Source of the DNA: Nevskiales bacterium | GTDB lineage: Bacteria; Pseudomonadota; Gammaproteobacteria; Steroidobacterales; GCA-2729495 | Assembly: GCA_011526045.1 (NCBI GenBank) | Contig: WYBE01000048.1 | Coordinates: 1 to 38,607, forward strand | Length of the DNA: 38,607 bases | Reading direction: 5' to 3' | Shown here: one piece after another, positions 1 to 38,607 of the stretch | How the letters are laid out: the number at the start of each line of letters is the position of its first letter | Position numbering within the stretch: the first letter of the stretch is position 1 | The notes under the pieces: generated by a model | What the model was told of the DNA's origin: nothing | Seen by the model: the letters and a program-made list of their open reading frames with translations, nothing else | Databases searched by the model: none | Translations under genes and position numbers: made by a program

Positions 1-629
1 GCAGCAGCGGCATCCCTGCCGCTGCCTCTGCGAGCTTAGCCTTGCTCGCTACGCCTGCTCGGCCAACCGGCTGATGGGCTCGGCCCGGAGACGGGCGCAG
101 TCGCACCACCCTGGCATCCGGATCCACACCCCGGTCGTCGTGCGACACATCGCCCCTGGCGAGGCGGATGCAGCGGTGGGCGCGGCCCCGGCGCGGGCGT
201 CGGAGCCGGACGGCCTGCGCCGGGACGCTCGCTTCGCACCTCCCTGTGCTGCGCTCGCTCGGGTTCGGCTGCGGCTGTGCTCCTGCGGCGCCGGCCTCAC
301 ACGCCCGTTACAGGCCGTCCGGCTCCGACACCTTCTTCCGACACGCCTGTCGTGACCTCACCGACAGCCGTCAAGGTGAGTCCGGATCAGCGGCTGCGAA
401 AGGTCGGCTGAGCGCAATCCGGTGCTGGCCCGGTGTCCGGCGAGAGCACGTGTGGAGCCAGCTGCCAGGCGGGCCGCTGCGACGCACCCGCACCGACCCG
501 CAACTTCCTCATGGGCGTCAGCGCCAGTCATGCATTCCAGTACAGCGTGGTTTGCCTGTGGCCCGTCTGACGGCATTTGATAACATCGGCTCATGTCAAA
601 AGCCTGCAACGCTTACAAGGAGAAAACGA
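1..629. other. Non-coding stretch, no convincing gene
   Basis: Several frames are open here, but they are rich in Arg, Ala and Pro, overlap one another and have no convincing ribosome binding site, so I call no gene. The stretch holds a 19-bp perfect inverted repeat (199-217 with 311-329) and, at 139-187, a partial relative of the dispersed repeat seen near 18883. The end, about 575-629, probably carries the promoter and leader of the gene at 630. Confidence 0.6.
199..329. repeat. 19-bp perfect inverted repeat, 93-bp spacer
   Basis: The arm at 199-217 (GTCGGAGCCGGACGGCCTG) is the exact reverse complement of 311-329. The match stops abruptly at both ends. Such a long perfect stem is unlikely by chance even in GC-rich DNA. 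It could be a folded non-coding RNA, a MITE-like element or a relic of repeat insertion; the sequence alone does not decide. Confidence 0.7.
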
Positions 630-848
630 ATGCTTCCTGTGCTTGGTAAGAGGTTCCGCGTTGTCGTCGGCAGCACCTTGATGGCCACGGCCCTCGCGAT
701 GGCGCTCGTGACCACGGCCGACGCCCGGCGGGTACGCAACGCAGTGACCGGCGCCGCCATCGGTGCGGGGGTTGGCGCCGTCGTGGACGGCGGCAGCGGT
801 GCGCGCACCGGCGCGGCCGTCGGCGCGGTTGTGGGAGCCGTCCGATGA
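630..848 (+). CDS. Small exported glycine-zipper protein
   Basis: The product has 72 residues. An N-terminal signal or anchor segment (about residues 8-31, ending TTADA) is followed by two Gly/Ala blocks, AVTGAAIGAGVGAVV and TGAAVGAVVGAV. Their GxxxG spacing is that of glycine-zipper membrane segments found in small outer-membrane or periplasmic proteins. The ATG at 630 was chosen because AAGGAG lies just upstream (617-622); a much longer frame from 168 has no such support and low-complexity sequence. The stop overlaps the start of the next gene (ATGA), so the two are probably translated together. Function is unknown. Confidence 0.75.
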   Translation: MLPVLGKRFRVVVGSTLMATALAMALVTTADARRVRNAVTGAAIGAGVGAVVDGGSGARTGAAVGAVVGAVR

Positions 849-1255
849 CGCGGCCGCACATGTCCGGATCCTGGATCGTTGCCGTGGCCGCGTCAGCGCT
901 TGTTGTCACGTTCGCCACCACCGCTTCCGCCGACGAGGCGGCGGAGAAATACGTCGATGACGCGGCGCCCTACATGTACCACAGCTGCAGGAGCGTCGTG
1001 GCCGAGGCCGCCGGCAACGAAGGCTATATCGACACCGTGATCCGCGCACAAGTGGCGGTGTCGCTCTACAACCGCGAGATCGACGTGAGTGCCGTCGAGA
1101 TCAGCGCCGACAGGCGATCCAAGCTGCACGACAGGTTCATCGCGGCGCTGCGGAGCGGATGCGAGAGGGACAAGAACGCGCTCCTCGCCGGCGTCATCGA
1201 CCGCGCGGTCGCCCATGCCATCTCGGACACGCCGGCGGAAGACTTCGTGCCGTAG
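845..1255 (+). CDS. Secreted hypothetical protein with two cysteines
   Basis: The product has 136 residues, with a signal peptide over about 1-29 (hydrophobic core, then TTASA before the mature Asp-Glu). The mature part is helical and contains two cysteines (C48 and C106) that could form a periplasmic disulfide. I do not recognise the family. It overlaps the preceding glycine-zipper gene by four bases, so both probably form one two-gene operon acting in the envelope. A second Met at residue 6 is an alternative start. The gene converges on the OsmC gene, with a large hairpin in the gap. Confidence 0.7.
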   Translation: MTRPHMSGSWIVAVAASALVVTFATTASADEAAEKYVDDAAPYMYHSCRSVVAEAAGNEGYIDTVIRAQVAVSLYNREIDVSAVEISADRRSKLHDRFIAALRSGCERDKNALLAGVIDRAVAHAISDTPAEDFVP

Positions 1256-1308
1256 CGAACCGGCGGGCGGCCTCACAAGTGGCCCTGTCCTGGTCCGGTG
1301 AGGTGTCA

Positions 1309-1395
1309 GGTGCCGGGTCTGGCTTTTTGGCTCGTTGAACAACGCCGTGTCGCGCGGCGAAACCTCAATTAAGCCAATAAGCCAAACCCGGCACC
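1309..1395. repeat. Long imperfect hairpin between convergent genes
   Basis: The outer arms GGTGCCGGGT (1309-1318) and ACCCGGCACC (1386-1395) are perfectly complementary. Inside them TGGCTT (1320-1325) pairs with 1379-1384 and TTGGCT (1327-1332) with 1372-1377. This gives about 22 paired bases around a central region with its own small palindrome (CGTTGAACAACG, 1333-1344). It lies between two convergent genes, so it may act as a terminator in both directions; its size also fits a MITE or REP-like element. Confidence 0.65.
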
Positions 1396-1427
1396 GCCAC
1401 GGCCTCCGGCACGGCCTCACCCGCCCA

Positions 1428-1871
1428 TCACGCCACCGTCACCACGCTCTTCACCGAGTTGGCAATGAAGCAGTTGCGATGGGCGGCGTCGTGCAGCGCG
1501 CGTAACTGCTCCGCACCGACCGTGACGCCGGCAGCGAAGCGCACGCGCGGCCGCAATTCGACACGCGTGATGGCGATCGCCCCCTGCGCATTCTTCTCGA
1601 GGTGCCCGACCGCTTCGTCGTCGTAGGCCTCGACCACCAGTTTCTTTTTCGAAGCCACGGCGAGAAAAGTCAGCATGTGGCACGCGGCGACTGCCGCGAC
1701 GAATGCTTCCTCGGGGTCGACCCGACCAGGACCGCCGCGGTACTCCGGCGCGGCCGAAGCCTCGACCGCCGGCCCGCCCTCGAACTCCCAGCGGTGGTCG
1801 CGCGGATAGCGGTCGTGGTCCATGCCGCCGTCCGGGTTCTGCCAATGGACAGTCGCCTTGTGTTCAGACAT
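1428..1871 (-). CDS. OsmC/Ohr-family peroxide-handling protein
   Basis: The product has 147 residues, normal for the OsmC family, whose members reduce organic peroxides with a pair of thiols in the cytoplasm. The two family cysteines are present: C64 in VAACHMLTFL, at the start of the central helix, and C134 in HRNCFIANSVK near the C terminus. The PEEAF segment before the first cysteine is also typical. The start at 1871 gives the usual short beta-strand N terminus (ATVHW). It is more like the general OsmC branch than true Ohr. It stands alone and converges on the secreted-protein pair, so context adds nothing about substrate. Confidence 0.88.
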   Translation of the reverse strand: MSEHKATVHWQNPDGGMDHDRYPRDHRWEFEGGPAVEASAAPEYRGGPGRVDPEEAFVAAVAACHMLTFLAVASKKKLVVEAYDDEAVGHLEKNAQGAIAITRVELRPRVRFAAGVTVGAEQLRALHDAAHRNCFIANSVKSVVTVA

Positions 1872-1974
1872 CGATACTCCTTCCCGATCAGGGACTATGT
1901 ACTCGTTTGCCTATTTTGCCGTGGCAGGCGGCTGCCGGCCCTTGCGGGGTCGACGAGTACACCGCCACCGCTGC

Positions 1975-4900
1975 TCACTCGAGCGGCCTGAGCTCACCAT
2001 GCGGGTTGACCGACAGCTGCAAGCGTGTGCGGATCGGCTCCGGTGCGACTGCCGCCTCCGGCAGCGTGGCCCAGGAGTCTGTGTCATTGATTCGCAGGAC
2101 CGTGGGACGGGCCGTCGAGGCGCGGACGAGCACGAGCTGTTGGCGAGCCGCTGTCGCCGCCACCACGAGCGTGTCTGCGTCCGGCAGCGGCCGGCTGCGC
2201 TGCACGTCGAGCCCGGCGGCATCGACCCGCAGCGTGTGCAGCCATGCGCCCGTCTGCGCCATGACCCGCCTGCCGTCGGCACCGAACCACAGCCGGTCCA
2301 CCGGCGCCGCCGCCGTAAAAACCCGTCGCAGTGCTGTGCCGGAGGCCAGTTGCCAGAGTCGCACCGTGTGATCGGCACCGGCGGTCGCGATCAGGCTGCC
2401 ATCGGGGCTGACCGCCACGCGCCGGACGCGATTCCCGGCTCCGGCGAATACGGTCGTCGCACCACGGCGCCAATCCCAGCGCGTCAGCCCGTCATCGTCC
2501 CCGGCAATCAGCACATACCGCCCGTCCGGTGTGACCGCAAGGCGCGGGTGCCTGGCGCGGATCAGCACACGCGCGCGCACGGCACCGGTGGTGCTGTCGA
2601 GCACCTGCACCGAACCGCGGCTTGCCGCCACCAGTTCGTCGCCGCCGGCGAGGAACACCAGGTCCAGCACGGACCCGTCACCCTGGTTCGCGACAAAGTT
2701 GCGAGGCGCGCCGCCGGCCACCTCCCAAACCCGGATCGTGCCCCCTATGGAACCGCTGGCCACCAGCCGACTGCCGGCGTCGAACGCCAGGCGGGTTACT
2801 GCCGCAGAGTGCCCGATGAATCCGGGTCCGGTCTCGCCGCCGAGGCGCAACTCCGCTTCCGGGCCGAGCGGCACGATCCGGACGTCGCCGGTCAGCGTGC
2901 CTACGGCCACATGCCCGCGATCGGGGCTGACCGCGAGCGCTGCCGCACCCGGACTGAACGCGGACAGGGCCGCCGCGCCCCGCCAGGCCAATGACCACAA
3001 CTTGATCGCCTTGCGGCCATCGTAGGTCAGAAGCAGCGCCGAACCGGGCAGGAAGCGGGGCTGTGCCGCGGCAGTCGCCGGCGCACTGCCCGCTCCGCCC
3101 ATGCCCGGCTGGATGGCGAAGCCCACCCGCTCGCCACCCGGCAGAGCCAGCAACTCGAAGCCGCGGCTCAGGTTGCCGGCGACCAGACCGGTGCCGTCCG
3201 GAGAAAACGCCGTTTGCCACCTGCCGCTGCCCGCACGGGCCAGCACCGGGCGGCAGCCCGCGGTGAGGTCCCAGAGGCGCAGATGACCCGTACTGTCGGT
3301 CGTCAGTAGCCAGCGGCCGCCCGGATCGAAACTCACCGAGAGCGGTTCGCCGGGGTGCTCGCACTCGGCGAGCAGCGAACGCTCGCGCACGCGCCACACG
3401 CGTACGAAATGCTCACCGTCGCTGACGGCCAGCAACTCACCCCGCGCATCGACCGCCGCCACCGGAGTCGCGCTGCCGGTCACGATGCTGCCGATGGCGG
3501 TCATGCCCTTGAGATCCCAGAGCGTCTGGCTGCTCGCATCCGGGCCCTGCTCGCTGGCGTGGACGAGGTAGCGACCGTCCGCAGACATCAGGGGCATCCC
3601 GGAACGCTCCCCGGCCAGGCGCGGCAGCCGGCCGACAACCCGTCCGCTGGCGGCCTCCCGCAATTCCAGCTCCCGCTCGCCGATCAACATGACGGCAGAG
3701 TGGCCGAGCACGAATCGCGCGCTCACCAGTTCGGCCGGCCGCGGCAGGCGCGCGATCGACCGCCCGGAAGCGACGTCCCATACGACGATGTCACCACGGC
3801 TGGCCGCATCGGCCGACCAGGACAGAGCCCTGCGCCCGCCGGGGCCCAGCACGCTCATGGCCGCGAGCGCCGGCTGCGGCTCGGGAATCGCCCCTGTCCC
3901 GTCAGCGCCCGCCGCCGGCACATCGTGGACCGCGACCCCGTCGATCTCGATCGACCACGTCAGCAGGCTGCCGGCAACACCCTGGCGGACGTCGGAGAAC
4001 ATGCCACTCCAAGTTCCAGCCGCGCTTTGCTCGAGCAATGGCAACAGCTCCCGGTGCTGGCGCGAATCGAAGCGGAACTCGCCCGCGTGACCGCTCGCGC
4101 GAGCGTCGGCAATGCGCAACATCGCCTGCCGACCGGAGGGCGCGCGAAGCACGACCTCGACGTCCTGCGCCCGGGCATGGTTCAGGCGCAAGGTCAGCAA
4201 CAGGCGGCGCCCGGAGCGTGCAGCCGGGAACACGAGCCGGCGCTGCAGCGGCCGCACTTCCTCGGCGGACAACGCCAGCCGTTGCTCGCGCTGGATGCTG
4301 CCGTTGCCGATGCGCCAGACCGCAACCTCGTGCCGTTCGTCCAGCGTGGTGATGAGTCCGCTGTCCGGATCGACCTCGAGACTCGTCAGCGGCGCGTCGG
4401 GACGCGCGGTGGCCAGCAGGCCCTCCATACTGCTGCCCAGCAATTCGGCCAGTTGTATTTCACGCTCGCGCGTCGGTTCCATCAGGCTCTGCAGCGTGTA
4501 GAGAATCGCGCCATCACGATCACCGCGCTCAGCCATGGTGGCGGCGCGACGATCCCAGAACTCGGCGAGCAGCAGCCGGGCGCGCGCCTCGCCACCGGGA
4601 AGACCCGCGAGCCGCTCGCCAATGCGCTGTACCTCGGGCAGGCGATCGGCGCGCCGACTCCGGCCGACCAGGTAATCGGCGAACAGGCGGTCGGCTTCCG
4701 CACCGAAGCCGGGGAACATGCGCAGCCGTTCCCAGGCGTCGCGCGCCACCACGAACGACTGCCGGTCCGCCTTGAGCGCGCTTACGTAGGGTCGCGGCAG
4801 GTACTCGCTGTACCAGACGGGCAGCACCACCACCGCCAGCACGAGCGCCAGCACGGCTGCCACGCCCTGCCAGGTGAACGGCAGGTTGCGATTCACCCAG

Positions 4901-5979
4901 AGCATGGTGAAGGCGCCCGCATAAACGCGGTTGCGGAGCGCGAGTACGCCGTCGGCATCCACGATCAGACCGAGATCGAGCAACTCGCGCTGCGCCGGCT
5001 GCGCGCGCTCCGCCGGTATCCGGCTGCCCTTGCTCACGCGTCCGTAAAGGGTCAGGCAGGCGGCCCGTCGCGGTGTTCGCCGGGTGGCCTGTGCCGCGAG
5101 GTACGCGAGATGCGAATCGCCGCGCAGCGAGTTGCGACCGAAGAAGAGCCGCGCCACTGTCCGGTCGATGCTGGCCTCATCCACCTGCAGCGGCGTGCGT
5201 CGCGCGAGCGCGCGGTACACCTTCTGCGAAAGATACGGCTGGCCGGCGGTCCAGTGCCAGACCCGTTCGGCCACCACGCTGCCCGCCGCGGCGGAAATAT
5301 CCAGCCCGCGACTGAACGTGCGCAACTCGCCGGGCTGAAAGTCGCGCAGCTCGACTGCGGCGCTGATGCCGAAGAGAGAATCGTGCCGGGAGCGGAGCAG
5401 GTGCGCGGCGCCCGTGATGCCGAGCAGCCCGAATGTCAGGCGCTGGTACTCCGGCTCGGTGGCACGGGCGTCGAAGCAGGCGCGGATCGCGTCGAAAACA
5501 TCCCAGGCTTCACGCTGCGCCGAGACTGCCTCGATACGATCGAGCAGGAGCACGATCGGCCGGTTGGTGCTCTGGAGGACGACTTCCAGAAAAAAATCAC
5601 GCAGCCGCTGGCGGATCGTCAGGCCGCTGCGCGACTGCCACCAACCGGTCATCTCCGAGCGGATGCGCAACTCGCGCACGATGCGATAGGCGAAGCTGTA
5701 ATACCAGCGCCCGACATCGTCGGCCACGTTGCGGCCCCCGATGTCGGCGAGATCCAGGGTGGCAACCTCGATTCCTTCGCTGCGCAGGCGATGGGCGGCC
5801 TGCGCCAGCAGGCTCGTCTTGCCCATCTGGTGCGGCGCCAGCACGTGACAGAAGTCACGCGCGCGCAGCCGCTCGTACAACTGCTGATCGGCCTCGCGGA
5901 AAATATAGACCTGCCGGTCGGGCGGCACCGGGCCGCCGACCACGAAGAAGCTGTCGTCTGGTCCTGTTGTCCTGCTCAT
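1975..5979 (-). CDS. AAA/nSTAND-TM-WD40 receptor with P-domain-like insert
   Basis: The product has 1334 residues. Residues 10-260 match the AAA_35-type nSTAND ATPase: a VYIFREADQQLY segment, Walker A APHQMGKTSLL (48-58) and Walker B VLLLDRIE (about 143-150). A winged-helix-like region (about 260-350) precedes one transmembrane helix (369-390). After a helical linker (400-520), WD40 repeats begin near 530 and continue from about 705 to the end, with clear units such as GTIRVWEV and HTVRLWQL. Residues 595-681 resemble the jelly-roll P-domain of proprotein convertases (VEVVLRAPSG, AAGTWSGMFSD, LLTWSIEIDG). With the ATPase in the cytoplasm, the propeller would be periplasmic. The start at 5979 gives the family N terminus; an upstream frame extension is Arg/Ala-rich and rejected. 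Role unknown; a signalling or conflict receptor is inference. Confidence 0.85.
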   Translation of the reverse strand: MSRTTGPDDSFFVVGGPVPPDRQVYIFREADQQLYERLRARDFCHVLAPHQMGKTSLLAQAAHRLRSEGIEVATLDLADIGGRNVADDVGRWYYSFAYRIVRELRIRSEMTGWWQSRSGLTIRQRLRDFFLEVVLQSTNRPIVLLLDRIEAVSAQREAWDVFDAIRACFDARATEPEYQRLTFGLLGITGAAHLLRSRHDSLFGISAAVELRDFQPGELRTFSRGLDISAAAGSVVAERVWHWTAGQPYLSQKVYRALARRTPLQVDEASIDRTVARLFFGRNSLRGDSHLAYLAAQATRRTPRRAACLTLYGRVSKGSRIPAERAQPAQRELLDLGLIVDADGVLALRNRVYAGAFTMLWVNRNLPFTWQGVAAVLALVLAVVVLPVWYSEYLPRPYVSALKADRQSFVVARDAWERLRMFPGFGAEADRLFADYLVGRSRRADRLPEVQRIGERLAGLPGGEARARLLLAEFWDRRAATMAERGDRDGAILYTLQSLMEPTREREIQLAELLGSSMEGLLATARPDAPLTSLEVDPDSGLITTLDERHEVAVWRIGNGSIQREQRLALSAEEVRPLQRRLVFPAARSGRRLLLTLRLNHARAQDVEVVLRAPSGRQAMLRIADARASGHAGEFRFDSRQHRELLPLLEQSAAGTWSGMFSDVRQGVAGSLLTWSIEIDGVAVHDVPAAGADGTGAIPEPQPALAAMSVLGPGGRRALSWSADAASRGDIVVWDVASGRSIARLPRPAELVSARFVLGHSAVMLIGERELELREAASGRVVGRLPRLAGERSGMPLMSADGRYLVHASEQGPDASSQTLWDLKGMTAIGSIVTGSATPVAAVDARGELLAVSDGEHFVRVWRVRERSLLAECEHPGEPLSVSFDPGGRWLLTTDSTGHLRLWDLTAGCRPVLARAGSGRWQTAFSPDGTGLVAGNLSRGFELLALPGGERVGFAIQPGMGGAGSAPATAAAQPRFLPGSALLLTYDGRKAIKLWSLAWRGAAALSAFSPGAAALAVSPDRGHVAVGTLTGDVRIVPLGPEAELRLGGETGPGFIGHSAAVTRLAFDAGSRLVASGSIGGTIRVWEVAGGAPRNFVANQGDGSVLDLVFLAGGDELVAASRGSVQVLDSTTGAVRARVLIRARHPRLAVTPDGRYVLIAGDDDGLTRWDWRRGATTVFAGAGNRVRRVAVSPDGSLIATAGADHTVRLWQLASGTALRRVFTAAAPVDRLWFGADGRRVMAQTGAWLHTLRVDAAGLDVQRSRPLPDADTLVVAATAARQQLVLVRASTARPTVLRINDTDSWATLPEAAVAPEPIRTRLQLSVNPHGELRPLE

Positions 5980-6089
5980 GACGGGCTCGGCGCGATTCTC
6001 TCCGAACGCCGCGGCGATGACCAATGCGCGCGGGCTTCCCGGATTGCACGCCCCGGCCCTTGTTCCTATGATTCGCCCGGTCCACGCCC

Positions 6090-6695
6090 ATGTCACTGAC
6101 GAGCGCATCCATTTTCGGCACCGCGGTCCTGCTCCCTGGGAATCCGCCGGTGATCTGCCGTGACACTGCAGCAGCACGCCGCTGGGCACGGCCCATCGCA
6201 CGGTGGCTCGCGCGGCGCGAGATGCGCGCGCTCGTCGCGCTCGCCGGCGAAGAGTCGATCCCGGTACTGCTCGGCTGGGACGGGCGGCGGCTGTATCGGA
6301 GCGCAATCCAGGGCAACACGCTGCGCGTGGCCGCTCCGCGCGACCCGGCGTACTTTCGCGCGGCGCTGCGGGTGCTCGCGCGCATGCACCGGCGCGGCGT
6401 AGCGCACAACGACCTCGCGCGCGAGGAGAACCTGCTGGTGACTGCGGCAAACCGACCGGCGCTGATCGATTTCCAGCTCGCCTGGTGCGACCGCTCGCGC
6501 GGGCGCCTGTTTCGCCTGATGGCGCGCGAGGATCTGCGTCACCTGCTCAAACACAAGCGGTGCTATTGTCCCGAACGACTCACGGCACGGGAACGCCGCC
6601 TGCTCGCCACGCCTGGCGCCGCGGCGCGGCTGTGGCGCGCCGGGCCGCAACGCCTGCTGGCCTCGCTGGCAAGGATGCTGACACCGCGCCCCTGA
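6090..6695 (+). CDS. Small RIO/lipopolysaccharide-kinase-like protein
   Basis: The product has 201 residues, short for a protein kinase. The catalytic loop is HNDLAREENLL (H106, D108, N114), and the metal-binding motif is IDFQL (D127), with Gln in place of the usual Gly of DFG. The HND pattern is shared by RIO-like and WaaP/Kdo-kinase-like families that phosphorylate sugars or proteins. The N-terminal lobe is short and I see no clear glycine loop, though K/R-rich strands are present. It diverges from the AAA-WD40 gene across a 110-bp gap, so the two may share control. The substrate cannot be read from the sequence. Confidence 0.7.
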   Translation: MSLTSASIFGTAVLLPGNPPVICRDTAAARRWARPIARWLARREMRALVALAGEESIPVLLGWDGRRLYRSAIQGNTLRVAAPRDPAYFRAALRVLARMHRRGVAHNDLAREENLLVTAANRPALIDFQLAWCDRSRGRLFRLMAREDLRHLLKHKRCYCPERLTARERRLLATPGAAARLWRAGPQRLLASLARMLTPRP

Positions 6696-6738
6696 ACTGA
6701 CCGCGCGCCGCCCGTGCAGGCTGCAAAGGAGTACCGAC

Positions 6739-6981
6739 TTGGAGATCTCTCAACCGAACAACGCCACGCCTGAACTGCGCACCGAGCGCAGGTTCGGCAT
6801 CCGGGTCGGCTCTCCGCCCGGCGATCCATTCTCCCGCCTCGTCGGCGCCGACTGGCACAACCTGCGATGGTTCGCGACGCGGGAGGAGCGCGACCAGGCC
6901 TTGCGGGAGATCGCCTCGAGGCACCGCTACTCGCGCATCGGTGACGAGCCGAGCATCGTGCTGGAACCCGTCGAGCGCTGA
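6739..6981 (+). CDS. Small hypothetical protein, TTG start
   Basis: The product has 80 residues and no signal peptide, membrane segment or family I recognise. The start is a TTG, chosen because AAAGGAG sits seven bases upstream (6725-6731). The middle, DWHNLRWFATREERDQALREIA, reads like a compact alpha/beta domain, and the composition is that of a real protein. It ends 29 bp before the TonB-dependent receptor gene and may be co-transcribed with it. Confidence 0.6.
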   Translation: MEISQPNNATPELRTERRFGIRVGSPPGDPFSRLVGADWHNLRWFATREERDQALREIASRHRYSRIGDEPSIVLEPVER

Positions 6982-7010
6982 CCCGGCCCGGGCCGGCCCG
7001 CTCGCCGCCG

Positions 7011-9065
7011 ATGAACCGCTTCACCCGGTCCTGCTGCCTGCTTGCCGGGGCCATGGCCGTGGCCGCAGGGGCCGCCGAGCCGGCGGGCCGGATCGTGGTG
7101 ACCGCGCAGCGCGAGCCCACCGATTCACTCACCCTGGTCGGCAATACGGCACGCATCGAAGAGGACCGGCTGCGCCTGCTCGCGCCGACACATGCCGCCG
7201 ACCTCGGCCGCCAGGCAGCAGGCACCTGGCTCGCGCGCGGCGCGCAGCAGGAGAGCCTGCCGGCCATACGCTCCCCGGTGCTCACCGGGCCCGGCTCCTG
7301 CGGCGCCTTCCTGATGCTGGAGGACGGCATCCCGGTTCGACCGGCCGGGTTCTGCAACGTCAACGAACTGTTCGAGGTACTCACCGAGCAGGCCGTTGCC
7401 ATGGAAGTGCTGCGCGGTCCGTCCGGTGCCCTGTACGGCGCGGGCGGCATGCACGGTACGCTGAACTTCCTGCTGCCTGAACCGGGCGGCCCCGACGGTG
7501 TGTCGGGCAGCGGCGAGCTCGGCCCGAATCACTACTGGCGTGGCACGACCCGCTGGGACGCGCACACCGCCGGCGCTGCCCTCACCGGCGGCGTCATGGT
7601 CGATCACGACGGCGACTTCCGCGACGATGCGGGTTACCAGCAGGCGAAGGGCTTCGCCAAGCTGCGCCGTGAACTGGCGTCGGGCGAACTCGACGTCGGC
7701 TTCACGGCAACAGTGCTGGACCAGGACAGCGCCGGATACATCGTCGGCAAAGACGCGTACCGCGACCCTGCCCTGCGCACCGAGAACCTCAATCCGGGAT
7801 CCTACCGCGACGCCGACAGCCAGCGACTGCAGGCGCACTGGATTCCGGCCGCAGATCATCCCTGGGCAGGCACGGACCTGCGCGCCTTCCTGCGCCGTTC
7901 CAGCATGGAGTTCCTGCAGCACTTCCTGCCCGGGCAGCCGCGCGAGGAAAACAGCCAGTGGAGCGGCGGGCTGATGGCGCTGCGGGAGCGCGAACTCACA
8001 GGCGATGCGCGGCTCGCCCTCGGGCTCGACCTCGAGTTCGCCCACGGGACACTCGAGGAATTCCAGGCCGGTGAATCGGGCCTCGGCACGAGCCCGCCCG
8101 GCCAACACTACGACTATGTCGCGCAAAGTTATCTCGGCGCGCCATTTGTGCGCCTCGCCCTGCCGCTCACGCCGGCCTGGCTGCTGCAGCTCGGGCTGCG
8201 TGCCGAGTACATGCTCTACGACTACGACAACCGCATGATCGACGGCAACACCCGCGACGACGGCACGCCGTGCACTCCCGCGCCCTGCCGGTTCAGCCGG
8301 CCGGCCGATCGCAGCGACGATTTCCTCAATCTCGCGCCCGACATCGGCCTGCTGTATCGCCTGTCGCCCGTAACCTCCGCCTACGCGCGACTCATTCGCG
8401 GTTTTCGCCCGCCGCAGGCGACCGAGCTCTACCGGCTGCAGGCGCAGCAGGCGGTGGCCGATCTCGATTCGGAAACGCTCGACAGCGCCGAGCTCGGGCT
8501 GCGCTGGCAGCCGGGCCCGCTGCGCCTCGAACTCGTGGGCTTCCTCATGAAGAAGCGCGATTACATCTTCCAGGATGCCGACCGGTTCAATGTAAGCGAC
8601 GGCAGGACGCGCCATCGCGGCCTGGAGCTGCAGGCCGACGCCCGGGCGTCGGCCGGGGCGTATGCAGGCTTCGCCGGAACCTGGGCGAGGCACAGTTACG
8701 GCTTCAGCAGCAGCACGCCCGGCGGCGAGCGGATCGTCACGGGCAACGACGTCGACACTGCCCCGCACACACTGGCAAGCGCGCACATCGGCCTCGACCG
8801 CAGTGTCGGGCTCGCCGAGTTCGAATGGGTGCACGTCGGCTCGCATTACCTCGACGCGGCCAACACGGCGCGCTACGGCGGCCACAACCTCCTCAACCTG
8901 CGCGCCCTCTGGCGGGCCACGCCAGCCCTGTCGCTCACCCTGCGGGTGAACAACCTGGCCGATGAGTACTACGCCGAGCGTGCGGACTTCGCCTTCGGCG
9001 ACTACCGCTACTTTCCGGGCCGCGACCGCGAGCTGTACGTGGAACTCGCCTACAACGGCCGCTGA
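7011..9065 (+). CDS. TonB-dependent outer-membrane receptor
   Basis: The product has 684 residues, normal for the family, which imports iron complexes, vitamins or other large nutrients across the outer membrane using TonB energy. A signal peptide (about 1-24) leads to a TonB-box-like IVVTAQREP, then the plug domain: [19 protein letters not shown], then [19 protein letters not shown], the standard plug signature, at about 126-145. The rest is a beta barrel ending in [18 protein letters not shown], with alternating aromatic residues as expected at the last strand. No neighbouring gene indicates the substrate. A long frame on the opposite strand is only a codon shadow. Confidence 0.92.
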
Positions 9066-9190
9066 ACGGCTGCATCCGTAGTTTCCGGCGGGTTGTCCGC
9101 GCCCGCCAACTTCACGATAATTGGCGCCCCTCGCCGGGCAGGGACCCGGCATCTTCGTTTCCGGACGCAATATCTAAGGAGTGCCGCTAC

Positions 9191-10489
<1,299 letters not shown>

Positions 10490-10514
10490 TAGCGGCACCG
10501 GTCACCACGCACAG

Positions 10515-10823
10515 ATGCTCACCAGGCCGCAGTTCTGGATCCTGACCGCCGCTGGCGCCGTCGCCATTGCGCTGGCAGCGGTCAACATGGTGCTCTTCGA
10601 AGCCAACCGCGAGCTGCAGGCGCAGGCGTCCTCGCGCGCCCAGTTCATTCAGGAGAGCATCGCGCTGGAAAACCTCTACCGGGAGATCGTCCAGGGGCTC
10701 GCTGACCGCGCCGCGCGCACCCGTGACGAGCAGGTTCGTGGCCTGCTCGCCGCTGAGGGATTCAACGTGGAGTTCGCTCCGCCCGTCACCAGCCCGGAAA
10801 CCGGGCCGGCAGCGAAGCGATGA
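10515..10823 (+). CDS. Small membrane-anchored coiled-coil protein (first of a pair)
   Basis: The product has 102 residues. One N-terminal transmembrane helix (about 7-29) is followed by a charged helix (ANRELQAQASSRAQFIQES onward) likely to form a coiled coil, then a short end with LLAAEGFNVEF. It starts 26 bp after icd and overlaps the next gene by four bases (ATGA). The next product has the same layout, so the two look like diverged tandem copies that may form a heteromer on the periplasmic side of the membrane. I do not recognise the family. Confidence 0.7.
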   Translation: MLTRPQFWILTAAGAVAIALAAVNMVLFEANRELQAQASSRAQFIQESIALENLYREIVQGLADRAARTRDEQVRGLLAAEGFNVEFAPPVTSPETGPAAKR

Positions 10824-11173
10824 ACTCCGGATCCGAACCGGCAGCAGCGCTCGCCCGCGCCACGGGATACGGCATCTTCGCCCCGGCGTTGATGCTGGCG
10901 CTGGCCGTGATCAGCTGGTCCGGGTTCCAGGCCGCGCAACTCGTACGCGAGCGTGGCAATCTGCAGACCGCCATCGGGAACCAGGATACGCGGGTCGAGC
11001 AGTCGCAGAAACTGCGCTCGCGCTTCGAATCGCTCACCACCGGCCTCGCAAGACTCGCGCGCACCGGCAATGCCAACGCCACCGTGCTGGTGGAAGAGTT
11101 GCGCCGGCGCGGCTTCAAACTCGAGGGCGACGACCCGCAGGGACCCGCACCGGGCTCAGCGCCCGGACCGTGA
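10820..11173 (+). CDS. Small membrane-anchored coiled-coil protein (second of a pair)
   Basis: The product has 117 residues, with a transmembrane helix at about 17-38, a helical segment rich in Gln, Arg and Glu (LVRERGNLQTAIGNQ onward), and an end (VEELRRRGFKLEGDD) that parallels LLAAEGFNVEF in the preceding protein. The overlapping start implies coupled translation. The gene converges on the glycosyltransferase, and their 3' ends overlap by 18 bp (11156-11173). No function can be assigned. Confidence 0.7.
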   Translation: MNSGSEPAAALARATGYGIFAPALMLALAVISWSGFQAAQLVRERGNLQTAIGNQDTRVEQSQKLRSRFESLTTGLARLARTGNANATVLVEELRRRGFKLEGDDPQGPAPGSAPGP

Positions 11174-12385
11174 GGCGGGCGCGGCCGCCCGCGCGCAGAT
11201 CTCCTCGAAGACCCGCGCGACCGCGAGATGGGACGCATGCTGCTCGACATGGCTGCGCGCGGCCACCGCCAGTTCCCGGCCGCGTTCGGGCTGCTTCAGC
11301 AACCGCAGGAGCGCAGCCGCAAAGGCTTCTGGCGCATCGGCCAGCTCGTAGTGCCGGCCCGGAGCCAGCGGTAAGCCCTCGACGCCGATGGCGGTTGAAA
11401 CCACCGGACAGCCCATCGCCATCGCCTCGAAGACCTTCAGGCGCGTGCCGCCGGCCACCCGCAGCGGAATCACACAGGCCTGCGCCGCGCGGATGTAGGG
11501 CCGCACGTCGTCCACGAAACCCGTGAAAGTCCACCGATGCCCGCTGCGCCGGGCCGCCTCGACGAGCCGCGCCGGCGGGTTGCGGCCGATCACCGTGAAG
11601 CGCGCCTGCGGCCGGACCGCCGCCACGCGTGGCCAGATTTCCGCCAGGAAGAACTCGATGGCATCGATGTTGGCGAGCCAGTCCATGGAGCCGGAGAAAA
11701 CGACCTGTGGTTCCGGGCTTGCAGCCGGCAGCGCGAACTCGTGCAGTGCCAGGTTGACGCCGGTCGGAATCACCGCGGCATGGGTGACGCCGAAACGCGA
11801 TTCGAAGAAGGCCCGGTCGCGCTCGGCGACCGCGACCACCGCGTCGTAGCGCGCGAGCTCGCCGCGTTCGAAGCGTTCCATCTTGCGCGCCTGGCCGCGC
11901 CAGAAGGCCCGCAACGGCGTTGGAGCGACCTCGGCGTGGCGGCGAAAGATCTCGGCCTCGACGTTATGGGTGAACAGCACCGCAGGCACGTCGTGGAACT
12001 GCGGCACCAGCAGCCCCGCATGCGGAAAATCGACCACCACGACCTCGGGCCGCCGCGCCAGCTCGGCTGCGATTACGGGCACCGCCGGCGGCCAGCGGTC
12101 GGTCGCAACCGGGATCGGCAACGGCGAAACCAGGTGGCGCATGCGTGTGAGGGGAAACAACCGGTGGCGTTGGGGCTCCGGCCAGGTGACGAGCCGGTCG
12201 CAGAGCGTATCGAGCGCCGCGCGGTCCGCTGCGAGCTTCGCGGGCGTGGCCGGGCACGCCAGTACCACGGCGAAGCGGCCACCTTTCAGACCCATCAGCA
12301 CGTCGCGGGTGCGGATCTTGCCGCCCGAATCGGCGGGCAGCAGATAACGCGGCGAGACGAAAAGCAGCGTGGGCCGTTCGCTCAT
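11156..12385 (-). CDS. GT4-type glycosyltransferase
   Basis: The product has 409 residues with two Rossmann domains (GT-B fold). The N-terminal domain opens with LLFVSPRYLLPADSGGKIRT, the glycine-rich acceptor loop of family 4 enzymes, and includes VLFTHNVEAE. The C-terminal domain has VVFSGSMDW, FTVIGRNPP, FTGFVDDVRPY and the donor site IPLRVAGGTRLKVFEAMAMG with its conserved Glu. It would move a sugar from a nucleotide donor to a surface glycan or lipid; the exact acceptor is unknown. The ATG at 12385 is used because upstream sequence in the frame is Arg-rich shadow of glpD. It follows glpD on the same strand after about 100 bp. Confidence 0.88.
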   Translation of the reverse strand: MSERPTLLFVSPRYLLPADSGGKIRTRDVLMGLKGGRFAVVLACPATPAKLAADRAALDTLCDRLVTWPEPQRHRLFPLTRMRHLVSPLPIPVATDRWPPAVPVIAAELARRPEVVVVDFPHAGLLVPQFHDVPAVLFTHNVEAEIFRRHAEVAPTPLRAFWRGQARKMERFERGELARYDAVVAVAERDRAFFESRFGVTHAAVIPTGVNLALHEFALPAASPEPQVVFSGSMDWLANIDAIEFFLAEIWPRVAAVRPQARFTVIGRNPPARLVEAARRSGHRWTFTGFVDDVRPYIRAAQACVIPLRVAGGTRLKVFEAMAMGCPVVSTAIGVEGLPLAPGRHYELADAPEAFAAALLRLLKQPERGRELAVAARSHVEQHASHLAVARVFEEICARAAAPASRSGR

Positions 12386-12488
12386 CGGGAGGTCATCTCG
12401 GTCACGAATGCAGTATTGCATGGCCTGCGGCCATGGTTGCGTGGGTCCGTCTCGGTCTCGACAGTGTCCCTGTCGTTGGCGTTGCTCA

Positions 12489-14075
12489 TCAGCCCGGCAC
12501 CTGCAGTCTCGCAATCTCATCCCGGTAATGCCGCTCTTCCGCCACAGCCCGCGCATCGCTCCAGCCCAGGTGCTGACGCACGATCGCCAGCGCCGCCGGC
12601 AGGACCGCGGTGCCGAGGTCCGCACCGAGCCCGAGCATCGTGCGACGCATGAGACAGTCGGCGAGCGTCGTTGCCAGCTCATCCTCGAAGGCGAAGACGA
12701 TCTCCGCGGCGAGCGCATGACTGCGCGGGCAGATCTCCGCAGCCAGAGCCGGCGTCTTCGCGGCCAGGGCGGCCACCGCGGCCGCACGCGTCCCGTATAG
12801 CCCGGTAAGGCGCGCAGCCGTCGCCGCCGACAGGCCAGAACGGCCGCAGAGCTCGGCAGCGAGCGGCACCGGGTCGGCAAGCGCACCGGGCAATGGCCGC
12901 CGGGCCGTGTCGCATGACCGCAGGCTCCCCGGCACCTTGCGGGCGAGACGGTTCACCACCTGCTCGGCAAGGCTCCGGTAGGTGGTGAGCTTGCCGCCGA
13001 TGACAGAGTACAGGCCGCGCGCAACGGTGCGATGGTGGCGGATCAGGTGCCGGCGCGTGATCGCAGCCTGCTCGGCCGCCGCAACCGCCGGCAGCGGACG
13101 CACGCCAACGTAGCAGTACCGGATATGCGCGCGATCGAGCGCCGCGGCCGGGAACAGCCGCGAGGTCTCGGCGAGGAGATAGTCGATTTCGCCGGGGTCG
13201 GCCGCCACCCGCGCAGGGTCCCCGTCGAAGGCGACGTCGGTTGTGCCGATGAGCGTCATGCCGTTCCACGGCAGCACAAAGAACGGTCGCCCGTCCGCGC
13301 CCGCCTCCGCGTAACAGGCCGACGCGCCGAGTCCGGGCAAGGCATCCACGACAATGTGCGTGCCCCGGGAACCGCCGATGAAACGGCGCAGGCGCCGGCC
13401 CGGCAACGAGCCGACGAGCTGGTCCACCCACGGCCCGGTGGCGTTCACCACCAGCGGCGCGGCAAGTCGGCTCACCGCCCCGTCGCGCAGGTCGCGCACC
13501 TCGACACCGATGACTCGCCCGCCATCGACCTGGATGCGTTCGGCACGCGTCCAGGCGCGCAACTGCGCGCCGGCCTGCTGCGCGTCGAGCAGGTTCTCCA
13601 GCACCAGCCGTTCCGGGAACACCACCTGCGCGTCGAAGTAGCTCGCCGCACCCCGCAGGGTCTCGGTCTGCAGGCCGGGCAGCGCCGCGACCGCACCAGC
13701 CACATCGAGCATCCGGTGACGCGGGAGCGACTTGCCGGCGGAGAGCAGGTCGTAGAGCCACATGCCGGCGCGGATCGTCGCGCGGCCCCGGCGGCCACCG
13801 CGGTATACCGGAATCACCAGCGGCAGCGGCCGCACCAGGTGCGGCGCGGTGCGGAGCAGTATTTCGCGCTCGCGCAACGATTCGAAGACGAGGGAAAATT
13901 CCGCGAACTCCAGGTACCGCAGCCCACCGTGGATCAGCCGGCTCGACCAGCGCGAGGTGGCGTTGCAGAAATCACCCTGCTCGACCAGGCATACGCGCAT
14001 CCCGCGGCAGGCGGCATCGCGCGCAATGCCGGCGCCGTTGATGCCGCCGCCAATGATGATCACGTCAAAGGACAC
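12489..14075 (-). CDS. glpD: Aerobic glycerol-3-phosphate dehydrogenase
   Basis: The product has 528 residues. GlpD oxidises glycerol 3-phosphate to dihydroxyacetone phosphate at the inner membrane and passes electrons to quinone. The FAD-binding motif VIIIGGGINGAGIARDAA begins three residues after the start, then EQGDFCNATSRWSSRLIHGG and LRYLEFAEF, all hallmarks of the family. Later come VVNATGPWVD, LPWNGMTLIGTTD and SVIGGKLTTYRSLAE. The C-terminal domain (from about residue 385) is the helical cap. A GTG at 14075 is the only start consistent with the FAD motif; no ATG lies in frame close by. No glpF, glpK or glpR is adjacent, so glycerol use is not organised as an operon here. Confidence 0.93.
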   Translation of the reverse strand: MSFDVIIIGGGINGAGIARDAACRGMRVCLVEQGDFCNATSRWSSRLIHGGLRYLEFAEFSLVFESLREREILLRTAPHLVRPLPLVIPVYRGGRRGRATIRAGMWLYDLLSAGKSLPRHRMLDVAGAVAALPGLQTETLRGAASYFDAQVVFPERLVLENLLDAQQAGAQLRAWTRAERIQVDGGRVIGVEVRDLRDGAVSRLAAPLVVNATGPWVDQLVGSLPGRRLRRFIGGSRGTHIVVDALPGLGASACYAEAGADGRPFFVLPWNGMTLIGTTDVAFDGDPARVAADPGEIDYLLAETSRLFPAAALDRAHIRYCYVGVRPLPAVAAAEQAAITRRHLIRHHRTVARGLYSVIGGKLTTYRSLAEQVVNRLARKVPGSLRSCDTARRPLPGALADPVPLAAELCGRSGLSAATAARLTGLYGTRAAAVAALAAKTPALAAEICPRSHALAAEIVFAFEDELATTLADCLMRRTMLGLGADLGTAVLPAALAIVRQHLGWSDARAVAEERHYRDEIARLQVPG

Positions 14076-14519
14076 GCACTGCGTTTCCGTTCGCCAGGCA
14101 GCGCGGAGCCTAGCATGGCACGGGCAGCGGGCACCGCTGGCGCAGTTCACATCGTCGCGGACCGCCGGTCCGGGCCGTACGGCCGGCGAGGCCCACGCTG
14201 CGCGGCAGTTGGTGAGCGACCCGCCTCTCCCGAAGGGCCGCGCTCCAATGCTGGCCAGTGCTGCCGTGGTCACCCGCGCGGCAGGTGCCGCCCCGCACGC
14301 GCTCCGGTATTCAGTTGCAGGCGCGATCCGCCGGCCGCCCGCCTGCCCGCGCCGTGCACCCCCGCGCGAAAACACCCGGCGCCCGCAGGCGATCCGTGCT
14401 AAGGATATGTGCCTGATGCCGGGAATGGAGTGCCGAGGATGCCAACACGCTGGTCGACCATGATCCGACTGCCGGCATTTCACCGGCGAGTTGTATCCGA
14501 CGGTGGCGGGACGACGAAA
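14076..14519. other. Intergenic gap with no gene
   Basis: This 444-bp divergent gap lies between glpD and the secreted-protein gene. Frames through it on both strands are open but Arg/Pro/Ala-rich and lack ribosome binding sites. It should hold both promoters; I see no clear -10/-35 pair. Confidence 0.5.
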
Positions 14520-15212
14520 ATGCGAGTCAGCTCGCTGTCCGCGGCAATGCTCGCCCTGGCCGTCTCGTGCCCATCGGCAAGCGCCGCGCTGCCCCCGCCC
14601 ACCTCTGCCGAGTTCTGCGTCGCCGTGCAGAAGCTCCTGGCGAGCACGAACGTCGAAGGAGAAAACACCGTCTTCACCGATATGCGGGACTACCGCAAGT
14701 CGAAGCCCATGGTCGATCCGTTGCAGATCTTCCAGGTGGTGAGTTACGCCGGTGCGATGCCCGTCATGGTCTCGTGCAAGGTCAAGACCGCCGCGCACCT
14801 GCGCGCCGCCTACGGGGAACAGGCGGCAGGTGAGCAACGATTCTGTCCGGCGGTCACGCGCCAGGTGCTGGCCGAGGCGGTCGCGCAGCTTCAGGCGTCG
14901 GGCCAGGGCGCGGCAGCGGAGCGTGCGGCGGCGTTCATCGTCGATGACAACGAACCCTATGCCACGGGCAGCAGCTACCTCGCCGACTTCGCGCTGAGCT
15001 ACCGCGCTGATGACGGGCGGGTGCACCTCAACTCGCCCGGCCTGTTCCAGGATTACGACAGCTGGTTCACCCCGCTCCTGCCGGAGCGCTTCCAGGGGCA
15101 AAGTTACTGTCATCTCCCCACGGTGGACTACATCAAGGCACTGGCGACCGGGGCGATGCAGCCGGGCACCGTCATGACAGGCGCCGAAGACGCGCCGGTG
15201 ACGCCAAGGTAA
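14520..15212 (+). CDS. Secreted hypothetical protein, about 230 residues
   Basis: A signal peptide spans about residues 1-22 (MRVSSLSAAMLALAVSCPSASA). The mature protein has cysteines in EFCVAVQ, MVSCKVK, QRFCPAV and QSYCHLP, which suggests disulfides in the periplasm. The four cysteines and the SYLADFALSY segment look like a folded domain, but I do not recognise a family. The ATG at 14520 is preferred because it puts the signal peptide at the very N terminus; an upstream ATG at 14460 would add 20 residues. It stands alone between glpD and the convergent MFS gene. Confidence 0.65.
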   Translation: MRVSSLSAAMLALAVSCPSASAALPPPTSAEFCVAVQKLLASTNVEGENTVFTDMRDYRKSKPMVDPLQIFQVVSYAGAMPVMVSCKVKTAAHLRAAYGEQAAGEQRFCPAVTRQVLAEAVAQLQASGQGAAAERAAAFIVDDNEPYATGSSYLADFALSYRADDGRVHLNSPGLFQDYDSWFTPLLPERFQGQSYCHLPTVDYIKALATGAMQPGTVMTGAEDAPVTPR

Positions 15213-15328
15213 CCGGGCTCCCGCCGGTGCACGGCGTGGCGGATGGACCTGCTCGCCGGGCCTCCGGACTCTCCCCGTCCCCGGGCCTCGCCGCCGGCTG
15301 CGGCGCCGGCTGAGCACACCGGCAGGCG

Positions 15329-16549
15329 TCAGCCGACGAGCCGATCGCGGTGGCGCAGGACCGGAAACCAGCGGGCCCAGAGCGCGGCGACCGCGAGGGT
15401 TCCGATGCCTCCGACCACCACGCAGGCCACGGTGCCGATCAATGCGGCGAGCACACCCGACTCGAACTCGCCCAGTTCGTTCGAAGCGCCGATGAACACC
15501 GAGTTCACCGCCGAGACGCGGCCACGCATCTCATCCGGCGTCTCGATCTGCACCAGGGTCTGGCGGATCACGACACTCACCATGTCGGCCGCGCCGAGCA
15601 CGAACAGGAAGGCCAGCGACAGCGGGAAGCTCCTGGACAACCCGAAACCGATGGTAGCGACGCCGAAGATTGCGACCGCCTGGAACATGCGCAGTCCCGC
15701 GCGCCGCTCCAGCGGCCGCCAGGCGAGGAACAGAGCCGTGGCGAGCGCACCGGCCGCAGGCGCGCTGCGCAACAGTCCGAGGCCCGACGGGCCGACCTCG
15801 AGTATGTCGCGGGCGAATATCGGCAACAGCGCGGTGGCGCCGCCGAGCAGGACCGCAAAGAGATCGAGCGAGATCGCGCCGAGCACTGCCGGACGCGAAC
15901 GGATGAAGCTGATGCCGGCAAGCAGGCTTTCGCGCGTCACCCGCCCCGCCTGGGACGCTACTGCCCGATGCCGGATCATGGCGAAAAGCAGCGAGGTGGC
16001 GAGAAACAGCACGGCGACCGCCGCGAACACCACGACCTCGCCGAGGACATACAGCACCCCGCCGACCGCCGGACCGATGATGGTCGCGGTCTGCCAGCCG
16101 GAGGAAGCCCAGGCAATCGCCGCGCCAAACTCCTCGCGCGGCACGAGATTCGGCAACAGCGCCTGCCCGGCCGGGTTCGCGAAGGCGCGGGTTGCGCCGA
16201 ACACGAGCACCAGCGCGTACACCTGCCACATCTCGCTGGTACGGGTCCAGGCGCAGGCCAGCAGGCCGAGCGCGGTCAGCACCGTGAGCAGGTAACAGCC
16301 GACGAGGATCGCACGCCGGTCGTAACGGTCTGCCACGTGCCCGGTGACCAGCGCCAACCCGATCGCCGGCAGAAAGGTCGCAAGCCCGACGAGGCCGAGC
16401 GCGAGCGGGCTCCCCGTGATGTCGTACACCAGCCAGCCGACGGCCACGTTCTGCACCTGCACCGCCATCGCCGACAGGAACCGCCCGGCCAGGAACAGCG
16501 CGAAATCGCGGTGGCGCAGGACGCCGCGCGACGGCAGCATGCCGTTCAT
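15329..16549 (-). CDS. MFS transporter, EntS-like exporter family
   Basis: The product has 406 residues with twelve predicted transmembrane helices. The loop between helices 2 and 3 has the MFS signature GHVADRYDRRAILVG, and a related motif (TPDEMRGRVSAVNSVF) lies in the second half. The opening, RHRDFALFLAGRFLSAMAVQVQNVAVGWLVYD, is typical of the EntS/MFS_3 group that exports siderophores or drugs. The substrate is unknown. Its ATG overlaps the stop of the DUF938 methyltransferase by four bases (16546-16549), so the two are translationally coupled. Confidence 0.9.
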   Translation of the reverse strand: MNGMLPSRGVLRHRDFALFLAGRFLSAMAVQVQNVAVGWLVYDITGSPLALGLVGLATFLPAIGLALVTGHVADRYDRRAILVGCYLLTVLTALGLLACAWTRTSEMWQVYALVLVFGATRAFANPAGQALLPNLVPREEFGAAIAWASSGWQTATIIGPAVGGVLYVLGEVVVFAAVAVLFLATSLLFAMIRHRAVASQAGRVTRESLLAGISFIRSRPAVLGAISLDLFAVLLGGATALLPIFARDILEVGPSGLGLLRSAPAAGALATALFLAWRPLERRAGLRMFQAVAIFGVATIGFGLSRSFPLSLAFLFVLGAADMVSVVIRQTLVQIETPDEMRGRVSAVNSVFIGASNELGEFESGVLAALIGTVACVVVGGIGTLAVAALWARWFPVLRHRDRLVG

Positions 16550-17160
16550 GCGCCCGCGGCCCGGCGCCAGACCAGCGCCTGGTTGTTCGCCGGCATGGCG
16601 TGGTCAGCGTGCAGCGACAACCCCTGCGCGCGCGCCAGACTGTCGACCATCTCGAAATCGCGCACGCCGCTCAGGGGGTCGCGGGCTCTCAGCCACTGAT
16701 GGAATGCCGCGTTGCTCGGCGTCGTGAACCGCCCGCCGTACCGCAACGGGCCGTAGACGCAGAGCACGCCACCGGGCGCGAGGACCTCGCCCACGCCCAG
16801 GAAGAACTGTTCCACCTGCGCCGCGGACATGATGTGCAGCGTATTGGCGCTGAACACCGCGTCGAACTCCCGCGCCGTCCAGGGACGGCTGGCGACATCG
16901 AGTGCGATCGCCGCGCGAACGTTCGCCGGTGCCTCCGCCTGCAGGCGCGCGCGCAGCGCAGCCAGCCCGGTCGCGAGCTCACTCGGTTGCCAGTGCAGAT
17001 CGGGAAGATGGCGGGCAAACCAGACTGCATGCTGCCCGGTGCCGCTACCCACCTCCAGCACCTCTGTTGCACCGGCCAGCGCATCACGCAGCACCTCGAG
17101 GATCGGGTCCTTGTTGCGCTCACAGGACTCCGAATACGGCAGCGATCCGGCGCAATTCAT
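16546..17160 (-). CDS. DUF938 class I SAM-dependent methyltransferase
   Basis: The product has 204 residues. The opening PYSESCERNKDPILEVL is the DUF938 signature. The SAM-binding motif I is VLEVGSGTGQHAVWFA (about 34-49); motif II lies near WQPSEL, and the post-motif region FDAVFSANTLHIMS follows. The family is small and cytoplasmic, and the methyl acceptor is not established. It is the first gene of a two-gene unit with the MFS exporter, which hints that the methylated product could be an exported metabolite; that is inference. Confidence 0.88.
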   Translation of the reverse strand: MNCAGSLPYSESCERNKDPILEVLRDALAGATEVLEVGSGTGQHAVWFARHLPDLHWQPSELATGLAALRARLQAEAPANVRAAIALDVASRPWTAREFDAVFSANTLHIMSAAQVEQFFLGVGEVLAPGGVLCVYGPLRYGGRFTTPSNAAFHQWLRARDPLSGVRDFEMVDSLARAQGLSLHADHAMPANNQALVWRRAAGA

Positions 17161-17320
17161 CGCTGGCGTTCGTGGTCTGCAGGCACGGCGGACGACCGCA
17201 CCGGGCCATCATCGCGGAGGGCAGGCAGACAAAGAGTGAAAGGACGGGTCTTCATCGAGTGCGCCGGCGCCACGGTAGCTGCAGGCATCACGCCGATCAA
17301 CTGGCCGCTGCGTGCCGGAA

Positions 17321-17380
17321 GCGCGACCACCGCATCGTCCAGCGACGACCCACGGCATTCCCGCAGATCGGCGCAGAACC
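17321..17380. repeat. Dispersed 60-bp terminator-associated repeat, copy A
   Basis: These 60 bases match 18924-18983 at 54 positions. The copy starts GCGCGACCACCGCATCGTCC and ends in GAACC directly before the A-run of an intrinsic terminator. Read along the minus strand, it begins right after the U-tract of the cold-shock gene terminator. It is intergenic. Confidence 0.8.
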
Positions 17381-17407
17381 AAAAAAAAGCCCCGGACGAG
17401 CCGGGGC
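17381..17407 (-). terminator. Intrinsic terminator of the cold-shock gene
   Basis: On the minus strand GCCCCGG pairs with CCGGGGC around a five-base loop and is followed by eight T residues (17381-17388). It lies about 25 bp after the stop codon of the cold-shock gene. Confidence 0.88.
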
Positions 17408-17432
17408 TTTGTGTCGAAACGCAGAACCGCGA

Positions 17433-17636
17433 TCAGGCGGCTTTGAGGTTCGACGCCGCGGGCTTGCCGCGCTCATTCACGACTTCGAAGGAAACCTTCT
17501 GCCCTTCGTTCAGGGTCGGCAGGCCGGCAGCCTGCACCGCGCTGATGTGGACGAAGACATCCTTGGAGCCGTCGGACGGCTGGATGAAACCATAGCCCTT
17601 CTGGGCGTTGAACCACTTCACTGTACCGGTAGTCAC
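17433..17636 (-). CDS. Cold-shock domain protein (CspA family)
   Basis: The product has 67 residues, the size of a single cold-shock domain, which binds single-stranded RNA and DNA and melts RNA structure. Both RNP motifs are present: KGYGFIQP (RNP1, with Phe at the usual place) and VFVHIS (RNP2). It opens [16 protein letters not shown] and ends SNLKAA. The start is a GTG at 17636 with GGAG upstream on the minus strand. A strong hairpin lies in the leader, and an intrinsic terminator follows. Whether it is cold-induced cannot be told from the coding sequence. Confidence 0.95.
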
Positions 17637-17667
17637 GTAAAAAGCACTCCAATAGATTGATAACTCC

Positions 17668-17700
17668 GTTTGCCACTGCGGCCAGGCCGCCCCGGCAAAC
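17668..17700 (-). promoter_or_regulatory. Hairpin between tRNA-Arg and the cold-shock gene
   Basis: GTTTGCC (17668-17674) and GGCAAAC (17694-17700) are perfect arms around an inner GCGGC/GCCGC stem. There is no T-run on either strand, so it is unlikely to be a simple terminator. It may be a leader structure of the cold-shock mRNA or a tRNA processing signal. Confidence 0.5.
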
Positions 17701-17742
17701 GTGGCGCCACGGTATGCTTTCCGGGCGACCGGGTCAACCGTC

Positions 17743-17819
17743 TGGCGCACCCGGACGGACTCGAACCGCCGACCCCCTGGTTCGAAGCCAGGTGCTCTAT
17801 CCAACTGAGCTACGGGTGC
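17743..17819 (-). tRNA. tRNA-Arg (anticodon UCG)
   Basis: On the minus strand the 77-nt cloverleaf is complete. The acceptor arms GCACCCG and CGGGTGC pair, the D arm is GCTC/GAGC, the anticodon stem CCTGG/CCAGG holds the loop CTTCGAA with anticodon TCG, and the T arm GGCGG/CCGTC surrounds TTCGAGT. CCA is encoded at the 3' end (17743-17745). It reads CGA codons (and wobble partners) for arginine. The cold-shock gene lies downstream on the same strand, and a 23-nt copy of the tRNA 5' end lies 194 bp upstream. Confidence 0.95.
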
Positions 17820-17994
17820 GCGCCAAGCAGCACGATTATCTCTCACCACGAGGCAAGCCAACGGCGCTGCGCGCCGTGGTGCTCCCCTCGGCCCGCAAGC
17901 GGACCTCGGGTCCGGCCGCTCGCTTGCACGCTCGCGGCGTTCGCGGCTGGCCGGCCCTTCGCCCGGCCCGGCACTGCGTGCCGCCGCCGCTCAC

Positions 17995-18017
17995 CCAACT
18001 GAGCTACGGGTGCGCGC
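17995..18017 (-). repeat. Partial copy of the tRNA-Arg 5' half
   Basis: These 23 bases are identical to 17801-17823, which cover the 5' acceptor strand, position 8-9 bases and D stem of the tRNA plus four bases upstream. The match stops after the D stem. The 194 bp between the copies are very GC-rich, with no gene. It may be a tandem duplication relic or the scar of an insertion at the tRNA gene. Confidence 0.75.
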
Positions 18018-18028
18018 GCTCTACCAGC

Positions 18029-18691
18029 CTACCGCCGTGCGGCCATCATCTTCATGAAGCCATCGAAGGCGGTGCCATACGCATTGAGCACCTCGGCACA
18101 CACCGCGTGCTTGTCCATCGCCTTCCACCAGGTCGCCAGCCGGCCACCCGCCACCGGGTCGGGAATGTCGAACTGACCCGCGGTGATGATCTTGCGTGTC
18201 ATCGCGATGGTCGGGCCGAGTGCGCAGTCACCGAAAGTCGGTGTCGCGCCGACGCAGAACGGCCCGGCACCCATCACCTGCTCGAGGTAGCCGCAGACCT
18301 TCACGATCTCCTTGCCCGCGGCCTCCACGGCAGCCGCATCACGCTTGGCCGGATTCATGTGCCGGAACAGTGGTCCGACCTGGACGGCGAGATACAGATC
18401 AGTGATGCGCCCAACGAGGCGGCTGCGCGCGCGTTCGAGCGGTTCCGCGGGCAGGCCCGATTGCTTCGGGTAAACATCCTCGAGGTAATCGCAGATGATG
18501 GTGGACTCCCCGATGCCCTTCCCGTCCACCTCCAGCGCCGGCATCTTGCCGATCGGATTGAGCTTCAGGAATTCGGGGCTTTTAATGCCGCCCCCGGGGG
18601 CTTCCTCGAGCGGCAGATCCACGCCCTTGAGCTTCGCAAACATGACGACGCGTGCGACATAGGGCGAGGCGATGGAACCGTAAAGCTTCAT
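18029..18691 (-). CDS. Glutathione S-transferase family protein
   Basis: The product has 220 residues. The N-terminal thioredoxin-like domain opens KLYGSIASPYVARVVMFAKLKG and has the cis-proline region NPIGKMPALEVDG, followed by the GESTIICDYLED motif that binds the glutathione gamma-glutamyl group. The C-terminal helical domain (from about 90) has ATPTFGDCALGPTI, the N-capping box of the fold. The ATG at 18691 has GGAG upstream. Substrate is unknown. It is a single gene between the tRNA region and the repeat/terminator block. Confidence 0.9.
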   Translation of the reverse strand: MKLYGSIASPYVARVVMFAKLKGVDLPLEEAPGGGIKSPEFLKLNPIGKMPALEVDGKGIGESTIICDYLEDVYPKQSGLPAEPLERARSRLVGRITDLYLAVQVGPLFRHMNPAKRDAAAVEAAGKEIVKVCGYLEQVMGAGPFCVGATPTFGDCALGPTIAMTRKIITAGQFDIPDPVAGGRLATWWKAMDKHAVCAEVLNAYGTAFDGFMKMMAARR

Positions 18692-18872
18692 GACTGTTCT
18701 CCGATTGTTCTTCCGGCGCAGGTGCACATGTTCCCGCAGCGCCCGCCTCCCGGTCAACGCCGGTGAATGCCGCAAGGCGGACCGCTGCCTCAACCAGCCG
18801 GCCGGGCGGCTGCTGCGGTCGGGCCGTTGCCGCCGGCGTGCCCGGGGTTACGATCACCGCGTGCTGGCGTGG

Positions 18873-18905
18873 CGCCAAGCACCGTGCGACGCATCGTGCT
18901 TGGCG
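18873..18905. repeat. 10-bp perfect inverted repeat inside the repeat block
   Basis: CGCCAAGCAC (18873-18882) and GTGCTTGGCG (18896-18905) are perfect complements around a 13-base loop. The right arm and the following GGCGGATG also occur, diverged, at 139-170 (28 of 32 bases identical over 18883-18914). It directly adjoins copy B of the 60-bp repeat. Confidence 0.65.
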
Positions 18906-18923
18906 AGGCGGATGCCGCCGGGG

Positions 18924-18983
18924 GCGCGACCACCGCATCGTCCACCAATGACCCACGACATTCCCGCAGATCGGCGATGAACC
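18924..18983. repeat. Dispersed 60-bp terminator-associated repeat, copy B
   Basis: This copy differs from 17321-17380 at six of 60 positions. It too ends in GAACC against the A-run of an intrinsic terminator, this time that of the kelch-cytochrome gene. A shorter third copy lies at 29095-29121 in the opposite orientation. Confidence 0.8.
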
Positions 18984-19014
18984 AAAAAAAGGGCCGGATC
19001 ATTCGATCCGGCCC
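18984..19014 (-). terminator. Intrinsic terminator of the kelch-cytochrome gene
   Basis: On the minus strand GGGCCGGATC pairs with GATCCGGCCC (10 bp, 4-base loop) and is followed by seven T residues (18984-18990). It lies about 28 bp after the stop of the gene at 19042. Confidence 0.9.
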
Positions 19015-19041
19015 TTCCGACGCGCGCTGCAGGCAGGAGGA

Positions 19042-21162
19042 TCAGTCGCAGTAGTTCGGATCGCCCGGGCTCAGTGAGTCGATCCAGGCGCCGATGGCAT
19101 CACGCTCACTCTGCGGCAGCATGACTCCGACCGGCGGCATCGGCGCCGTCGTGCTGTTGATGCGCTGCCAGAGAATGCTGGTCTCCTTAACTCCCGGCGT
19201 CACGACCGGCCGCGGTCGCGGGGCGCTGCCTAGCTGCAGGTTTTCACAGGTCGTCAGGCTCAGGCCGCGCGCAGCGCCATGGCAACCGGTGCACACGCGG
19301 TTGAACACCGGCTGCACATCGCAGTCGTAGCTCAACGGGCCGCCCGAGGAAGTCACGGTGACCGTCACCGACGCCGAGGCGACGGCACCGCGGTCGTCGG
19401 CCACCTCGACCGTGGCGACATAGGTGCCGTTGCACTGGTAGGAATGGCTCGGATTGAGGTCGGTACTGGTGGTGAAGTCACCGAACTTCCACAGCACGGA
19501 AGCGATGCTGCCATCCGGATCGACCGCGTTGGCCGTGAAGCTCACGGGCAGCGGCTCGACACCAGAACTCGGTGCTGCAACCGGCGCAACCGTCGGCGAC
19601 AGATTCGGCGAGATCTTGTCCACCAGCGAGTTGATCAACACCTGGTTGATCGCGATCAGGCGCGCTTCGGCAGCCGGGTCGACCAACCGTTGCGCGATGC
19701 GTCCCGTCAGTTTCTCCGCCTTGTCGAGCGCACCAGCCAGGTCGCCCTTATTCAGCTTCTGGGTGACCTGATTGACCTGGGCATTGAGCGCAGTGCGGCC
19801 GCCATGCCCACCCTGGAAGGCGCTGTTCGGCAGATCGGCGATCACGTTCTGCATGCCCTTGATCTGCTGGCTGAGGCCCGGCGTATAGATCTCCACCGAA
19901 TTCAGCAGCACGGCACCCGGCGAGACGAAGCCGCCGGAGATCATTACCCGGCCGTCATCCAGCGTCAGGCCGCTGAACTCGTCGCGACCGGTGGACATGA
20001 TCCCGGAGAGCTGCCAGTTACCGGTTGCCGGGTCGTAGACTTCGGAGGAGTTCTGGAAGAACGTCAGGTTGCCCGCTCCCACCTTGGTGGAAACGCCACC
20101 GGCAATCAGCAGGGTCCCGTCCAGCAACCCCTGCGCGCCGATGTCGATGCGCTTTTTGAACATCGGGTTGATCGACGTCCAGGTACGGGTCGCGGGATCG
20201 AAGATTTCACTCTCGTTCGTGATGATGCCGCCCGCCGAATTGTGCGGCGGGTTGTAGTACGCGGAGCCCTGCACGATTCGCCCATCCCGCAGCTTGCCGG
20301 GAATCTGGGCGAGGTGTGAATAGATCATGGGCGCCGTGGCGGTGAAGGTATTCGTCACCGGGTCGTAGACCTCCGAGGCATTGGTCGGGAAAAACGTTCC
20401 CGTACCCGAGGAACCGCCCGAAAGCAGCACGGTGCCGTCGTCGAGTTCGTTGGCGCTGTGCCCGAGCCGCGGCGTCACCATGTTGCCGACCAGTGTGAAC
20501 ATCCCCGTCGCCGGATCGAAGAGTTCCGCCGACTGGATGGGCTGCTGGGTGAACGTGCTCACACCGTTGCCGCCGCCGGCGATGAGCACCATGCCGTTCG
20601 GCAACAGCGTCGCCGTATGACTGCGGCGCGCAGCGTTCATCGGCCCGGCGGTCTGGGTCCAGGTGTCGGTTACGGGATCGTAGACCTCTGCCGTGGCGAG
20701 GACGACGCCGGTGGCCGACGTGGAACCGGTACGCCCGCCGGTCACGAGGACACGCCCGTCTGCGAGTGCGGTCGCAGTATGCGACCAGCGCGGTACGGTC
20801 ATTGGCGCAGCCGGCGTGATGCTGTTGTCGGCGGGATCGAAGATGTCCACGGAGGTGGTGATCACCGCTGTCGGCGCGTTCTGCGACTGCCCGCCCGTGA
20901 TCAGCACGCGACCGTCGAGCATCTTCGCCGTACGATGAATGAACCGCGGGTTACTCAGGTTGAAGCCGCGGGTGAACAAACCCACCTCGCAACTCGCCGG
21001 AGCCATCGCCTCGATGACCTCCGCGGGCGGGTAACCCATGGAGGTATGGCAGGCCAGGCAAGCCACCGGCGCGCGGCATTCGGCCAGCGCGACATTGGCA
21101 AACGGCAGCAGAAAGAGCGCAGCGAGTGCCGCGAGCGAACGTGTACCCAGAACCGAATTCAT
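19042..21162 (-). CDS. Exported kelch-PKD-cytochrome c protein with two haem motifs
   Basis: The product has 706 residues. After a signal peptide (1-27, ending NVALA) comes a CLACH haem-binding motif (C35, C38, H39). Residues about 70-430 form six or so kelch units: repeated DGRVLITGG or NGMVLIAGG strands with SAEVYDPVTDTW partners, giving a beta-propeller. A helical linker (430-530) and a PKD domain (about 530-610, with VLWKFGD and NPSHSYQCNGTYVATVEV) lead to a C-terminal cytochrome c domain with CTGCH (C624, C627, H628), MPPVGVM and AIGAWIDSLSPG. It would be periplasmic or surface-exposed and could bind two c-type haems. GGGGGGAAG precedes the ATG. The AT-rich promoter region upstream is described separately. 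Redox partner and substrate are unknown. Confidence 0.88.
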   Translation of the reverse strand: MNSVLGTRSLAALAALFLLPFANVALAECRAPVACLACHTSMGYPPAEVIEAMAPASCEVGLFTRGFNLSNPRFIHRTAKMLDGRVLITGGQSQNAPTAVITTSVDIFDPADNSITPAAPMTVPRWSHTATALADGRVLVTGGRTGSTSATGVVLATAEVYDPVTDTWTQTAGPMNAARRSHTATLLPNGMVLIAGGGNGVSTFTQQPIQSAELFDPATGMFTLVGNMVTPRLGHSANELDDGTVLLSGGSSGTGTFFPTNASEVYDPVTNTFTATAPMIYSHLAQIPGKLRDGRIVQGSAYYNPPHNSAGGIITNESEIFDPATRTWTSINPMFKKRIDIGAQGLLDGTLLIAGGVSTKVGAGNLTFFQNSSEVYDPATGNWQLSGIMSTGRDEFSGLTLDDGRVMISGGFVSPGAVLLNSVEIYTPGLSQQIKGMQNVIADLPNSAFQGGHGGRTALNAQVNQVTQKLNKGDLAGALDKAEKLTGRIAQRLVDPAAEARLIAINQVLINSLVDKISPNLSPTVAPVAAPSSGVEPLPVSFTANAVDPDGSIASVLWKFGDFTTSTDLNPSHSYQCNGTYVATVEVADDRGAVASASVTVTVTSSGGPLSYDCDVQPVFNRVCTGCHGAARGLSLTTCENLQLGSAPRPRPVVTPGVKETSILWQRINSTTAPMPPVGVMLPQSERDAIGAWIDSLSPGDPNYCD

Positions 21163-21227
21163 GGCTTCCCCCCTGGTTCGGATCGACTGTCCCCGCGCCG
21201 CCGACGATGCGGCGACCAGGCTGGTAT

Positions 21228-21300
21228 TAACGTTATATCAACAGGACAACCCGCTTTTAACGCAACGGTGGCTACTTAGGCTGATACGTAGTTATACGTA
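21228..21300 (-). promoter_or_regulatory. AT-rich upstream region with palindromes
   Basis: The roughly 200-bp gap upstream of the kelch-cytochrome gene is much richer in A and T than its surroundings. It contains the palindrome TAACGTTA (21228-21235) and two TACGTA palindromes four bases apart (21285-21290 and 21295-21300). Paired palindromes in a promoter region look like a regulator binding site. The factor is unknown, and I see no unique -10/-35 pair. Confidence 0.45.
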
Positions 21301-21362
21301 CGAACAACGTTTGAAAGCGGCAGGGAAAGATCGTAACTCTCGGATAAAAATTAAATTTATCG

Positions 21363-22346
21363 CTATCGGACTGGCTCGGATTCGGTCGTCACCGGTGGCG
21401 GTAAATATGACCTTAGTGCCGCTTCGTCGATCGTCACACGAGCCGACGCGCGCAATTGCTGGCGCAGTTTCGCTTCGGCGCGCTGGCGGGCCGCGGCCTC
21501 GAGCCCGGCCACTATGCCCGCGCGAACCTCGGCCAGCGGTCGCAACCGAGCCGCCTCGGTCTGCTCGGCCCGCAGCACCGCGAAGCCGGTGGCCACCGCG
21601 ACCACGGGGCTGACCTCGGCGTTCTGCAGTTCGAGCGCGATTGCCACGAGCTGCGACTTCTTCGGCGTGTCCTGCAACCAGAGCGTCTCGACGTGGCGCA
21701 GCCCGGGGTTCGTGCCGGTACGCAGCGCATCCACGGTCGCGCCGCGCAGGAGTTCTTCGCGCGCCCGCGTAGCCGCCTCGGCTGTAGCCGCCACAACGCG
21801 CGTGACCTGCACGCGCGCCGGCAGCGTGAATGCGGCGGCATGCTCGCGATAATACCGCTCGATGTCCTGCTCGCTCGGCGGCTGCACGGTAGCGAGTTCG
21901 CGCGCCAGCAACGCCTCGGCGAGCGCCGCCTCCGCCGGCTCCGATGCCGGACTGTCTGCCGGCGCCGCTTTGGGTTTCATGCCGGCCGCCCTGGCCGCGC
22001 GCGCCATCAGGCGCCGGTCGATCAGCGCATCAAGGAGCTCGCGCACCACCTCGGGCGAACGGGACTCGTAACGATCCGGACCGCGCATTGCGCCGATGGT
22101 GGCGTCGAGTTCGCCCGCTGTAATCGTCTCACCATCGATGCGTGCCAGTACCGTATCGGACGCGAGCCGCGGCGCAGCCGGCGACGTGCCGGCCTTCATC
22201 ATCGGCGGATGATCTGCCGGCATTACCGGGGTGGCAGACTGCGCACCGGCATCAATGCTCATCAACGTGACGGCACTGCACGCAAGCCCGATGAGCATTG
22301 CCCGCCGCCAGCAATGCGCTCTTGCCCATGTCCCCGTCCTGCCCAT
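21363..22346 (-). CDS. Exported parvulin-like peptidyl-prolyl isomerase
   Basis: The product has 327 residues, with a signal peptide ending near SIDAGAQS (about residue 36). A SurA-N/PpiD-like helical region follows (LARIDGETITAGELD, then RELLDALIDRRLMARAARAAG). A degenerate parvulin domain at about 180-275 has ARVQVTRVVAATAEAA, HVETLWLQDTP and VSPVVAVATGFAVLRAEQ. It would fold exported proteins in the periplasm. It lies upstream of the kelch-cytochrome gene on the same strand with a 200-bp gap, so a client relation is possible but unproven. Several parvulin active-site residues cannot be placed with confidence, so it may be a chaperone only. Confidence 0.8.
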   Translation of the reverse strand: MGRTGTWARAHCWRRAMLIGLACSAVTLMSIDAGAQSATPVMPADHPPMMKAGTSPAAPRLASDTVLARIDGETITAGELDATIGAMRGPDRYESRSPEVVRELLDALIDRRLMARAARAAGMKPKAAPADSPASEPAEAALAEALLARELATVQPPSEQDIERYYREHAAAFTLPARVQVTRVVAATAEAATRAREELLRGATVDALRTGTNPGLRHVETLWLQDTPKKSQLVAIALELQNAEVSPVVAVATGFAVLRAEQTEAARLRPLAEVRAGIVAGLEAAARQRAEAKLRQQLRASARVTIDEAALRSYLPPPVTTESEPVR

Positions 22347-22619
22347 GGCGATTCACCTGCTCCGCGTCGATGCCCGTCGCCGCCCGCAGGGATATTCGGC
22401 CGGAAAAGATCTGTGGGCAAGCGCCGCGAAGCATCCGCCGGTTTCGCCCACAGGGAAAACCGCCATCAGCCGAGCCTGGATGATCGCCGCATCCCGGCGA
22501 ACGCGGCCCCCAGGAAAAAACAATTCTTCGCCGGTCTGCGGGCACGGAGCGCCGTCGCGACGGAGTCGACGCGTTGGTCCCGCGCGGTAGCTGCTGGCGG
22601 TGCCTGGCGCGAGATGCCG

Positions 22620-23009
22620 CTAATGAGACCGCGTCACCCGTAGCGGTGGCGCCGCCCGCGACGCGCCTCGTGCAGCGTGCATCGCGCTGAGGCGCGCGTT
22701 GCCGGAACGTGCGACGGCGTCGGAGATCGCGGCCTCACGGCACTCGCGCGACCGGCGCCGTCGCGTCAGGTCGCGGCCCTCCTCGGGACGGCAGACCTGA
22801 GCGGCAGCCTGCCGCAGGCGCCGGTACAGCACCCGCAGCCCCTCCTCACCCGAGAGGTCGAGATCGCCGTAACGGACCACGATGGCCGGCGCACCGGCGG
22901 ACGCCGCCGTAGCCCCGGATGCCGGCACGCCGATCAGCGTGTACGCAGCGAGACCCCCTGCTAGTGCGGCGTTCAGATACCCCCTGGCGAACGTGATGAT
23001 CGGTGACAT
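22620..23009 (-). CDS. UrcA-family exported protein
   Basis: The product has 129 residues. A signal peptide (about 1-33) is followed by VVRYGDLDLSGEEGLRVLYRRLRQAAAQVC, the core of the UrcA family, then a second cysteine in SRECREAAISDAVA that probably pairs with the first. UrcA proteins are small periplasmic proteins of unknown role in several proteobacteria. The C-terminal 20 residues, past the ARLSAMHAA segment, are basic and not typical. It diverges from the LysR-type regulator gene, which may control it. Confidence 0.82.
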   Translation of the reverse strand: MSPIITFARGYLNAALAGGLAAYTLIGVPASGATAASAGAPAIVVRYGDLDLSGEEGLRVLYRRLRQAAAQVCRPEEGRDLTRRRRSRECREAAISDAVARSGNARLSAMHAARGASRAAPPLRVTRSH

Positions 23010-23073
23010 GACCTACCTCCTCTGCTCCGGACTGCTGCAACGCGTGTAGCGTGGCGGACGGTGATGCCGTGGC

Positions 23074-23100
23074 CGCCAGCACACAAACCGCGTGCTGGCG
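23074..23100. promoter_or_regulatory. Inverted repeat between urcA-like and LysR genes
   Basis: CGCCAGCAC (23074-23082) and GTGCTGGCG (23092-23100) are perfect complements around nine bases. It lies in the divergent gap, just upstream of the likely -35 box of the LysR gene, where autoregulatory sites of LysR-type proteins usually lie. Confidence 0.55.
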
Positions 23101-23107
23101 ATGATGC

Positions 23108-23136
23108 TAGACAGTGGCGCAGGGGTTCAGTATAGA
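23108..23136 (+). promoter_or_regulatory. Sigma-70-type promoter of the LysR gene
   Basis: TAGACA (23108-23113) and TATAGA (23131-23136) are separated by 17 bases, each one or two mismatches from consensus. Transcription would start near 23143, leaving about 30 bases of leader before the ATG at 23173. Confidence 0.6.
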
Positions 23137-23172
23137 CAGGCCGGAAACCCGGCTTTTCATGTTTGTACGAAG

Positions 23173-24078
23173 ATGGAGTGGGACGATCTTCGCTATGTGC
23201 TCGCGGTGCACCGCGCGGGCACGCTTGCCGGTGCGGCGCGCGCGCTCGGCGTCAGCCACGTCACTGTCTTCCGGCGCATCGAGCACATCGAGAAAGGCCT
23301 CGGCGTGCGCCTGTTCGACCGCAAGCGGCAGGGTTACGTCGTCACGCCGGTTGCCGCCGGGATCGTCGCCCAGACCGAGCAGGTCGAAGACCAGATCAAT
23401 GCCATCGAGCGGCGCATCTGGCAGCAGGACCACGAAGTCCATGGCACGGTGCGTCTCACCACCACCGACACCATCGCAATCGCTGTCCTGCCGGGCATTC
23501 TCGCCGGACTGCGCACGGCGCATCCCGGCCTCAGCGTCGAGGTGATGATCTCCCACGCGTCGCTCAATCTCACCAAGCGTGACGCCGACATCGCCATCCG
23601 GCACACCGTCTCGCCGCCGGACATGCTCATCGGGCACCGGCTGGCGCCGGTGCGCTACGCAATCTACGGCGCCCGGCGATTCGCGCCACGCGGCCGGCGC
23701 AGCGCGCCGGACCTCGCGACGGTGCCCTGGATTGCTCCCGACGACGACCCTTCGGAGTACCGCTTCACCAGCTGGCTGCGCGAAAACGGCCACGAACAGC
23801 AGGTCGTGCTCCGCTGCAACTCCTTCATCGCGATGGCCCACGCGGTACGCGCGGGTGTGGGTGTCGGGATCCTGTCCTGCTTCACCGCCGATGGCATCGA
23901 GGGCCTGGTGCGACTGAGCCCTGTGATCCGCGCAGTCGATTACGAATACTGGATCCTGACGCACCGCGAGCTGCGCGAGGTGGCGCGGGTGGCGAAGACT
24001 TATGCCTTCCTGCGCGCTGCGTTTGCCGCCATGCGCCCGCTGTTTCTCGGCGAGCGGTCACGTGCGCAACGTGCGTGA
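23173..24078 (+). CDS. LysR-type transcriptional regulator
   Basis: The product has 301 residues. The N-terminal winged helix-turn-helix is clear: WDDLRYVLAVHRAGTLAGAARALGVSHVTVFRRIEHIEKGLGVRLFDR (about 3-50). A linker helix follows and then the periplasmic-binding-protein-like effector domain (about 90-290, with GTVRLTTTDTIAIAVLPG). The ATG at 23173 gives the usual LysR N terminus; the frame opens earlier, at 23092, inside the inverted repeat. It diverges from the urcA-like gene and has its own promoter, so these two are the likeliest targets. The effector is unknown. Confidence 0.92.
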   Translation: MEWDDLRYVLAVHRAGTLAGAARALGVSHVTVFRRIEHIEKGLGVRLFDRKRQGYVVTPVAAGIVAQTEQVEDQINAIERRIWQQDHEVHGTVRLTTTDTIAIAVLPGILAGLRTAHPGLSVEVMISHASLNLTKRDADIAIRHTVSPPDMLIGHRLAPVRYAIYGARRFAPRGRRSAPDLATVPWIAPDDDPSEYRFTSWLRENGHEQQVVLRCNSFIAMAHAVRAGVGVGILSCFTADGIEGLVRLSPVIRAVDYEYWILTHRELREVARVAKTYAFLRAAFAAMRPLFLGERSRAQRA

Positions 24079-24093
24079 AGTCGCAGCGGCTGC

Positions 24094-25221
24094 TCAGTAC
24101 CGCGCCATCGACGGGTCGATTTTCTCCGCCCAGGCATCGACACCGCCATCGAGCACCTGCAGGCGCCGGAAGCCGGCCTTGTGCAGCAGGTAGTACGCCT
24201 CCATGCTGCGCAGGCCGCCGTGACAGGCAATAACGTAGTCACGCGCGGAATCGAGTTCGTGCAACCGCCCGGGCAGTTCACTCAATGGCAGGGCGGTCGC
24301 ACCGGGAATGCGCGCGATGTCGAGCTCATGGGGTTCGCGCACGTCGAGGATCGCGACGGGTTCTCCGGTGCGCTGGCGCGCCGCCAGCTCCTCGGCGCGA
24401 ATCACCGGTAGCCCGCCGCCCGGCGAGCCGCAGAATGCCTCGTAGTCGACAGGAGCACGCACCGTCGGAGCGTCACCGCAGACGGCGCAGCCGGAATCCT
24501 TCGCAATCTTCAGCTCCCGGCTCGAGCACGACAACGCGTCGAACAGCAGCAAGCGGCCGACCAGCGTCTCGCCGATACCGAGCACGAGCTTGATCACCTC
24601 GAGCGCCTGCAACGAGCCGATGATGCCGGGCAACACGCCGAGCACGCCGCCATCGGCGCAGGACGGCACCAGCCCAGGCGGCGGTGGCTGCGGGAACAGG
24701 CAGCGGTAGCAGGGCCCGCGACGCGCGTCGAACACACTCACCTGGCCCTCGAAGCGATAGATGCTGGCATAGACGTTCGGCCGGCCGGCCAGCACGCAGG
24801 CGTCGTTGACGAGATAGCGCGCGGGGAAGTTATCCGTGCCGTCCGCCACCACGTCGTAGTCGCGGACGATCGCCATGACGTTCTCGCCCGACAGGCGCAC
24901 CGGGTGGGCGATGAGCCGCACCTCGGGATTGAGCGCTGCCAGCCGTTCGCGTGCAGCCTCGAGTTTCGGGCGGCCGACGTCGGCGGTCGAATACAGGACC
25001 TGCCGCTGCAGGTTGGTGAGGTCGACCCGGTCGAACTCCACCAGCCCGATGGTGCCGACCCCCGCCGCAGCGAGATACAGCGCGAGCGGCGAGCCGAGAC
25101 CGCCGGCACCCACGCAGAGCACGCGCGCGTCCTTCAGCCGCTGCTGGCCCGCCAGGGTCACCTCCGGCATGACGAGGTGACGGCTGTAACGCAGTATTTC
25201 GTCGTTCGAGAGGGCGGCCAT
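24094..25221 (-). CDS. moeB: MoeB-like E1 adenylyltransferase fused to rhodanese
   Basis: The protein activates the C-terminal Gly-Gly of a ubiquitin-like sulfur carrier (MoaD or ThiS) by adenylation and can load sulfur through its rhodanese domain. The ATP-binding loop is VGAGGLGSP, then DLTNLQRQ and DGTDNF; the zinc cysteines are CYRC and CAVC; a cysteine lies in [10 protein letters not shown]. The C-terminal rhodanese domain has [18 protein letters not shown] and an active-site loop IACHGGLRS with its cysteine. Counting from the ATG used here it has 375 residues, typical of MoeBR/MoeZ. I chose the ATG at 25221 by alignment to MoeB ([14 protein letters not shown]); a GTG 15 bases upstream is possible. 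It diverges from the BNR/MoaD-like pair. Confidence 0.93.
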
Positions 25222-25250
25222 CGGGGCGAAGCTCACTGCTTGTTCCCGAC

Positions 25251-25256
25251 TATACT
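25251..25256 (+). promoter_or_regulatory. Possible -10 box for the BNR-MoaD unit
   Basis: TATACT lies about 32 bases before the ATG of the BNR gene in the narrow divergent gap with moeB. The -35 region is weak, so this is a candidate only. Confidence 0.35.
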
Positions 25257-25287
25257 AGGCGTGGACGGCCCTGACGGGGGAAGATCC

Positions 25288-26403
25288 ATGAGCACGATCC
25301 GGGTGCTGGTCGGCACGCGCAAGGGTGCCTTTATTCTCACGGCGGACGGCAGGCGCAAGCGCTGGAAAGTCGCCGGTCCGCATTTCAGCGGCTGGGAGGT
25401 TTTTCACCTCAACGCCTCGTCGGCGGCGCCCGACCGCATCTACGCCTCGCAGACGAGCAGCTGGTTCGGGCAGGTGATGCAGCGCTCTGACGATGGCGGC
25501 AGGCGCTGGGAGGCGGTCGGCAACCAGTTCGCCTACGAGGGCGAGGCCGGCACGCACCTGTACTACGACGGCACCCCCCGCCCCTGGGAGTTCAAGCGCG
25601 TGTGGCATCTCGAGCCCTGCGCCGCGGACCCCGACACGGTTTATGCGGGTGTCGAGGATGCCGCCCTCTTCCGCTCGCGCGACGGCGGCAAGTCGTGGCA
25701 GGAACTCGCGGGCCTGCGCACTCACCCGTCGGGGACGGCCTGGATGCCCGGCGCCGGTGGCATGTGCCTGCACACGATTCTGCTCGACACTGCGCGCCCG
25801 TCGCGCATGTACGTCGCAATCTCCGCCGCCGGCACCTTCCGTACCGACGACGGTGGCGCGAGCTGGCAGCCGGTCAACAAGGGGCTGCGCTCCGGGCAGA
25901 TCCCCGACCCGACGGCCGAGGTGGGCCACTGCGTGCATCGCATCGCGCGCCACGCCTCGCGCCCGGAGGTGCTCTTCATGCAGAAGCACTGGGACGTGAT
26001 GCGCAGCGACGACGGCGGCACATCGTGGCATGAGGTGAGCGGGGATCTGCCGAGCGACTTCGGCTACCCGATCGACGTGCACCCGCACGAACCGGAGACG
26101 GTCTACGTCGTCCCGATCAAGAGCGATGCCGAGCACTTTCCGCCGCAAGGCCGGCTGCGCGTGTACCGCAGTCGCAGCGGCGGCCACGAATGGGAACCGC
26201 TTACGAAAGGCCTCCCGCAGCGCAACTGCTACGTCAACGTGCTGCGTGACGCCATGGCGGTTGACCGGCTCGACCCCTGCGGCGTGTACTTCGGCACCAC
26301 CGGCGGGCAGGTGTATGCCTCACCCGACGCCGGCGACACCTGGAAGGCGATCGTCCGCGACCTGCCGGCGGTGCTCTCCGTCGAGGTGCAGACGCTGCCG
26401 TGA
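25288..26403 (+). CDS. BNR/sialidase-like beta-propeller protein
   Basis: The product has 371 residues and no signal peptide, so it is probably cytoplasmic. Repeated BNR/Asp-box motifs ([55 protein letters not shown]) mark a five- to seven-bladed propeller of the VPS10/sialidase type. The opening [15 protein letters not shown] is seen in a conserved group of uncharacterised propellers. I see no sialidase arginine triad, so glycosidase activity is doubtful. Its stop overlaps the GTG of the MoaD/ThiS-like gene, so the two are coupled. GGGGGAAG lies before the ATG. Confidence 0.85.
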
Positions 26404-26696
26404 TCCGCGTGGTACTGCCCGCGCCGCTGCGCGTGCTCGCCCGCACCGGCGCTGAGGTCGAACTCGCGGTCGCCGGCGTGCCCACGCAACGCGGCGTGCT
26501 CGATGCGCTCGAGGCACGCTACCCGATGCTGCGCGGGACCACGCGCGACCAGGCGACCGGCCAGCGTCGTGCCTACATCCGCTTCTTCGCCTGCGGGCAG
26601 GATCTGTCCAACGAAGCGCCGGACGAGCCATTGCCTGCAGCGGTCGCGAGCGGTGATGAACCCTTCCTGGTGGTCGGCGCCGTCGCCGGAGGCTGA
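26400..26696 (+). CDS. MoaD/ThiS-like sulfur-carrier protein
   Basis: The product has 98 residues with a ubiquitin-like beta-grasp pattern: [13 protein letters not shown], then [11 protein letters not shown] and [11 protein letters not shown], ending [11 protein letters not shown]. The last two residues are Gly-Gly at the stop codon, as needed for adenylation and thiocarboxylate formation by a MoeB/ThiF-type E1. It is somewhat longer than MoaD (about 80). The start is a GTG in the overlap GTGA with the BNR gene. A MoeB-rhodanese gene lies across the divergent promoter and is the obvious candidate partner. It need not serve molybdopterin; no other moa genes are present. Confidence 0.85.
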
Positions 26697-26773
26697 GCGC
26701 CGCACTGCTGTCCACGCACCCGCTCCTTTTGCTTTAATGGCAGGGCGTCGTTCGCCGCCCGGAGCCCTGAATC

Positions 26774-27823
26774 ATGGACATCGAGATCATCATCGGTTGC
26801 GACATGCATCCGCGACAGGTGGCAGAGTTCGCGGTCGAAGCGGAGCGCGCCGGCGTGCGCACACTGTGGCATTCGAACCTGCCGAACGGCTGGGACCCGT
26901 TCATCGGGCTGTCGCAGGCGGCGCTCGCCACGAGCCGCATCCGCCTCGGCGTGCTGGCGCTCAGCCCCTACGAGATGCACCCGGTGCGCATCGCCTACTC
27001 GATCATCAGCCTGAACGAACTCGCCAACGGCCGGGCTGTCATCGGGCTCGGCGGCGGCGGCGCGATGGCGCTCGCCACCACCGACCATGCGCGCGGCACG
27101 AGCCTGGACTTCGGCAGGATGCGCATCGTGCGCGGTGTGCGCGAGGCCGCCGAAATCATCTGGCGGATGTCCTCGGGCGCGTTTCACTGGGGATACGAAG
27201 GCGAGGTGTTCAGCGTCCGCCAGCCGTTCAAGATGGCCTTCATGAAGGCGCCGCGCCCGACCATCATCACCTGCTCGATGGGGCCGCAGATGCTGCGCAT
27301 GGGCGCGCGCATCGCCGACGGCGTGCAGGCGGGCGACGTCACTGCGGAGCGGCTGCCGGAGGTCATGCAGGAGATCCGTGCCGGCCTCGCCAAACGCCGG
27401 TACCCGGCGGAGGATTTCCGCATCGGGAATTTCTGGGCCTGGCACATCAAGAAGGACCGCGAGGCATCCATGCACGAGGCGCGCGTCGGGCTTTTCGCCC
27501 GCGCCGAGGTGATCCCGCCGCATATCGGCCTCGACCACCTGCTCGGGCCGGAGGAGGCGCAACTGGTGCGCGACAACTACCGTAATTTCCTGGTCGCCGG
27601 CGTAACCGGCACCGGCAGGATCAAGGGCGTGCCGCCGGAACTGGTGCAGCGGTTGATCGATGCGGTCAGCTCATCCGGCGACTTCGGCGCGATCGACCGT
27701 GAGGTCGAGCGCTACCGGAAGATGGAGCGCGCCGGGCTCACCGATCTCGCACTGCGCGTGTTCGACGAACCGTTCGAGGCGCTGCGCACGATCCGGGAGC
27801 GCGTGATTCCGCATTTCGTCTGA
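26774..27823 (+). CDS. LLM-class flavin-dependent oxidoreductase
   Basis: The product has 349 residues with the luciferase-like (TIM-barrel) fold. Family landmarks include FAVEAERAGVRTLWHSN, TSRIRLGVLALSPYEMHPVRIA, LNELANGRAVIGLGGGG and GARIADGVQAGDV. The group includes F420-dependent reductases (Mer, MTD-like) and FMN monooxygenases; the cofactor cannot be told apart by eye. It lies 78 bp after the sulfur-carrier gene and 4 bp before the NDH-2-type gene, suggesting a four-gene unit. Confidence 0.88.
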   Translation: MDIEIIIGCDMHPRQVAEFAVEAERAGVRTLWHSNLPNGWDPFIGLSQAALATSRIRLGVLALSPYEMHPVRIAYSIISLNELANGRAVIGLGGGGAMALATTDHARGTSLDFGRMRIVRGVREAAEIIWRMSSGAFHWGYEGEVFSVRQPFKMAFMKAPRPTIITCSMGPQMLRMGARIADGVQAGDVTAERLPEVMQEIRAGLAKRRYPAEDFRIGNFWAWHIKKDREASMHEARVGLFARAEVIPPHIGLDHLLGPEEAQLVRDNYRNFLVAGVTGTGRIKGVPPELVQRLIDAVSSSGDFGAIDREVERYRKMERAGLTDLALRVFDEPFEALRTIRERVIPHFV

Positions 27824-27827
27824 CGGC

Positions 27828-29078
27828 ATGGAACGGGGCGATTCCGGTCACCTCCCCCACGTCGTCATCGTCGGCGCGGGATTCGGCGGGCTGTTTGCGG
27901 CACAGGCACTGGCCGGCAGCGTCGCGCGCGTGACGCTGGTGGACCGGCACAACTATCACCTGTTCCAGCCCCTGCTCTACCAGGCGGCCACTGCGGGCCT
28001 GGCGCCATCGGACATCGCCTGGCCCGTGCGCTCCATCCTGCGCCGGCAGGCCAATGCGACCGTGCTGCTCGACGAGGTTCGCAGCGTCGATGCCGTTCGC
28101 CGCCAGGTGCTGCTGACGCGCGGCTCACTGGAGTTCGACTATCTCGTGCTTGCGACCGGAGCCCGGCACTCCTACTTCGGGCACGATGACTGGGCCGGAG
28201 CAGCGCCCGGCCTGAAGAGCCTCGACGACGCAACCGCCATGCGCCGGCGGTTGCTGCGGGCATTCGAGCACGCCGAAATGCTCGACGACGACCAGGCACG
28301 CGAACGGTTCCTGCGCTTCGTCATCGTCGGCGGCGGGCCAACCGGTGTCGAACTCGCCGGCGCCATCGCGGAACTCGCGCACCACACGCTGGCGAAGGAT
28401 TTCCGGCGCATCGACCCGCGCAGCGCGCGCATCGTCCTCATCGAGGCGGGGCCGCGCATCCTGCCGGTATTCCACGAGTCGTTGTCGCACTACGCGCAAT
28501 GCTCGCTCGAACGACTCGGGGTCGAGGTGCGCCTGAACTCGCAGGTCACGCACTGCGACGCCAATGGCGTTGTGGCCGGCGGCCACCGCCTGGAGGCAGC
28601 GACCGTGATCTGGGCCGCCGGGGTCGCCGCCTCGCCCGCGGGCCGCTGGCTCGGCGCACCGACGGACCGTGCCGGCCGGGTGCTGGTCGGCCCGGATCTG
28701 TCGGTGCCGGGCGAGCCGGCAATCTTCGTGATCGGCGACGCGGCCAGCGTGACCGACGCGCACGGTGTGCCGGTCCCCGGGATCGCGCCCGCCGCCAAGC
28801 AACAGGGTCGCTACGTCGCCCGGGTGATTGCCGCACGGATCCGCGGTGGGCGTTCGTCGACTCCGTTCCGTTACCGCCACGCCGGCCATCTCGCCACCAT
28901 TGGGCGGAGCTCGGCCGTCATCGAGTTCCGCGGCCTGCGTCTGCGCGGTGTCCTCGCCTGGTGGCTCTGGGGCCTCGCCCACATCTACTTTCTCGTCGGG
29001 GTGCCGAATCCGCTGATCGTCTCCGTCCGGTGGCTGTGGCAATACCTTACTTACGGCCGCGGCGCGCGCCTGATCTGA
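27828..29078 (+). CDS. Type II NADH dehydrogenase-like FAD oxidoreductase
   Basis: The product has 416 residues. VIVGAGFGGLFAAQAL (13-28) binds FAD and VIVGGGPTGVELAGAIAEL (about 165-183) binds NAD(P)H. ATVIWAAGVAASP, EPAIFVIGDAAS and APAAKQQGRYVA are NDH-2 hallmarks. The C-terminal LRGVLAWWLWGLAHIYFLVG and the final WLWQYLTYGRGARLI are the amphipathic membrane-binding end of the family. It would pass electrons from NADH to quinone on the inner face of the membrane without pumping protons. Nothing suggests an unusual substrate. It starts 4 bp after the LLM-class gene. Confidence 0.92.
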   Translation: MERGDSGHLPHVVIVGAGFGGLFAAQALAGSVARVTLVDRHNYHLFQPLLYQAATAGLAPSDIAWPVRSILRRQANATVLLDEVRSVDAVRRQVLLTRGSLEFDYLVLATGARHSYFGHDDWAGAAPGLKSLDDATAMRRRLLRAFEHAEMLDDDQARERFLRFVIVGGGPTGVELAGAIAELAHHTLAKDFRRIDPRSARIVLIEAGPRILPVFHESLSHYAQCSLERLGVEVRLNSQVTHCDANGVVAGGHRLEAATVIWAAGVAASPAGRWLGAPTDRAGRVLVGPDLSVPGEPAIFVIGDAASVTDAHGVPVPGIAPAAKQQGRYVARVIAARIRGGRSSTPFRYRHAGHLATIGRSSAVIEFRGLRLRGVLAWWLWGLAHIYFLVGVPNPLIVSVRWLWQYLTYGRGARLI

Positions 29079-29094
29079 GAGGAATCCTTCCTTT

Positions 29095-29121
29095 GGTTCT
29101 GCGCCGATGCGCGGGGATGCC
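29095..29121. repeat. Dispersed terminator-associated repeat, short copy C
   Basis: On the plus strand GGTTCTGCGCCGATGCGCGG matches the reverse complement of copy A; 24 of 27 bases are shared. It lies 17 bp after the stop of the NDH-2 gene, just after a small hairpin (AGGAA/TTCCT), in the same orientation relative to the upstream gene as copies A and B. Confidence 0.65.
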
Positions 29122-29179
29122 ACGAAGCCGCTGCGTCGATCCCGCGCGGCGAGAACCCTGCTATTCGATCAGCGTCCGC

Positions 29180-30214
29180 TCATTGCGACATGGCCATGCT
29201 CAGGCCGATGGCCAGCACGAGCAGCAGCAGCGCCAGCGCCGCGGCGAACGCAGTGATCTCGGTGCGCCGGGTTTCGGCGACGAACTGGGTCGTCATCGTT
29301 TCGTAGGCGCTCCTGAGCGCGTCCGCAGTGCCGGCGTGAAAGTACTTGCCGCCGGTGATCTCCGCGATCGCCTTGAGCGTTTCCTCGTCGAGCTGCGTAC
29401 GCATCCAGCCGCCGCCGAAATCGACATAGCCGCCCTCGGCCGTGCCGAAGCCCACCGTGAACACGCGCACACCCCGATCCGCCGCCAGGCGCGCGGCATC
29501 CAGCGGATCGACGCCGACATTGGTCCGCCCGTCGCTGAGGAGCACGATGACGGCCGAGGTATTGCTGCCCGGCGGTACGGGCTTGAAGCCGGGCTCGTTC
29601 TCTACCTGCGGTGTGCCCAGTGGCGCCGGCTGCAGATCGCTGCGCGCCGCGGACAAGCGCGAGATGTCGAGCGGATCGTCGGGAAAGATCGCCTGCAAGG
29701 CGGCCACGAGGCCGCTGCCGGCGGCGGTGAACCGCTGCGGGCGCAGGTTGTCGATCGCCGCCAGCACGTCCTCGCGCACGATGGTGGGCTCCTCCGCGAT
29801 CATGGCCGACGTGGAGAACGCCACCAGGCCGATGCGCGTGGTCCGCGGTTGATCGGCGACGAACGCTCGCGCGGCCTCCTTGGCGACGGTCATGCGATCG
29901 GGCGGCACGTCGGCGGCACGCATGCTGCCGGAGACATCGATGGCAAGCACCACCACGGCGCGCTCGGAAGGCAGCGTGAGCACGGCCGCCGGCCGCGCGA
30001 TGGCCAGCAGCATGGCGATGAACGCCAGGAACAAGACGGCGGGCGGCACATGGCGGCGCCAGGCCCTGCGGCCGGCTGCCGCCTGCCGCAGGAGATCCAT
30101 GTCGGGGAAGCGCAGCGTCCCGGACTTGCGCCGGCGCAATGCCAGCACGTACAGCACCGGCAACAGCGGCAGGAATGCGAGCAGCCACAGCAGTCCGGGG
30201 GAAAGAAAGCTCAC
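29180..30214 (-). CDS. VWA-domain membrane protein (BatA-like), second copy
   Basis: The product has 344 residues. Two N-terminal transmembrane helices (about 8-25 and 58-75) precede a von Willebrand factor A domain with an intact metal site: DVSGS (93-97), the Thr in RTTRIG and SDGRTN. A C-terminal helix (about 320-340) anchors it again, so the VWA domain faces the periplasm as in BatA/BatB. A GTG at 30214 is used, with GGGGGAAAG upstream; upstream sequence is Cys/Arg-rich and overlaps the preceding gene. It is the last gene of the MoxR unit, 10 bp after its paralogue. Confidence 0.9.
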   Translation of the reverse strand: MSFLSPGLLWLLAFLPLLPVLYVLALRRRKSGTLRFPDMDLLRQAAAGRRAWRRHVPPAVLFLAFIAMLLAIARPAAVLTLPSERAVVVLAIDVSGSMRAADVPPDRMTVAKEAARAFVADQPRTTRIGLVAFSTSAMIAEEPTIVREDVLAAIDNLRPQRFTAAGSGLVAALQAIFPDDPLDISRLSAARSDLQPAPLGTPQVENEPGFKPVPPGSNTSAVIVLLSDGRTNVGVDPLDAARLAADRGVRVFTVGFGTAEGGYVDFGGGWMRTQLDEETLKAIAEITGGKYFHAGTADALRSAYETMTTQFVAETRRTEITAFAAALALLLLVLAIGLSMAMSQ

Positions 30215-30224
30215 GTCCGATCCC

Positions 30225-31250
30225 TCACAGGATGCGGTTGAACCACAGCACCGACAGGGCCGCCGCCTGCAGCGCCAGCAGGGCGGCAACGGCGACGAAG
30301 GCCGCGCTGATCTCCGTCTCGCGGGTTTCCGTCACCAGGCGCGCGCTGACGTCACTGTAGATGGCACGCAGCTCCTCGGCATTATCGGCCGTGAAGAAGC
30401 GCGCCAGGGTCACGTCGGCAATCTGCTTCAGTGTCTGCGTGTCCATCTGCACACGCATGGCGACACCCTCGTGCCGGACCACCGCGCCCTCCTCCGTTCC
30501 GAGCCCGACCGTAAACACACGCACGCCCCGATCCGCCGCAACCTGCGCAGCGGCCACCGGATCCCGCCCGGCGGTGGTGGCGCCGTCGCTGAGCAGCACG
30601 ATGGCGACGGAGGTCTCCGCGCCCGGGGCTCGTGCGGGCGGTTGACCGGTCTTCGCCGACTCGGTGGAACTCTCCCCGAGCGGCTGGTCCGCCTCGGGCA
30701 CATCCACGTCGAACATCTCCTTGGGAAACAGCGCCTGCAGGCCGACCAGGATCGCCTCGCCCACGGCGGTGCCCGCCTGTGGCTCGAGCCGGTCGATGGC
30801 TGCGAGCAGGTCCTCGCGGTTCGTGGTGGGCCGCTGCACCTCGAGCGCGGTCTCGGCGAAGGCGACTACGCCGATCTGCGTGGTCGCGGGCTGTTCCGCG
30901 ATGAACTCGCGCGCCGCCTGCTGCGCAACCGCCAGGCGCGTCGGCGCCACGTCGTCGGCCCGCATGCTGTTGGAAACGTCGATGGCGAGGATGATCACAT
31001 CGCGCAGCGCCGGCAGACTCACCACCGCGACGGGCCGCGCCATCGCCGCGATCAGTACGGTCAGCGCGACGAGATACAGCGCCGGCGGCAGGATGCGCCG
31101 CGATCGCGGCACGGCGGCCGCCGCGCTCCCGCGCCAACGCATGGCGGCGAGCGCCCACCGTTGCCGGCGCCGCGCCATCGCCACCCAGGCGAGCGCCAGC
31201 CCCGGCAACAGCAGCCACGCCCAGAGCAGCACCGGCCACTCGAAGATCAC
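30225..31250 (-). CDS. VWA-domain membrane protein (BatA-like), first copy
   Basis: The product has 341 residues with the same layout as the next gene: N-terminal helices (about 8-26 and 54-72), a VWA domain with metal site DVSNS (91-95), a Thr in ATTQIG, and SDGATT (221-226), and a C-terminal helix. The linker PEADQPLGESSTESAKT in the middle is acidic and specific to this copy. It overlaps the DUF58 gene by four bases. VWA proteins next to MoxR typically act as metal-dependent adaptors or chaperones in envelope complexes. Confidence 0.9.
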   Translation of the reverse strand: MIFEWPVLLWAWLLLPGLALAWVAMARRRQRWALAAMRWRGSAAAAVPRSRRILPPALYLVALTVLIAAMARPVAVVSLPALRDVIILAIDVSNSMRADDVAPTRLAVAQQAAREFIAEQPATTQIGVVAFAETALEVQRPTTNREDLLAAIDRLEPQAGTAVGEAILVGLQALFPKEMFDVDVPEADQPLGESSTESAKTGQPPARAPGAETSVAIVLLSDGATTAGRDPVAAAQVAADRGVRVFTVGLGTEEGAVVRHEGVAMRVQMDTQTLKQIADVTLARFFTADNAEELRAIYSDVSARLVTETRETEISAAFVAVAALLALQAAALSVLWFNRIL

Positions 31251-32176
31251 GCCGGTCGCTCGAGGTGACGCGCCAGGCCGACCGTGGACAGACCGCGACG
31301 CTTGCGCAGTGCCGCAAAACGCAGCAACGTCTCCATGAGATCGTCGCCGGTGGACAGCTCCAGCGCGTCGACCCCGGCAGTGGCGAGCGCCGCCATGATC
31401 TGCGCCTCGCGCCGCCCGGCGGCTTCGGCAAAGCGTCGGCGAAAACCCCGATCGCCGGAATCGACGAACATCTGCTCGCCGGTCTCGGCATCCTGCACCA
31501 CCGTCATGCCGAACGCCGGCAGCTCCACTTCGGCCGGGTCGTACAGCCGCACGGCCACGACCTCGTGCCGGCGGCTCAGCTGCGCGAGCGGCTGCGCCCA
31601 GCCCGGCGTGCTGATGAAATCCGACACCAGGAACACCAGCGAGCGGCGCGGCATGATCCGGATGGCGGCGCGCAACAGCTCACCGAGGTCGGTGCGCGGC
31701 GCCTTCGGCAAACCCGGGCGGTTCATCAGCGCGTGCAGGAAGTGCAGCACGTGGCGCCGACCGGTGCGCGGCGCGATCACGGCCTCGATGCCGGCGCCGT
31801 AGATGATCGCGCCCACGGGGTTGCCATGGCGCGTCAGCACGCGCGCCAGCACCGCAACGAAGTGGTTGAGGATGTCGCGCTTGCTGGCGTCCGTGCCGAA
31901 GTCCACCGAAGGGCTCAAGTCCAGCAGGAACCAGGTGACGACCTCGCGGTCCTCCATGTACTGACGTACGTGCAGCGACTGCAGGCGCGCGGTCACGTTC
32001 CAGTCGATGTGGCGCACGTCGTCGTGCGGCTGGTACTCGCGCACATCGGCGAGATCCAGCCCCGCCCCGCGAAACAGCGTGCGATAACTGCCGTGGAGCA
32101 ACCCGTCCAGCCGCCGCAGCACCGTCCATTCGAGGTGGCGCAGAACAGCCTCGGGGGTCGGCGGTAACGCGGACAT
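31247..32176 (-). CDS. DUF58-domain protein of the MoxR operon
   Basis: The product has 309 residues, soluble. The DUF58 core is visible as LDLADVREYQPHDDVRHIDWNVTAR (about 39-63), followed by a degenerate VWA-like region (WFLLDLSPSVDFGTDASK). DUF58 proteins usually accompany MoxR ATPases and are thought to be their partners. It is 23 bp after the membrane gene and overlaps the VWA gene by four bases, so it is clearly part of one unit. Confidence 0.92.
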   Translation of the reverse strand: MSALPPTPEAVLRHLEWTVLRRLDGLLHGSYRTLFRGAGLDLADVREYQPHDDVRHIDWNVTARLQSLHVRQYMEDREVVTWFLLDLSPSVDFGTDASKRDILNHFVAVLARVLTRHGNPVGAIIYGAGIEAVIAPRTGRRHVLHFLHALMNRPGLPKAPRTDLGELLRAAIRIMPRRSLVFLVSDFISTPGWAQPLAQLSRRHEVVAVRLYDPAEVELPAFGMTVVQDAETGEQMFVDSGDRGFRRRFAEAAGRREAQIMAALATAGVDALELSTGDDLMETLLRFAALRKRRGLSTVGLARHLERPA

Positions 32177-32199
32177 TCAAGGACCTCTGCGGCCGCCCG

Positions 32200-33108
32200 C
32201 TACACCTTGCGCCGCTGCGGCAGGAAGATGGTGATGACGAACAGCGCGGCGAAGACCGCGAGGGCGCCGAGCATGGCGCCCGGGTGATCCTGCGGCGCCA
32301 GCCAGACTTCGTCATACCAGCCGTAGTTGGGCAGCGCCTCGCCGAACGTGATCCAGAGAATCGCCTTGGTCGGGATCGCATAACGGATCGCCGCCATGAT
32401 GCGCGTGAACTTGAAGAGCCTCCACAGCAGGTAGAACCCCCAGACCGTGAGTAATCCGATCAGCACGTAGTGCAGCAGGGTGCCGTAGCCAACCACCCGC
32501 GGGTCGGCGAGCAGCAGCGCGGCGCCGTAACAGAACCAGGTGACGTAGACCGTCTCGATGAAAGTGATGCGGCAGTAGTTACGCCCCTGCGCGGAGTCCG
32601 GCCGGCCGAAGTCGAGGCGAAACCGCCGTTGCAGCCACAGAAAGGCGTTGCAGCGGGTGTCACGACTCAGGATGAAGTACAGCATCGAGACGATGCAGAT
32701 GCCGAGCGACGCCTGGATGAACAGCAGGTTGACGGGCCATTGCGTCGCGTCGTTCAGCGCCGGCATTGGCAGGTCGAGCGAGACTTCGTTGATGCGGAAG
32801 CTGAACGCAGCCCAGCCGGTCCACAGCAGCAGACCGCAGGCAAAGCCGATCAGGGTGCCCGCAACCTCGGTGTTGCGGCGAATGCCCCAGATCAGCAGCA
32901 GCAATCCGGCCACGCCCATCGGCACATAGGCCAGCCACAAACCGACGGACTCCGACAGGCTCCGCGCGAGCATGGACAGGCTGTGAGTCAGCGGCATCGC
33001 GAGCAGCACGACGACCAGCGCGATGAAGCCCACCAGCGGCGGCCGGTAGAGCCGCTCGACCGAGCCGGTCGGAAGCGACGCGGCAGTACCCTGCGAAGGC
33101 GTTGTCAT
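32200..33108 (-). CDS. Multi-pass membrane protein in the MoxR operon
   Basis: The product has 302 residues and about seven predicted membrane segments, for example VGFIALVVVLLAMPL, LAYVPMGVAGLLLLIWGI and LHYVLIGLLTVWGFYLLW. It has no motif I recognise. A cytoplasmic or periplasmic loop DTRCNAFLWLQRRFRLDFGR lies in the middle. BatD or TPR genes usually follow here in Bat-type operons; this protein is not one of them. Its place between MoxR and DUF58 suggests it is the membrane core of whatever complex they assemble. Confidence 0.75.
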   Translation of the reverse strand: MTTPSQGTAASLPTGSVERLYRPPLVGFIALVVVLLAMPLTHSLSMLARSLSESVGLWLAYVPMGVAGLLLLIWGIRRNTEVAGTLIGFACGLLLWTGWAAFSFRINEVSLDLPMPALNDATQWPVNLLFIQASLGICIVSMLYFILSRDTRCNAFLWLQRRFRLDFGRPDSAQGRNYCRITFIETVYVTWFCYGAALLLADPRVVGYGTLLHYVLIGLLTVWGFYLLWRLFKFTRIMAAIRYAIPTKAILWITFGEALPNYGWYDEVWLAPQDHPGAMLGALAVFAALFVITIFLPQRRKV

Positions 33109-33195
33109 CGGCGCAGATCCTCAGCGCGTGGCGGCCCGGCAGACGAAAACCGGGATGCCGGTGTTGCGGATTCTCGGTACAGCATGCTGGCAGGA

Positions 33196-34218
33196 TTACC
33201 GGGCGATCGACGTGCCAGCACTCTGCCGTTGGCTCTCAAGCGGCTTGGCGGGGGGCACGATCCGCGCCATCAGCCGGCGGATGACCTCGTCGGGGGTCAT
33301 GTTCTCCGTGAGCGCCTCGTAGGATAGCACCAGGCGATGGCGCAGCACGTCGGGCGCGAGGTCGGTCAGATCCTCGGGCAGCACGTAGTCGCGCCCGCGC
33401 AGGTACGCGAGCGCGCGGCCACCCTCGATGAGATGGATGGACGCGCGCGGGCTCGCCCCGTAGCTGACGTAGCGCGAGAGCTCCTTCAACCCGGCGTGTT
33501 CGGGATTGCGCGTCGCAGCCACCAGGCGCACCACATAGGTGATGAGCGCGGGATCGACAAATACCCGCCGGCATTGCTGCTGCAAGCCGGCCAACTGCTC
33601 CATGGACGCCACCGCCGCCAGTGCCGGCGCCATGCCCGTGACGCGCTCGACGATGACGAATTCCTCATCCGTGGTCGGATAGCCCACCAGCACTTTCATC
33701 ATGAAGCGATCGACCTGCGCTTCGGGCAGCGGGTAGGTGCCCTCGCTCTCGATCGGATTCTGCGTGGCCATGACCAGGAACGGCTGGGGCACCTTATAAG
33801 TCTCGCCGGCAATGGTGACCTGATACTCCTGCATCACCTCCAGGAGCGCGCTCTGCACCTTGGCCGGCGCGCGATTGATTTCGTCGGCGAGCAGGAGGTT
33901 GGTGAACACCGGACCGAGCGCGACGGAGAAATCGCCGGTCTTCTGGCTGTAGATCCGTGTGCCGACGAGGTCCGCCGGCACGAGATCCGGCGTGAACTGG
34001 ATGCGCTTGAAGCTGCCTTGCAGGGTACGGGCCAGCGTCTTCACCGTCAGCGTCTTGGCCAGCCCCGGCACGCCCTCGACCAGCAGGTGGCCCTGCGCCA
34101 GCATCGCCACGAGCACCCGTTCGAGAAAGTGGTCCTGGCCGACCACCACCTTCTTCACCTCGTAGAGCACCCGCTGCATCAACGGGGCGATATCGGTGGA
34201 ACTGTTCGTGTCGTTCAT
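33196..34218 (-). CDS. MoxR-family AAA+ ATPase
   Basis: The product has 340 residues. Walker A is EGVPGLAKTLTVK (48-60), Walker B LLLADEINRAP (108-118) and the sensor-1 region is VMATQNPIESEG. The C-terminal lid has GASPRASIHLIEG. MoxR ATPases act as chaperones with VWA/DUF58 partners in maturing envelope or metalloprotein complexes. The ATG at 34218 gives the family N terminus; the frame opens 69 codons earlier but that stretch is an Arg/Ser-rich shadow of the protease gene. It follows the protease gene by 34 bp. Confidence 0.95.
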   Translation of the reverse strand: MNDTNSSTDIAPLMQRVLYEVKKVVVGQDHFLERVLVAMLAQGHLLVEGVPGLAKTLTVKTLARTLQGSFKRIQFTPDLVPADLVGTRIYSQKTGDFSVALGPVFTNLLLADEINRAPAKVQSALLEVMQEYQVTIAGETYKVPQPFLVMATQNPIESEGTYPLPEAQVDRFMMKVLVGYPTTDEEFVIVERVTGMAPALAAVASMEQLAGLQQQCRRVFVDPALITYVVRLVAATRNPEHAGLKELSRYVSYGASPRASIHLIEGGRALAYLRGRDYVLPEDLTDLAPDVLRHRLVLSYEALTENMTPDEVIRRLMARIVPPAKPLESQRQSAGTSIAR

Positions 34219-34252
34219 GATCGTGGCTCGGTCCTGTACTGATGGTGGGCCG

Positions 34253-35281
34253 TCAGAAGGGCGAAACGCCCGCCGCCGCTGCCGCGTTCTCGATGGGCAC
34301 GGCAAAGGCGATGCCGACGAAGAAACCCTCGTCGATGGGATTGAGAATGGACGTGACGATACCCACCACGTCGCCCTCGCGCGTGACGAGCGGGCCGCCG
34401 GAGCTGCCCGGATTCGCGGCCGCATCGAACTGGATGAGATCGATCAGGTTGCGCTGGCCTTCCTCGGAGTAGTGCTGGCGCCTGAGCCCCGACACCACGC
34501 CGAAGGTGGCCGTGGGGCCGATGCCGAAGGGAAAGCCTACTGCCAGCACCTCGTCGCCGGTTTTCAGGCCCCTCGTCGAACGCAGCGTCGCCGGAAAGAG
34601 GTCGTCGGGTAGAGTCGTGGCCCTGATGATGGCCAGGTCATGCTCGGGCTGAACGTCGAGCACCTCGACATCGGACTCCGTGCCGTCGAAGAACACCACG
34701 CCGACCTTCTCGGCACCGGCGATGACGTGCACGTTGGTGAAGATCATGCCGTCCTCGGAAAACACCACCCCGGTGCCGACCCCGCGCACCGAGAACTTCC
34801 CCACCGCGTCGCCGTGGTCCGTGGCCGGATCGGCCGGATGGTCCGGCTCCTTGCCGGCCGAACCTGGCGCTGCCGGCGCCGCTCGCTTGCCCGCTTCATT
34901 GCGACCCTGGTCGTCTCCGGCGTTCACGCTCTTGCCGTTCTCGCTCAAGCGGCGCACCAGCACCACGGACGGACGAATGATCTCGTAGGCGGTGGCCGCG
35001 CGGGAGGGCTCGGGCGGCTGCTTCTTCAGCGTGTGCAACACGGCCGCATCGATATCCCGCTGTGTCAGTTTCTGCGGCGCCGGCGTGACCAGCGCGTAGA
35101 TGCCGACCGCCAGCAGCGCGGCCAGCAGGCCCGAGCCGAGCAGCAGCGGACGATCATGGCGCCGCGCAAACGCCGCCAGGCGGGCTCGCCACGATGGCGG
35201 TGGCGCGGATGGCGGCCCTGCACCGTCCGGCATCTCGCGGCGGGTGCGGGGGGACCTGCTGTAGAGCGACGTGCGTTTCAT
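34253..35281 (-). CDS. Membrane-anchored trypsin-like serine protease, no PDZ domain
   Basis: The product has 342 residues. A transmembrane helix (about 45-65) follows a basic, Pro-rich cytoplasmic N terminus. The catalytic triad is visible: H185 in TNVHVIAG, D215 in EHDLAII, S294 in NPGSSGGPL. The fold matches the DegP/HtrA protease domain, but the sequence ends soon after it, so there is no PDZ domain. A low-complexity linker with Glu, Asp and Pro (about 117-160) separates anchor and protease. It is the first gene of the MoxR/VWA unit, so it may process or be regulated by that machinery; the latter is inference. Confidence 0.9.
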   Translation of the reverse strand: MKRTSLYSRSPRTRREMPDGAGPPSAPPPSWRARLAAFARRHDRPLLLGSGLLAALLAVGIYALVTPAPQKLTQRDIDAAVLHTLKKQPPEPSRAATAYEIIRPSVVLVRRLSENGKSVNAGDDQGRNEAGKRAAPAAPGSAGKEPDHPADPATDHGDAVGKFSVRGVGTGVVFSEDGMIFTNVHVIAGAEKVGVVFFDGTESDVEVLDVQPEHDLAIIRATTLPDDLFPATLRSTRGLKTGDEVLAVGFPFGIGPTATFGVVSGLRRQHYSEEGQRNLIDLIQFDAAANPGSSGGPLVTREGDVVGIVTSILNPIDEGFFVGIAFAVPIENAAAAAGVSPF

Positions 35282-35686
35282 GGCCCGCTCGTGGTCGAGA
35301 TGGCGGTGTAGAGCAGATATTACGCCGCATTCCGACCGCAGGAGGCAGGCCGGGTACGATCAGGCCAGGGCGGCGCCGGGCTCTGCCGGGAAAACCGGCG
35401 AACCCCTGCACTACCTGGCGGAGAGGAGGTCATCGCCGAGCCCGTCTCAGGCAGATGTTTCCCGCTCAACAGGGAGTTCCCACGGCCTTCAGGGCTGCCG
35501 CCCAGCGCCGCCCTCGTAACCGCTTGTTTTCCTCGCGCTTCTGATCACGAAGGTGAGCTTCGAAACAGGGGACTTCTGGCTGCCTGAACAGAGAATCAGG
35601 CGCCAACCCGGCCGGCATCCGTACACAGATTCCGAGGGTTTCTGTGCGGTAGTATTCAGTCATACCGATCCGTTGAGGCCAGTCTC
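35282..35686. other. Intergenic gap with no supported gene
   Basis: This 405-bp divergent gap lies between the protease operon and the RHH antitoxin gene. A 65-codon frame on the minus strand (35466-35663) is not supported by a ribosome binding site or family. The end, near GGTAGTATTCAGTCATACC (35648-35666), has short complementary arms (GTAT/ATAC) that could be an antitoxin operator. Confidence 0.45.
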
Positions 35687-35950
35687 ATGCCCCGTTCCAG
35701 CAACGCGCGCGCCATCAAGAAGGCAATTTCCCTGCCGCCGGATCTGGCCCGGTTTGCGACGACCACCGCCCGGGAAGAAGGCAAGACCGTGAGCGCCGTG
35801 GTACAGGACGCGATGCGCGCTTACCGCCTGTCCCGCCTGCGGGGTGAATACCGCGACCTGCAGTCATTCTGGTCGCAGCGTGCCCGGGACAAGGGCATCC
35901 TCACCGAGCGCGACCTGGAACGCTATCTCGCCGGCAAGACCCGCAAGTAA
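35687..35950 (+). CDS. Ribbon-helix-helix antitoxin
   Basis: The product has 87 residues. Residues about 12-45 (AISLPPDLARFATTTAREEGKTVSAVVQDAMRAY) form a ribbon-helix-helix DNA-binding domain, with a charged C-terminal tail that would bind the toxin. It precedes the PIN-domain toxin gene by 10 bp, the standard antitoxin-first order. It probably represses its own promoter, alone or with the toxin. Confidence 0.85.
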   Translation: MPRSSNARAIKKAISLPPDLARFATTTAREEGKTVSAVVQDAMRAYRLSRLRGEYRDLQSFWSQRARDKGILTERDLERYLAGKTRK

Positions 35951-35960
35951 CGGCCCCGGC

Positions 35961-36368
35961 ATGCGGCTCGTATTCGACTCCAACGTGCTGGTCTCCGCTC
36001 TCGCCCTGCCGGGCGGCAGTGCGGATCGGACAGTGGAAGCCGTACTCACGGGCCGGGTGACCCTGGTGCTTTCCAAGCCGATTGTCGGTGAGATTCTCGG
36101 CGTGCTCGGGCGGAAGTTCTCACGTGAAACGGAAGAACTTTCGCGATTGGCGGTCTTCCTGGCTGATCTGGCCGAAATCGTCGTCCCGACCGGGCCGCTG
36201 CACGTGCTCGCGGATGACCCGGACAACCGGATGCTGGAGTGCGCCGTTGCCGGTGACGCCAGGTTGATCGTTACCGGTGATCGCGCAATGCTGGACCTGA
36301 AAAAATTCAAGGGTATCGGAATCGTAACACTCCGCGAATTCCTCAAGCGCGTAGAACCGACCGGATAA
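35961..36368 (+). CDS. PIN-domain toxin (putative ribonuclease)
   Basis: The product has 135 residues. It belongs to the PIN group that accompanies RHH antitoxins. The acidic metal-binding residues are in place: D6 in FDSNVLVSA, E44 in IVGEILGVL, D88 in DDPDNRMLE and D107 in VTGDRAML. Such toxins cleave RNA when the antitoxin is lost. The gene is intact. Confidence 0.9.
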   Translation: MRLVFDSNVLVSALALPGGSADRTVEAVLTGRVTLVLSKPIVGEILGVLGRKFSRETEELSRLAVFLADLAEIVVPTGPLHVLADDPDNRMLECAVAGDARLIVTGDRAMLDLKKFKGIGIVTLREFLKRVEPTG

Positions 36369-36418
36369 GATTTCCGTTCGCGGTTGCCGATAACTCCAGG
36401 AACGACTTTTCAACCGTA

Positions 36419-36444
36419 ATGGTGTCTGCCGACGACGACACCAT
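36419..36444. promoter_or_regulatory. Inverted repeat before the unknown gene
   Basis: ATGGTGTC (36419-36426) and GACACCAT (36437-36444) are perfect complements around ten bases. It sits between the toxin stop and the start at 36450, six bases before the ATG. It could be an operator or a structure that limits translation. No T-run follows, so it is not an ordinary terminator. Confidence 0.55.
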
Positions 36445-36449
36445 CATTG

Positions 36450-36914
36450 ATGGAGGTAGCGGATCTGATCGCCCGGCAACACGGACTTGGTGAAAGCGCC
36501 CGCAGAATCGGGGTAGAGCCCTGGGAGCGTTCGCAACGGCGCGATTTTGAGTTGAAGCTCATTCACGAACTGGAACGCCAGGCGGGTGCCTGGTCTCGGG
36601 CGCGTCTCCTGTACCGTTATATCCGGGCGGCAAGGCGTGAACTCGGTGAGCAGCAAATCAAGGCCAAGCGCGGCGATGCGACGGTGGATTTCTTTGACTG
36701 GGCGCAGGACTATGTCCACCAGCTCGATCCGCTGCACCCCGCCGAGCGCAATGACGATCTATTCGAGAACCCATTCACCTTCCACGCCGACGCCGACATC
36801 CAGAAAGGCTTCGCGCGCCTGGCCGGCTTCGAGGGTCAACGCTCGTGCAAGCTCGCAGGTAGCGTCGATGGCCAGTCTGCCGCCGACGACGAGGGCGACG
36901 ATCCTGACGAGTGA
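36450..36914 (+). CDS. Hypothetical protein between two toxin-antitoxin pairs
   Basis: The product has 154 residues, soluble, and belongs to no family I recognise. The first half is helical and basic (GVEPWERSQRRDFELKLIHE, then LLYRYIRAARRELGEQ); the end is very acidic (SAADDEGDDPDE). An acidic tail like this is seen in DNA-mimic or chaperone-bound proteins, but no function follows from it. The ATG at 36450 is taken over a TTG one codon upstream. It stands between the PIN and HigBA pairs, behind a hairpin. Confidence 0.65.
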   Translation: MEVADLIARQHGLGESARRIGVEPWERSQRRDFELKLIHELERQAGAWSRARLLYRYIRAARRELGEQQIKAKRGDATVDFFDWAQDYVHQLDPLHPAERNDDLFENPFTFHADADIQKGFARLAGFEGQRSCKLAGSVDGQSAADDEGDDPDE

Positions 36915-37015
36915 CCGGACGCACGACAGTGCCGAATTGCAGACGCTTGTTAGCTATCACGAAAAGATCACTCTGCAGGGCGACGTGGCCGGGCTTGGCA
37001 ATGTGAGAGCTAGAC

Positions 37016-37043
37016 TTTACTCTATACGCTACTTGCGTATAAT
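37016..37043 (+). promoter_or_regulatory. HigBA promoter with palindrome over the -10 box
   Basis: A perfect -10 box TATAAT (37038-37043) overlaps the right arm of the inverted repeat TATACG-N7-CGTATA (37023-37041). TTTACT (37016-37021) is a weak -35 box at 16 bases. Transcription would begin within a base or so of the GTG at 37050, so the toxin mRNA may be leaderless. A repressor bound to the palindrome would block RNA polymerase, as expected for HigBA autoregulation. Confidence 0.7.
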
Positions 37044-37049
37044 AATCCC

Positions 37050-37391
37050 GTGAAGGGCGTATTCGTTGAGCTGCCGGCCTTCGAGCGGCAACGCGCCGAC
37101 TATCTCGATGACGACGGCTTTCGGCACTTGCAGCAGACCCTGATGGCCAATCCGGTCGCAGGCGATGTGATTGAAGGTAGCGGCGGATTGCGCAAGTTGC
37201 GCTTCGGCGATGCCCGACGCGCGAAAGGCAAGCGCAGCGGCTTACGGGTGATTTACTACTTTTGGACCGGTGGACCTGAATTCTGGCTCTTTACCCTGTA
37301 CGACAAGGACGAGGCAGCAGATCTGACTACCCGGCAACGCGCACTGCTGAAGGAGCGCCTGAAGGACGAACTTAAAGTGAGGAGACAGTGA
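37050..37391 (+). CDS. higB: RelE/HigB-family toxin
   Basis: The product has 113 residues. ELPAFERQRADYLDDDGFRHLQQ, then GSGGLRKLRFGDARRAKGKRSGLRVIYYFW and FTLYDKDEAADLT give the HigB/RelE fold and the cationic surface used to cut mRNA on the ribosome. The start is a GTG right at the predicted transcript start. Toxin-first gene order with the antitoxin overlapping (TGATG) is typical of HigBA. It is intact. Confidence 0.88.
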   Translation: MKGVFVELPAFERQRADYLDDDGFRHLQQTLMANPVAGDVIEGSGGLRKLRFGDARRAKGKRSGLRVIYYFWTGGPEFWLFTLYDKDEAADLTTRQRALLKERLKDELKVRRQ

Positions 37392-37708
37392 TGACGAAGA
37401 AGCGCGATCTGTTTGCGGAATTGTCTGAAGGCTTTGATGCGCTCAGCGACCAGCGCACGGGTAAGCGCACCCTGCGCACGCATACGGTCAAGGCTAGGCC
37501 GGCGCCGCGCATCTCGGCCCGGGAACTGGCCAAGCTGCGCCGGGACCTCAACCTCTCAAGGGGGCTGTTTGCCGGTTACCTGCGCACCAACGTGCGTACG
37601 CTGGAGAACTGGGAACAGGGCCGCGCAAGACCCAATGCCCAGGCCGCGCTTCTGATTCGTCTCGTGCAGCGCTTTCCTGACACGGTGAATCGGCTCGCCG
37701 AGATCTGA
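37391..37708 (+). CDS. higA: HigA-family XRE antitoxin
   Basis: The product has 105 residues. The HTH domain (about 42-85) contains ELAKLRRDLNLSRGLFAGYL, then RTLENWEQGRARPNAQAALL, a standard XRE motif. The N-terminal charged region would neutralise the toxin. The ATG overlaps the toxin stop by one base. It likely binds the palindrome at 37023-37041. Confidence 0.9.
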   Translation: MTKKRDLFAELSEGFDALSDQRTGKRTLRTHTVKARPAPRISARELAKLRRDLNLSRGLFAGYLRTNVRTLENWEQGRARPNAQAALLIRLVQRFPDTVNRLAEI

Positions 37709-37920
37709 CGCGTCGCCCTGCGCGTCTAATCAAGTCGTATGAACTGTCCGCGTGGGCAGCACCCGCGATGGTTCCAGGCTCACCCGATGAGCCACCGGTT
37801 ATGCTCCAATCCGAACGGGGCCCTCATTCTAAGGTCCCGCGTTCTTGCTCTAGTCTTCGGGTAAAGCCCCGATGGGCAAGCTGTATATTGCATTGATGCA
37901 AACACCGCCTGTAAACGACT
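37709..37920. other. Intergenic gap before the insertion sequence
   Basis: This 212-bp gap has no frame with a ribosome binding site and no recognisable RNA gene. Its right end carries CTAG at the junction with the IS5-family element, a plausible target site. Confidence 0.5.
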
Positions 37921-38484
37921 AGAACCTATCTCAAAATCGCGCGACGCACACCGAGCGGGTAAGATCGGTGCGTGCTACGCGTAACAGACGAACAGTGGGA
38001 GCTGATCCGGAAGCACTTTCCGGAGGAGCACTATCCCGACGATCGTCCGGGCCGCAAACCGATTCCCGCTCGCAAGATCCTGGAAGCGGTGCTGTGGATT
38101 CTCAATACCGGCGCGCAGTGGCACATGCTTCCGCAGTCGTACCCGAACTACAAGACGGTGCACCGCCGCTTTCAGCAGTGGTGCGAGAGCGAAGTGATCC
38201 GTGGTGCCTTGACGGAGCTGGCAAACGCCTTGCGGGCGCACGGCGCGATTGATGAATCGGAGTGCTACATCGACGCGACGTTCGCTTCGGCCAAGGGCGG
38301 CGGCGATGAGATCGGGCCGACCAAGCGCGGTAAAGGCGTGAAAATCATGGCGATTGTCGATCGCCACGGCCTGCCGCTCGCGGTCACGACGCACGCTGCC
38401 AATCACCATGAAGTCACGCTGGTGCAGCTGACCTTCGACTTCTACATGATCGAGGCGAAGCCGGAGAATCTGATCGGCGACCGG
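37921..38484 (+). mobile_element. IS5-family insertion sequence, truncated
   Basis: GAACCTATCTCAAAATCG (from 37922) looks like the left terminal repeat of the IS5/IS427 group, directly after CTAG. The element runs through the transposase as far as codon 171, where homology ends at about 38484. The right end is missing; the IS3-family sequence begins at that point. Confidence 0.75.
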
Positions 38485-38517
38485 GTTCTACCCCATTTCC
38501 GCGGACAGTTGAGTTAA
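37972..38517 (+). pseudogene. IS5-family transposase, interrupted
   Basis: The reading frame has 181 residues, but only about 171 are transposase. The N-terminal DUF4096 region (DEQWELIRKHFPE, PIPARKILEAVLWILNTGAQWHMLPQSYPNYKTVHRRFQQW) is followed by the first catalytic Asp in CYIDATFASAKGGG and the KRGKGVKIMAIVD strand. The frame ends LIGDR just where the second catalytic Asp should follow. The last ten residues (VLPHFRGQLS) are translated IS3-family sequence. Without the second Asp and Glu it cannot be active by itself. The start is a GTG at 37972. Confidence 0.85.
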
Positions 38518-38607
38518 GGCTGTAAACTTCCGATCTTGCCGTGCCACTCTACGACGCATTCGTGGATTGTGGAACCGTTCCAGATAGTCGAACAGGTCCG
38601 CCCGCGC
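38488..38607 (-). CDS. IS3-family transposase C-terminal end, partial
   Basis: Read on the minus strand from the window edge, 39 codons end at a TAG (38488-38490). They include ADLFDYLERFHNPRMRRRVA, the terminal part of IS3-family OrfB, then QDRKFTALTQLSAEMG. It was missed by ORF length limits because it is cut by the window edge. The element end lies within a few bases of 38485 and interrupts the IS5-family transposase. Confidence 0.8.
   Translation of the reverse strand, partial: ARADLFDYLERFHNPRMRRRVARQDRKFTALTQLSAEMG

What the first reader, a model, noticed from the sequence alone, without database searches (positions are those of the whole stretch)
3937..4197. P-domain-like jelly roll inserted in an nSTAND-TM-WD40 protein
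Residues 595-681 of the 1334-residue protein carry hallmarks of the proprotein-convertase P-domain (VLRAPSG, GTWSG, LTWSIEIDG), normally found next to secreted proteases. Here it sits among WD40 repeats downstream of a transmembrane helix and a cytoplasmic AAA_35 ATPase. I know of AAA_35-WD40 fusions, but not of one with this insert. The layout suggests a transmembrane sensor with an external recognition region and an internal NTPase switch.
Basis: partly seen in the sequence, partly recalled or inferred. Interest (0 to 1): 0.7.

Follow-up and report, generated by a model that had tools for sequence, protein, structure and literature searches.

The report
Membrane-spanning AAA_35–P-domain–WD40 receptor-like protein
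A gammaproteobacterial protein joins an ATPase-type AAA_35 domain, one predicted membrane helix and WD40 repeats with a P-domain of the kind found in secreted proteases, and dozens of relatives share this layout, which likely lets the cell sense something in its own envelope.

Summary
Residues 595-678 of the 1334-residue protein match Pfam P_proprotein above its cut-off, as do 51 of 51 family regions scanned at E 0.01. The predicted fold (pLDDT 91.9) has furin, Kex2 and Aeromonas ASP P-domains as best PDB matches. In the model the domain sits between blades 1 and 2 of the first of two propellers. It is not a one-off: of loci fetched by ATPase-domain patterns, 69 of 70 full-length proteins carry it, and 119 of 246 genomes of the order hold the gene. 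Three relatives in an 89-row alignment lack it cleanly, which the tree reads as two losses. Cysteines are about 23-fold rarer after the predicted membrane helix than before it, and flanking charge mostly agrees, so the WD40/P-domain half is likely periplasmic. The P-domain is better conserved than the propellers, though barely so in the window's near clade, which suggests a constant partner. In this clade the residue after the Walker B Asp is Arg, not Glu. Ligand, output and NTP use are untested. A new variant of a known kind.

The parts
1975..5979 (-). whole gene, 1334 aa
   Evidence: relatives align along the whole length
5197..5934 (-). AAA_35 domain, residues 16-261
   Evidence: 92.7 bits against cut-off 27; only AAA_35 match of the genome
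5815..5838 (-). Walker A (residues 48-55, APHQMGKT)
   Evidence: G53 in 88 and K54 in 87 of 89 rows; motif name recalled
5536..5556 (-). Walker B (residues 142-148, IVLLLDR); D147 invariant, 148 Arg in this clade
   Evidence: D147 89 of 89; residue 148 E 54, R 27 of 89; clade split; motif name recalled
4810..4866 (-). predicted transmembrane helix, residues 372-390
   Evidence: mean Kyte-Doolittle 2.51; mean of the best segment over 89 rows 2.07, lowest 1.62
4438..4794 (-). predicted helical arm, residues 396-514
   Evidence: AlphaFold2 secondary structure
4273..4389 (-). predicted blade 1 of propeller 1, residues 531-569
   Evidence: AlphaFold2 strand list; blade grouping is my reading
3940..4257 (-). 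P-domain (fold match 575-680; Pfam 595-678)
3145..3861 (-). rest of predicted propeller 1 (blades 2-7, residues 707-945)
   Evidence: my grouping
2086..3057 (-). predicted propeller 2 (residues 975-1298)
   Evidence: WD40 matches
3361..3363 (-). Cys873, present only together with Cys909
3253..3255 (-). Cys909, present only together with Cys873
6090..6695 (+). divergent neighbour, PRK12274/PRK09188-like protein kinase, below those models' cut-offs (syntenic, not shown to belong functionally)
6739..6981 (+). 80-aa conserved protein without a Pfam or NCBIfam match (syntenic, not shown to belong functionally)

Best explanation
The gene encodes an AAA_35 domain, a predicted membrane helix and WD40 repeats that carry a P-domain, and the product likely works as a receptor whose WD40/P-domain half would sit in the periplasm and whose AAA_35 half would sit in the cytoplasm. 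In the model a helical arm leads to two tandem propellers, about seven blades each, with the P-domain in the connection between blade 1 and blade 2 of the first. The P-domain and propellers would together bind a constant partner of the cell's own envelope, and binding would be passed through the arm and the single helix to the nucleotide-bound AAA_35 module, much as Apaf-1 couples WD40 propellers to its NTPase but across a membrane. Shown: domain content, P-domain fold match of the model, family-wide conservation, cysteine and charge asymmetry. Inferred: topology. Untested: ligand, signal transfer, oligomerisation, output. No effector domain precedes AAA_35, which begins at residue 16, so output would need a partner or oligomerisation. 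In this clade the Arg in place of the Walker B Glu suggests signalling by nucleotide binding with little hydrolysis.
Against: No ligand, output or partner identified. Neighbours are synteny only: 97 of 127 genomes without the receptor have the small neighbour, against 109 of 119 with it (from the rows). Walker B Glu is Arg in this clade. The Cys873/Cys909 pair is one evolutionary gain, and by the strand list the two lie near opposite ends of neighbouring outer strands (my reading), so a disulfide is not shown. Three unrelated WD40 proteins also have few cysteines (1-3 in the last 550 residues), so part of the depletion may be general to such proteins. Flank charge does not favour N-in in 21 of 89 rows. 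In the window's near clade the P-domain (48.4%) is hardly better conserved than the rest of propeller 1 (47.3%). Relatives without the P-domain exist and keep both propellers, so it is dispensable in some lineages.
Confidence: 0.5

Rival explanations
1. The P-domain is a structural brace or packing module for the first propeller rather than part of a binding site, as the P-domain stabilises the catalytic domain in convertases (recalled). The receptor's ligand would then bind the propellers alone.
For: It lies in a blade 1-blade 2 connection in the model. It is the second best conserved part after AAA_35 over all pairs and in the Woeseia-like set, third in the near clade. Of its 20 columns conserved in 90% or more of 86 rows, 14 are G, W, P, L or D, which I read as fold-core types. 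It can be lost cleanly.
Against: Six of 192 sequences (five different proteins) do without it and keep both propellers, so it is not needed for those to exist; conservation near that of the ATPase in the Woeseia-like set is high for a mere brace.
Confidence: 0.3
2. It is an anti-phage or conflict-system sensor, with the propellers or P-domain recognising an invader.
For: STAND NTPases and beta-propeller repeats are both listed among components of bacterial conflict systems (PMC7159879, passages seen), and propellers are proposed there and in PMC8195603 as recognition or scaffold repeats (passages seen).
Against: PADLOC gives one match, HEAT-ARM_XIII (E 1.6e-7) over WD40 residues 1085-1211 of a 1972-position model. 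The gene is one-copy in the family, shares neighbours across the group, is present in 119 of 246 genomes of the order, and the P-domain is conserved, not variable. No effector domain before AAA_35.
Confidence: 0.1
3. The whole protein is cytoplasmic or the helix is only a tether with both halves inside; the P-domain works on an internal partner.
For: WD40 propellers are mostly intracellular proteins (recalled); flank charge does not favour N-in in 21 of 89 rows; three unrelated WD40 proteins are also poor in cysteine.
Against: About 23-fold cysteine depletion after the helix against the same protein's N-terminal part; P-domains are known from secreted proteins (recalled; the best PDB matches are secretory or secreted proteases).
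Confidence: 0.1

Closest known systems
Apaf-1 (PDB 3shf, 3sfz)
   Different: no membrane helix and no P-domain in Apaf-1, which has an N-terminal CARD (recalled); here nothing precedes the NTPase, which is AAA_35, not NB-ARC
P-domain of furin, Kex2 and Aeromonas sobria protease ASP (PF01483)
   Different: no S8 protease domain in the protein at E 0.0011 or better (25 best of 37 Pfam matches shown); here it sits between propeller blades
PkwA WD40 domain of Thermomonospora curvata (PDB 5yzv)
   Different: PkwA is named a Ser/Thr kinase where this protein has AAA_35; no P-domain known to me there (recalled)
bacterial STAND and beta-propeller conflict-system proteins (PMC7159879, PMC8195603; passages seen)
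   Same: STAND NTPases and propeller repeats are among the listed components
   Different: effector domains and variable regions are described there; here none precedes AAA_35 and the gene is conserved over an order

Membership tests
P-domain (PF01483) | profile match above gathering cut-off | tested here: met
   23.8 bits against 21; 51 of 51 regions match at E 0.01 or better
P-domain (PF01483) | convertase P-domain jelly-roll fold | tested here: met
   AlphaFold2 pLDDT 91.9; top PDB matches ASP, furin, Kex2; predicted, not solved
subtilisin-like proprotein convertase (S8 plus P-domain) | S8 catalytic domain in the same protein | tested here: not met
   no S8 family among the 25 best of 37 Pfam matches; the unlisted 12 have E above 0.0011
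AAA_35 (PF14516) | profile match with P-loop | tested here: met
   92.7 bits against 27; Walker A nearly invariant
STAND NTPase | P-loop NTPase followed by winged helix with GxP motif (feature recalled) | tested here: inconclusive
   G246 in 89 and P248 in 88 of 89 rows, but no STAND of known structure matched by profile and no fold model of this half was made
STAND NTPase | acidic residue after the Walker B Asp (feature recalled) | tested here: not met
   D147 89 of 89, but residue 148 is Arg here and in 27 of 89 rows, Glu in 54; Glu in most Woeseia-like and all six outgroup rows
WD40 propeller | WD40 repeats forming propeller blades | tested here: met
   PF00400 82.2 bits against 27; predicted propellers
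single-pass receptor with C-terminal half outside | topology N-in, C-out | tested here: inconclusive
   cysteine depletion and charge asymmetry support it; no experiment

The most novel reading that the evidence does not exclude
A trans-envelope, Apaf-1-like receptor family, common to an order of Gammaproteobacteria, in which a protease-type P-domain has been taken from secreted enzymes into a periplasmic double-propeller sensor that drives a cytoplasmic AAA_35 module; one clade has turned it into a nucleotide-binding-only switch by replacing the Walker B Glu with Arg.
Probability: 0.35. Interest if true: 0.7.

Novelty: new variant of a known kind. Interest (0 to 1): 0.5.

Why it matters
Proteins that couple a P-loop ATPase to WD40 propellers are often thought of as internal sensors (recalled). 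This family is conserved over an order at a shared place in the genome, and its sensor half carries the marks of a periplasmic domain with a protease-type P-domain, so it would be a route by which a P-loop switch inside the cell listens to the envelope. Natural relatives with and without the P-domain, and with Glu or Arg at the Walker B position, make the roles of both directly testable.

Tried and rejected
Single-sequence PDB search of the P region gave no P-domain; the family profile did. PADLOC gave only HEAT-ARM_XIII, E 1.6e-7, over WD40 residues: set aside as a repeat match. A functional link to the divergent kinase and the small protein was tested by co-occurrence and not supported: 97 of 127 genomes without the receptor have the small protein; in same-genus genomes without the receptor kinase and small protein lie side by side in G020, G023 and G024, and both are present in G021 and G025, where the small protein's place was not listed. 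Variable 'antigen' recognition by the P-domain is not favoured by its conservation. Copy number is taken (up to 15 candidates scored per genome); one search scored only two candidates per genome and does not test it.

Literature: AAA_35 with WD40 (3 papers listed, none on this by title), P-domain/convertase/WD40/STAND/bacteria (none), STAND/WD40/conflict systems (7 listed, two opened for passages), bacterial P-domains (20 of 29 listed, none opened), a six-term search (8 listed, none on this by title, none opened for it), Woeseiaceae/WD40 (none). No description of this protein was seen in these; the library lacks most subscription papers and all preprints.

Rows dropped: 7 of 77 loci (under 1100 aa) from the alignment and tree; P0001 replaced by the window's own protein; P0019, P0020 and P0022 left out as other families; six of 192 rows under 1150 aa left out of the cysteine count; five rows left out (P0016, P0018, L077, P0008, P0021). 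P0008 and P0021 begin inside AAA_35. The P-domain model used the window plus 50 of 69 P-bearing full-length loci; the C-terminal model used the window plus 56 relatives chosen by me. Six proteins stand in the larger set twice, once as P and once as L. One search listed 120 of 148 proteins. The proteins were found with a query that includes the P-domain and are biased to it; the 69 of 70 count is not.

Full report
What is there. The minus-strand ORF 1975-5979 encodes 1334 aa. Its order is AAA_35 (16-261), a region up to about 366, a strongly hydrophobic segment (372-390), a predicted helical arm (396-514), and two WD40 propellers, with a P-domain (Pfam 595-678) inside the first. The long plus-strand ORF over the same bases (3355-6099) was not tested further; I take it as an effect of the 67.8% GC content.

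Where it sits. In the AlphaFold2 model of residues 392-1334 (pLDDT 89.9, pTM 0.86) strands at 521-525 would close the first propeller, 531-569 make blade 1, 575-680 the P-domain, and 707 onward blade 2. The grouping into about seven plus seven blades is my reading of the strand list; no coordinates were available. Three relatives in the 89-row alignment (P0016, P0018, L077) have a linker of five residues in place of the domain region 570-702; all six P-less sequences of the larger set keep both propellers. G022, of the window's genus, likewise matches 12-572 and 706-1332 with nothing between, in one open frame.

How widespread. Loci fetched with two patterns from the ATPase domain (77 loci, mostly Gammaproteobacteria and Woeseiaceae MAGs, some titled only Proteobacteria, two titled Rhodospirillaceae or Rhodospirillales) gave 70 full-length proteins, 69 with the P-domain. 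In the combined set 186 of 192 have it. In the window's order 119 of 246 genomes hold the gene, 32 of 66 genera; in the window's family 21 of 40. AAA_35 as such is rare in the class: 8 of 274 genomes over the cut-off. On a tree built without the P-domain columns its absence needs two changes, and the six outgroup rows have it, so loss is likelier than gain; the tree is a quick one with some long branches meeting.

Which side of the membrane. Before the helix 299 of 35,311 residues are Cys, after it 30 of 83,040, and 73 of 89 rows have none after it. In the larger set the figures are 723 of 73,425 and 47 of 173,856, with 157 of 186 rows at zero. The main recurrent ones are Cys873 and Cys909, both present in 12 rows and both absent in 77, never one alone; 15 and 171 in the larger set. 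This pair arose once, and a disulfide is not shown. Positive charge is higher on the N side (means 2.21 against 1.46 Lys/Arg; more on the N side in 53, equal in 24, fewer in 12; net charge N greater than C in 68 of 89). Three unrelated WD40 proteins are also poor in Cys, 1-3 in their last 550 residues, so the best control is the protein's own N-terminal part. I take N-in, C-out as likely, not shown.

What it might do. The C-terminal half resembles tandem-propeller proteins including Apaf-1. The P-domain is conserved better than the propellers: 46.4% mean identity against 29.7-37.5% over all pairs; 69.1% against 43.3-57.3% in the Woeseia-like set, where AAA_35 has 71.3%. In the window's near clade the lead is small, 48.4% against 41.9-47.3%. 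This fits a constant partner. Within the family the gene is one-copy: 18 of 21 holders have one match, and the other three have two complementary pieces. It lies beside a divergent PRK12274-like kinase and an 80-aa protein (43 and 60 of 71 places, the window included, with at least 1500 bases upstream), but 97 of 127 genomes without the receptor also have the small protein, and kinase and small protein remain side by side in G020, G023 and G024, which have no receptor match, so no partner is claimed. The residue after the Walker B Asp is Glu in 54 and Arg in 27 of 89 rows: Glu in 31 of 34 Woeseia-like and six of six outgroup rows, Arg in 20 of 22 near-clade rows. If that position is the catalytic Glu (recalled motif), this clade would bind but hardly hydrolyse nucleotide.

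Known or new. The searches showed no description of this layout in titles, abstracts or the passages opened; the passages seen in PMC7159879 and PMC8195603 treat other architectures. Single parts are all known; their combination across a membrane, conserved over an order, is a new variant of the ATPase-plus-WD40-propeller kind. Ligand, transfer and output remain open.

Noticed in passing
window 6739-6981 (+): 80-aa protein without Pfam or NCBIfam match, found in 206 of 246 genomes of the order: a conserved small protein of unknown function.
   Followed up: partly
window 6090-6695 (+): PRK12274/PRK09188-like kinase, below those models' cut-offs; here and in G019, G022 and G025 the profile match runs over a TGA, so the C-terminus looks shorter than in relatives.
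   Followed up: partly
window 5536-5556 (-): Residue after the Walker B Asp is Arg in most of this clade and Glu in most Woeseia-like and all six outgroup relatives.
   Followed up: yes
window 3355-6099 (+): A 914-aa ORF antisense to the gene; I take it as a high-GC artefact.
   Followed up: no
window 7011-9065 (+): TonB-dependent receptor gene, with a relative in the upstream stretch of 30 of 71 places examined.
   Followed up: partly
window 12489-15317 (-): FAD-dependent oxidoreductase with a glycerophosphate-oxidase-type C-terminal domain; domain matches start at residue 417-418, so the ORF's first roughly 400 residues may be a spurious extension.
   Followed up: no
G020, G021, G023, G024, G025 (genus of the window): Genomes that have the kinase and the small protein but no match to the receptor.
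   Followed up: partly
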